Shown here piece by piece: positions 1 through 64,000 of a DNA stretch of 64,000 nucleotides. This DNA comes from Polytrichum commune (lineage: Eukaryota; Streptophyta; Polytrichopsida; Polytrichales; Polytrichaceae): contig OX485808.1 of NCBI GenBank assembly GCA_950295325.1, positions 8,806,501 through 8,870,500 of the forward strand. Reading direction: 5' to 3'. The position numbers and the translations under genes are program-made. The notes below the pieces were generated by a model. It was not told where the DNA came from. It saw nothing but the letters and a program-made list of their open reading frames with translations, and ran no database searches. Position 1 is the stretch's first letter. The number at the start of each line of letters is the position of its first letter.

Positions 1-329
1 TATATATATACATACAAGTGCTCCCTAAAATGCATTGAAAGAAATCTAGTTAACTATAGTTATTTTGGCAGTTCTTGATTATTATTATTTTTTAAATTGG
101 GTGATAAATGAGTAGCTTCAATCCTTGACCCGTATTTGAGAATAAGGTGCACAAAATCCAAGAAAGGTTTGGTATAGTGAATAGCCATGGATTGGCATGA
201 GCAAAGTAATCAGCTACGATTGTAGTCTTTCATAGCAAAGGACAGAGCTTCACGGTTCTACCGTTTTCTTGTTTTTCCATGTTCTCAACTTCTACTTACT
301 GATTAGGTTCAAGTAATCAACGAAACTTG

Positions 330-796
330 TGTTGCATTAGCAAATCTACAATGAAGCATCGGGCAAAAATGGGATTGAAATTTGGACCTTTGTTGAGTTA
401 GTTATGGTTATCGGAACCGCATGTTTGTGAATTTCTTTATTTAATACATATATAGGTTTTAGAAGTCATGCGTCTGTGATTTTCCGAGGCTAAAATTCAC
501 ACCGTCTTTGAGTGTGGAGTAATTAATAAAATTTGAAGACGTAGTCCAATCTCTTTTGAACATGTGGATTTATGGTGTTTTTTTTTTGGATCCTCACCTA
601 ACCACACACCAATCAAATCCAATCAACAAAATTAAGCAAATAACACCCGCACACCTCACAAAATGGAAGTTGTGTGCATTAGCAAATTTGCAGTGAAGCA
701 TGGGCTAAAATTGGATTTAAAATTGAACATCTCTTCATTTAGTTATGGTTATCAGGAGTGCATGTTTGTTGATTACTTTTATTGAATACTTAAGTC
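330..796. repeat. Direct duplication, two copies about 343 bp apart
   Basis: The segment at about 330-455 (beginning GCATTAGCAAATCTACA, containing TTAGTTATGGTTATC) recurs in diverged form at about 672-796 (GCATTAGCAAATTTGCAG ... TTAGTTATGGTTATC). No coding frame of note is carried. The stretch between holds a fragment of the dispersed foldback family described at 4780-5205. Confidence 0.6.
525..665. repeat. Fragment of dispersed foldback-type repeat family
   Basis: Contains the family hallmarks GTCCAATCTCTTTTGAACA followed by ACCACACACCAATCAAAT. The same words recur near 1565-1660, 45880-45950 and 57995-58075, and in reverse orientation near 5040-5200 and 10905-11085. No ORF. Confidence 0.5.
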
Positions 797-1554
797 CTTC
801 CATGTGTGTTCACTATTGAGTGCGGAATGGTTAATAGTATCAAAGACAACTTCAAAACACTATACACTCGTGAATGTTGGAACACACAGTGAACTTCCCC
901 AAGATAACATTGTACTCCCATGTACTTGCGGTACTCAAAGATGCCATTGTAACCGTAAACTCAAACCTAACATACTCTACGTAATAGGCCACCCCTACAA
1001 CAACCCCCTACCAGTATCCCCCACCCCGTGACTCACCATATAATTTATAGAATTTACATATCGTAGGGACAAATTATTTGTAGAATCCCTCACCAGACTG
1101 ACTACAAAAATGGCTCATCAATAACAAAATTACAAAAAGATGGAAAATAACCCCCCTCATGGTAATTGTAGCTAGTGCAACAACAATCACACACATACCA
1201 TCAATGAATGAAATACTCAAAAACAAAATTAAAGATTCCAAGTACTACAATACAAAATACATTAAAACAAATTAACATAATTGCCACACAATATGCACAC
1301 TTTAAACTTATCCACAAAAGACAACTAGAAAATGGACAATTTGTTGCCAACCTCCATGACCCACCATAGAGCATCACACGGCTTACTAGATATGGGTTAT
1401 ATTTATTGGTTACTGACATAGTGTCTACTCCCTGAAAAGGGTGAAGTAATTGTACATCCAACGTCATTGCCCTTGGCCGTGACCCCAAATGTTTTATGAA
1501 CAACAAACACTCTATCCACTCTAGTCTTCGCCCCTTGGGACCAAAGTTCTTCTT

Positions 1555-1865
1555 TTAAAGTGGTTCATAGAATTTGGAGACATAGTCCAATCTCTTGTGA
1601 ACATGGGGGTGTTTATGGTGTTTGTTCTTTGATCCTCGCCTTACCACACACCAATCAAATATAAGGGTCCAATTAAGAGAAGTAACCTAATAACACCCAC
1701 ATACGTTAAGATCAAACACCAAAAAGAAGGTGACATCATGTGCTTATGAAAAGATTGGACTATTTGCTCACATTTTGCTAAGCATTCTAGGTTGTGTTGT
1801 CAACGATGTATTTGAGGGGGCCTTATGTGAACAATAAAAAAGAAAGAGAATCTTCACAGTGAGAA
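1555..1865. repeat. Dispersed foldback-type repeat, fuller copy
   Basis: Begins with GACATAGTCCAATCTCTTGT and ACCACACACCAATCAAATAT, and ends with an inverted arm (GATTGGACTATTTGCTCAC ... GAGAATCTTCAC). It has the head-to-head arm arrangement of the copy in intron 1 of the Mpv17-like gene. No coding potential. The family is inferred to be a non-autonomous foldback or MITE element. Confidence 0.5.
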
Positions 1866-2059
1866 TGATTCTAAGATATTCATATAAACTATGAAAACTA
1901 TGATGAAATCACATGTACAAAGGACAACATGGGTGGATGTGATGGTGATGAGGTTGTTGCCCCATGTTGTTATGGTGGGAGGCCCACACATGGGATCACA
2001 AGTGCAACATCCCAGGACGGCATGGGTCCAAGCTACCTAGTTAGTTGGCTATGGGCATA

Positions 2060-2545
2060 ATTTTGGGTGAGTTAACTAAGGGTGAGTTTACACTAGGCTC
2101 GAAACTCAAAAATTGATGTCCTATTGGTTGAGAGCAAAAATTTGGACCTAAGGAGTTTAGAGTAGGGTTTGGGTCCAAGGTATGGAAAAAACGAAGCAAC
2201 TCTAACGATGCATTTCTTTCCCACCAAATCTCATAGGTCTCTACTAAAAATAAAAGAACATTTTTGAGAAACCAATTTTCAAGCTTGGGTCTAATGTTGA
2301 GTTTGGATGTAAGGTAAGACACTTTTGAAAACCCCAAGTTTCTTGGACCTAGAATGTTGTGTCAACACACCCTAAGCAAAGTGATATCAACATCATCATT
2401 GTTTGCGAAAGTCTCAGGGTGGGCTCACACTAGGATCCAAGACCAAAGAGACTCTAAAGACCTTATTGGCTGAGAGCAACAATTTGGACCCCCAAGAAGT
2501 ATACAGTAGGGTCCAGGTCCAAGGTATGATAAAAGGAGGTGGCAC
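2060..2545. repeat. Two neighbouring copies of a dispersed repeat
   Basis: Copies at about 2066-2185 and 2416-2540 share the order GTGAG/GGGCT..ACACTAGG, TATTGGYTGAGAGCAA, TTTGGACC and GTCCAAGGTATG. A third copy lies at 34406-34535. No ORF is supported. These look like degraded non-autonomous elements. Confidence 0.5.
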
Positions 2546-2940
2546 TAATGTGGCTTCGGTGAAATCTTAGTGGTCCCAACTCAAGGAAATATTTCCCCTA
2601 GTTTGAAATACTTATGGGGCATCACTCAACCATATATGGATGAGTTCAATTTCTTTATTTAGCATCTGGTAGGGGCCTCCATCGTCTTATCTTTCATAGA
2701 AGAAACTTAGATAAATGTGAATAAATTGGCGCCTATATGAATAGTGAATAATCCCTCTATGAAACAATGCCTTAAGTGAATAATGCCAAGAATATAAATC
2801 CACCCAAATTTCGAAGTGGAGTTAGCTTGTGTGTATGACAAATAACTGAATAGGACCACTATGTTCACGGGACCCACATAATAAGATTACGTACTAATAT
2901 AACTCCAGGGTCTAGTGAACTGACCCAAAAGGGTGAGTAA

Positions 2941-3291
2941 GGGGTTGTTTACACCATGGACCATGAAGTTGTTCAAGGGCCATGTAAAATTTGTGATCGG
3001 TTTTTGAACTCGTCCTAGGACCACTTCGGTTTACACCAAGGAAAAAAATTAGAGTGACCATGAGTTCGAAACCCTCAAAAGACATATTTTAAGGCCTACA
3101 TTATTCATTGACATGGTCCAACGGGTTTTGTGGTGGGAAAGGCAAAAGAGGTGCTTTGGTAGAAAAAGACAAAGACATATGACAAAGAAATATTGTTATA
3201 ATAATTTTAAGGAATCGGATCATGGAAGTTGGCCCATGAAAAAAGGCCATCTTCCATGGTCCGACTTCATGGTCCATGGTGTAAACCGGCC
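2941..3291. mobile_element. Tourist-like MITE (PIF/Harbinger type), 351 bp
   Basis: The ends are inverted repeats: TTTACACCATGGACCATGAA starts near 2948, and its reverse complement sits near 3265-3285. The element is flanked by TAA at 2938-2940 and 3292-3294, the three-base target duplication characteristic of PIF/Harbinger elements. It has no transposase. A diverged, larger relative lies at 40547-41143 and shares the internal words TTGAACTCGTCC and TTTTAAGGCCTACATTAT. Confidence 0.75.
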
Positions 3292-3523
3292 TAATGTTAA
3301 CTTATTATTACACCCTAAACTCCGTAATATCAACCTCCATAATGCCACTCGCTCTCTAATATCCCGAAACCCTAGGGAACGGATGTTCGTAGTTCAAATC
3401 TCACTCCTTATTGTCACATTTCTCCCCCTTATATCATGAATTTTGTCATTAATGCAAATCACCAAAGAAGTCAACCCACACCCTCGCAATGCGCCATGTG
3501 TCAATATGTGGAGTGTCACCTTC

Positions 3524-3630
3524 TTATTCTTCTTCTTCTTCTGTCACTTGTTGGATGTTGGTGCATGCATATGCCACATCGCCCGGAAAGGCCAAGTGGA
3601 GTGGAACACACCACACCACACCACACCATT
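3524..3630. repeat. Microsatellites (TTC)n and (ACACC)n
   Basis: A TTC-rich run at about 3526-3541 and a run of CACAC-type pentamers at about 3604-3627. The surrounding 3300-3880 holds only spurious overlapping ORFs and no recognisable gene. Confidence 0.6.
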
Positions 3631-4009
3631 AGAATGTTGCACTTTGTATTATTCCATAATATCACATGCTACACTAATTCTACAATATCACGCATTAATG
3701 TTACTACTACAAAACTCCGTAATATCACGTGCACTTTGGTTGCCGGAGGTGTGATACTACGGAGTTTAGAGTGTAGCAATCTTGAAGCTTCAGCTTGGGT
3801 CCAAGCTTGATTCTTGAGCCCCAAAAGTAAGGCCCATCCATCAATTCAAGGGATGATGTTGGACCCAAACCCTAATCAATGTAAACCCACCCTGACTCGA
3901 GACTCTTGAATGTCTGTACGCCTCGCATTGGATTCAAGGGGACTCGGGCAGGAGCGGAATTGAAGCGTCGAATTCGAGTCCCAGCTAGTGTTTGGCGGCA
4001 GCAGTAGCG

Positions 4010-7000
4010 ATGGTGGGAATGGGGGGAGGATTTGGAGTTGGAGGAGGAGGGGGTTTGTCATGGCGCCCCAGCCGGATGCCTTCCAACTTCCACCGGAACA
4101 ATGCATCAGCGTCTGGCAGTGATGCGGCCATGGACGCGGAGAATCACAATGGCGCCCAGAGCAAGCCGAGCAGGGCGCGCTTTCCTCTCAAGGCCGCATT
4201 GACGGCCAGCGTGTTGGCCACCACGGGGGACACCGTAGCGCAGCTCTACGATCGGTACAAGAAGCAGAAAGCTTTTGAGAAGCAAGCCGCCATGGAGGTC
4301 GTGGAGTTGCCCCCGGGCAGGCTGCAGCAGGTGAGTTCGTGGCAATTCGTCGATCTGGGTTTGGGGGTTTGTGCAATCCGTTTGTGGTTGTTAGCTTACA
4401 AGCGGTCCAAATCGAGGCCATTGCCATTTTCCTCATCATTTTTGGAGCTCGTATGAGTGCTTTACTCATTGTCAAAGTGAAGATTCTTTTTTCTTATGGA
4501 GTGATCATATGGGTCCCCTCAATTGTGTGGACCTTAGAATGGGTAAGAATATCTGCGCAGAGAATATTAATGTAGATAATTAATATTCTACGTAGAGAAT
4601 TGGGTTGATCTGCCAAAGTAGATAGATTGGCAAATCTGAAATCAGCTAAGGCAATCAGGCCTAAAATGGACACTTTCAGCTTTGCACCCTCTTCTCCTCA
4701 GGTATCAAACATGCAATAAGTACGAGATGATTAACAAATTGAAATTGAAATCCAAGCTGTAGCCATTTTCCTTGTAATTTTGGGAGCTCATATGAATATC
4801 ATATTCATTAGCGAAGTGAAGATTCTCTTTCTTAAATGATCACGTAGGTCCCCCCAATTGTGGTGACTGTTGAACCTAGAATAATTAACACATGCTTTGT
4901 TGGTGTCGAGTCTTAGATCCACACCTAACCCACGTACCAGTCACATATGTGTCCGATCAAAACAGGAACTGAATTAGGCCCATTTACCTTAAGGTATATG
5001 GGCCTCATGTGGTCACTCTTCTTAAGTGGACACCTATATTTAAGTGGCGTATGGTAAGGCTTGTTGTTAGTATTGAGCATCTATAAGATATGTGTTACGA
5101 TGAGATTGGACTCTCTGCACAAAATAATTTAACCATTCTATGTTCAATAGTGAACACAATTGGGAGGGCCTATATGCTTGTTTAAAGAGAGAATCTTCAC
5201 TTTTACCTCTTTGTGATTCTCAATTGCATGTGCTGATCAAAACCCAACCCTGTCAAAAATATCTGTGGAGTTGGAAATGCCCACAATGGGGCCACTACTT
5301 GGGTTTCTGTAGTACATTTTGAGGTTAGAGTTGGACACTTGTTTTGCGGTGAGCAGAAAACTGTGGAGACCACACTTTCAAGTCCTGGGCAGAGTTTGGG
5401 AAGTTCAACATTATCAATTCTCTAAATGAAAATTTTCTTTTTGTAAAAATCTGGATGTTGAACGAACAGAACTGCTTCTAGAGCATGACATATGTAGAAG
5501 AGACAGCCGAGGTTCAGCCACCACATCAAGTAACAATGTTTTAAAGAGCTAGTAGCCTATGTCCATAATGATCCAAGTAATGAATGACCTATTGCATCCA
5601 AGTATGGGTTGTCATTTCTGGCAAAGCCACATACATCTTTCAGTATTTTCCTTTTTAGAACTGGTTGCTATGATGAACAGGGCGGAGTGCAATTCTTGGC
5701 CAGTGGTGTGTACTTGGAGAAAAGTTGTCCGATTGTTTCCTGGTAGTTCTGGCTGGATTATGTGATATGGCAAGTATCAATGACATGGACATGGTAGTTA
5801 TACTAAGACTTCCCTAAATTTGTATGTATGATGTTGCTGTTGCAAGATATAAGATTTAATTCTGAGATCCTGACATCTCCACAGGATGATCACAATGATC
5901 TTGGGTTTATGAAAACTGTCATGGCATTCTCCCTTCTCATAAATTGTGTCATGTGGTTTATGTGAAGGCAACAGAGGATGCAAGTTTGTGGAATCATGAC
6001 TGGCAAAGAGCGGCCCGCATGGCAAGCTACGGCTTCTTGATTTATGGGCCACTGTCACAGGTTTGGTATGAAATTCTAGATCATTTCTTGCCGCTGAAGA
6101 ACATGACAAACCTCTCAATAAAGGTATTGGGAGATTTTCTGACCAGGATTTTTTTGTAATTAAATCACCATAAGTAGTAGGCTTAATTTTCCAAGCTCCT
6201 CAAATCTTTGCAGTTAATTCAAGATTCGAGTTCTTGAATTTCTTAGGAATAGATGTGGGGGGGGGGTGTGTGTGTGCATGCATTAAACTTCTTTTTATCG
6301 TAAAGTCTTGCTAGCCTAGGAACATTCCATTACTATATTATATATTGGCAAAATGAAGTTGCTCAAATGTCCTTAAGGTTCGAGTTTTTAGGTGCACATC
6401 TTGGCGTTATCAAAAATCTATACAATATTAAGCTGAACATTACTTCATTTTCACATGTTAGATTATTAGATTATTTATAGAATTTGGGTTCTCAAGAGCA
6501 CACCTCTTCATCTCTTTGTATGATATGTGAACGCAACTTGGTGTGGTGGGTGCAGGTAGCTGCCAACCAGCTGATTTTGGGACCAATTGTTATCACACTT
6601 GTTTTTGCATGGAACAAACTGTGGGAAGGTCGTCTAGAGCAACTTCCTAATCTTTATCGCACTCGTGCTCTCCCTACTCTTATTGATGGTGAGTCCAAAC
6701 ATTCTCACTTTCAAAACATGTTCCACGATAATTATGTGGAATATAAATCTAATGCCACAATAGTGTAGAGAATTGAGCCTGGAGGAAGACCCTCCCTCCC
6801 CCCCCCTGCGGGCCACTTTAATATTGAAACTCTTTTAAAAATGAATTGTTGTCTTGTTAAAATTTACTGAAGTCTTTCGTCTTAGTGAAGCCTGTCATAT
6901 TATCTATGCCTCTCGTCCCAATTTACTGATCTACATCAATATATGTTCATGTATGTTCATGGTAAGTCATGTGGTCCATCATAATAAACATTAGTGAGAA

Positions 7001-7619
7001 CATATTACTAGATAAATAATGTGGCCCATGACAATTAGTCTAATATTTATTTTTGTGGATCGATATTCAAAGGTGTTGCCCACACTAATTCAGATATTTA
7101 GTGTAGCCATGATGCTATAGTAGATCAGTGGTTAATTTTCTAAGGTAACAGAAGCCTCACTTCTTTTGTGATGATTGTTGAACAGGTTGGAAGTTCTGGC
7201 TTCCTGCAAGTGTTCTTAATTTTGGGTAAGCTAATTATCAGAATCGTTTTCTCTTTACTGTGAATGGTAAATGATCAATCTTTATAGTGTATGATGACTC
7301 TCCATTACAATTTCAAGAGAGTTAGATAACTTCAAACTGATTACTGACTCTGAATTGCAATTTTCTAAGGAGAAACCACTTATTGCAGTGGTCCAGAAGC
7401 CCTTGGTTCTACATTTCTGCTCTCTAACAGTCATTAGTGATTGGATTCCCCGTTAAAGTCAACATCCTAATGTGATTATAATGTCTTTTGTGCAGAGTAA
7501 TCCCCTTGCAAGCACGCGTTGCATTTATGTCATCATGCTCAATATTCTGGAATTTCTACTTGTCAAACACCATGACTGCAGCTAAGGCAAAGGCTATCAC
7601 TGCAGGCAAGGCAGATTAG
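4010..7619 (+). CDS. Mpv17/PMP22-family integral membrane protein, five exons, intact
   Basis: Five exons join in phase: 4010-4330, 5968-6123, 6556-6688, 7186-7225 and 7496-7619. They give 257 residues ending at TAG 7617-7619. All introns are GT-AG. The N-terminus (about residues 1-60) is Gly- and Ser-rich and variable, consistent with a targeting extension. RFPLKAALTASVLATTGDT then opens the family domain, followed by HDWQRAARMASYGFLIYGP, LILGPIVITLVFAWNKLWEG, WKFWLPASVLNFG and VIPLQARVAF..IFWNFYL, which are the usual Mpv17/PMP22 blocks with about four membrane segments. Members sit in peroxisomal, mitochondrial or plastid inner membranes; the exact membrane and transported substrate cannot be read here. 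The layout resembles the plant subgroup containing Arabidopsis At2g42770. The upstream TTG at 3992 is not a likely start; ATG 4010 is the first in frame. The exon 2 acceptor (TGAAG|GC) was chosen because it alone keeps phase. Confidence 0.9.
4431..4560. repeat. Fragment of dispersed foldback repeat in intron 1
   Basis: Contains GAGCTCGTATGAGTGC, AAAGTGAAGATTCTT and ATCATATGGGTCCCCTCAAT, the left-arm words of the family whose fuller copy follows at 4780-5205. It lies inside intron 1 of the Mpv17-like gene. Confidence 0.5.
4780..5205. mobile_element. Foldback (long inverted-repeat) element in Mpv17 intron 1
   Basis: The left arm (about 4815-4960: GTGAAGATTCTCTTTCTTAA .. CCCCCCAATTGTG .. GAACCTAGAATAATTAA) matches the reverse complement of the right arm (about 5090-5200: AACCATTCTATGTTCAATAG .. 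CACAATTGGGAGGGCC .. AAGAGAGAATCTTCAC). The arms can pair into a long hairpin. There is no coding capacity. The same arm sequences occur singly at several other sites in the window, so it belongs to a dispersed non-autonomous family. Confidence 0.65.
6250..6275. repeat. Poly-G and (TG)n microsatellite
   Basis: A run of Gs followed by alternating TG inside intron 2 of the Mpv17-like gene. A simple repeat with no other content. Confidence 0.6.
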
Positions 7620-8300
7620 GTGAGCATCAACTCCTACCTTTTCTCTTGCAAATTGGCAACTGCGAATAATGGCCACTATCTATTTTCAAATGATGCACCC
7701 AATGACATGTTGAGTTTCTCTCCGATAATATTTCTCATCAAATCTGACATAAGAACATGCAGATGTTCTCAAAATATGTTCTTTTTTTTTGCCAATTGGC
7801 TTGCCGTGACAATCCTGATTATCTAGTGTTATGGTGCAGGAGAGATGTGTCAGCTAATCACAATTCGGCGACGTCATGGAATATGAAAAATGCGAAAGGA
7901 AATCCTTTCCTGTACACTTTTTTATATTTCGATTCCTCGAAAGGAGATCAAACACACTGACTAGAAGATATTTGACGTCCCTTCACTGGATCCAAACATA
8001 TCCCCAAATCTATCAGATGTTTGCATCATGCATCCTTGCACCTTCATGTTATGACAGTTGTCCAGTAATTATGGACTGCAACAATTTGTTGGCTTTTGTC
8101 TCTTCAATTTGCATGTTCATGTTGCAGTGAATGGGTTATGGAAGTGGAAAAAGTTGAGGGCTTTTTTGTATTCAGGTTCCGGCAGGTCTCTCTGCTGGCA
8201 GAGGTGTCATATAAGTTGTAGAGGCCCCAAATGTGTTCCCAATTGTGATTTAATTTTTTTTTGGAGCTATTGCTCTCAAGTCATGACTGGTAATTTGAGA
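7620..8300 (+). other. Probable 3' UTR of the Mpv17-like gene with an intron at 7620-7839
   Basis: The stop codon TAG is followed immediately by GTGAGC, a consensus donor. A good acceptor, ATGGTGCAG|G, ends at 7839. If it is spliced, the exon junction lies directly at the stop codon. The downstream limit of the transcript is not visible; no clear polyadenylation signal was found before about 8300. This is inferred from splice signals only. Confidence 0.45.
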
Positions 8301-8324
8301 TGCATCACAAAGTGCAGATGAGGT

Positions 8325-8425
8325 ATAAAACCCTTATTTGGTTACTTTTCTTACTAGGACACCTATATTTGAGTGGTGTGTGATTTGGTGTGGCTCCAAG
8401 AACGCATACCAAAAAGACGTGTTCC
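8325..8425. repeat. Fragment of dispersed foldback family, reverse orientation
   Basis: TTGGTTACTTTTCTTAC, ACACCTATATTTGAGTGG and TGTGTGATTTGG are the reverse-complement counterparts of the ACCACACACCAATCAAATATAGG words found in other copies. The rest of 8426-10560 contains short overlapping ORFs but nothing I can identify as a gene. Confidence 0.4.
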
Positions 8426-10567
8426 AAAAAGGATGTGGGGGCTGTGCCTGATCCTCGACGTGGGGCACCAGATCCTCTTGTAAGTCTTTGCAATATGAGA
8501 TGTTGCTGGAGCGACATCTTGTGAACCTAGTGCCTCCTGTGCATCGTCGCCTTCCTCATTGTTGCTAGACTTGGACCCGGATCCTGAGTACAAACCAACC
8601 AACTCGATTGGTATCTTGAAGGAGCTTGAAGCTCAGAGTAGCAGCCTCTCTAGTTATTAACATCTTTTCCCCTAGCCTAAACCTCAATCCATGAAGAAAT
8701 TGCAGCACTGTGATTGCCATCTGAAGCCTATGGTATCTGATGCAACTCGCATGAATCTCAAAGTGAATGCATGAGGTCTGAGGCCTATTAAATTTATAGC
8801 CACCTGAATGTCGGAATTTGTCGGCCAACCTTCGTTGTTTCAACGATTAGCAACCTTAATCGTATCGTTGCATGATCAGTCCACTAACCTTGCTGTGTGC
8901 TCATCGATCATCTGCTTCATCCTGCTATTGATCCTGCTGCAAAATGTGGGTATTTCGGGCGCCTGCAGGGCCTTTACTTGCTGCAAGCGACTTCGGCAGC
9001 CACCACAATCTCCACAGGTTGCACGACATGCAACCTGTTTTCATTTGGAGCGCAGCTCTCAAAAACTATCCGTGCATAGCTGCCCTCCAAATGTGTCGAA
9101 AGCACATGATAAATCTTGTCTACCAATTATCATGTGCTTCTTGATCACATTCAATTGTTGAATATGGACAATTGTTTGCATACTAATTCAACCCATGCCG
9201 TTCTGGAGCATTGCACTGGTGCTTCCCTACCATTTCAGAACGATGGGCACTGGTGAAGGATTGTGGGCAACGATGAAGGATTGTTGGGTAACGGCTACTA
9301 ATGAGATCATGACCACCACCACATTGTTCGTTGTATAGTAATTTACTCCATTGGTAAGATGACTTCACATAAGTGCAAACTCAATTTCACGAACCTTCTA
9401 ACAATGTTACCAAAGTCTTCTACCAATTTCTTGAACTTTCTGAATTAGTTCATGATTCTTCTAAACCGACTTGACATGTGGCACACCCCAATTCCAGGAT
9501 AGTGGACCTTTACACCTAGCAACTTCATGAATCTTCCATACCAATTTCACGAATCTTTTCACTTTGTGGTTTTCGTGTTCTTAATTTCTCAACTTCTTGC
9601 CTCCTCGTTTCGCATTTTTTGCCTTCTCATTGTTCATTGGCTCTTCTTTGTTTTGTGTGTTTACATGGAAGCCTCTAGCCTTGATGTCGATTTTTTCTTT
9701 GGTCATTCATCATTGTACCTTGAAGATGGAAGTAAGCAATGCTAGTTTGAACAATCACATTAATGATGATGTACAAACAATCACTATGGACAAGGTCCTA
9801 GGTTGGATAAGAGTGGTCAATCAAAATTTTGGTAGAGCTAGTTGTAAGAAGCAATCAAGAGAATCTTATACACGATGTACCGTTTCTTGTGAAATAAAAT
9901 TATACAATTCATGAAAATGATTTTTTGATGTTGTGAATATGGGTACCGAATAATGAAATTGTTCACAACATGTAGTGAAATTGTTTAGGGTTAAAGTAGT
10001 TGTCTAGATAGTGAACTTGGTTCCTAATTCCAATGAAATCACTAGAACCTATTGCTAAATTGGTTTGTAAAATCATGAAATTGAGTTTGCACTTCTATGA
10101 ATTCATCTTACCAAAGGCGTATAACAAGAAGGAAACATCTTTTGTCTAAGGCATACTTGTGATGTCAATAGTGCAAAGGATAAGTTCTCTTGAGGAAGGT
10201 TACGTCATAAAATAATGATTTGGGGGGCTTTTGGAAAATTATCAGACAAGAAGTTGAGGCACCATCAAAGGATCACATCCATATCATTAGAATTTCAAAA
10301 ATACAGGTGATCCTAGCATAATGAACTTAGGAGCTAATAGAGTCTTGAGTATTGGAAATGCAAATGCAAATAATTTGAAAGCAGGCACGAAGTGCTCCAA
10401 CAATGAGGTGCAAAATGTGTCTTTCACGAAAAAGAAACATGCCGCAGTGGCTCTGGGGTGGTCAATAAAATCTGAAACCTCAGTTCACCACTCAAAATAT
10501 AGAATTAGCTGTCATTCTCTAAATCTAGGAAAATTTGTGAGCACATACAGGGAATTGAAGGCGATTC
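8426..10567. other. Intergenic stretch, no gene recognised
   Basis: This separates the 3' ends of two convergent genes. Short overlapping ORFs around 8565-9161 occur on both strands without a recognisable protein. The end facing 10568 must include the 3' UTR of the callose synthase gene. Confidence 0.4.
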
Positions 10568-13500
10568 CTACAATGCTCGGTTCGGGTTGTCTCCGGCCAG
10601 GAGAACAGAAATTTCGAGACCACGGCTAAATGCTTGGTTGAAGACAAGACGTGTCTGGAAAGTTGACACGAAGGGGAACCATGAAAGGAGGGCTATGGGG
10701 ATGAACACAACCATTCCCATGGCGGCATCGTAAAGCCGGGCGATTCCTCGAACCGAACTCCATAATCCGAACCACTTTGTGATTGGCCGGAGCGCAATCG
10801 CAATCTGTGACAATCAGTTTGAGAATTTTGTTAATGTGTGGAACTGCTTTTAAGTTAACAACCAAACAGGATTTTAAAATATAAGTACATTAAAGGTGAT
10901 CCTGCCTAATTTGGTTACTTATCTCAAATGGACACATATACTTGTGTGGTTAAATTTGGATCTACAAACAGACACTAAATAGACATGTGTTTAGAAGATA
11001 TTGGACTACGTGCTACAAATTTGTCCACCATTCTAGGCTCAATAGTCAACATAATTGGGGATGTCTACTTGATTGTTTATGGCTCTGACACTTTTGACTT
11101 CCGAAAAATCATAACATCAACATGGGAGCTCAGTAAATTCCACCAATTGTTGCTAAAATCTCATCACATTGACAGATCCAAGAAAAATCCCAACTCAGTC
11201 CAAGTTGAGAATCATGGCAAACAGCAACAACTAAGCATTTAAGACATGTTGAAAAAGCTCCATGAAGGAATGGAGAAAACAAGACATCTAGATCATGTTG
11301 TCATTCATAAAAAGAAGATAAAGAAAGGTTCTTACAGAGAGAAGTCCCCAGCCAGTTGGAATGAATGCCAAGGAACTCGCAAACACATCACCGACCGTGA
11401 GGTCTGTGAGAACGATGGCCACAGTTACGCCAGCAAGGATCGCCACAAATATCAACCCTTGCAGTAGCCGAACTATCAGCTGGAAATTGGCAGCTGCCTT
11501 CTGGCTGAATGTAAATATCTGCAAACCCACCACAAACAAGGACAATAAGTGGAACAGAAGACAATCATGGACGAACACAAAAGCATCAAGAATGGTTATC
11601 GTGCAAATTTTGCAAGAAGCAGATCTTTGAAAAGAAGTGTACAAGCAGTTTGAAATATGTGACACACCTTAAATAAAATAAAGATACCTACTAATACCGC
11701 CCACGAGTAACCATACACCTGTATCAAACCAACAGCCATAGTCAGCGGATGATGTCGAACATCTGGGGACATGATGTTTCATGTCAATATACCTTTCGAA
11801 ACATGACAAGATAACATGATTAGTCTATGCGTATGAATTCTCACACACTCATTTAAACTTCCTATCTAGGCCTGGACAAGCACAAAAAGCTACATACTTA
11901 GTATATGAATCATATTACTTGAGCTACATAGTATCCAAAATGAACTCATTCATCAAGTGTGATGTTTAAATCGGTTAAATACCTTTAAATACACGACATA
12001 GGTGCCCTTGGATTAAAACACATACCAAGTATATTGATCAGAAATGTCAAATATGACTAAAATTTTCTTCTCTCCTTTGACATAAGATAATGTATGAACC
12101 ACAGTTCCAAACTACATGTATGAAAATAATGATTTAAAGATTTGGTGAGGACTCCTGGAAATGGTGTAGATAGGTCGTACATTGGCCCCTTAGACTTTTA
12201 AGGGTTGCTTTGGTGTGAGCATATGTGGAATGATATTTATCTATTAGAAGTGCTGCAATGATTATTCTAGTGTCAGTGAATAAATACAAATGAATAAACA
12301 ACATGACCATTTCCGAGTACTTGCTCACCCTGAAGCTTCTGTCATTTCCAGCTGCATTAAGGGCATACACAACGCCATACTGGAAAATAAAGAACCGTGT
12401 GCTCAACACAATCTCCCAGAATCGCCCTCTAGTTGTTTGGATATGTGCAATCTCCTCTTTCCACCAAACTTCCCAGCTGTTTTTACCCTGATCTCCAATG
12501 CCTCCTTTGTGGAACAGCCAATTAGTCCAGTCCTCGAAATCTTTGACAGTCCTGTGTCAATGAGCGTAATCATTCGTTAAGACAATCTCTCCTATCAACT
12601 TTAGAAGTTCATGCTTGAAGATATTTAATATTCTTGTATCCTGATGTACACATCCCCAATCTCCTCTCTTAGGAAGTGAACCCATTATTTGTTAACAAAG
12701 ACATCTACATTGCAGTGTAAACCCATCACATGCTACCAAAGACATCTACATTCAAAATCAAAAGGTCAAGGATCTCAAAGTGCATACTTTTGCCATTCAA
12801 ATCCCGAAGGATTGAAGATGTAGGGAGCATACAGCCATGAGATGGCAAGAAACCAACTGCTAAACGTAAGAAGAACATAGCTGGCAGCTGTGCGATTTTG
12901 AGAACCATAGACGAGGTATACAATCAGCAATATTATTATCTCCATGCTGCACAAAGACGCACCAGATTCATATGTTACACCTGGAGAAATTTTGTCCTGT
13001 GAGAGAACTAGGGCAAACTTCACATCTTCAGGAAATACTCTGCCACAAATGATTAACTAAGGAACTACATCAAACATACAGAACAGATATAAGTTCAAGT
13101 CTAGATCTTACGCTTTGACAAAATGGCTGCGGGAGTACGTTCGGTAGTTCTCAGCAAATGGAATATGTTCCACGACAAATCCTCGTCCAGTAGCTTTGTA
13201 CTGCACAATTTCATCAATGACCAATCAAATAAATCTTCCAAAATTCACAGAATTTGAGGTATATGACAACAGCCTGTTTAAAAGTTTCAAGGCATGCTCA
13301 ATTTCATCATTAGTGGTCCTTTTACTCGATGTCATACTGTGTAGAGATGTTGTAAAGGTTTTGAAGGTGCAAAACATAAAAAAATTCAGATTAGCCTGTG
13401 ACTACAATAGTGTTTAGATAGTCCTACAGTAACTCACTCATGCATATGGATCAAGTCATACCTTAGCACCTCCATGCAGGATAGTTCGGCCAAAGTAATG

Positions 13501-16500
13501 AGTACGTGTTCCAAGTGAAAAAGTGAAGTAGACCGAACTCAATTGAAGTTGCATAGTACAGAAGCTGATTATAGCCTGGCCCCCACCATCAGATAGTTGT
13601 CAGGAATAAACACCATTCCCTAAACCCTAAACCACCGACTACTAAATTGAGAACCATTACGACCATCCAATATGTCACATATTTTTCAGGAGTGACTTCA
13701 ATGAAATACTAACATCTATCATGCCATGTATTGTTATAATCCACGTCGCGCAAGGACAAATGGTAGAATATCTGCTTCATTGTATGAGGAATGTGTCAGA
13801 AGCTGGAACTTTTAACAATAACAGGATAGAGATGCTATAAAAGTAGGCCACTTTATAGAGGTTTTATGGAGAATCTATACTATTATCTCACCCGTAAAAC
13901 TCCCTGCTCCAGAATGAAATTTACGATCATTGGCACGGCTGTAAAAACACCAATCTGAAGAAGGAATTGCGTTTCCAGGGCTGACTGCAGAGCTGTATTT
14001 TCTAGTAAGTTCTTTTTGAGTGCTGAATCTACTCCTGAGAGTGCCTGCAAATAATAATGTCAGGATGACCTGCTCCTCAACAAGAGTTACTAAAACGTAA
14101 GCCTGTTGATTACTGTAAGTAGAGGAAGACAGTAAGCACTATCTCCTACCACATATTAGTGTAGCCTTGACGTCTTGAAATATTTGATAGCAAAATCACT
14201 GGTTGGACTTATAAATACGTGGAGACCAGAATATAGCCTCTTCATATCCAATGGATTCTGATAAAAATCAACACGGCGAATAGACGGATCTTTAAAGGGA
14301 TATTATTGTTCACATACCAGATATACTTTGCCGTAGAGGAAAACATAAACAGTCAGCACAGTCATCTGCAAGACAAAACGAATTTATGAGGTTCTTTTGG
14401 CTGTGCCTCCACTGACTTGCCTTCAAACAGACTTTTGTAAAACAACACCAAGCAATGGACATCCTACCAATTTGGCCATAAGCCAAAGTAACTGTCTGTC
14501 TTTGTATTAGAGTCCTTTTGTTTCAGAAATACAGTAATTTCGACACCATGTTGAGGATTTGTGAGGGAAGAAGTTCATTTTTTTATTTTTTTTAACACGG
14601 ATGCCAAGGTTGGTGTGCTCACTAGCTCCAATGATCATTTCTAATTAAACCCACAAAGGCGCCTATATATATCTACGCCAACCATCTGTGACCTATCACA
14701 AACTTTATAGTGTAAACCACCATAGTTTAAAGAAGAGATGAAGGTACCCACCATGGTTGTGAGGTAATACCCTACAGAAGTAAAGAAGAAAGAAAGCATC
14801 CGGAAGAAGTCAAACAGCTGGCCACATCGATAGATGTCACGACTGAGTGTTTGCTCTCCATTTCCAGAAGCCTCTTTGCCTTCAAATGCTGCAATCTGAT
14901 TCAGCCCTACGTCTCGACCCTTCCCACACTGGCATATAATATTGTCAGTCAGTGGTGCAACTTTTTTTATGATAACTGCACTTAAATGCTGAGATAATCA
15001 ATAACTGCATTTGCAAGACACAGATGCAACTAACCTGAATATACTCATGATGTGTAATGTTTCCTTGCCGTAATGTAGAATTGAATCCTGAAAATTTGTT
15101 GGTGATGACCATCAAAACAAAATCAGAAAACTATGGGCACCTTCACTGAAGCAAATATCAACTGGGAAAAAAGTGGCACATATGTACACTATTGTAGTAC
15201 TAAAGTAACTGAGGAAACTGGAGTACACCTAAATATAGAAATATAATTGAGGTCTTGTACCTGCAAAAATGTCTTCACTGAGGTTGATTTGTTTAGAAGC
15301 TTTACTGACGCCACCCCTTGTGATATGGAATATACGGTCAAAGACGTCTGGATGCCCATAATGCATCCTCACCCTGGACAACAGATAGATTCAAAATCTA
15401 CACTAGATGGAATCCAAAATTTGACATTTCAGAAAAATAAAAATAAACTTCAACTTGGTTGTACGCAAATAACATAACTTCTTCATCACAATAGATGTAC
15501 ATATTTAAGATCAGAGTGCAGTAGAAATGGAGAACACAATCAAGATGATTCCTAGTTTCCATGTAGTTGAGAGCTGTATAGAAATTGACAATATACGAAC
15601 TTCAATGGCTTTGCAAGAACCCTTTGCCCAAGTGTCACAAAACTCCTTTCCTGCAGTGACATGAACCACGCCAACGACGACACACTGCAAAAAGCACAAA
15701 ACATAGTAAATCAAACCAGAATTATGTTTCAAATAATATGGAATCCAGAAGTCCTCTGCACAGATAAAGTAAGAATGCAAAGCCAGAAGATTGTGAAACA
15801 CTTGCATGCATTCACCAGAGGGAACAAGTTTGGTTTAAGAGACATATCTCCTACCTTCCCGTGAAGACATGCTCACGGACACCAAGAATGGTAGGGGGGC
15901 GTAGGCCAAGCTTTTTAGAGTCAAATTCTTCTAGAAGGTTCCGCATCTTCAATGTTTCCTCCAAGTAATGCTCCTACAATTAGCAGATTGATCAATGAGC
16001 AGAAAAGACAAATATTCCCAGTTATTACTTTTGCTGTAAAAAAAAAAGTGGTGAATCCAGTGGTGAATAGCTAGCATGACACCTTGTCCTTCCAGGCGTT
16101 TATAAGTAACAAGATTGAAATCAACCTGGTCCATATCGATTGTCTGCAGAGCATCTCCACGAGTGAATATAATTGCATGATTTTGATTCTCAGGTTTGCT
16201 TTCCCCCAATATCACTGGTCCAGGCAACTTGATGGAGTATATTTCCTGACATACAACCACCACTCTGTGCACAATAAGAATTCTTTCGATTTTAGATCTG
16301 TCCAGAGAGCACTGTGAGTTCACCGTCCTCAGATACTCAAAAACATTTTCACTCTGTTAGGTACACATTAGAATACACATCTGTAGTCATGTACTGACAT
16401 TCTATATACTCGTCTTCAACTATCATTAAATAGATTCAGTTAAACTAACAATCACATCAAGAGTTCCCTTCTCAGAACATTTTCAAAAACAAAAAGAAAG

Positions 16501-19500
16501 TCAATTAAAACCCTTTCACACTTGAAGTACTGCTAAAGGTATTCCAGCAACCCACTGCAATTCAGGAGGACAACATTGAAAAAAAGAATGGTTTGCAGGA
16601 AATAATACCTGGTCCTTTCCACTTGGATCAGCTTTGATGAGTTTCGAATAATATTCTGTATTTATTTTTCCGTTCCTAGTAATTTTTGAAGTGTGAATAT
16701 AAGCTATCCTGAGAGAGTCGTTCCTGCCATCACAAGTTCAAAACCGCTAGCCTGTTAAAGACATTTTATAATCTACATGTTATGGTATTTGACCTACTTG
16801 ACCGAGTGCCAAGAAGTCCTAATAAGTGAAGATACAGCACAGTACATGTGATAGTGAACAAGACACATAAGTTGACAAAATGTGTTGATGTTCGAATTCC
16901 TATATATTTGCGCAATTTCATCATTCTCCAATGATTCACCTCCATACATCTCCCAGTTAGAAATACAATCGATTATCTACCCAAACAGAAATAAAATTCC
17001 ACTGACCTATTATGGTAAAAAATATGGTTAAGCCCTTATAGTCACTCAACTATGGTTCTGAGAAAATACTCCTGGCCAAGGACACACAAGTCAGAACTCC
17101 AGAGAAGGACGGTGTAAAATAAGGGGAGAACAGTTAAACCTAAACACGGAACCTGGAGAACGCTTACATTTGCATGAGGTATGAGATATCTGCAGCTTTC
17201 TCCCTATCTATTTGTTTTGTACTATTCTTCTGTTCTCCATAAATTTGAGCAGTAACAACGTAGCAGAATTTCAGCTCTGCTTGAGCTCGTGCACTCTGTG
17301 GAAGTGACCCTCTTGATGTTGTCACCATTGCAAGCTCATTTCCTTCCTCCTCGTCTTCTACTCAACAACCATAGAAACTTCATCAAATGTGCATTCATTG
17401 TTTTTATGCTTTTATAAAAAGCCAGTTGCAAAATGCAAATTGAGACATGGATACTTCCCAGTAGAAAAAAATTCACAAGTGATTCTTAGACTGTATATGA
17501 CCACACTTCAAAACAATAGTGAAGAGTGTCCTGGCTGTGAATAGCTCTGCTGCATCACATGCTTCAGCAAGATGAATACCTGCAAGGGACGCTCCTTCTT
17601 GTTGCCCTTGTAGTATCAAAGCTTTTTTGTAATACATCATGCCACGGACTGCCAGAGAAGAGACAGACACTCTTGTAACATGGTGAGGAAGCAGTTCTGG
17701 ACTGGCTGCTCGTGAGTAGTCACAAGTAATTCTATTCAAGAATAAGTCAAGTAACTAAAGAATTTTTCAACAACTATGTTAGTAAATGTGCCACCAATCC
17801 TGAAAATATGCAACCCAGTTAGCCTTCATAGGTAAATCAGATCTGCTATAGAAAGATGCCAAACACAGATTGAAATATCTTCGCAATATAAGATGCCCGA
17901 TTAGGAATTAAGAGTTGAGGACATTGGTCACAGCGTCGACTGACCTGTGCGTGCAAGGGTTTGACCTCGATAAGATGCCCAAAGACGTAGTTCTCTGGCA
18001 TCAGAAACACTCTCTTCTGTAAGATTACCCAGCTGACTATATTCGACCTTTGGGTTCATCCGTTCAAGAAAATTCTTCCATTCATCTGTGATGCAACAAC
18101 ATAGATAAAGTTAAATGCTAGTATGGGCGAAGAGAATTCAAAGTAAGAGGAATCAACTTAAATGCACATTCCAAAGATTGTCTTCATTCAACACCCACGA
18201 GTAGCAAAACTTTCTTCGCAGTTGGTAGAGTGAAGGAAATACAGTTGCCATCCTGCAATACAGTTCATACACGGACACATAAAAGGATGACATGAGTCAG
18301 CCCCAGCATTTGGCATTTCAACATCTGAGCACAAACCTGGAACAATGGTTTTCAAATAGTACAACATTGTGATTCCATCAACATTCCTCTCTTTCAACTG
18401 CTCCAGACTGTACAGCACATCTTCATTATAGTATGGTGTGAGCACACTGCACAAACCATCCCCACACGACAGCAGAACCATTAAGGTCAATACATAGAGT
18501 GGACAAATCAAGTCATATGAAGTAATAAAAAGCTTGATAGGAACTCTGTCTGTACATGATCATATTGCTTCCAGAAAATGACTACAAAACTCAATCTTCA
18601 AATGACATTAATCAGGATGGTCATTTAGTTCAAAGGCTACTACCAATAAACTGTTTTCGGTCATGGAGGGTAGTATCATGACAGATACTTTGAATCTAAA
18701 TTAAAGCTCGTATTATAGCACAATTAAGAATCAAGAGACAGTGAGGTCACCAACCTGAAAGAAAACATCTTACGAACTGATTGTGGCGCAGGTATTGACA
18801 TAAATAGAGAATTACTGAAGTATTGCAAACGCCGACGAGCTTCCAAATTTTTGGGGACATTCAAGGCAGAGTCCTTGATTGTTAAAATATAATTGAGTCT
18901 TCTCACTTGTGCTTTCTGCCCAAATAAACAAAACATTTATTAGAACAAACATACTGATAAGAATTCAATACAATATTAATACCTGAGGAGAAACTGTTTC
19001 ATGTTGATAGAATATACTTGGAACTGGACTATTACTTTGAATCTGTGGAAAAGTTCAGGATGTCTCCACCTAGACCCTAATTCTGTTGGGTTCCCTTCGA
19101 GGAAAATGACCTTTTAAAAAGAGGGTAAACCTGTAGAAAAGTATCTTTGAAATATTTAACTTTTTGTTATGGTCTCAAAGAATGGATAAATCTCTATATC
19201 CTCAGAGTCCCCTAGAAAATCAATACTTACAGACACCTTCGGGAATGAACATATTGAAAATATTGGTCTCTTCTCAAATACATACCTATCTAAAAAGGGG
19301 AGCTCAATTCAATCAAGTTCATATTTCTGCACACAAACTTTCCAGCTCTTGGGCTACCAAAATGCAAATTGCAAAGAAAGCACATGTTTACAGAACAAGA
19401 TGGAATTAGCAGGAGATACATACTTCCTGATCGGTGGTAGGCCATCTCAAGTCATTGAATAGTCGTCCTTCTTGCTTGGCAAGTTGTAATGATTCTTTTC

Positions 19501-22500
19501 TTTCATAATAGGCCCTGTAGTACCAGACCATAAAAAGATATCGACTTTCAATTTACAAAACACCATGGTGATATACATTTATACCTAGATATGTATATCC
19601 ATTGCAATTATGCATAAACTGCAACCCAAGCAACTGAAGCTCATCTCCTCTGAACTATATCTGCACCTCTCAAACATTCCTCATGTGGCAGGTATGATTT
19701 ACTTGGGCATTCCTTGATATTTTGTCAAAGCAGTTTTTAAAATAGAGGCCAAACTAAGAGTATCATGAACCTGTAGGCCAAGTATTTTGACTTGGTGTCA
19801 AACTGCAAAGCCTACCCACCAGTGAACATAACAGATCAGATCACAAATATTGAATGTATATGTAAAACCCAGACCTAGCAGATTGTTCTGCATAGAAATC
19901 GCGCATCACCACCTCATACAAATCCATCAAGGCCTCTGCTGCACGTTCTTTCAGCTTTGTTTCCTCATCCTGCCTTCCCTGCTCGTCAGTTTTTTTTGGC
20001 TCTGAAACCTGACAGAAGTAAATCATGAATGAGAAAACATAAGCCAAAGTATCTATTTCAGATAGACGCACTCTTGCTCCAACTATAAGTCTTTCATATT
20101 TCTGGGCAAATGAACTCAGAATGCTTATGCATTGTATCACCAACAAAGAACAAAAGCAGTAATAGTCTGAACCGGTTCAGTATTTATGATTTCAAAATGC
20201 ACCAGGAACAAATTTATTTACAGTGTGAAGCCAAGTCTACCAAAATTAGAGTCAATTTTGCTGTTTTGTCCAACAGGTTTCCAAGCTGCTCCAGGTCAAA
20301 GCTACTCATCATGTGGCCTTCCTCAATGGCTGTTGTTATATCTTGATAGACATCCCTCACCCTGTCAAAATATACCAACAAAGTCCTCCATTGTCACAAA
20401 GTCATAAATAACCTCAAACAGGTCCTGTTCCTCAAAAATAATCTACCTAGCTGATACTTGATGGAGTGTCTTTATTAAACTCCTTCAGGCCTCAGTATTC
20501 AATATCAATTGAGAGGATATCCTTGAAAGGTGAATAATTTGAGGTATGTGTAGGAGGCATACCAGTCGCAGCCATCCTCGTTCAGCAAATTCAGCAAAAC
20601 AGCCCTTAACCTCTCATGGGCCTCTTCCACAGCATACTTCAGATAAGGGTCCTCCTCTATAGTGAACCAAAGTTCACTCTGAAAGGCCTGTTTGTTCTCT
20701 TTGACAACGTCACAGCCAGTGTACACCTGCACCCAATTACAAAAGCACTCCATTCAGTCACTGATGTTAGTAACTTAGATCCCTGTTCATCTCCTATACA
20801 GACTAGATGGTTCCATTGAGTGATTGAAAACAGCTCTTATGGTGAAATGTGTGTTGTCATCACGGACCTTATTGGCAAGTAAGAACAAAGGCCACTGAAC
20901 CAGGTGATCTTCCACATCAGTGATTTTGTTGTCAGGCATAAGCAGCCACTCTTTCTCTCTGCCAAAGACAAATAAATTATTAAGCTCTACAAACGTAGAA
21001 CTTAAGTATTGAACAAATTGATCTTTCAAAACTTTCTAAAAAAATGTTGGACCATGTCACAAATATTATGTGACTGTTGTTGTCATATAAAGCACGCGAT
21101 TGTTGATATGCAACATTCGGTCGGATGATGAAATGTTTGATAGCCTCAGAACAACCCAGGGTTGGGAATCCAAAAGACGACAATGAAACCCATGCATACA
21201 ATTTTACAATAGGAATATAATGCAACCATTTTTTTACCTGTTGTTGATGAGGTCTTCTTCCCGTAGGGCGTTTATGATTTCATTCCAGAGGGGAGCAAAC
21301 CTGATTGCATCAGCCTTTGGCTTGGGAGCCTGAAGAACCCAATCACTCACAAATTAGTAACCTTTTCAGGCAGGATATGTGTCAACAGACATGATCTGAT
21401 GGAACACTGAAAGAGCTACCAACAATTCAACAGATGACAAAGCTTTGGATATATACTTGTGGAATTTGCCAGCCTGAATAAGGATTGCTAAGCAAAACGA
21501 GTGCAATATGAAAACTCTATTGTCTAATGTGGTAGAAGAAGCGAATGCACCTCACTAGTAAGGGACACAGTCCTTGCCCTGCAATACCAGGTAGTTTAGA
21601 GAACAGAAGTTAGACAAATTAATGAGCATCAATTAATGAGCTTTTCTACCTTCAAGAACATTTTAGTGACATCTATAGACTTGAATGTCCATAAAAGGTA
21701 GAGATATATACATTTGATTACTGGAAATACTTTTTGGAGGCGCAAGATGCTTCACAAATGCAGCTGGTAAGGAGGAAAATCGTGTCCGTAACATGTCAAG
21801 AGACCGGATCTGCAAAACCAGCCAAGCTTTACTAACAGCAAACAATAGTCAACCTTCCCACTTTTAAATCCACTTTTGGGTCGCCTTGAAATGCTTTCCT
21901 CCTGTCTTCGCCATGCCAAAGAACAAAATAGATGGCAGACTGTATTTGTTGAAAACGCACATGAGTAGCTCAAGTTTACAAGTTCGTACAAAGAGCAATC
22001 TCTTCCTTTATAAAAACATAGAAGTGAGCATGAGAATAGGACAAACCTCTCCAAGGCGCATACGTGCACCTTCCAGGCCTCCAACGAGAGCAGATACTAG
22101 TATGTACCACACTTGTGTGTCCAAAAAATAAATCTGTAGAAAAAACTCAATTAGCAAGTAGCTTATTTTGACATCTTCCAAGTGGATGGGGCAAATGCAT
22201 CACACTTTATATTGATGATGTATCAATGAGGTCAATCTAAGCTGGAATAGTCCTGAGTCTTACATGATAGTAATCAGAACAAAGGCATCTCAACACGAGG
22301 GCTATGCCAGCAAATTCATATCTATGAACTCTAAAAAACAAAACCCTTTTCAGAGAATGAGCAATTTAAGGTCACAATGGAATGGCTAGAGATAGCCTTC
22401 TGGTTGTATAGGCTCCATGGAATGACTAGCCTATGCCTCAAGGTAGGTTTGGTCAAAACTAAAACTCCTAGTAGTGTCAAGGTTGTGTAAATCAAGTTAA

Positions 22501-25500
22501 GAGCGACAAGTAGGTTCACTATAGAAGTCATTAAGGCAAAGGGCTGGAGGCAAAACACAAAAATGGATGCGATGGCCTCCTTGAGGCATGGCCTTAATAC
22601 ATTGTACCTAATGCTTAGAGGTACCCTTGAGGTTGTATAGGCTGAAGGAAATGACTGGTCTATTTCCCACGTAATCAGAGCAACTAGAAAGTTCATTATA
22701 TAGTGGACCGGGAATGGAACTTACTATATTATGACTAGGAGAAACCTTGCTCAAGGTAGAAACAACTAGTAAGTTCAATTTGCGATGAAATACACTAAGG
22801 CTAAGGGCTAGGGTGGAACTGATGACCTCCCTCAAGGCATGGCCTGACAAAAGTTTGAGCTCAGTATCAGAATGCAATCAATCATAAGTTCAGGTTGAAG
22901 AGCTTAGGATGAAGATGCAAGAGATAAGTGTACTGTACCATAACAACAGGAGCCCATATGGCTACTAAGGCGAGGGCATTATGATTACCTGGAACAGAAG
23001 GAAACTGGTTTAATACAAACCAAAAATTGATCAAATAATCTTGGTGAACCACCTACACCTACATAATGAAGAATCATTAAATGGAGAGGTGAGTCAAACA
23101 TCAAGATTTTGGGAAATTTGACAGGTAGAATAAGTCAGTGCAAGTTCTCCTTGCCGGACTTCATGCCTGTCATTAAATTCTGCTTGATAGACTTGCTACC
23201 TATCACCTGGATCAGGTGTGGAACTTTACAGAGGGTGCTGAAAGAACATACTGTGTGAAATGAGGTCTTTCCACCGATAATTGACATTGTTAATGCCGAG
23301 GATGGTTCTCGTTGGCCCCACCATAGGCTGAATCTGCATTACCCAGGTACATTGCTTTCAATGATCATAGACGCTCCTGCTTAATTAGTTTATCGTCAAC
23401 ATCTTAAAGCTCCTCCAAAATGAAGGTATGAGGAGTAAATCGAAATGAAAAAATACCTGCAGAAAATAGCTGAACGCAAACTTGCATGTCCCAATTATGA
23501 ACCAGAACAATGTATACCTGTTTTGAATTCGCAAAAAAGAACACAAAATTATGCACAAAGTGAATCATCTTTCATTTGAGCTTTCAGAATGTTATCAAGC
23601 AATAGTAGAGCATGATTGAGTCATAGTAGACACAACCATTGATATAAGCATATCACGGTGTCATTTTTAAACGCCTTTCATATTTCATCAAGAAGACAAA
23701 AGAAAATGTCACTTCTTCAACGACAAAAAGTATTTTCCTAGTAACATTCATAAGTATCATATTGCATAATTTCAGTTTGCAATACGTAACAAAATTGCGC
23801 TTTGATGGAGTTGAATGCTTACAGAAAGTAATCACGGGTCCTCTCATACATGCCCCGTCCCACATAGTATCTTTCCTGAGAAAAGCCACACAATGAATTT
23901 CATATATTCAGCTGACACTCATGAGTGTAGTTGGGAAAATGAGGTTTTACATAGGAAATTAATAGAGGAATGGATGGGTATGAGGTGCTTGATGTAGCAA
24001 AGTACCTGGTGCACCCACTTAATGAACTGAATGACATAGAAGTTTTGACACTTATCAGCTTGCATCCGAAACCATGGGATTCGTAATAACAAAGCGAAGG
24101 TGAATTGTAGCCCACCATAGATTCCCAAGAACCAGTAAAATACTCGGTACCAGGAATTAGCTCCTGACCCACTGTTCAGTTCTTGGATTGTCTTTCTGTC
24201 ACCCAAATAAATGAGTCACCGACACATTGGATTAATATAGACAGAAAGATACCAAAAGTTTCCAGCAATGGTACCAACTACCTATAGCAAGGAGAATACA
24301 ATACTTTTACAATAGAAATGAGATACACAAGTAATGGTTTTATATTTGTTAACAACACTAGTCAGTGAAGTTTGTCGAAGAAAATGTTTGCAATAAGAAA
24401 AACAAGTGGATAGGATCCTTAAATGTCATATTTTGAAACGAGTAGACACCTATATTCGCTTCACCTATGCATACCATGATCTGCAGGATATCATTACGAA
24501 TAGACGAAGCTGCCTACTAAGTAGTACAGATGGAAAGGGTCACTTCTTCAGATGCTTACTTCTAAACACGCATGCTGATCCAGTATCTACATGGGACCTC
24601 AATGGAGATAATCAGATATATTGTTCGTGAGAATAACTTGACAAAATATTCCAACCTATCTGTGGCAAATTAAGCATTGCCTTTGCGCGTCCTTATATTC
24701 ACCTGACTTATACCTCAAACTGAGTTGCATTCATGGAATTCAACTCAGTGCCAAGCTTATTAAATATACCACTGTGAACCAAGATGTCAAATTCCTCAAT
24801 ATCATTGTGGGGCCTCTTTGGGCTATTCTAGAATACTATGGTTCTTAATAATTTACATCACCTATGTCAAAGACGAACTTAACCTTCAAAATAGACCTAC
24901 CCTAATTGGTCATTCACCAACGCATTATGAGTGAAGAAACAAACACAATGAAGCTTTAACAAATGGGACATCTATCAGTCTTACAGTTACTAATCCTAAA
25001 TAGCCTTCATTGGCATCAAATAAAGAAATCCTTTTCAAACTAATCTGGTCCTAAGCCACCAAGTTTTTGTGTCCTTGCAACATTACTTACACGTATAGAA
25101 TAACAATTACTGTTGAGAGAATGGCAAACCAACAGAAGCGAATTAGCATTCTTGAAACATTACGAGCTCTCGTGCTTCTGTATGCGCCAACCATCAGTAT
25201 AACGTCCAAAATAGCTGCATCCAGACCATAATCAATGCAGTGTCACAATCCCCACTAGATTCAGAACATGATGCAAATCGATAAGAATGGAAGTCCATTG
25301 CGTCGTACCAGTTGATCTCAATGTGTCATTAAAGATATCCCAATTGCATAAAAATTCATTCCAAAACTGATGACCAGGAAGAGTGCAGTAGTTTAACAAT
25401 GTGATCATCTTTTCAAAAGACTACTTGATGTGCACTGAGAAGCATAAAAGAAGTCATTCATCACAACTTACATTGAAAGAACTTCATGAGAACAAAAGTG

Positions 25501-28500
25501 GGTCCAACACTCAAAATATATTTCATGTTACGAACATTTATTATCCGGTCGCAAAATGCAAAAATTGCCAGACCCTGCCAACACAGCAGGATAATCAGTT
25601 GAAGAAAGTCATTTGGTTGGCATCCTCAAGAGATACACTGTAATTGGTAGAATAAATGTACAAGCACTGTGAGATAAAACATGCTTCATCCCAAACCTCA
25701 ACTCCACTATACAAAACAGAAAAGCAAAAAAACAGTCTTTACTAATCAACTTCAGTGTATACAGCTATATGGATGCAAATAATCAAACAGAAGAGTTGCA
25801 AAGATCCACATAGGTTACAATAGGCATCACAAGGTTTACAGCAATATTGATTGCTGCTTTTGAAACTGAACTAGTAGTGGCAAAAAAAAGGTAGATGACT
25901 AAAGGATTGGTCACCAGAACCTTACAAACAAGAAAAGACCCAAGATAGTGAAAGCTATGGTAAGAGTTGCAAAAACAAACAGTGCTCTACAAAATGGACT
26001 TTTCCCACTTTTCACTCTTGCATTTCAATATGGCACATGACTGATTGAGATTTGCTCACCTGAAGCATACAAACAAGGAAAATCCAAAGACGGTGAAAGC
26101 TGTGGTAGAGATGAAAAAATGTCCGGTGCTCTACAAAATGGGTTTTTCCCACTTTTCTCTCTCGCTTTGCACCTGGTGTAAGGGGTGGTTGTTCAGGTGG
26201 CTTAGCAGGCTCCTGTTAGCCACTTCCATTTTGTGAGCATAGTGCCCTTCTTCCTAGTATAGGAGGCAAACCAAAAATAGATCAAGCTGATCATAACCAG
26301 CAATCTGAGATACGACATCTGAACATACTAGACTACATGCACCATAGTCAACAATTGCAGAATTTCATTGACGGTGCAATTGCAAAACCAGAACTTACGA
26401 ATCTGTCAGCCTCTGTCCGAATAACCTTTAGGGGCCTTATAAAAAAGCCCGCATCCGGCCTCCATGGCCATGAAAGCTCAAAACAAGATGGTGCCCTGCT
26501 TGCACGCATTCTATAAATGAGATTTATGAATAAACTTGCTAGAAAAAGTTGGCAGAAAAACTGTCATTAAAAAGAGTTAACTTGTGACAGATGAATTGCA
26601 TGTTGCAAAACTGATCATCAAAGTTGTTTTCTCAAAAAAGTGATCTTTGAAGTATATTAAATACCTGACTGCTCTACCTATGCAGGACAATAATGGTAAA
26701 ACAACAGATATTACACAACAGAACAATTATCACGTAATCTCAAGCAAAAGGCACATAAATAGGGTCATAACAGGAGACAAACACCAGAAAAACTCATTGA
26801 AATCATCATAATTTCGCCAGCTGGAATGTGGTGCTTTTCCATCTGCACACATCTCAGCCTCCTGAAAAACAAGACAGTCCAGATTCAGTGGAAATATCTG
26901 TGTTCATAAGCGGAGTGCCATGTACTGTATACTACAATGACAGCACTTTAGAAACAATGTGAATCCTAACAATATCTAATTGTATAATCCTAACACTAAG
27001 TGCAACCCAATCTTGTGCCCGCTTTTGTGTAGACCATCACCTCATCTAAGTGTACCCATCAACTGCTACAGATTTATTCAATTCTTGACAGAAAATAAAA
27101 TTGTAATGAAAGAACTACCATAAAGAGAATAGAGCACTAGGTATCAACTTCACAATAACATAATACTGAGGTTACTCCTCAAAATTGAACAAAAGATTTA
27201 TATGGTGTCTTTCTCATTTCAAGGATCACATGCAACATACAACCTCTATTTATTTCAGATTTTTTTTGAAGAAAATACAACATCGGTACCTCAACACTCA
27301 TGTTAAATACTATAATTGTTCTGCATGAACTAGGTTCAATAAATAGATAAAGCATGCTTAAACCAGGGTGTGGGTGGCAGTCCATGTTCAGTGTGTGTTT
27401 CATTTTGGAGTAAAAATAGCATAAAGGGAGAATCCACAGTAAGGAATGATTCTTCCAAAGCAAGCAAGATGCAGGTGGTCTGCAGATCTCACCGCAGCCA
27501 GAATTTCATGGATGGGTGTAATGACCCTATCCAAAAATGAGTGAGGTGAATCAGCAAGGAATGTTCGTGACCTCTGAACCTCCGGCTTGTCAAGCAAATC
27601 AAACATTTCATCTGCCATCTGCACCCGTACAACAAGTCCAACACATTCCTACCATCACATCCTTCCTGTTTAAACGATGAAAGGGAGGGAAATGGAGGAA
27701 TCCAGCACCTCCCTTTTCTCAGATGTACATCATGTTGAGAAGTTGAGATTGATAGCACAGTGGCCAGTCTCATATTCCAACAACCTCAGAATTGTCACTT
27801 GAGTTTGCATCATCATTGGTGCAGTCCTTCGGACAACATCTAAAGAGATATCAACACAAGAACTACCACAATTGGCACATCAGACACATGACAAGATTAG
27901 AGGACATTCAAGATTCCCTAAGATTTGGAGCATCACAGCTTCAACACAAGAAGTGGAGCATGTTGATGAGCATGGAGGAATGATGAGGCTGTTGTGAAGA
28001 CCCAAAAAAACATGATCCAGAAGAGAAAGAAAAGGATGGGGATGAGGATGCATAAACTTGGCCAAATCTTCTCACAGGGAAAAAGCTTTGAGACACTTAC
28101 AGAGCACAGGATGTTTGTTATTTTGGAGCTTCTTGAAAGTAAAGTGAACCAATTTCAACTGATTTCGTCTTCCTCAAAAGGTAAGGGAATTTGTGATGAA
28201 GTTCAATTAACTTATGTCCTGGTAGATTAAACCATCGTCTATATTGATTATCTCCTCAACAGTTCTTCATCAACAGACCTCAACTTGCTTTCACACCCAC
28301 CTTCCATAAAACTCCAACGAGCAGTTCCAATAAGGAATTCAGTGTTAAAGTCCATCGTCCTCATAAGCTTATCAATACACCCTAAGATATGAATTCCTTT
28401 AAGAGGAAGTTGAAAAAGTTGTGGGTATTCTGAAAAACACTTGAACTCCAATAGCAATCAGTCTGAGGAGTCAGAAGTGGGTCGCTTCTCACAACCAAGA

Positions 28501-31500
28501 AATAGAAAAATTATCCACTTACATGATGGAAGATGTAGCAGAGGCATTCCGGCAGAAACCGCAAATTTGCAGCTTCTCCCCATATTAGTAGATAGAGGGC
28601 AGTCAAGAACAGTCTCAACTGCGTCGTGAAACCGCTGCAGATGACAAATTGAAAGAGATATATTAAAAACGGCTTCAAACCCCACTCTGAACTCAACAGA
28701 CCACTGTTATTGGACATTTCAAAACATAAGAAGAGCACATTTGACACAAAAATATCAAATTTCTCTTGAAATCAAGAGGACCAGAAAACTAAAGAGAAAG
28801 TAACTGAACTAGCAAGGTTCAATTTATAGCAAAGGATGATAATGTTGTAATATTAACAATGGTACTTATGCTTGTAAGATCTCACAAAGCAAACCTTTTG
28901 TGTTTTAATAAATATGCTTTTCAATCATGGAGAATATTACTTACCGCTTTGCCATAGAATCCTTTTTAAGGAAATCACACCACCGCTCATAATTCTCCAT
29001 CAATTTTATATGTACATGAGAGACAGCACCATCATCCAGCTGCAAGAATCAAATGCTTGAAGCTTAGACCAATAGCTTGCCTCACATAATCCTCCCTTTG
29101 CAAAATTATTTTTCCCACATGCAAGCACACAATCCCTACCATTTAGTGGCACCAATACAGGTATTAGTTCATACCTCCCAATGTAATGTTTTCAGAGTCA
29201 TGAGGAATCCTATCTAGTCATCTCGGCTTAAGCATCTCACAATACCTTGATTTCATTATCAACAAGCACACCCACACGTGACTGTGCGTTGGCCAGTAAC
29301 AATATCAGATGCTCTCGCTGATTAGCAACATTCCCTGTCTGCAGTTCATGGGGACAAGTTACTTGATAGGTGCTAATACACAAATATCTTCAGCAAATAT
29401 CACCCATCCAAGTGAGGAACTGAAATCCCTCTAAGCCACTACATGTGAGATTCTGAAACATGCAAAGTATTACAACCAATATCTTCGTCCATCTTTATTA
29501 ATGAGACGATATCTAGTGGTGGGAAAACATCACAATCAAAGCCACACTCCGCCAGATCTAAACATAAAGTGCAGAGGCTTGAAACTGCAAAGAAAATTAC
29601 AAACCTGAAACCCAAACACGTATTGCAAAAAATCAAAGATATCCGTATGCCTTTCTTCTGGACGGACAAAATCATCCGGAAATCCAGGTCTTTCAGCTGT
29701 ATTGTACTCGAGGCTTCTGGTTGCCCCTGCCACCTACACATCAAAATCCACATCAAGTCTTCTGAGAAAGAAACTTAGAGCTGCAGATGAAGTTAACAGG
29801 ATATAAGATAGCAACAAGCAGCAATTTACTTCTGCACAAGGGCACTATTGCAAGTCCTTTTTGCAAATTAGCAAACCTGAACTGCAAATAACAGACACAG
29901 GCAGCCTGCAAAAGATTTTTGTTCCCACTCACGTTGAACACTATACTTTTGAGTATCAGAGTTAAATGAAGTACCTCTGGAAAGCTCTGGAATGAATTTG
30001 CTACACCAGGAGTCTCAAGTGGAAGGATGTTGTACGCCTTGAAACCCAGAAGTTTTCTTGCATCTTCCTCCATAATCCTCTTGAGCTGGATGATTATCAA
30101 CACTTGTAGCCATTGGTCCTCAGTCACTTCATTCAGACTTTAAGGCTCTAAGCCACAAACTTCACTTATAGTATTTAAATAGGGTGAAAGACCTGCAATT
30201 CAGGCTCAGCAAATTCATAGACACTCACTCAAGTGTAAACTGATGCTAAGCATTCAACCTCCATGTAAGCTAAATTCAAATAGAAGCTTTTGATAAACAG
30301 TTTGAATGAAGGCTTAGAAGTCTAGTCACCACAAACATTTCAGAAAACTTATATGAAGGGTTTCACAAATATATCTTGATGTTTGTCAAAAGTGAGTAAC
30401 TGCTCACTGGATGTGATTATTATGAATATTTCCATCATGTACTACCAGTTCTTCAAAAGCACCAGGTCAAGTGCTCCTGAATGGTCCTGCTATGTGCAAA
30501 GGATTTCTCATTCCTTGAGGATCAGCCAGGGAAACTGCTTTGACAGCCTACCTCTGGATCATAGTCTTGTTCTGGATACTGATTCCTGAGAGCGTCAATA
30601 ACCTCATTAAGTATTCTTGCTCTTAGATACACCCTCCTTTTGGACTCTGTCCTTTGCTCAGTTCTGCACAAACCAATAGCAGTAAAATTTGTGCAGCTTA
30701 GAAAGCAGATGACCACAAATCAAAAATTATACCGACATTGAGCAGATCGCAAACAAGACAGGAAAAGGAATGTCATACGTTGTAGAGTCCTCTGAATACA
30801 ATTCAGACTGTGGCCGAGATCTGTCCTCTTCCTCGAGTTGATCTAGGTTATTCCTCTCCCTGTAAAATTTGTAATATTTCTGGAGTTCTCTTATATCTTG
30901 TTCTCGATCTATCCTCTCTCCTTCCTTCTTTGAGCGCCTTTGCTGTGAAAAGACACACATTCCAGGGGCGTTCAACAAGAGAGGAAAACAAAAGCTTTTC
31001 TTAGGAACACAACCACATTGAGTCTGATAAGAGAAATAATACTAAGCAATCCACAACCTGTATAATGGCACTCTAAGGATCAGGTTGGTACCTTGATGAT
31101 GGATAGTAAACCTGTCTTGAACTGCAGTACGCCCCTACCATCACTTCTTGGATCCAGATTTTGTGAAAGCGAATATGCGTACTCGCACACTATAGTAATC
31201 ACCAAACAAAAGCCATTCATTCAGCCATTTGAACAAAATAATTTTGCCCAAGAAGCAGGAATGTATGTGCAAATGTAGAGGTAAATTACTGACAAATATG
31301 TTGTGAGATGCATTTTGCAACGTGTCAGATGAAGGCCGTGGCTGGCATCACTTCTATATTCTTGACAACACAAAAAGATATCTGAACTCCAATCCATTTG
31401 TATGCATGAATAAGTCCATAAACTTAGTAATCTCGATACCACCTCATTAACAACAGTGACGCTACAGGCACACGAGTATGCTTGCTTTGCCTGAAGACAT

Positions 31501-32431
31501 CAGATGTTGTAAGCAGGTGCCTAAATCTAAATCTTTGAACCTCCTTGCCACATCTTTGCATTACCCATGCAGGGCTTTGCTTGTTTACACACACTCAAAG
31601 AACACTCAAAGACATTCCAGGACGATTTTGTACATACAGGAACTGATATGACCTAGTCTGGTGAACTTCTATCCTGTGCTTTTGTGTGCAAATTCAGAGC
31701 TGATGCAGATGGCCTGAGCATATTCCCACAATTAAAACCAGATAAACCTAAGCCCAGAATGAACTCCCATATCTGCGTGAAAACAAAAATACTATGTGGT
31801 CCCATGGTGCCTTGAATCTTGCACATAGACTGACTTGCAGCATTGATCTTTTGTTTTACTCACGATGATGGATTGACCTAGCTGTAATATAAAGCTGCAA
31901 CATAGTCCTCAAGCCAAAGAAATTCTTGATTTCCTCAGATAACCTACAACTACCTTTGAGAGTCAAACCACCTACACTCCACTCCAACTTAGTTGTTGTT
32001 CGAACAAGTGTTTGTGATCAGGTCTATTCTGCTTCCTTAAATATACTTTTTGGAAGCAAAGTGGCACTTTGTTCATGTCCCTTCGTACTCACGGTGTGTG
32101 GCAAATTTCGATACAGAAATTTGATAGGGCTGAACTAAGAACTCCTCATGAACCCAATACGAGAAGAAAAGAATTTCTTTTTCTTACAAATACGGGCCAC
32201 TGTAGGATTTTCGTCTTCAACTTCGTCGGCCGTTTGCAGAATGGCATCAATGTTGGTCTGCTGCAGCAGAGATTGCGGGACAGTGGTATTGGAAGCTGTC
32301 GTAGTAGGACGACTGAGTTCCTCATCCGCGGCCCTCCTCTCGTTCACCATCATTGCTTTGTACACAATTCTCTCCCATCTGTTCATAACCTTCTTCGAGA
32401 CCCTCTGAGGTGCTCGAGGTGGAGTCGCCAT
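10568..32431 (-). CDS. GSL8/10: Callose synthase (glucan synthase-like), GSL8/GSL10 clade, 50 exons, intact
   Basis: A plasma-membrane 1,3-beta-glucan synthase using UDP-glucose. Fifty exons join in phase to 1,946 residues (ATG 32431, TAG 10568-10570), the usual family length. Exons in transcript order: 32431-32188, 31189-31092, 30942-30779, 30663-30552, 30085-29975, 29733-29605, 29338-29246, 29039-28945, 28634-28523, 27618-27493, 26861-26785, 26495-26399, 26164-26060, 25574-25472, 25214-25091, 24195-24006, 23875-23823, 23517-23457, 23333-23252, 22988-22939, 22133-22047, 21809-21712, 21578-21551, 21329-21238, 20958-20868, 20726-20563, 20361-20241, 20008-19875, 19514-19424, 18915-18755, 18446-18337, 18085-17945, 17648-17580, 17357-17168, 16723-16609, 16245-16126, 15973-15855, 15684-15601, 15373-15261, 15087-15035, 14928-14752, 14365-14318, 14044-13892, 13575-13462, 13200-13112, 12946-12788, 12551-12329, 11718-11668, 11518-11336, 10804-10568. 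Landmarks: N-terminal TNIDAILQTADEV (Vta1-like region), IWGEAANLRFLPECLCYIFH (FKS1 domain), EHRTFFHLYHSFHRLW at the first membrane cluster, VGLNQIA and NGEQTLSRD in the catalytic loop, and C-terminal LFNQAFSRGLEIS, which points to the GSL8/GSL10 clade known for cell-plate callose. Least certain: the junction of exons 22 and 23 (donor at 21711, 28-nt microexon) and the weak AAAG acceptor of exon 13, both chosen because they keep phase. Confidence 0.93.
10905..11090. repeat. Dispersed foldback-family fragment in the last callose synthase intron
   Basis: Reverse-orientation family words (TTGGTTACTTATCTCAAATG, ATATTGGACTACGTGCTAC, CATTCTAGGCTCAATAGTCA) lie in the intron between exons 49 and 50. 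This is a later insertion that does not disturb the splice sites. Confidence 0.45.
14752..18446 (-). other. Catalytic glucan synthase domain of the callose synthase (exons 31-41)
   Basis: Exons 31-41 encode the large cytosolic loop, about residues 1098-1528. It reads in order VLTPYYNEDVLYS, DEWKNFLERM, LWASYRGQTLARTVRGMMYY, ARAQAELKFCYVVTAQIYG, EIYSIKLPGP, NQNHAIIFTRGDALQTIDM, LGVREHVFTGSVSSLAWFM, VRMHYGHPDVFDRIFHITRG, NSTLRQGNITHHEYIQ and GKGRDVGLNQIA. All are hallmark blocks of the Pfam glucan synthase (1,3-beta-glucan synthase) domain. No key block is missing, so the enzyme should be active. Exons before 21 and after 41 carry the two multi-pass membrane clusters, at about residues 490-775 and 1529-1946. 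Confidence 0.88.
22402..22844. repeat. Tandem duplication inside callose synthase intron 20
   Basis: Two diverged units begin with GGTTGTATAGGCT (22402 and 22631) and end with GGCATGGCC (about 22585 and 22836). Shared internal words include AAGGCAAAGGGCT versus AAGGCTAAGGGCT. The units are intronic and non-coding. Confidence 0.6.
25895..26038 (-). pseudogene. Decayed tandem copy of callose synthase exon 13
   Basis: About 144 bp of exon 13 (26060-26164) and its flanking intron is repeated directly downstream in transcript sense. Shared blocks include AGAGCAC followed by TGTTTGTT or CGGACATT, CTTTCAC and CTTGTTTGTA, and the intron words AAAAGTGGGAAAA. In the copy, the frame matching EHRTFFHLYHSFHRLW is interrupted by stops and indels, and the donor position is AAGGTTCTG instead of CAGGTGAGC. 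It is therefore a pseudo-exon inside intron 13, not an alternative exon. Exon 13 itself remains intact. Confidence 0.75.
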
Positions 32432-32554
32432 TTCTGACACTTTATCTTTTCCTACCGTCCCTCACATCTGTCAACCTGCCACAGGTCCACAAGAACATGA
32501 AACTGTTTGACGTTCTCAACAAAATTAGATCCTCCTTGAGCTAGATCATCAAGT

Positions 32555-33070
32555 GCTACACTCGTAGGTTCAATTTCAGAAGTCAGACAAGAAAGAAATG
32601 ACAGCTTGGCAGCTCTAGAAGTCCATAGGAATCTAAAGGCAGCAGTGAGGGACTCAATGGAAATATAAAAGTAGGTGAACGCAAGGGAGCTCCAGCGACA
32701 AATTGTGTGCACGGCAAAGATTATAGGTTAGAATCACACGAATACATAAAAATTCATCTTGAAGCTCACGTGTTTCAACCGCACTTAATATTCCAGAAGT
32801 GATGCCCCATATGTCTCCATTCCAATTCGGAAGTCAAAGAGGACAATGGCAGGTTGGCTCTAGAAGTTTATAGCACGGGAGGCAGCAGTGAGGAACTCAA
32901 TGCAATAAAAGAAAGTAGGTCAACAGTCAACGCGAGGGAGCTCCTGCGGGAAACTGTGTGCACGGCAAGGCAAAGATTATACGTAAGAATCACACCAAAC
33001 TTCATAAATTCCATCTTGAACTTCATAGGTTTCAATCGCAATTGATATTCTAGAAATGATGTCCCGTTTG
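32555..33070. repeat. Tandem duplication (about 242-257 bp period) upstream of callose synthase
   Basis: Units at about 32555-32815 and 32822-33070 share, in order, CTCTAGAAGT, GGCAGCAGTGAGG, GGGAGCTCC, TGTGTGCACGGCAA, AAGATTATA, AGAATCACAC, TCATCTTGAA, TTTCAA and GAAGTGATG/GAAATGATG. No frame is preserved between copies. Confidence 0.7.
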
Positions 33071-33322
33071 TGTCCTTCAACTCCTTATAAGATGCGATTG
33101 CAGCAGATCTTCGTAGTCCGGTCTAGCACCCCCTCTGAAGAAATAGCAGCCCCCCCCCCTCTAGTAATTTCTAGTGCAACCGCGATTAACTGTCGTGAAA
33201 AAAAATTCCCGTATTCCAGACGACTAAATAATCAATCGAGCCGGAAAGAATAGACTATGCCAGTCCGCCATTGCAACCATACTAATAATCATCCTCAACA
33301 CACATACAAACAGAAACGTGAC

Positions 33323-34115
33323 AACTCACTCAAAAATTCTTCTGACTTCTTCCAGCCACATAAAAATTCGCGTCCTTCCTAGAAAAAATCAATTACATGA
33401 CAGCGTCACACACAAAACTCGAAGTGCCAAATCAAAAAAACAAGCTCCAGGATTGCTAGCTTCGAAATCAAATGGCAATATTGACACGGAAAGGAGGAAG
33501 CTCTGACAAGAAGAATCAGAAGAATATCTCCACGAAGACAGCACCAAATCGAGTGCACTAATCGTAAACACAACAAACACAAAATACTAACTCGCTCAAA
33601 CTTCTGCCGACTTCCAGGGACAAAAATTTGCGTTCTTGTCAAGAAAATTACGCCACGGCGCCACACACGAGTAGTAGTGGCGGATAATAATAAACAAGGC
33701 GGATAAGTTAGAAGCTTCGAATATAGCTAACTTGGAAATCAAATGCAATCGCCATGAAACGAACACGTAGGGAGCTCCGATGACAAGAAGGAGGAGGAGC
33801 GTCTGTTTAAGAATACTGCACCAAATCGAGTGTTAATCGTAAACACTACAAACACAAAACACGAACTCACTCAAACTTCTGCCGACTTCCGTAGACAAAA
33901 CTTTTGCGTGCTTGCTGGAGAAATTACGCCACGGTGCCACACACGAGTAGCAGTGGCGGATGATAAAAAGAAGGCGGATAAACTACAAGCTCCCAATATA
34001 GCTAGCTATGAAATCCAAATGCAATCGACACAGAACGGCCAGGAAGGGAGCTTCGATGACAAGAAGGAGGAGGAGCGTAAGTTTAAGAATACTATACCAA
34101 ATCGAGTGCGATTTG
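33323..34115. repeat. Three tandem units of about 266-275 bp upstream of callose synthase
   Basis: Units begin with AACTCACTCAAA or AACTCGCTCAAA at 33323, 33589 and 33864. They share CTTCTGCCGACTTCC, TTACGCCACGG, CCACACACGAGTAG, GGCGGATAA, AAATGCAATCG, GATGACAAGAAGGAGGAG and CCAAATCGAGTG. The third unit runs into the GC-rich block at 34100-34330. The 162-codon plus-strand ORF here (33830-34318) is an artefact of the repeat. Confidence 0.75.
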
Positions 34116-34405
34116 GTGCAAACGGAAGCGGGGGTGAAGATAGGTACCTTGCGAGGGAGGGCAAGGGAGCGGTGTGGGCAATGGCGATGGCGGTGAAGGT
34201 CGGGAAGAAAGCGCAACTACGTTTTTCCGGAGCTTTGAAATTCGGGCAAACGTTGGCAGAGGGACAAGAGCCCGACTCCCGCAAACCACGTTCCCATGCC
34301 TGCAGGACGTTCCCGTAGCGCCGTTCCCTTGTTCCCGGGCTCAACTGACATTCCTCGCACTACAATGCCTGGCCAGGCCAGGCCAGCTCAACCTAACTTA
34401 ACTTA

Positions 34406-34535
34406 AGGGTGGGTTTAAACTTTAAACTAGTGCCCAACACCCAAAATAACACCAAAATCGAGCGATCTTATTGGTCGAGAGCACAAAATATTGGACCCAA
34501 GGATATTACACTAGGGTTCAAGTCTAAAGTATGAT
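34406..34535. repeat. Third copy of the dispersed repeat seen at 2060-2545
   Basis: Contains GGGTGGGTTTAAACTTT, TTATTGGTCGAGAGCACAA, ATTGGACCCAAGGATATTAC and AAGTCTAAAGTATGATAAA in the same order as the copies at 2066-2185 and 2416-2540. Non-coding. Confidence 0.5.
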
Positions 34536-35253
34536 AAATTAAAGTGTTACTCATAAAATATTTTCAAAAGTTTCTCAAAGTAAACTTTATATGTGCTAAA
34601 TAAAAAAACTCGTCCCACTTTGGACAATTTATTATGTCTAAGAAATGTTCAAGTGGTATTGGAACCCTCGATCCTGGTGAAGTAAAGGGTAAGCATTTGA
34701 CATTGGCCTGAAGATGTCTATATAAAATTGAATCTCACAACAAAAAATTTGACAAGGAGTTCATTTTATTTTTTTGTATGACTATCTTTTGTCCGAAGTC
34801 AAAAACACCTCGGCTTTCGTTCGCCAAAATCGAGAGTTTTGATGCCACTTGAACACTTCGTAGCCATTAAAACCCCTCCACAAATCAGCGAAACTCCTTC
34901 CCTACCAAGAAGATGAGTTTCAGAGAGCGTCTAAGGATAACTCTGCTAGTGTACCTCGTGAGAAAGTAAGCAAAACTCGATACAAATTAATTCAAAATTT
35001 GAGCATTCCCTAGTGGCATGTTTCACTTTACTGTCTGTCAGCACATAGGTAGGTTGGCCCAGAAGCGTTCCCATTCCTGTCAGAAGTTCCCAAGAAGAGT
35101 TCCCGTTCCTGTCAGAGGTTCCCAGAGCATCGTTCCCACACCCTTCCCAAGTGACGCCAAACTGACATTCCTGTCTGTTGGGCCACTTCCCCTTGTGGGA
35201 ACGCCAGCTCAGCCTGCGAAGTTTGTCCCTTTGGCAGTGGTACCCACCATTAA

Positions 35254-35752
35254 GGGCCACTTCACACACGAGCCAAGAGCCGTGACCATGAAATTGTGAG
35301 AGCCCAAAAGAAGTGTCCAAAGGTCGTCCTAAGACACCTCCAAAATCATGTAGTGTGGTCACGGACCCTCAAGTGTAGTGTGAAGTCGTATGTGACCGGG
35401 CCCTCAACCAAATGCTATTTCAATGAGTGTCTATTCATGCGGGTCCTCACACATGATAAAATAAAATAAATCAACAGTTGTGAGCGTTCGGGGTGCCATG
35501 GTCTCCCAGTTTTGTGTTAGGCCTACCTCCTAGAGGTGGTTTTTGAAAATAGTCCAAGTGACCATGAAATGTGATCCATTCGATGCCATGTAGGAATCCG
35601 TGTAGACTTCTACATCCATCTTGCATACACCTACTCCGTTGGTCCCTCAAGCGTAGTGTGAAGCGAAGTTGGACCGGCTCCGCCTTTTCCACCAATGAAA
35701 GTGCTTGAAGTGTACTAGTCATGGGCTCTCAGTCTCGTGCGTGAAGTGGCCC
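35254..35752. mobile_element. Tourist-like MITE, 499 bp
   Basis: Terminal inverted repeats GGGCCACTTCACACACGAG (left) and CTCGTGCGTGAAGTGGCCC (right) differ at one position. The element is flanked by TAA at 35251-35253 and 35753-35755, the PIF/Harbinger target duplication. There is no transposase ORF. Confidence 0.78.
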
Positions 35753-35755
35753 TAA

Positions 35756-38700
35756 GTCTATTGCAGTCCACCTCTTTGCCTAATTAGTGTGGGTTACCAT
35801 TTGAATTAAGCATAGCTATTGCATTTTACTAAAGGTGTCATGTTGTAACCAAATAGCATAAGTACACTAAATAGGGTATGTAGGGTCGTATGGTGTTTCA
35901 TGTCACGAGGCTAACTTCTCGGATGACACTTCTTAGTACGAGTAAGTGAACAAATATTGTCATGGGATGATGGATGAGTTCATCCGTTGGCCGAAACCCT
36001 ACCTTCTCTTGTCAGCAACGTGTGATGACTAGCCTAAGGTAGGAACACCTTAAACCAAGACATCACCCAAAACCAACACATTCGAAATCTTGCATAATAA
36101 GTAAAAGTTGATTTTGAGGACATCCACTATGTGAATATCAAGGCCCTTTTAACGGGTTTGCGTGCTAACACAATTTTTATTTCCAAATTTTGTATTTGTA
36201 CCAATATTGGGAGGAAAAAACCCTTGGAGTAGACTTGATTTTACTTTCTTTTATTAACCAAGGAATATTCTCGGTTCGTATGGCTATCACATGTATGCCA
36301 ATTAGCGTAGGTCTAATGTCTAGGAGGTTCAACTACATTACATATTGTAAGAGATTCCCTATCAAGTGGAAACAACATTTGGTTTCTCAAACTTGGTGTA
36401 TTGACATTCACAAGCAAAATTTAAAAATCTCATGCAATTGGAGACCAAATAAATAGGTATTGGTTGGGGGTGCCAATGAGGATAGATTTACAGGGCCAAC
36501 CCTCCATGGGCCATGGAAGGGGGGGGGTGGTTTTGGGGGATGCCATGTTGTTTGTTGTCAGTGTATTGGCAGTGCAAGGTACTAAGGCGACCTAAAGCTG
36601 CAATGAGGACGGAAATTGCCATGCATGGATGGGAGGTGCAGGTGAAGCCCAAACAACTTGCCGTCTTCACAATGTCGGCATACCTTCGGCCTTTGGTGCT
36701 ACATATATTCTACTATAGTTTGATTACGAGGTTTGAATCGTTGAAATTTTGTTGAGTTCTTTTCGTAGTTGTCATGGCTCCGAGAATGCGAGAGTTTGCC
36801 CACTCCCAAGTAGAGGAGCGAACATGTGCGTACTTCACATATATGTTATTGAGGCTTCGGTTTAATTGCCATGGGATGTGTGGATATAGATGTTAGACTT
36901 CTTATAAATATGAGAAAGTTCATAGAGGAGAATGGCATTGGGGATTTGTGCTCGGTTCTTGTCCGCATGCCTATATGCATACCTTTTTCAATAATTATTT
37001 ATAATTTCTTTAAAACAACTTAGTTCTAAGTAGGCTAGCATGCATTTATGATGGTAGGTCTTCACTTCCAAATGCCAATGCATATAAGTTGGGGTGAAGT
37101 TTCGGGTGTAGTTACCTTTTGAAATAGACATTGTCATTTTATATGCGTGATTTACATGTAGATTTTAGCTTCTTCTTTTTCTTGATTGGAAAATGGCATT
37201 TCGTAGTTTGCCTCCAACTTGGTAGATAAACTACAACATCGATCTTCTCCTTCGATCCCAATCAAACGTGGATCGTACCTACACTACATAGACAACTATG
37301 TTTAATTCCTAGCTATTTTTTCACATTGTTTGAATGTATGTTTGTGTGTGATAGAGTGAGAGAACATAGACTAAGGTCATATGTAGGCCTAACAAGAGGT
37401 GAAGAAACTAAAGTATAGGCCAAGTGCCACTTCTTCTTCCTATCGGAGGCGGTCCACATCGTGTATAACTTCACCAAATGCAAGGTGCACAAAGACCAAG
37501 TTCAATGCCCTTGCAAAAAAATTGTTAAGGATAGTCATTGAACTCTTCCTAATAGAGTCCCTTCCGCATAGGGCCCTCCATGGAACCTTGTACCATTAAA
37601 TTATGATTTGGTGAGCCGAATGAGTGACACTTCTATGTGCAAGATCTAGGGTTTGGCCACAAACAATGTTTAAATAAAGACTTCCTTGAAAGTTGCATCC
37701 ACCACCCATGCATGGAATGGTTGGCTTTGGAGTACCAAATGTGCAAATTCACAATACAAGTTTCAAGCCTCTAACGAGATATTCATTTTGTATAAGACAT
37801 GCAGGTGCTATTCAATAAACTTTTCTTTAATCATTGGTGTGTGGTTAATTAGGTGACGATCGAACCCTAAACACCATAAGGACACAATCTTTAAAAGAAA
37901 TTGGATTACATCTTCAATGTTTATGAACCGCTCCACACTCTATAATGAACACAATTGGGAGGACCTAAATATTCAACTAAGAATTCAACAAACATGCATT
38001 TTCAATAACCACGACTAATTCAAGGAGGTTTCATGTTCCATCTAATTTTTGTCGATGGTTCATCATAGATTTTCTATTGCAACACAAACTTGAAGACATA
38101 AATCTCATCAATAGACGATGGAGACAAGAAAAAATCGCCACATAAATCAAACCTCAATTAGAAAAACTCAGCTCCATGTAGTGTCCAAGGAGATTTTTGA
38201 CATGAACAATCAAAATCTCAATGTTTCCAAGTCCTACCAGTTTCATGTTGTGATTATTCATTTTTTCTTTATTAGATTTGAAATATATTCCATAGATTCC
38301 TCTAAAATGATTATTGATTTTCAAGAAGATTTGAACTTCAAATTGGTTATTTCTCAAACTCAACTGGTTCATCTATAACTAGCAGTTGATTCTCCCCGTT
38401 CATTGATACGAGGGCATGATATTCCATTCCCCCAAGCATGTTGAGACAAATGGACATAATAAGGTACACAAATCGAAAACGGTGGATGACCAGTACTACT
38501 GCACTAGACTAGGGGGTAGAATACCAATCTTGTGTGGGCCCAGAATGGCTAATTATAAAAATGGTGGCCCGAAATGTGGTGATTGGTTAGATAGGTGTTG
38601 TTTCACACCACTTGCAATCACTTTTGGGTGTCATTGAGTTAATTGTTTTGTGTGCATTCGTATGCTAAGTGGGGTATTATGATGCTCAAATATAGGGAGA

Positions 38701-39313
38701 CCCTGCTATACAAGTAAGGGGTTCGACTCACTTGCCTCTTTGGGAAATTGTAACTAATTATTTACATGGAAGAAAATTATGAAACAACTTGCATTCCTCA
38801 TCGTTTCCTCCACTCCATTGTTGAGAAATATTGCACAAACTTCAAGCCAATCTTTATGGCTGAATCAACAGATTTTCATCGCTTTCCATTTTCTACCTTC
38901 AATATTCAATTGTGTGTTTTTAAAGTAGCCGACCCATTCTTGACCACCGCCATGTTTTCTCAAATTAGGCCAACCTATTTCAATGCATCACAATATCAAC
39001 CTTTGATCAGTGTTGTCGTGTTTGAAATCCAACTTACCCAAGTGTCAATGGTTGAGTTGATAACAAAGTTTTGATTGCAAGAATAATTAGGTGCCATGAT
39101 TATCAATTAAGGGAACCAAGAAGTCTCGATTGCATAATTGATTGGTGATTGGAAATAGGGTAGCAGATCACAAGTCTAGTTCAAAGAGAACATCCACTTA
39201 AAAAATCCATAGTAATTTGGCCAATGCAAAATGTTCTCCTTATTTCTATTTCTCTGCATGGATATAACTCCCCCACCTCTTTGATCACACCTAAGCTAAG
39301 TTGCACATACCGT
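35756..39313. other. Intergenic stretch, no gene recognised
   Basis: AT-rich sequence with only short ORFs (90 codons or fewer) that resemble nothing I know. A reverse-orientation fragment of the foldback family lies at about 37850-37975 (GTGTGGTTAATTAGGTGACG .. GAACACAATTGGGAGGACC). Confidence 0.45.
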
Positions 39314-39454
39314 AGAGGGCTCCCTATTCCAACACAATTTGATTATTCCCCCTCAAAATCAGCCACATGTCATGCTCACATTCCCCTCAACCCACTTGTA
39401 TCCCACGTGGAAACTACATTGCAACACATATAAAGATGAAACACGGAACCCTCT
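39314..39454. mobile_element. Small MITE-like element, degraded copy
   Basis: Paralogous to 47859-48002. Both start AGAGGGCTC.CTATT and share CCACATG or CATGCGTCGTGCTCACATTC, ACCCACTTG.ATCCC and AAGATGAAA. The right end, GGAACCCTCT, is a decayed inverted repeat of the left end. Confidence 0.55.
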
Positions 39455-40021
39455 TCGATATGCTAAATTGCTTAATTGGTCGGACTAAGTCAACCACTTA
39501 GAATCCTATTAACAACACCATAAGAAGAAGAAATCAAGAATCTCCATTAGGGTGGGGGGGGGGGCTGGAGTGAATAAAGTGCATGTTTGTAAAACATCGT
39601 AAACAAGACCGCTTGAGATCGTACTTCTTCCTCAAAAGGGTGGCAAGGACAAGTTCACAACTTCATGGTGGGTTGTAACTTAGGGCAAGATCATTGGCGA
39701 CGTGTGGTGGAGGAGCCATATCTTATATAAGGCAAAGGGTGGAGTCGAGTTTAAGTTACTTTGACAATTTCGTACTCGTTCCCTTGGGTAGCCACGATTA
39801 GTATCATTGCTGAATAGATAAGGACTATTTCGATCGTTCCCTACCTTCAAAACAAAAGAGCCCTAACTTATAGTGGAAACTTCAACCAATGTTCTAAACT
39901 GGAGCATTGTGTCATTTCACACGTATCGTGGCACAATGGCATTAAGTAATTTATAGAGTCTTGGCATCAAACTCATGTTGAGCTGGCTTGACCGAGAGAG
40001 AAGAACTTCGGTCTCAACCAA

Positions 40022-40543
40022 GGGCCGCTTTACACTTAGAGGTCAGGGCAATTCGTTGTGTAAGAGGCTTGAAATCTTCACTTGTGATTGGTTAAAAGGC
40101 TGAAATCGGTCCCAACCCCTTTACACTTAGAGGCCGGGCCGATTTGGTGGTATGAATTTTTTAATAAACAAATGCATGGTCTGACGTGGCCCAAGCTCGT
40201 TGAATTGGATGCACCCAAAATGGAAGGCTCGGGGACAATGTCAAATTTCAATGAAAAAACTTTTTTGAATACAATATGTTTTTTTAGCGAACCATATCCA
40301 TTGGATTATGTGAAAAAAATGAACGGCTCTTTGCTAGATTATGCTAGATCCGTTAGATTATGCTAGATTTATTGAATCGGCCTAGCTTCTTGGCCCTAAG
40401 ACCTTTACATATGGGAAAATTGGCCCCCATTATAATCTTATTATAGTATGTAGTTGAGGCCGGCCTCCAACCCAAAAGGGGCGGAAATTTCATGCAATCG
40501 GCCTCAAGGGGAATTGGCCCGGCCTCTAGGTGTAAAGCGGCCG
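40022..40543. mobile_element. Tourist-like MITE, about 522 bp
   Basis: Inverted ends GGCCGCTTTACACTTAGAGG (left) and CCTCTAGGTGTAAAGCGGCC (right). The right flank is TAA (40544-40546) and the left flank is CAA (40019-40021), consistent with one mutated TAA target duplication. The left-end word TTTACACTTAGAGG recurs internally at about 40110. No transposase. Confidence 0.68.
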
Positions 40544-40546
40544 TAA

Positions 40547-41143
40547 GGGGCTCTTTAGATCATGGACCGTGAAGACTATGAAGACCATGAAGATGATGAA
40601 GACGTCCCAAAGGCCCTTTAAAATTTGTGATTGGTTGTTGAACTCGTCCCGGGAGCACTTTAGTTCACACCAAGGGAAAAATGTCGGAGTGACCGTGGAG
40701 TTCGAAGGTTCCCAAAGGACATATTTTAAGGCCTACATTATCCACCGACATGGTCCAACATGTATTGTGGGGGAAAAGGCAAAAGAGGTGCTTTGTTAGA
40801 AGAAGAGAAGAACAAGGGCCCATGACAGAGAAATGTTGTTATAATTAAATTTCAATATATATATTTTTAGGGGGGGGGGGAAGAAGATGAAGACAAGAGA
40901 ATGATCATACTTGAATTAATTTTTTTCATCAAAACTATCCTTTGTGAGGATATAATAAAAAATTAACACATTCACTTTTGGGTGCGTGGTCATTCCTCTT
41001 GGTCCACATTCAGTTTACACCTAGTGGTGGGGCCCAAAGGCCTTGTAAATTGTTTTTTTAAGTAATCGGACCATGGAAGTTGGACCATGAAGAAATGCCA
41101 TCTTCCATGGTCCGACTACATGTTCCATGGTGTGAACCAACAC
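40547..41143. mobile_element. Second copy of the 2941-3291 MITE family, with internal expansion
   Basis: The ends resemble those at 2941-3291 (ATCATGGACCGTGAAG left; CATGTTCCATGGTGTGAACC right). It is flanked by TAA at 40544-40546 and 41144-41146. Internal shared words are TTGAACTCGTCC, CATATTTTAAGGCCTACATT and GACATGGTCCAAC. About 250 bp more than the first copy, including a G-run near 40871, is inserted towards the right end. Confidence 0.68.
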
Positions 41144-41146
41144 TAA

Positions 41147-44100
41147 GGAGATTGAGTGAACATAGTGTTAGTTATTTAGAACATCTTTGGTCCCATCCTA
41201 AAGGGCGATGACTTCATATGTAAAACTATTGCACCCTTTCAGATTTTAGACACTACATTAGTAGTCGGTAACCAATTTTTATAATTAATATAATATAATA
41301 TAATATAAGTAGTAGTGTTGAGAAGTTAGACTTTAAGGGTGGGTTATGGGGTGTGTGGAAACTAGGTCAATGAGCTCCATGTTGGTTGGGAGTGAATGTT
41401 TAGTTCCATATTATCTTGTTCGGGTTTGATTTATGTTGAATTTGTTTGATTGGGTGTGGATGAAAATGACATGATGTTGCCATGGGAGTAGATGCATGAA
41501 ATATATTTATTAGCTAGCGGCCTATCCCAAAGCATTTGGTAGTTGAGCTAGAACACTGATGGTGTGTGCCACTATTTGAGTAATGCAATTTAGTTTGGTT
41601 TGGTTTTTTGTTTTAAATAATTATATATGATTCTGATATTTATTATTCTATTGTGTGTGGGGTGTGCCACAAGTGGCTTTCAAACTGTAGTTTGTCTAAG
41701 ACAAGTCTTGGAGATTTGCAACCAATTGTTAGTTTTCAAGTCTATGTTTGTGGACTAATACGGACTTACGAATGGCATAATTGTGCTAGGATAATGATTT
41801 TTTTGTCATATTTGAGGATATGTTTTCTACGTGCTCAATGGGGCCTTTGTGTGGTGTTTCAAGTATAGAGTGCCACCATTCTTTTTGGAAACAATGGGGG
41901 ATGGAGTGTGCATGTTCATATGGTTACCATTCTATAGCTTACTATGTGATCAAGTTTACAATCTCGTTTGGCTAGTTTGACAACTTGTTTGTTTCCATCA
42001 ATGTTAGCGTGGGCTCTTATTTTATGGAGTGTGGTGATCTGTGTGCATGATTGTAGCATATGGACCATGCATTCTAGGATTATTTTGTCATGGTGGCTAT
42101 TGTGTAAGGTGGGGTGATTGATTTGGGTATTTAGCAAGTATAAGAGTATCTCGGGGGGTTCACTGGCGAAAATCGTAGAACAACGTTAGCAATGTTAAAC
42201 ATTTGTTGTATGTATTCATTGGTTCCAATAGGTGTATTACTATGGTGTATGCAAGTACTGTGTGTGGCACACTTTTCTATTTTAGGTTTAGTTCTAAGTT
42301 CTAGTTGGGATTGTTGGTTCTTTGTACGTAATGGTATTGGCTTTAAAGTGTGTAATGAGGTGTATGTCGGGGAATGGTCCATCATGGGAGTTGGAGTTGT
42401 GGTACCAAATTTTGTCTAGTGCTACCAAGATGGTAATAGATTCTGGGTCATTTTTGGTTGCCCAATGAAGAGTTCGTTGTGTCTCCTTCTACACGTTTGG
42501 GTTGGCATATCCAATCCTGTGCCATTCTTGGCGGAGGTTGTTCCTAGTGATCCAAATACGACATCTATTGAGAAATTATGAATTAAAATGATTGAATAGG
42601 GAGGAACATGTCATCGGCAATGAGAAGTATGAATGGGTTATTTGGAAGGAGTTGAAGAAAAAAATAAAGAAAGAAAAAATGTCAAAGTCTTTAACCTTGA
42701 CATGTGATGTGCATTCAACACCTCCCTCTCATGTTTGTATGAGCATGAGTGGGGGTGGCTTAGTGCCTTTTTTCATAGGTGGACCATGTGGTTAGTGTCA
42801 AGGCTACGTGTTCTATGTTTGTTTCGGGTTTTAGTGTTAGTAAGTGTGTTTAATCAAGTGGGATCGGGGTTGTTTATTTTCTAATTTCTGTTTGTTTGGG
42901 ATTATATGTTATTGAAACTCAATAGGACTAGAAATGAGATTACAGAAGCATATTACACAAACATAAAGGCATATGAACAATGTTTGGAGTGAGACAATCT
43001 CATGCTCTCCTTGATTTGCCTTTTATTGCTTTTCTTCTTTACCTTGGTTCATGTAAACAATATGGGATAACTCTTATCCTTCTCGGACCATCATTGTGGC
43101 TTTATTCTAGCCTTATTGTTTCTCATGCCTCTTCCATTACATTTTTATTGACTACGAGCAATCTAATATGTGTGTTAGGTACCTTATAGCAATTGGGGAG
43201 AGCTAGTTTATGGGGTTTGGAGCTAGGGATTTGTAGGTCTTGGAGGAGTTTAACAATTGTTGTATGTATAGATCCCCTTTTCCCTACTGTGATTATAATG
43301 GGTGAGAGTACAATCCATCCTTGTTGGGATAGGAGTGGGTGGAGAATGGTGTATTTATCAAGTTTTCGGTTGGTGGCTTCTATGGGGAATCTATCATCAT
43401 AATAAGTGTATTCAAGTTATTTAGAAGGAGTTGACAATATGCTCAAGTGTTGTCTGCGGAAGTGTGTATTGTGTGAATTTGAGAGGGTCATTCTTTGCAA
43501 TGCGGTATTTATATCTTTTGTACAACCATATGAATTCCATTTGAAATGATTGAGTAGGGGGGTCCAAGTTATGGGGTTTATTTAATGATAAGTGGTATTG
43601 CGTCCATAACCAATGTAATCTTGTTTTGGGGATGGTGATGCAATGTTTGTTGTTGGTTATTTATTTTATTTATAATATAATATAATATAATAAATTTTGT
43701 AGAGGTGGGCCACATCATGTTGTGTTTGGATGGTGTTTTTGTTATATGCAATATCATTTTCTGGGTTGCATTTGCTAGTGAAGATGGTGCATTGGGGGAT
43801 GGTTTGTGGTGGTAGAATGTATCTAGTGTCTTCCACTTGTTCTTGGTTAAACTAGGTGTGGATTATATTTGTGAATGTTGGTGCTACTTTCAGGTGTAGT
43901 ATTGTGTGAGTAGCAAGATGTTGTGGTTAATGGTGTTTCAATCATTCCATGGAAATAATGTGCTTTGTGGGAGCCATTTGTTGTAAATTGTGTTATTGGG
44001 TACTGTCCATTAGCATAAGTATGATGTAAGTTTTTTGGTTATTTTGTATTATTTTGTATATTTATTGGGGCAGTCATTGAGTATGATGCGGATTGGGAAG

Positions 44101-45750
44101 TGTATGGGGTCTTTGAGAATGTTGGGGGGTGGCTTAAAGTGTTCCGGGTGTGGTGGAGGTTGGAGGGGGTTGGAGTGCTCATTTGGTCTCGGGGTTAGTG
44201 TGGTTCTCTCTCTCTCTCTCTCTGGTGTATTGTGTATTGTGCATGGATAATTGCATTGATCGTGACATGATGGTTCGCAGAAGAGGAATTTGCCATATTT
44301 TAGTGCAATTTTTCCTACTTTGGTTAGCTAAGTTAAATAGTGAGTTTGAGAGCTTGTGCATAAAGTCACTCAAGTTTTCTTAATTCTTAGATTATCATAC
44401 TCAAAATTTGAGGGACTTTACAAACAACTCTATTGGGTGTTATCTTCCAACATAAAACAACTAATTTTGTCCTAAAAAATTTCCAATTGTCGTTCATATA
44501 TTTGTTGGGATCTGCACTAAAAATCTAACCTGGAAGCTACACCTTTCACACTTACTACTATAAAGGGTTGAAAGTTAAGGTTGGTGAGAAAAAACTATGG
44601 TCCGCTATGATTTATGTGTGAATCATAAAATGATAAATACTAATAACTATTAAATTTGATATTTGATAGAATATTGATATCATATTTTCCAAACGTCAAT
44701 AATCCATGCTATGTAAAGCATGATTTTATATTCCTAGTTTTGAACATATGATAATGTGAGCTCAAAAATGGCCTGGGTTGAAAAAAAATCATATTGACCA
44801 AAATTATAGTGCACTAAAATCATGGTTGTGAAAGGTGTACATTCCCTCAATAGTAAAAAATGAAAGCACCTTCTAAGGCATTTCCTTCAAGAGGTGTAGT
44901 TTTCTAATATGTTTCTTTGTTTCACACAAAACACAAGCCACATCATTTTTAGGTTTAGCGGAGCCGAATTATAATTATATTTGGTATTGTAGAGTGGATT
45001 CAATTAAATCAAATATGAAAGTATTATGATGAAAGTTGGCAACTGTTCTTAGAGTTGTGTTCTACAAGATAAGGTCGCGAACATTTTGACTCATCAACTT
45101 TAGAAGAAGCATACAAACAACCTAGTTGAGGCTCATTTGGAACACTTAGCATGTCAAGTAAACAACACCGAACAAACACTAAAATTCAATGAGACCACAA
45201 TACAACTTAGGGTTTGGAACTAAACCCATGGTTTCATATGCTTTACTTATACTCTAATAAACATATATACATGAAGTTTGTATAATTATTGTTAAAATAC
45301 TCTTGTTGAACTTGTAAACTAGTATATTATATATTTATTGGAAAAAAACTACACTAAAACATCTGATTTAATGTGGCCTGCAGTATTCATCGTCGACCCA
45401 TGTTAGTTTTTCAACTGATGCATACTGATACAATGGCGTCTCAAAAGCATGATCTCAAGACATTGTTTAGGCCAGGCAAAGTTGAGACATGTCAAATCCA
45501 TCGAACAGGAAAATCGTGTCGAAGTCATTCACCTTTTCTGTACAATTCATACTTTTGTTGAGGATCATTTGTTCGATCACAATTACGAATCATGAAGGAA
45601 GCATGACTGTTTCTCCTCCACATTCTACTGACGTAAGGTAGATGTGTGTTATTCGAGTAATTTCCTCATTGTGCTCACTGCTTGTAGGATACGAAACATA
45701 CAAAATAGTGCGAGATTTTAGCAAATTCACATCGTGCCCATAGCCATTAG
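41147..45750. other. Intergenic stretch with microsatellites, no gene recognised
   Basis: Only short ORFs occur. Simple repeats are (ATAAT)n at about 41281-41306 and again at about 43672-43693, and (CT)n at about 44203-44222. I see no splice-consistent coding series or RNA gene. Confidence 0.45.
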
Positions 45751-45754
45751 CCTC

Positions 45755-45965
45755 ATAATACTTGGAGCTCGTATCAATCTCTTGTTCATAGTCAAAGTGA
45801 AGATCCTCGTGCTCATATAGTGGTCACATAAGCCTCTTCAATTATGTTGATGGTTGAGTCTAGAACGGTTGGCATGTTTTGAACACGTATTTTTTTGGTG
45901 TCCGTTCATAAATCCACGTGTTATTGCATACTACTCAAATATAGGTGTCCAAATTATTGCTATGT
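45755..45965. repeat. Dispersed foldback-family copy, single arm
   Basis: Contains GGAGCTCGTATCAATCTC, AAAGTGAAGATCCTCGTGC, TAGTGGTCACATAAG and TTGAACACGTATTTTTTTGG in the order of the family. No ORF. Confidence 0.5.
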
Positions 45966-47858
45966 TGGATTTAGGCTCATCTACCTTATGTTCATCTTTA
46001 CACCCAGAGCGTTGAGGTTGGCCTTTCACAGAGATATTCTAATATACTTCACAACATCAAGGATAAGAAATCCAGGAGATACATGGGATTTCTTTAATTT
46101 CTAGCACTTGAGCAATGGCCTTGAATTTTAATCAACCAAGCAGATGTAAGAGGTTGGCAAGCGCAAAAGATTTGCAATGCATATGATGTCACTTGCCAAG
46201 TAGTCCGTTATATGAGAGTTGATCCAACACTTTTGGCTCAGTAGGTTGCATGTGTTCTCTGCAATGAAATTATGATCAACGGTATTTCGAGAGATAAAAA
46301 CTGCTATAAGATGATGCTCAAAATTTGGATAACCCTTAAAGAGGTCTCAAAAGCTCCATTCCTGGGCCTCAAGGTGGCATCATATGGAGATGTTTAAAGT
46401 TACTCATAATCAACATTGTCAGTTGACAATGTCAAAATTGACCCATAATTTAAAACTAATTCCATTTTTCCAATTGGAGCAAACATATACATGTATGAAA
46501 AGAAAATATAAAGAGATGCAAACTTGTACAATGACCTTTGACTTGAATACATACCATGTACATTTGATCATCATCGGTGCATGTCACCAAGTTGCATTTT
46601 CACTTCCTCTTGAAATAGATTGTGTTACATATATGACGTAGAAGGTGCTCAACTGAACATCTTAAAACCTTGCACAATAAGTTGATTCATAGAATGTTCA
46701 CCACCTTCACATCAAGGTCCCTTATTGGTTTATGGGCATCTACCGATAATTCTTTGAACCCTCATAACTTTTGGATACGGAATTCAAAAAAGGCATAGTT
46801 GGGTGTGGTGGAAACGCCTGTCAATTATTAATTAGAACCTTTTAAACCTTTTGAGCCCAATATTAGTATCTACGCTCAGCGTTTACATTGATGGTTTTAG
46901 CGTCCTCGTCCTTGGATTCGATCTGTAGTCCGAATGAAAATTAACTCTCGTACTTGTTATACAATTTGTCACATAGATCATGCAATGGTAGCTTGAAACC
47001 ACCTTTAGGGATTCATCTGACACAAGCCTTGTCAACAAGAGGAGCTTAGTGCCGTACGCTTGCCGTGCAGACCAAGTGTCCCTTGACTCAGGCCAGCATT
47101 TCTCACAAATAAATGTGTCTCAAGATAGCACGGGACGCTGCCATGGTGAAGAAATACTCAAAGCCAATCCTGAGTCCGATTCAACGGAGACAATGTCAAT
47201 GTGTCAACAAACTGATCAACCACAATATCCACAGCACCTGTACCAGCTGACAGGCATGCTAAATCTCTCGTGTCTGATAATTACTCGACCGTAGCAGAGG
47301 GAAAAACACAAACTCATCACCATTGGCATGTTGATTTAGGGTCGATCCCAAACTCCAAAGTCATGTGACAACAAAGTGATTTCCAGTTGCTGCAGTGCTT
47401 TTGTGCAGGAGGATCTGTTGAAGATGATCGTATTTGTCTCTTGAATCTGGCAGATGGTGTATGTAACTTCACCTAGATTAGTGTGAAGTCTCAATCGAAT
47501 CTAGTGAAAAGCATCCAAGAAACCCCAGAATTTATCAGAGCCGCACACGATTCCACTGCAGAAAATCAAACGCACATGTATAAAAGTTATAGATGAATCT
47601 GCACAGATTTGTAGACACAGTTCAAACATGAGAAAGCGGGCGGCTAATTGATAAGCTTGATGAATGACTTGCTGTATGATCAAATTAAGCATAGTTGGTC
47701 TGCAAGATTGACTGGTTTGAGGGTAGTTATCAACACTTTGTGGCGTTGATATGTACACTAGGCATGGAGAATTTGAATTTTGTGGATATTGATTCAAGAA
47801 TGTGTTGGTACTGATCAACACATCCTTAACGAATATAGAGAAGACAAAGTACGGACAT

Positions 47859-48002
47859 AGAGGGCTCTCTATTCTGACACAAAATAAATATTTTCTCCTC
47901 ATCCATTTTGCCATGCGTCGTGCTCACATTCGCCATGACCCACTTGCATCCCGTGTGGAAACTGAATTATGGCACATGTAAAGATGAAATAGGGAGCCCT
48001 CT
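47859..48002. mobile_element. Small MITE-like element, 144 bp
   Basis: The ends AGAGGGCTCTCTATT and AATAGGGAGCCCTCT are inverted repeats with one mismatch. A diverged copy lies at 39314-39454. No target duplication was recognisable. The flanks, 45966-47858 and 48003-48613, hold no gene I can support. Confidence 0.6.
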
Positions 48003-48631
48003 CAGAATTGGTTTCGACTGCCTCTCGAAGCCTCATTCTGCATTGTTTTGGGAGGATCTTTCTCCTTCCTTATCTTTATCCATTGCCTTCTTGCATTAAA
48101 CAACCCTGGAATGTTCATTCGCAAGCGACTACTGTGGGTATTTATTTTTCATTCCATGGCTTCTATTCATATTGTTTACTCATCAAAGGTGATTGTCCCA
48201 CCCACTGCAAAAAGCAGTGTTCAGATTGAAAGCCTGCATCTTAGGAATGTCAACATGTTTATTCTAAAATATTGGTGAAGACTATTATGTGTAGAAGGTG
48301 CTGCCTCAATTGACAGAATTAATGTTTGAAGTTTTTACTCCGTATTAGTCTTTGTAAAAATGTTGTGGTGGGATTTCAAATTTCACTTCTACTGCCGTAA
48401 CCTTCACCAACACATTTTTGGCACACCTTGATTAGCTAACGTTGCTTTCTTCTTATTCATCTACTCTTATCCAATGAGGTATATTACGTTAGTGTAACCA
48501 ACTAATAGGTTAACATTGTTTGGGAGTTCAATTGAATTCATAATACTCATGGTTGCCATGCATATTAGGTAGATTTGAGATCCACAGGAGAGGGATTATG
48601 GAGGGAAAGATTGCACTACTAGGAAAACATG

Positions 48632-49505
48632 CGAAATATGACTGGGTTTTGTGACTAAAAACGGGCATAAATGACCTTATGACTACTACCCATTTTAGTC
48701 ATCAACCCAGTCATAACGGACAAGTCTGATTTTGAAATATGACTACAGTCATATCTGCGGGCATACGTTCCCAATGGCGCGTTCCCGAAATATTTTTGGG
48801 TTCTCGATTCTGGGCAGCCCGTCAAATGTGATTATTTATAGTCACAAATATGTGACTCATATTAGTCATAATTATTTGACTGCATTTAGTCAGCTTCTTC
48901 AACTCAATGACTAAAATGTGGTTCTCATAACATGACTGCCAGTGGTTGCAGAATATGATCGTGATGACTACAATTAGTCATTGATGTAGTTTTGAAATTC
49001 TTAAGGCTCGTCATCCATTCACATGTGTTGGTAAACATTCGAGATGTCGTGACTATATCCAGTAGTACCGGATGACTACAACTAGTCATATTTAAAAACA
49101 AAATATTGGTTTCTGACTGATTCTCGATTATTTTCAGTCCAGAAAAAACGACTACTCATAGTCATCCACTTAAAAAATTTGCGTATGCTTCCTGATCACT
49201 GGTCATCATTTCCAGTTACGTTACTACTTCGTATGTGAAATAGTAGTCAAAACTTTAGATACATTCAGGATCACGCACAACGATATGACGATATAGATGC
49301 AACATTTGAGAATAATGTTGACAAAAATTGCAAAAAATCAACCTTTGTTTATATAGTCATTGCTTTCAAACATGTGACTAGAGCTAATGACTACATGTAG
49401 TCAGCTTGGGTCACATAACATACTCATCAGACCCAAAAAGCTCACTGAACACTAAATGACTACATATAGTCCGCTAAATTCAATCGATCACTACAATCAC
49501 AGTGA
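48632..49505. repeat. Left subterminal array of TGACTA/TAGTCA motifs
   Basis: Many imperfect palindromes such as TGACTACAACTAGTCAT, TGACTGCATTTAGTCAGC and TGACTACATGTAGTCAGC, spaced tens of bases apart. Such arrays serve as binding sites for the element's own TnpA-type protein in CACTA elements; that role is inferred here. Confidence 0.65.
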
Positions 49506-49557
49506 AGCTCTAATATCCACATTGTTCTAACCAAATTGAATCGTGCCCTATTTTAGC

Positions 49558-52500
49558 CTAATTAAGTTCACATGGATGCTTTAGGAATTGGGTGGACCAC
49601 AATATAAAGTTGCCTACTGCTTGTCCCATTTTCGTGATCGGTGGGTCGTCCAAATCTACGCTGCAATAGAGAAGGTACTCGTTGAGTTTGCTCTTTTGTA
49701 CTTCCACTGAGACACACCCTTCTGGAATTGTGACCCCATGCAACTTGGACCCTTCCAGGTTAACCACTTTTCCAATACGAACCACCTCTTCTTCTTTCCC
49801 ATCTGCAACACCCATGATCTCAACAATATCGTCCTTGTAAAATTTCGAGGTCGATGAGCCTTCATCCTTTTGTCCGCTTATCTGCAATAACACAAACACT
49901 TGTAAATAAAGGAATGAGGACTGCCATTAAGATTATTCATGCACTTTAAGAAAACACCAAATGTGCAGTGCGTTGGATCCCCTTACCTTTGATGTGTTTT
50001 TCTCCTGGTGAGCCCCCATTTTGTCTTCTTTCCTATCTGGGGCCGAGACAACATGAATGCTTGATTGCTTCTGTTTTGCAGCTTGTCCATGTGTTTTCCT
50101 CTGCTCAACAACTGGGGATCCCTTCGAAGACCGGTTTTGCTCCCCCTCGTCCAAGGACCCCTTCTCCTTTCTCCTCCGCTCGCTGGTGGTACCCTTCTCA
50201 GTCCGGGGTATTTTCTGCTCACCCCCCATGATTTCCAACTTTTGACTCTTAGTGATCCTCCTTTTCTTCTCACCAGGTGGACGAGGCTTCGGGAGGGACG
50301 TCAAATCAATGTCGTCCACATCTTCCTTCCCTTTGCTGACTTCTTCCATCTGCATGCCCTCTCTTCCATCAGAGATTTCTTTGGAATCCTTAGATCAATC
50401 ATAGTCAGTCATGCAGTGACAGTCAATGTTATAGGGAATTTTCTGACTAAAGCTAGTTACAAATAGTCTAGAACGTGACTAATGTTAGTCATAGTCTCCA
50501 TAAACTTCACTGGCACTAGTCATAAGCAACTCGGAACTTTGAGGTTCATAGGCAACGAACACAAAAACACCTAAACTTAAACTGTGATTAACCATTGATT
50601 ATGTGTCTCAGACCTCTGCAACATACCTTTTCACTACAGACAACGTCGTCAATTTTCAGCTCATTCTTCATTTTCTCCCCTCCACTGTCATTTCCACGTT
50701 CAGGGACAATATTATCTTTGTCCACGTTCTCTGCTGAGCTGCTTGCAGCTCCACCTTCCACCTGTACATTTGGAGGAGGTACTGCGTCTGCATGTGGAAT
50801 CTTCAAGGCAGTTAATATCAACTTCAGGCTCTCCTCTAACCCATCCATGCGTATGTGTATGTCTCTATCCGGCACCATTTTCGAGTGCATGTTGGACGGT
50901 GAGCTGCGATCAAATCTGCTTCCTCCTGGTGACATAGAGGAGACATGGCTACCACCTGCCTTCCTAGTTACAACCTCTTTTTCCTTTCGCATGGACAAGT
51001 CAAATTCTTGCCGTGTTAGAGTCCTCTCCAATTCAATGGCCTGCACCAACATAGTCTTCCCTTGCAAAGTGGATCATTGAATCCCATCATAAAAGATTAA
51101 GGTAACATTGACTGCCTCAAACAAAGGTTGATGGTCCAAAACTTACCAGATTGTGTGCAAGCCCATCTGAGTCCCGAGCTGAGATCGATGGCCTCTTCAA
51201 CTGTGCCCGGTTCTCTTTTAGCTTCTCCGCCTCCTTTACCTTCCTCTCCTCCACAATCAGCTTTGAGAGGCTCACCCAATGGTCTTGACGAATGTGCTTA
51301 GGCTTTGTCCTCCCAGCTAATAATGCCTTCTTCAGCTGATATCTCTTAGTCTTCAACTGGGTTTTCAACAACGAGTGGAATGCTTCCTCGGTGACTCGCC
51401 CAAGTCCCCCCTCGTAATCAAAGGTGTTGTCAACACGTTGCTTGATGGAGAGCAACATTGTTGTGTTGTGCATGTGGTAGTTATCGACGCTGAAGTCCAC
51501 CTCTTGTGCGTGGCCCCGCAGGCATGTCATCCACAACGGCCTGTTTTGTCCGTAGGGATGGCCCTTCATGTCAACCTCCACTGTGTATCTCTTCTTGCCA
51601 TGGTGTTTTCTTTCCCGAACTCCCAATTGCTGCTGCAGCTCCACCTTTCGTCTGTGACTGCGTAGCTCAGAGTCCTCCTTCCGCATCACCGTGTCTTGCT
51701 CGAGCCTTTCACTTCCATGTCCCTGCCCATGTTGCGCACTGCCTCCAGAGTATTGTGCATGCGCGTGTTGTCCACCTTGTCGTCGACGTTGTGAACTCAA
51801 CAACTCCAACTTCTGCAACTCCAATTTCTTGATCTCCAGTCAAGTGACATGGCTGCATCCACGTGGGCATCACCTTCTGAATCGGGAGCGCGATCATCAA
51901 TATTTGATGATGGAATTCCCACATCGTCGACTGGAGGTTCCTCTTCGTAGAAATCATGCTCCATTGAATTGCATGGCCATAATGCTTGCGACATCTTAAC
52001 GGCAGGTGTACTCGTGGGGCGTGGTGCAGATTGGGTGATGCGCTTTTGAACCCTGAACTCAGGGGTGGATTGGGAAGGATGTTTCTTACAATCCACTGTG
52101 CTGGTTCTGACGTCTTCAGCTCCTGGACATGACATAAACATTGAATTTTGGGGAGTAGTCAGATTTTGGGGAGATGCTGATTACAACTAGTCATAGTTAT
52201 GGCAGTTGTGACTATAGGTAGTTATATGTTTGGTATACATGACTACAACTAGTCATACTGCAGGCAGATGTGACTATATGTAGTCAGATTTTTTGGTATA
52301 TATGACTACAACTAGTCATACTGCAGGCAGATGTGACTACAGAGATTAAGGTTTGGTATTGCATGAAACTACAACTCACATTGCCTACAGAAACAATGTA
52401 TCCCAATATGTGCTTTGATCAGTGTTACCTTTCCCTTAACTCGTAGAGGCAGTGTGGCTGGCTCTTCCCCCTCCTCTGACTCCGTATCCTCGTCGTTTTC

Positions 52501-53277
52501 AAATGGCTCCGAATCAGCAACACCATTTTCCTCGCAGACTGACCTATTTATCCTCGCAGATCTCCTCGTACTTGAAAGTGGGTTGGAAGGCTGTGTACAC
52601 CGCACAGATTGCCGAGTGGACCTCCGCTTATGTGGAATTGGAGCCTCCCTGGAGTCTGCATACATGTCAGACATCACATTTGCCATGCGATTCAAGACAT
52701 GACTTAAAATTTGTGGCAATCTAGCTACTTCTTGGAATACTTCTTCCACACGTTCGTCCAGCAAGTTCGCCACCAACATCATTATCTCCGGTACAGAGGG
52801 TGGATCATGATTAGGCATTTGTCCCATTAACAACCTATGCTGCAGCTAGAGGAGGAGTTGATAAACAAAATTAGGATTTAGTGAGCACTCAGAAGAGCTG
52901 GAGCTGCGCCGTTTTTTCCCTCTCTCAGGTGCCTTCGGAGGCTTCGAGCGCTTTGCACCCGCCACCCCTGCAGCCAAGTTGGTGATGCCCAACTCTCGAA
53001 ATCGAGCGAGATTGCGCTCGATGTTTGCTTTTCGCTGTGCCTCGTAGGCGTTTGGCACTCCGCGCTTAGGGGCAGCTGCCCTCGACCTCACCGCCTGCGC
53101 CTCCGCCGCGGAGTCCTCGCTGTTGGAGCCGATTTTGTTGTCGCCGCCACTGTTGTTGCTCACCCACTCCTCGCTTGACTGCTCCGCCTCGGACGTCTCC
53201 TGCGCTGAGGACGTCGCCGACTCCTTACTCTTCGAGCTGCTGCTCCTGCTCTCCGTCGACCACTTGGACTTCGCCAT
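49558..53277 (-). pseudogene. TnpA-like (Transposase_24 / En-Spm accessory) gene, disrupted
   Basis: The coding parts are on the minus strand. Exon 1-2 block 53277-52429 starts at ATG 53277, is Ser- and Lys-rich, and carries YEAQRKANIERNLARFRELG. A block at about 52118-51147 follows, then 51040-50627, 50349-49987 and 49881-49558. The 51.1-51.8 kb part reads RYTVEVDMKGHPYGQNRPLW, RVTEEAFHSLLKTQL and DHWVSLSKLIVEERKVKEAE, like plant Transposase_24 proteins. The final block, ending in ITKMGQAVGNFILW, resembles the C-terminal domain of TNP1/En-Spm proteins. TnpA-type proteins bind subterminal repeats and assist transposition. Breaks: an in-frame TAG at 52846-52848 with the same frame open on both sides; a one-base shift near 51836-51843 between AAMSLD and LEIKKLELQKLE; and an unresolved phase at the 52429/52118 junction. 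Donor and acceptor signals of the last three introns are good. Confidence 0.72.
52140..52345. repeat. TGACTA/TAGTCA palindromes in an intron of the TnpA-like gene
   Basis: Two near-identical units of about 63 bp (ATGACTACAACTAGTCATAC at 52239 and 52302, each followed by TGCAGGCAGATGTGACTA) plus further half sites. They lie between the second and third coding blocks, far from either end of the element. Confidence 0.65.
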
Positions 53278-53504
53278 GGCGGCCGCACACCCCCTTGCCG
53301 CGAAGACGACGTGAAGGTACCGCTTCGGCCGTGGACGTCGCCATTTCTCTGCCTCCCTGCAACTATAGGGTAAGACCTACACAATGGCACCAAGAGAAAT
53401 GGTTTAGTCTTGGTTGTGGCAATGTAGAAGCGAGTGACAATGCAATAAGACCGAATTAGGGTTTCATCATTAATTGGGGGGTGCTCATTGATTACTGAAT
53501 TTTG

Positions 53505-53651
53505 TAGTCATACTAGTCGTCACAGACACATGGCTGTTTATTTAGGGTCAGACTTGTGACTTGTGTGACTGCATGACTACAAGTAGTCATAATTAGGACT
53601 ACATGACTAAATCTAGTCAGATGTAGGGACAAAGTGACTACAGGTAGTCAT
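53505..53651. repeat. Right subterminal motif array of the CACTA element
   Basis: GTAGTCATACTAGTCGTCAC, TGACTACAAGTAGTCATAAT, CATGACTAAATCTAGTCAG and GTGACTACAGGTAGTCATAT follow one another just upstream of the TnpA-like gene start. They would place binding sites at its promoter side. Confidence 0.6.
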
Positions 53652-54036
53652 ATCACTGCTAGAGAATGATGTCCAAATCAACAAATAACCAACTATTTTT
53701 TGTTGAACTGTGTACGTCAATGACCATTTCAACAAAATTCTAATATTTTGTCAATTTGAACAAAATGAGTGTTCTTTTTTCTGTTAGATTACGTACTGTA
53801 CCTTTTCTTCGACAAATTAATGGGCTTTTAGATTTGGATATGCTGATATGACGATATTCAAAGGAAATAATTATTTTATTTTATTTTTTGTATTCACAAA
53901 AATGTATAAAGTTCTAACCCTGCACCACTTGCGCTGATGTTTTTCATCCATCCATTTTTTAATTTTTCCCTAAGGTTTAATAACATTTGTATGGGAAGGA
54001 TCATCAAAATATGAGAATGTGAACTTCTGAAAAATT

Positions 54037-54442
54037 ACATAAATAGCGGTTTTTGCAAAAAAACATACTCAGAGGTAAAATGTTTTTACATAAATAGCGG
54101 TTTTTGCAAAAAACATACTCAGAGGTAAATTTTTTTTACATAAATAGCGGTTTTTGCAAAAAATATACTCAGAGGTAAAATATTTTTACATAAATAGCGG
54201 TTTTTGCAAAAAACATACTCAGAGGTAAAATGTTTTTACATAAATAGCGGTTTTTGCAAAAAAACATACTCAGAGGTATAATGTTTTTACATAAATAGCG
54301 GTTTTTGCAAAAAAAACATACTCAAAGGTAAAATGTTTTTACATAAATAGCGGTTTTTGCAAAAAACATACTCAAAGGTATAATGTTTTTACATAAATAG
54401 TGGTTTTTGCAAAAAACATACTCAGAGGTAAAACAAACTCCA
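54037..54442. repeat. Minisatellite, eight units of about 50-52 bp
   Basis: Units begin ACATAAATAGCGGTTTTTGC at 54037, 54088, 54138, 54188, 54238, 54289, 54341 and 54391, and end ATACTCAGAGGTAAAATG. A further half unit with AATAGCGGTTTTTAG follows near 54450. AATAGCGGTTTTT is a word I associate with plant CACTA subterminal repeats, so this may be the remains of another element. Confidence 0.85.
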
Positions 54443-54459
54443 ACAAGAATAGCGGTTTT

Positions 54460-55625
54460 TAGTAATAAAAAATATATTAATCTTCAAGTAGGGTGTACAA
54501 ATAACATATGTATAAAAATATATTCAATCAACTGAAATAATATAATTCAACAAGTCAAAAGTCTTTATATACTATCTTCAAGCTCATAAAAGTAACAAAA
54601 TAAAAAATAAAAAAACTATACAATTAATACTTGAAATTATCTTAAATTCATATGAACACTACGTTTAAAAATAAAAATAAGTGAAGATTGACTCTCAAAG
54701 AAAAACAAATATCATAGTTTGAAACTTAAATTTAGATTGTACTATCGTTTATTTGATAAATTTTTAAATATCTATATTCAAAAAGAAATTTCACCAATGT
54801 CTTTTGTATCTTGATTACAAACAAAATATTCAATTTTTTTAATAAATAATATTATGTCCCAAGTCTAGTACTTTTCTACTAGTACCAAAAATCGCAATTT
54901 TTTTAATGTTTTAAAATCTGCTTTTAAAACAATGGGCTTTATTAAGACGGGAACTCCATATTGCTTATACCCCGTATTTTCAGTTGTACCATGATTTATT
55001 TTTGAAGCATAAAAACATATTAAAGTCCCACGCGTTGGACGAAAAAATAATTCATAATCCTTCATACGGAATTGTGCCCGTTCAATTCGAGAGTGGTCTA
55101 GAATCTCTGCAAAATATGTTCAATTCAATTACAACATCAGAAACTAGTGAATCCAACAAATTTTTAAAAACTTCTAGTATAACATACGATGACATAATTT
55201 TATACTAGTTTTAAAATAAATTCTGTGATTGAAAATTACCTTCATGGACCCAAAATATAAATCCGGAACCTTCATTTTTGTCATCTATATGGTCAGGAGA
55301 CCAATAGTTCTCTGTCACGCTCATCGTTGTGAATGGAGTATATCCAATACGATCCCACAGTAAAGTTATTCTTTAACTCATGATGTGTTAAGGATGGAGT
55401 TCAACCGGGAGTTATACATCCGATTCTAGTTTGACAAGTAACTGTTAATTATGCCTACTAATGATTGACCGAATAAATAGGTGGTTGACCCTTAAGAACC
55501 CAAGGTGAGGCAAGGGCATGGGCCACGGTGGGCCGCCCGGTTCCCGTATTTAGACCCGTGTTAGGTGGCCATGACTTTTGGGTGATATCATCGGCCGATG
55601 TCATCACGTGGGGTTAGCAAGGCCT
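54460..55625. other. AT-rich intergenic stretch, no gene recognised
   Basis: Very AT-rich up to about 55250, then more balanced. ORFs are 74 codons or fewer and unrecognised. No terminal repeats were found. Confidence 0.4.
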
Positions 55626-55629
55626 AAAT

Positions 55630-56100
55630 ATGGACATTTCCAATGGAATATCTGCGTTCCCAATATGAATATTTGTGTTTCCAATAGAATGTATGCGTTC
55701 CCAATAGGAAAACAACGTTTCCATATGTTTTTTTAGTGTTCCCGCTCACTCTTGGGCGTTCCCACATGAATATGCACCGTTCCCATTGATTTTTTTAATG
55801 TTCCCAACGGTTTCTTGGTATTCTTCATTGCAAAATCAGCATTTCCAATGACTTTAGAACGTTTTCAATGATTTTTTGGCGTTCCCGCATGTCAAAGTCC
55901 ACGTTCCTAGTCAAATCTCTACGTTTTCACATAATGTAGCCTACAAGATAAAGTTTCGAACGAATCAAACGGGCTCCCTATGATAAAATCGGCGTTCTCA
56001 CTTATATATGTAAGTTCTCACATGATAAACCATAATAAATAAAATTACATATATTTTAAACGGATTCCCGATGTCAGATTAAACGTTCTCTTTGCCGTAT
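55630..56100. repeat. Irregular GTTCCC-motif periodic array
   Basis: The hexamer GTTCCC or close variants (TTTCCA, GTTCTC) recurs mostly every 20-27 bases, for example in GCGTTCCCAAT, GTGTTCCCGCTC, GGCGTTCCCACATGAA and GGCGTTCCCGCATG. The bases between motifs are not conserved, unlike in a simple minisatellite. No ORF of note. Confidence 0.6.
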
Positions 56101-57129
56101 CACCATTCTTACATGATTTAGCCGATAAACAAATATCCTCGCACTTTAAAAATTCACAATGGGGGCATTCACGATTGGCATACTATTAAAACTGACTCTA
56201 TTCATTATTCATACCGGCATCAATTCCTTCCTACTTTCCAAGTTTCTTTCCATGAAGATAAGATAATGAAATCCCATGCCATATGCTATATATAGAATGG
56301 AACACAACCATACAATTGAATAATATTTATGGGAATGCCCCCATATACTTCCAAGATGATATATACTGAGCCAACAACAACCAAACTATAAGCAACATCT
56401 TGCCAACCTTACATGATGGTTTATGGAGTTCCTTCTCCACTTCAAAGCCGATGTGATTCTATGTGTATGCTAGCCTAGAACGTCACATAACCTACAATAC
56501 CATTACCGATATACACACATCACCAATGGAAATTCAAATCCCTCGCTCATTGTCTTCAATTAGCTCCTCGTGGATAGGAAATTCACCAAAAACATACATG
56601 TTGTGTTGTCATACGCAACATCCATAATGCCAAGTCATCGGGTCCACAATGTTCATAGCATTATTAAGTAGTGTGCATTTGTTCAAGCATATTCAAACTG
56701 AAACAACATTAGCTACAACAACCCATGGTTATATTCTCAGGGCCCACATAAACAAACGCACCTTATTCAACAATGTTATGTTAAGGCTCAAGATTATACT
56801 GCACATAAAATACTTTACTACTTGTATTGCTAGCATTGTCATACCATCACCATTGCTAAGGCTAAATACTAGAGCACCCCTATCAAGCTTTGTCCGCCCA
56901 AGAATATGCCGCCCTTGGTCCACGTGTAGTGCCTAGACCATAATTTTTTGGTCCAGCCAACGTTGCCCGTAGCTTGCTTGACTGGATGGAATTATGAATG
57001 GAGTAAGCTCCAACGATGTTAGTAATAATTCGAGCCACATACCTTCTTCGGGCATTGGGAACACGTCCTGCTCCCATTTCCCTTGTTCCACACAACATCT
57101 ATTATTGTGTTATGCAAACAATATCTACT
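56101..57129. other. Intergenic stretch, no gene recognised
   Basis: Short ORFs on both strands (95 codons or fewer) without recognisable domains. A short microsatellite-like TATA run occurs near 56285. Confidence 0.4.
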
Positions 57130-57290
57130 CATGTGTTATGCACCAAATATGTGGAATGTGTTATGCAATAGGTCCAGATCTAGAAATGTGTTGTGCACCA
57201 GATCTAGATCTAGAAATGTATTATGCACCATATTCATATCCAAAAATGTGTTATGCACCATATCCAAATCCAAAAATGTGTTAAGCAACA
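57130..57290. repeat. Exact 30-bp tandem repeat
   Basis: AATGTGTTATGCACCA-type units start at 57155, 57185, 57215, 57245 and 57275, exactly 30 bases apart, with a shorter unit in front. The variable half carries CAGATCTAGATCTAG or CATATCCAAATCC. The period is divisible by three, so short frames stay open through it on both strands. That alone does not make it coding. Confidence 0.8.
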
Positions 57291-57861
57291 AAATTAAGGG
57301 ATCCGAACTTGTTAGTGCGCACAACTATTTCATACAAATAGTGCATGTAATCAAGTGGTATTTCTCTCTAAGCTTGTGATGCCAAGATTCTATAGCTTAG
57401 TGCAAACACCCTCTTGTTTTGTGCCTAAACTCACAAGATTTGTATGTTGTGCATGAGTATTCATGATCGTACTTAGTTTGATTATGTGCTAGTAGTTCAT
57501 GTGGTGTTATGAAATTTTGCTACATCTAATGATTATGTGGATTCACTACAATCTACCGTTCATATTAGTGTTGGCCCTTGATTGTTTTATACCCGTTCGA
57601 CTCAATCATCACTTATGAGTTTTGTAAGTCTCTAATCGGTTAGTTAATTCAATTTCTTTAGTAGCACATACTTGTTATTCTTATAACATATATCCACATG
57701 CACATAACATATTTACTTGTTGAATTTTGCGGTTCCAGCACAATTGATCAAGACATGGCTAGAAATAAGTTGTAGTTTGCGCAAACACTTACAATTCTCA
57801 TGAACATGAGAGTCTCAATTACTATGAGATGGTTAGCAAATCCAAATTGAGGTTGGAGGCA

Positions 57862-58135
57862 CTTTTCTCATAATTCTTAGAGCTCATATGAATATCATTT
57901 ACATCAACAAAGTGAAAATATTTGTGCTCATGAAGTGGTCATATAGGTCTCTCCAATCATGTTCACTATTGAGCCTAGAATATCTATCATATTTTGAACA
58001 TGTAGTCCAATCTCTTTTAAACACGCATCTTTTTGAATATTCGTTCTTGAAGACACCCAACCACATACCACAAAAAATTAGGTGGCCAATTAAGAAAAGT
58101 AACTTAATTAGGCATGTCCATCTTAGGAGGCCAAC
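57862..58135. repeat. Dispersed foldback-family copy
   Basis: One of the most complete single-arm copies: GAGCTCATATGAATATCATT, AACAAAGTGAAAATATTTG, GTGGTCATATAGGTCTC, TTCACTATTGAGCCTAGAAT, TAGTCCAATCTCTTTTAAAC, ACCACATACCACAAAAAATT and AGTAACTTAATTAGG in order. Non-coding. Confidence 0.55.
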
Positions 58136-58428
58136 TTGTTTGGCCATGGTCATTGGCTACTACAAGAATCTACTATTTTAGGTGTGTTGGACAAAACCCA
58201 ACCAATCATATCCCAACCATGGCACTCAAACCTAATATGAGATACACCCACTACTTAGTCCCTAAATTTGACCCCTTTGAAAATATGAATTAGAGATTTA
58301 GAAATTCAAAGTCTCACATGTAAACATTCTTGTTTAAACATTTACATTTGTTTTTAACATGAACATATTTCATCAAGTCATCCAAAGTTGGCATAACCTT
58401 ATTTTTAGTAGTTGTCGGTTTGTGAAAT

Positions 58429-58648
58429 TGTTAGAGGCCCCAAAGATACTAACTTAAACGAGGAAGAATGAAGAGCTGCCGAGAGCTTCGTATTTTCTGG
58501 AGAGGTGAGTGACTGAGGAGTTAGCCGCTGTGGAATGATGTGTGTGCTGCCTGGAGCTGGACTTGCAGTCACCCCGCACACATTAGAGAAACAGTAAGGT
58601 CAGCGTGTTTGTAGAGGTGCTTAATGTGTTGGGAGGGGTACATATGCA
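58429..58648 (+). other. Possible solo-length LTR (about 220 bp)
   Basis: The segment starts TGTTAGAGGCCCC and ends ACATATGCA, giving the TG..CA limits of an LTR, and is followed four bases later by a primer-binding-site-like sequence. The right-hand LTR would lie beyond the window, so the assignment cannot be tested here. It is more GC-rich than its left flank. Confidence 0.35.
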
Positions 58649-58652
58649 TGCT

Positions 58653-58662
58653 TGGTATCAGA
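58653..58662 (+). other. Possible primer-binding site for initiator Met-tRNA
   Basis: TGGTATCAGA matches the first ten bases of the usual plant retrotransposon primer-binding site (TGGTATCAGAGC). The next two bases do not match. The position just after a TG..CA-bounded segment supports the reading weakly. Confidence 0.35.
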
Positions 58663-59086
58663 TCTAAAGATTGAAGTATGTGAGAGTGAGAGTTGAGATT
58701 TCAAAAATTAGAGCATTCTGATGAGTTGGGGCCCTGATTGGTTACATATTAGAAAACTTCATCTCCCTGCTTGTAGACTTTAGATCTGAATCGAAGCACC
58801 ACATCGTGTGAGGAAACGAAGCACCAAGGACACAAACACACTGATACTCACGGTCGCAGCACTGATCCAGGATCACACTCCTGACAATAGATAGAACGCT
58901 ATACAGAAGGAGCCATAGGCTTCTTCTCCTTGTCATACACATTGCAATAACATTCTCCCTACTCCCTCTATCTAGCACAGGTACATGGACAACAGATCCA
59001 ACTAGATCGAGTTTACACCCATCTACACCGAATCTGCACCCAATGTGCACGCCAACCTGCACCGAATCTATCAACACCACGCTGGA

Positions 59087-59314
59087 ATGAAGAAGAGGAT
59101 CGAACCGTCACCGAAAGAAAGCCACACCGAAACAACAGAGAGGATCGAACTGTCACCGAAATCGAAAGAGAGCCACACCGAAACGGAGGCGAGGACCGAG
59201 CCCACAGAGGGGACCTGCTACACCGAAGGGGAGGAGATCCAGCCTGCAACAAGATTAGACTTCACCGAAAAGGAGGGGAACCGGGAGCTGGAGATCGCGA
59301 AATATGAAGAGTAA
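59087..59314 (+). CDS. Small ORF rich in (H/Y/F)TE motifs, function unknown
   Basis: It runs from ATG 59087 to TAA 59312-59314, 75 residues, very rich in Glu, Thr, Ser and Lys (SHTETTERIE, SHTETEARTE, GTCYTEGEE). It is built on the same CACCGAA heptamer that fills the next 500 bases. The following ORF (59324-59842) is in the same frame after this single stop, so the two may be one disrupted frame or two exons. I know no family like it. Confidence 0.35.
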   Translation: MKKRIEPSPKESHTETTERIELSPKSKESHTETEARTEPTEGTCYTEGEEIQPATRLDFTEKEGNRELEIAKYEE

Positions 59315-59323
59315 AAATCAAAA

Positions 59324-59842
59324 GTGCCAGCGATCCACAACGAAGGCACCACTACACCGAAACCAATAGCGAGCTACACCGAATCAATCCCATCGCCAGA
59401 AAGCACACCGAAATCTGTAGCAGTCTACACCGAATCAATCCCATTGCCGGAAAACACACCGAATTCTGTAGCAGTCTACACCGAATCAATCCCAGCGCCG
59501 AAAAACACACCGACCTCTGTGGCAGTCTACACCGAATCACCGAACTCTGTGGCAGTCTACACCGAATCGCCGAACTCTGTGGCAATCTACACCGAATCAA
59601 TCCCATCGCCGAAAAACACACCGAACTCTGTGGCAGACTACACCGAATCAATCCCAGCGCCGAAAAACACACCGAACTCTGTGGCAGTCTACACCGAATC
59701 AATCCCAGCGCCGAAAAACACACCGAACTCTGTGGCAGTCTACACCGAATCAATCCCAGCGCCGAAAGCCGAAACCCAGCAATCTGCAGGTACAATAAAG
59801 CCACAGAGATCTACAGCAACCGAGGAGAACAACACCAAATAA
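59324..59842 (+). CDS. Repeat-encoded ORF (17-residue units), function unknown
   Basis: Open for 172 codons from GTG 59324 to TAA 59840-59842. It contains no ATG, so it would need splicing, readthrough or a non-ATG start. It consists of 17-residue units of the form VYTESIPAPKNTPNSVA, with two shortened 10-residue units. The array is also open in frame +1, which continues into the long ORF at 59875-64000, and on the minus strand (59804-59352). Which frame, if any, is translated cannot be decided from sequence. Confidence 0.35.
   Translation: MPAIHNEGTTTPKPIASYTESIPSPESTPKSVAVYTESIPLPENTPNSVAVYTESIPAPKNTPTSVAVYTESPNSVAVYTESPNSVAIYTESIPSPKNTPNSVADYTESIPAPKNTPNSVAVYTESIPAPKNTPNSVAVYTESIPAPKAETQQSAGTIKPQRSTATEENNTK
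59369..59775. repeat. 51-bp tandem repeat array rich in CACCGAA
   Basis: Six 51-bp units (CTACACCGAATCAATCCC .. GCCGAAAAACACACCGAACT .. CTGTGGCA) and two consecutive 30-bp shortened units near 59520-59580. The heptamer CACCGAA extends beyond the array, from about 59028 to 59900, in otherwise different sequence. Confidence 0.85.
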
Positions 59843-59874
59843 GAGGACACACAACTGCTAAGAACCCAAACTCG

Positions 59875-62800
59875 ATGGCAATGCCGAAAACCTCACACCG
59901 AAATGGGAGCACATCAGGCGGGAGCCTAATCCCCATGGCCCTGGCAAAAGTTTTCAGGGCAGAAGAAGATGTGATGGAGATAGACTCCCCTGCCCAGAGT
60001 CTCAAACAACTGTTGGTAGAGAAGGCCAAAATGCCGCCCGAAGGGGCAGCGAGCGGGAAGCGAAGTCGGGACCCAACAGTAACGCCTCCACACTTACCGT
60101 CACCACCGAAAGTGACCCAAGCCACGGCACCCACTTCCAAACAGCCACTTAAACTTTGGCTAGGGTTCGATGTTATGGAGAAACTTGCCATGGACCAGGG
60201 ATTAGATGAGTTATACATGGACAAGACCATCGATGACAAAGTTACAAGAGGCATCCCCCGCAAAGAAGCTGAAGAGCTAGACAGTGTAAGCATCTCCTAC
60301 CCTAGAGTGCCACAAATATTGTACCCTAGTAATAGGAGTGATGGATTCCCGGGGCAACATCTTAACCTCACTCAACTACCGTCTGAGATAGAAATTGACC
60401 CTATCTCATGCATGTCTCTAGATTTTCAAATTGCCATTCATTTTCAGCTCCCCAACAACCCCCTCTTCCATAATCATGTGAAAAAGCTTGTCAAAGAAAG
60501 GCTAAATGACATGCATATCCCATTAGGCACTAAACTTATAGAGCCCATCTCAATTCTATGCATGAGTATCAAGAGGGGTGGGATTAAGGGAGTTTGGGCT
60601 GGGATAGTCAAACTCCACCTTCTCCACCCCCAAGTTGATGGAGTAGCACTACTCACGGGTCTTAGACCCTTTGTCCTCCACCTTGAGCCCCACTCAAACG
60701 TTGGAAGTCTTGGCAAGGTATGCAAGTCATATCACTCCATTGCTAGAAGCAACAACCTCTCCATCAAAATCTCAAATGACACATTGATTGGTATACCATC
60801 TCATGCTCTTTTTCTTGATATCCTAGAAAATAGCTTTAGGAGAGGCCATAATTTCGAGATTGTAGAGGTACAAAAGAGTACCACTAACAACCATGCTTAC
60901 ATTGTTGCTCCTACCCCCCACCAAGCCCAAAAAATCCAAAAACTCCAAGTATCTACACATCACCAAATCCTTGAAGGTCAAGTGACAAAAGGTCCCTCTC
61001 TTACTTTGGAGCAAAAGGCAAAGAAAGAGGCTCTTACCCTAACCTTCTACAACCTCCCCATTTTGATGAATATTAATGATACCTCCCTTGAAATTTGCAA
61101 AGTATTAGGAACCAAAAATGTTGTATCCATTTGGTTCCACAAGCAAGATGGCTTGAGACACAATGGTAGTGCAAATGTGGAATGCCTTAACCCCTTTGTG
61201 TATAGGAAGTTTGTAGGGAAAGAAGCAAAAATTGGAGCCTACCATGTGGAAATTACCCCACACCGCCAAAGCCTTGACGGTAATGACAAACCCACCAAAG
61301 AATTACTAATCAAATTTGGTTTTGAAGATATTAATACGTGTTTGGTAAACACAATTGAAGCCATCCAAAACCAAACCCAAGAGGAGACTAGTGCAACAAA
61401 GGAAGACGCTTTCATCGGCATGAAGGAGGCAATTGAAGAAGGCAACAAGAAACTCAAACTTGAACTTCACAAAGACATGAAGGACTTAAAGGATGATATA
61501 GTAAGAGAGGCACACATCTATGCGGATGAAATAAACGATAAATTAAAAAAGCAAATGTTGGACATCCAAAGCACTTTGACCTTGGCACTTACCGGAATGC
61601 AACCTCATGCTAAAAGACCAACCACATGTGGAATGACCACAAACCGCCAAGTAAAAAAAAAGTATTTACAACAATACTACCTCATATACGTAGACGTATA
61701 TAGATATAGTAGTATACAAAAAATATGTCATAGTATCATACATAGTACTATACATCGTAATTTTTCTTATATAAAATACAAACATACCCCACATCCATAC
61801 CTATACGGTATGTTCCAAAAAATCACTCATCCAATACACAAACTAAAATACAAAACCCACCCATACAACAACTTCCATACAAAATACAACCTCAGTATAA
61901 AATACAGTAGTCATCTAAATCGGAAAATACCCCGACCTCATCCAAAAAACAATTATCATCTAAGACATAGTCTTCATCCAAGGCACCGTCTTCTCCCAAA
62001 AAACAATCTTCATCCGAAATACGGAAGGTACCCAAAACACATACTCCACCCAAAAAACAAACTTCATCCAAAACATGGACTCCACCCAAAACACAAATTA
62101 CATTCAAAACACATATCTCATCCAAAAGATAGCTCACACCCAAAACAAGAAATCCATCCTAACTTAAGGACACATCCACAAAATAAACTCCATCCTAAAC
62201 ACAACTCCCATCCAAACCCCAAACTTTGTCCCCACTCAAATCCTAACTCCCACTCAAAATACAAACTCTACCCAAAAAATAAAACGGCCTCGGCCTACCG
62301 GCCTCGCCACATAACTAAGTGCAAACACCACTTCACAAACAATTGGAAACCTAACTCAATACCAAATCAAATACCTAAAAACTATGCAAAATCACACCCC
62401 TTACCCATACAACAAGAAAACATAATGCCCGCCCTACCCAACATTTTCTCTACAACAAAACTTGCACTCATTAAATATCAAAAACTAAATAAGAAAAAAC
62501 CAAAAATACCTCACTTATATGGATACTACTTCATTACATCAAGTACATCAAGTATGTATCAAAAATCTACACATAAACCAAATTACACTAATCACCCATA
62601 CAATAACAACTACCCAAAACACACTTTCCGAACAAAATACAACACCCACCCAAATTATACCTCTCATCCAAAACACAAAATACAAAGGCCTCACCCAAAA
62701 TACAGATATTACCCTCATCCTAAATCCAAACCGCAACCAAAACAAAAACCACACCCAAAACTAAATCCCCCCCTCACCCCTAAACATTCAAGTAACATTA

Positions 62801-64000
62801 CACACACCCGGAAACACGAAAAGTACCCAAAACACTTACTGCATCCAACAGACTACATTCATCCAAGACACGGACCTCATCCAAAGCACACACTTTACTC
62901 AAAACACATATCCCATCCAAAACATAATCCACACCATAAACAAAGAACCTATCCTAACCTAAAGACATACCAACAAAATAAATTACATCCTAAACACAAA
63001 CCCCATCCAAAACCCATACCTTACCCCCACTCACAACCCAACCCCCACTCAAAGTACAAACAATACTCAACAAACAAAATGACCTCGGCCTACCGACCGC
63101 GCCACAAAACTAATCGAAAATACCACCTCACTAACTGGGAACCTACCCCAATAACAAATCAAATACCTAATTTATACTATGCGAACTCACACCCCTTAAC
63201 CAAACAACAAGAAAACAGAATACCCGCCCTACACCACATTTCTTCTACAACAAAACTAGCACTCATTAAATATCAAAAACCCAAAATAATTAACCTATAT
63301 AGATACTATCCCTCTACCTCAAGTACATCAAATATAAATAAACCAAATTACACTAACCACCCACATAACAACAACCACCCAAAACATACTCCCCGAACAA
63401 AATACACCACACATCCAAACTATACCTCTCACCCAAAACACAAAATACATTGGCTTCACTCACAATATAGGTACTTCCCAAGAAACGAACTTCATCCTTT
63501 ATCCAAACCGCATAGTCTACACCCAAAACAAAAACCACACCCAAAACTAAATCCCCCCCTCACAACTAAACAATCAAGTAACATTACACACAACCCGAAA
63601 TACGGAAAGTACCCAAAACATATACCAAATCCAACGAACTACTTCCATCCAAGACACGAATTTCATCCAAAGTACATAAGTTACTCAAAACGCATATCTC
63701 ATTCAAAGCATAACCCACACCATGAACAAGGAACCTATCCTAATCTAAAGATATACCCACAAAATAAATTACATCCTAAACACAAACCCCACCCAAAACC
63801 CATACTTTACCCCCACTCACAACCCAACCCCCACTTAAAATACAAACAATACCCAACAAACAAAATGGCCTCGGCCTACCGGCCTCGCCACAAAACTAAC
63901 CGCAAATACCACCTCACTAATTGGAAACCTACCTTAATGACAAATCAAATACCTATATACTACGCGAACTCACACTCCCCACCCAAACAACAAGAAAACA
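59875..64000 (+). CDS. Very long ORF, no stop within the window; unknown protein (partial)
   Basis: I read every codon in this frame. It is open from 59308 (after TGA 59305-59307), with first ATG at 59875, and no stop up to base 64000, so at least 1,375 residues and a missing 3' end. Residues 1-90 are Pro-, Ser- and Lys-rich (KRSRDP looks like a nuclear signal). Residues about 90-470 look globular. Within them, about 385-470 (ALTLTFYNLPILMNINDTSL .. GSANVECLNPFVYRKFVGKE .. YHVEITPHRQSLDG) could be an RRM-like beta-alpha-beta-beta-alpha-beta fold. Residues about 502-575 are a charged coiled coil (KEAIEEGNKKLKLELHKDMK). From about 636 onward it is His-, Pro-, Lys- and Tyr-rich with hexads such as HPKHKL. 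A retroelement gag or ORF1-type protein is the likeliest class because of the possible LTR and binding site upstream, but no zinc knuckle, protease or reverse transcriptase is seen. The function is not known to me. Confidence 0.6.
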   Translation, partial: MAMPKTSHRNGSTSGGSLIPMALAKVFRAEEDVMEIDSPAQSLKQLLVEKAKMPPEGAASGKRSRDPTVTPPHLPSPPKVTQATAPTSKQPLKLWLGFDVMEKLAMDQGLDELYMDKTIDDKVTRGIPRKEAEELDSVSISYPRVPQILYPSNRSDGFPGQHLNLTQLPSEIEIDPISCMSLDFQIAIHFQLPNNPLFHNHVKKLVKERLNDMHIPLGTKLIEPISILCMSIKRGGIKGVWAGIVKLHLLHPQVDGVALLTGLRPFVLHLEPHSNVGSLGKVCKSYHSIARSNNLSIKISNDTLIGIPSHALFLDILENSFRRGHNFEIVEVQKSTTNNHAYIVAPTPHQAQKIQKLQVSTHHQILEGQVTKGPSLTLEQKAKKEALTLTFYNLPILMNINDTSLEICKVLGTKNVVSIWFHKQDGLRHNGSANVECLNPFVYRKFVGKEAKIGAYHVEITPHRQSLDGNDKPTKELLIKFGFEDINTCLVNTIEAIQNQTQEETSATKEDAFIGMKEAIEEGNKKLKLELHKDMKDLKDDIVREAHIYADEINDKLKKQMLDIQSTLTLALTGMQPHAKRPTTCGMTTNRQVKKKYLQQYYLIYVDVYRYSSIQKICHSIIHSTIHRNFSYIKYKHTPHPYLYGMFQKITHPIHKLKYKTHPYNNFHTKYNLSIKYSSHLNRKIPRPHPKNNYHLRHSLHPRHRLLPKNNLHPKYGRYPKHILHPKNKLHPKHGLHPKHKLHSKHISHPKDSSHPKQEIHPNLRTHPQNKLHPKHNSHPNPKLCPHSNPNSHSKYKLYPKNKTASAYRPRHITKCKHHFTNNWKPNSIPNQIPKNYAKSHPLPIQQENIMPALPNIFSTTKLALIKYQKLNKKKPKIPHLYGYYFITSSTSSMYQKSTHKPNYTNHPYNNNYPKHTFRTKYNTHPNYTSHPKHKIQRPHPKYRYYPHPKSKPQPKQKPHPKLNPPLTPKHSSNITHTRKHEKYPKHLLHPTDYIHPRHGPHPKHTLYSKHISHPKHNPHHKQRTYPNLKTYQQNKLHPKHKPHPKPIPYPHSQPNPHSKYKQYSTNKMTSAYRPRHKTNRKYHLTNWEPTPITNQIPNLYYANSHPLTKQQENRIPALHHISSTTKLALIKYQKPKIINLYRYYPSTSSTSNINKPNYTNHPHNNNHPKHTPRTKYTTHPNYTSHPKHKIHWLHSQYRYFPRNELHPLSKPHSLHPKQKPHPKLNPPLTTKQSSNITHNPKYGKYPKHIPNPTNYFHPRHEFHPKYISYSKRISHSKHNPHHEQGTYPNLKIYPQNKLHPKHKPHPKPILYPHSQPNPHLKYKQYPTNKMASAYRPRHKTNRKYHLTNWKPTLMTNQIPIYYANSHSPPKQQEN
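61780..64000. repeat. Large in-frame tandem repeat (795- and 786-bp periods) with inner 18-bp hexads
   Basis: The marker CCTCGGCCTACCGRCC recurs at 62286, 63081 and 63867, giving distances of 795 and 786 bases, both multiples of three. Flanking words recur in step (CAATATGCCCGCC-like segment, AAACTTGCACTCATTAAATA, CCGAACAAAATAC, CCCAAAACTAAATCCCCCCC). Inside each unit are many CATCCAAAACACAAA-type 18-bp units. The first copy is partial or diverged at its left side, and the third is cut by the window edge. Confidence 0.85.

Follow-up and report, generated by a model that had tools for sequence, protein, structure and literature searches.

The right-hand end of a 64,000-nucleotide stretch of the genome of the moss Polytrichum commune (hereafter the window; G000:C6:8806501-8870500 in host-genome numbering) raises the question of what is encoded by a very long reading frame that is still open where the window ends. 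The preliminary description took it for one gene of more than 1,375 codons, perhaps from an undescribed retroelement or repeat protein. Its account of the frame itself holds: on re-checking the ORFs of the window, frame +1 is free of stops from 59308 to the last base, with 1,375 codons counted inside the window from the first ATG (59875), and extension of the contig to the right, as had been proposed, places the stop at window-equivalent position 64072, 72 bases beyond the edge. Read past the window in the host contig, the whole frame (59308-64071) comprises 1,588 codons from stop to stop and 1,399 codons from ATG to stop. The other plus-strand frames are rich in stops, with 0, 65, and 96 stops in the three plus frames over 59875-64000 and 0, 24, and 50 in the low-complexity part (61663-64000), where TAA is frequent out of frame and absent in frame (58 TAA, 13 TAG, and 3 TGA triplets in any frame); among minus-strand ORFs of at least 150 aa listed near the frame, the longest has 160 aa. 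Pure chance as the source of the open frame is ruled out, as none of 1000 dinucleotide shuffles matched the observed open length in any of three stretches, the longest shuffled open runs being 234, 226, and 190 codons.

Comparison with other copies in the host genome points to the answer. The window holds the 5′ half of a damaged copy of about 13.9 kb (G000:C6:8864962-8878816), which qualifies by its sequence as a non-LTR retrotransposon (LINE), having a reverse transcriptase (RT) with endonuclease, dispersed copies, and a common 3′ end. A search of the host genome with the first part of the frame, ORF1, returned 74 rows, the others being 56 to 97% identical to it. The 5′ UTR (58462..59874, plus strand) was delimited on the left by the point at which homology of the closest copies starts: in a genome DNA search with window positions 57900-60400, the three closest copies start at query positions 563, 563, and 565. 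It contains 7.5 copies of a 51-bp CACCGAA-rich tandem repeat (59374..59767, plus strand, by tandem repeat search), within which the window copy and its closest copy differ by a 60-bp indel near 59510. At the other end, 38 of 40 other rows (40 of 1,434 candidates being scored) stop at query positions 1004-1029. The tail of the window copy, the one copy read for this purpose, is a TTATTATTATTATTA run of the (ATT)n type, and a check of the same kind on one copy for a target-site duplication gave a weak match of 8 bases, displaced by about 45 bases from the 5′ boundary.

In the window copy, a deletion of 26 bp at 61600..61605 (plus strand), located by aligning it to its closest copy (98.2% identity across 7,784 bases), removes a segment present in all 19 other copies compared, in 18 of which ORF1 terminates at its usual stop. 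Because of this copy-specific deletion, the ORF1 stop is lost and ORF1 is joined in frame to the leader of the second ORF, ORF2. From ORF1 to the fourth leader unit, the indels relative to the closest relative measure 26, 1, and 4 bp, and the fused frame is ended by the 4-bp insertion, just beyond the window edge. In the nineteenth copy, L015, an independent loss of 2 bp moves ORF1 toward the leader frame, but a stop intervenes. The long frame is, on this comparison of copies, an accidental fusion of two adjacent genes and not one natural protein; the copies at the junction and the indels relative to the closest copy together exclude a single natural 1,399-codon protein, and with it the notion of one gene of more than 1,375 codons. 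Of the observations that the preliminary description had held to count against such a gene, a stop just beyond the edge and non-triplet indels were both found, the latter in the window copy. Its guess of a retroelement or repeat protein fared better, the element being a non-LTR retrotransposon with many copies and the second half of the frame a tandemly repeated ORF2 leader. Overall, we put at roughly 85% the reading that the window carries a damaged LINE copy with an accidental ORF1-leader fusion, from a family in which the ORF2 leader is split off the enzyme by a putative, virus-like 2A peptide.

Two other explanations of the window frame deserve weighing. A fused protein that functions as an ORF1-leader polyprotein gained by one copy would fit a frame open across 1,399 codons in a copy that, at 98.2% identity to its closest relative, is young, and the independent move of ORF1 toward the leader frame in L015 offers a parallel. 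Yet L015 runs into a stop at the junction, none of the 19 other copies shares the 26-bp loss, and the window copy has another frameshift upstream of its 2A and 21 to 32 stops per frame in the 1.9 kb downstream of it, so we regard a functional fusion as highly improbable. That the frame is a host repeat-protein gene unconnected with mobile elements accords with the lack of a Pfam family above the cut-off in ORF1 and leader; but the sequence is dispersed in dozens of copies that share their 3′ end, and RT, endonucleases, and RNase H are encoded downstream, both of which speak against it. The copies refute this alternative, and its probability is negligible.

ORF1 (59875..61605, plus strand) retains about 576 of about 595 native residues, the last ones having been removed by the deletion. 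It is 38, 29, and 39% identical to the ORF1s of the other 2A-bearing families L033, L034, and L037, respectively, and its substitutions are highest at third codon positions in eight of nine copy pairs, which share copies. (In these counts the ORF1 output is to be read as third, first, and second position; the rows for the linker and the post-2A part are in register.) The earlier statement that no family is recognizable holds for ORF1 by sequence, which gave nothing above the Pfam cut-offs and no convincing match in the PDB; it holds neither for its fold nor for ORF2 beyond the window. The structure prediction that had been suggested yields an RRM fold at residues about 388 to 465 (61036..61269, plus strand) in an AlphaFold2 model with a pLDDT of about 70 to 84 there, in a model that is poor overall (369 of 577 residues below 50). 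Foldseek retrieved 36 PDB matches to this model at E ≤ 0.001, most of them RRM proteins by title; TDP-43 RRM2 (3d2w) aligns with a TM score of 0.80 by target, an rmsd of 2.3, and an E value of 0.0014. In the model's secondary structure, residues 509-575 (61399..61599, plus strand) form a long, coiled-coil-like C-terminal helix. In its modeled structure, ORF1 matches the RRM type of LINE ORF1 (RRM plus coiled coil), and its product across the family is likely to be an RNA-binding protein of this kind.

In the relatives, ORF2 overlaps the ORF1 stop, mostly in the −1 frame. By eye, the leader frame past the junction is −1 in 14 of the 19 other copies and +1 in L011, L018, and L022; in L012 the leader is in frame after the stop, and L015 is shifted by its own indel. 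In the family L034, the two ORFs share a frame and are separated by about 200 bp. Of 20 copies, 3 have ATG, 4 have GTG, and 13 have TTG as the −1 codon that overlaps the ORF1 stop, and near that stop in L037 the ORF2 frame contains no ATG. Inspection by eye revealed no canonical −1 slippery heptamer at the overlap. An A-run near 61652, considered as a slippage site, was rejected as a conserved one since its length varies and other bases interrupt it in most of the 20 copies displayed. RNA structure after the ORF1 stop is suggested by z scores of −2.2 to −3.8 in three copies (100 mononucleotide shuffles), is absent in L037 (z of +0.8), and hence is not consistent across families. We infer reinitiation or frameshifting at the overlap from this sequence arrangement: ribosomes reaching the ORF1 stop might remain bound or begin anew there, usually in the −1 frame, and go on to translate ORF2.

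The ORF2 leader (61606..64000, plus strand) is A/C rich in sequence, rich in H, P, K, Y, N, and T in translation, and tandemly repeated, running past the window edge to the 2A site. A repeat search placed three copies of a unit of the D2 family, 795 and 786 bp apart, on the plus strand at 61939..62238, 62734..63033, and 63520..63819, the last also by unit alignment; the same alignment shows a fourth unit beyond the edge that bears the 2A, the units upstream being devoid of it. Across relatives the leader is basic and measures about 280 to about 1,140 aa. Among 19 measured copies, the frame of the 2A has no stop over 886-952 codons in five, in which the other two frames have 40-45 and 57-59 stops; it has a single stop in two copies and 3 and 4 in another two. 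The remaining 10, including the window copy, have 9 to 64, which we put down to frameshifts without mapping each. New leader stops are in deficit in all five pairs run (expected from the observed substitutions/seen, 3.7/0, 3.7/0, 3.1/1, 1.4/0, and 17.5/5), and the third-position excess of substitutions is missing in eight of nine pairs and slight in L011/L013. Accordingly, frame keeping is seen and amino-acid selection is not. In the diverged family L033, a different leader has three long open segments in one frame with at least three stops between them; in L032, the open frame starts just before the first 2A, and one stop separates it from further leader in the same frame. The leader thus seems from its sequence to have lengthened by tandem duplication, with the frame kept in several copies under almost no amino-acid constraint.

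The motif that ends the leader, of 2A type and reading GDIELNPGP in relatives, falls at window-equivalent positions 65027-65071 and conforms to the 2A/StopGo core (D/G/C/N)(V/I)ExNPGP, as defined in a passage of PMC12846837; it lies in frame between two coding parts, leader and enzyme. Genome-wide, it has 261 matches with varied codons, against none for a reversed-pattern control. On contig C1, 26 of 54 motifs are followed within 12 kb on the same strand by a match to the PCIF1-like domain of ORF2 (none on the opposite strand, used as a control), and the distance is 4.76-4.80 or 5.05-5.14 kb in 20 of those 26. L032 and L034 each have two 2A-type sites in one frame, the second of L034 reading NPGA, and L033 has one decayed and one full site. 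Activity at the predicted site, namely, skipping of a peptide bond, is suggested by the motif: ribosomes would read through the leader and then the 2A, one bond would be skipped, and the leader would be released, such that the enzyme would always start with the proline of NPGP. Because the 2A is proposed to cut it off, the leader would be free to lengthen by tandem duplication and to drift, provided that no stop or frameshift arises.

We therefore read the leader as a translated spacer that the 2A would cut off the enzyme, its spacer role being deduced from these patterns. It might instead be a noncoding A/C-rich spacer, such as an internal ribosome entry element or satellite-like repeat, kept open merely by periods divisible by 3; the short period of 18 and the long spacings of 765, 780, 786, and 795 all have this property, and the leader codon positions evolve about evenly. 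Against this stand the five copies open over 886-952 codons with 40-59 stops in each other frame, the shortfall of new stops in every pair run, the long same-frame segments of the different L033 leader, albeit interrupted, and the requirement of 2A action for translation from upstream; we consider a noncoding spacer quite unlikely. Alternatively, the 2A could be a relic, with ORF2 made as a single long leader-enzyme fusion. The 2A-less upstream units and the NPGA of L034 could be taken in this sense, and the activity of these sequences is a prediction; but the full core is present 261 times, its codons varied, and its spacing to the enzyme domains recurs, which is hard to square with decay, and a relic appears unlikely.

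Taking the translated-spacer reading further, we tentatively propose, at a little under even odds, that this plant LINE group uses the 2A as an insulator: ORF2 would start without a defined AUG in the frame that overlaps the ORF1 stop, the 2A would fix the N terminus of the enzyme regardless of what precedes it, and the basic, low-complexity leader, growing by tandem duplication around the 2A (two full sites in one family, decayed ones in others) to as much as about 1,140 aa, may coat RNA. If so, neither a plant genome nor a dual-endonuclease LINE would, as far as searched, have been known to use a 2A naturally before; the element would, moreover, have a cap-methyltransferase-like domain. The family could then be used to ask what a mobile element needs a 2A for, and in the 261 matches, many of which keep a constant spacing to LINE enzyme domains, plants would offer a natural supply of 2A variants. 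Such peptides are widely used for multigene expression, plants included, and a 2026 survey reports no evidence of their natural use by plant viruses (PMC12846837). For annotation, the lesson is that a long low-complexity frame in an A/C-rich repeat can belong to a LINE leader and need not be a gene for a repeat protein.

Downstream of the leader and 2A, ORF2 encodes in order an unnamed stretch of about 220 aa, an APE endonuclease, RT, a PCIF1-like domain, RNase H, and an R2-type endonuclease. In 3 of 147 rows, a frame of 2,625 codons is open through the C terminus; toward the 5′ end of one such row, ORF2 runs across the ORF1 stop in the −1 frame and has a leader of only about 280 aa. Pfam matches are RVT_1 (1.7e-25), PCIF1_WW (1.7e-9), and, located after the RT, RNase_H (3.4e-6; 27.7 bits versus a cut-off of 25.8). 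The window copy has a stop inside its RNase H domain. For the APE domain, six of six members match Exo_endo_phos_2 (best, 5.2e-9) and Exo_endo_phos (best, 2.2e-7), the member scored first lying below both curated cut-offs, and a PDB profile search found only exonuclease III, over 41 residues (E, 0.004). The C-terminal model has three PDB fold matches at E ≤ 0.001, all R2 proteins; as the sequence profile gave 0 matches in the PDB and a PDB sequence search nothing convincing, assignment as a restriction-like endonuclease (RLE) follows from motifs recognized by eye and from this model, of middling confidence (mean pLDDT, 59.6). The PCIF1-like domain resembles the PCIF1/CAPAM cap adenosine methyltransferase in scoring above the PCIF1_WW cut-off and in aligning with solved PCIF1 chains (E, 0.006 and 9e-5). 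NPPF is the catalytic motif of that methyltransferase; in the three copies read it is replaced by HPHN (the window copy and L039) or HPPN (L038), and activity is doubtful for this reason. By joining two endonucleases to RNase H and a PCIF1-like domain, alongside a separate RRM protein, the element bears on the origin of APE-type LINEs from RLE-type ones.

Among known elements, the green-algal Dualen/RandI LINEs share both endonucleases, RNase H, an (ATT)n-type tail, and the green lineage, as passages in PMC4640811 and PMC3747384 describe, the latter also for the (ATT)n-type 3′ tails. Compared with these partial descriptions of the algal side, the window element differs in its moss host, separate RRM-bearing ORF1, 2A, expandable leader, and PCIF1-like domain; the open literature, incompletely surveyed and with key older papers outside it, yielded neither a 2A nor a PCIF1-like domain in that group. 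The gene content of the host genome fits a non-flowering green plant, with matches to SBP (16 rows, about 8 genes) and Radial_spoke (5 rows), families that mark green plants with motile sperm; neither matched any of 14 control genomes, which may be prokaryotic and so say little about lineage. The D(V/I)ExNPGP core is likewise found within the proteins of other 2A-bearing LINEs, such as L1Tc of Trypanosoma cruzi and elements of several animals (PMC4981915). In the window family, by comparison, a leader of about 280 to 1,140 aa precedes the 2A, of which there are sometimes two, and the same LINE has an RLE. Further such clades include Ingi, Rex1, Crack, L2, and CR1, and 2A-bearing LINEs are said, going by the title of Odon et al. 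(2013), to be of the APE type. An ORF2 beginning at the ORF1 stop, which calls for coupling or recoding, recurs in SART1 and similar LINEs (PMC5972666); SART1 uses UAAUG, whereas the window family has an ATG, GTG, or TTG overlap codon and, in L037, no nearby ATG in the ORF2 frame. Similarity to R2 extends from the C-terminal model to the RT. R2 itself has one ORF, without APE and RNase H in contrast to the window family, and inserts into 28S rDNA; it gives the best PDB score for the RT, 82 bits versus 39 for human LINE-1.

The frame that the preliminary description had reported as open for 1,375 codons between its ATG and the window edge is indeed present; extending the contig rightwards places its stop 72 bases beyond that edge, giving a total of 1,399 codons from the ATG. 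This is far above chance, as none of 1,000 dinucleotide shuffles came near the observed length. The suggestion of an undescribed retroelement holds inasmuch as the sequence is a LINE copy, but not as a single long gene: the frame consists of ORF1 and the leader of ORF2, i.e., the low-complexity, tandemly repeated part that precedes a 2A motif. Among 22 loci compared, the motif used for comparison close to the ORF1 end was present in 20; setting the window copy aside, the remaining 19 all retain the 26 bp that it has lost. In 18 of the 19, ORF1 has its own stop about 19 residues further on; one locus, L015, shows a separate 2-bp loss at the end of ORF1, followed by a different stop. Alignment of the window copy with its closest copy also revealed one additional base near the 26-bp deletion and a 4-bp insertion beyond the window edge that terminates the long frame, and its later ORF2 frames are broken. 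The retention of the 26 bp and of the ORF1 stop elsewhere shows the long frame to be an accidental fusion of ORF1 with the leader in this damaged copy.

The window occupies C6:8806501-8870500 of a 408-Mb genome, and the element spans 13.9 kb, from window position 58462 to about C6:8878816. Matches to the SBP-box (16 rows) and radial-spoke (5 rows) families, which are markers of green plants with motile sperm, suggest that the host is not a flowering plant; neither family was matched in 14 control genomes, which may be prokaryotic. Beyond the window edge, the contig sequence carries a fourth leader unit, the 2A motif LDLLQCGDIELNPGP, and endonuclease and reverse transcriptase (RT) motifs. ORF1 residues 1-577 have 74 matching rows genome-wide, 72 of which extend no further than residue 577 (the exceptions being the window copy and L015), because beyond this point the window copy runs into the leader and ORF2. 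A genome DNA search found, among the matches listed, a 3' end common to 38 of 40 other rows; the window copy terminates in an (ATT)n-type run. The copies L018 (C1:70179073) and L022 (C1:70168031), equal-scoring ORF1 rows lying 11 kb apart in opposite orientation, perhaps represent an inverted duplication instead of two insertions. The structure prediction proposed for residues 90-575 was run on ORF1: the AlphaFold2 model, computed with 8 sequences, is of low overall quality (mean pLDDT, 45.5), yet it displays an RRM at residues ~388-465 and a long C-terminal helix. Judged by their titles, most of the proteins that Foldseek matched to it at E<=0.001 contain an RRM.

Judged by eye, the leader lies in the -1 frame overlapping the ORF1 stop in 14 of the 19 other window-family copies, as it also does in L037, from another 2A-bearing LINE family of this genome. 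The -1 codon over the stop is ATG in 3, GTG in 4, and TTG in 13 of 20 copies. We prefer the reading that ORF2 might be started by termination-reinitiation, a mechanism seen in SART1 and suggested for LINE-1 (PMC5972666). The junction is not uniform across copies, given that the leader joins in the +1 frame in L011, L018, and L022 and in frame after the ORF1 stop in L012, while a 200-bp gap separates ORF1 from ORF2 in L034, of another family.

Leader stops in the 2A frame were counted in 19 of the 22 loci, including the window copy, the other three having no strict match to the 2A pattern. The entire leader (886-952 codons) is free of stops in five of the 19; since L018 and L022, and likewise L020 and L021, are identical over the 200 junction bases compared, these amount to about three independent cases. 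One stop is found in L011 (over 1,136 codons) and L024, three and four in two further copies, and 9-64 in the remaining ten. For five pairs, some sharing copies, the new stops expected from copy substitutions and those seen were 3.7/0, 3.7/0, 3.1/1, 1.4/0, and 17.5/5. A third-position substitution excess was sought in the leader and was absent in eight of nine copy pairs; third codon positions are the most substituted in eight of nine pairs for ORF1 (counts by codon position being read in the order third, first, second) and in six of nine for the post-2A part. Few stops but no third-position excess suggest a leader that is coding, but loosely so, its frame and composition being kept and its amino acids hardly. 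It is basic, with a pI of 10.2-10.8 in six cases and a net K+R over D+E of +35 to +172.

The window copy has four leader units, of which the last bears the 2A motif and the first three have none. In L032, from another family, two full 2A motifs lie 801 bases apart in one open frame (L032:5956-9999), each followed by a similar segment, and a single stop just upstream of the first divides this frame from further leader sequence in register with it. In L034, NPGP is followed by NPGA, and L033, likewise of another family, has a decayed 2A site ahead of a full one. These upstream units without 2A and doubled or decayed sites fit a putative growth of the leader by tandem duplication of the 2A-flanking segment with loss of older sites. 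Open frames of 2,625 codons occur in 3 of 147 rows; the 5' side of one was read as L037, whose leader upstream of 2A is only about 280 aa.

Downstream of 2A, ORF2 begins with a stretch of about 220 aa without a domain name. Then come an apurinic-type endonuclease (APE; matched in 6/6 members, weakly in the first), an RT recovered by profile match and nearer to R2 than to LINE-1, and a PCIF1-like domain, above the cut-off in 150/150 scored rows (the best 150 of 697 candidates genome-wide). An RNase H profile match lies downstream of the RT and PCIF1-like domains, and the structural model of the C-terminal domain has three PDB matches at E<=0.001, all to R2 proteins. On contig C1, at least 26 of 54 2A motifs are followed, at recurring distances and with matching strand, by a PCIF1-like match and at least 22 by a restriction-like endonuclease (RLE) match, these being lower bounds because only the best candidates were scored; the opposite-strand control gave 0. 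The PCIF1 motif is NPPF; the three copies inspected have HPHN or HPPN in its place, so that the PCIF1-like domain may have lost its activity and been retained for binding. In a genome search, some PCIF1-like matches fall within open frames as long as 2,924 codons, a hint that there are more families whose long frames are intact.

Dualen elements are described as carrying an APE together with an RLE, and Dualen/RandI as having RNase H (PMC4640811). For RandI of green algae, (ATT)n tails are listed in a table whose flowering-plant entries are limited to L1 and RTE (PMC3747384). The present element shares this layout (APE and RLE, RNase H, and an (ATT)n-type tail), which makes it a candidate member of Dualen/RandI. 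The presence of 2A within LINEs is already known (PMC4981915); among the open papers listed, a set that lacks the key older works, we found neither 2A in Dualen/RandI or any plant genome nor a PCIF1-like domain in a retrotransposon. We regard the element as a LINE that differs from known ones, with a testable route to a second protein, and the observed frame as an accident.

Elsewhere in the window, a 276-bp unit in 2.1 tandem copies (33534-34108) overlaps a 162-aa frame, and a GC-richer stretch (50588-51824) holds overlapping open frames of 159, 161, and 235 aa on both strands; a Pfam search gave no match for any of these frames. An AT-rich tandem array occupies 54035-54433 (50-bp unit, 7.9 copies, 94% matches). 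Related LINEs have left a fragment of the C-terminal RLE part at 831-1363 on the plus strand (pieces 44-50% identical; E 4.7e-33) and, at 42306-44117 on the minus strand, fragments of the post-RT region that include the PCIF1-like part, along with a weakly matching RLE piece; these agree with the pronounced G skew found at 41-44 kb.
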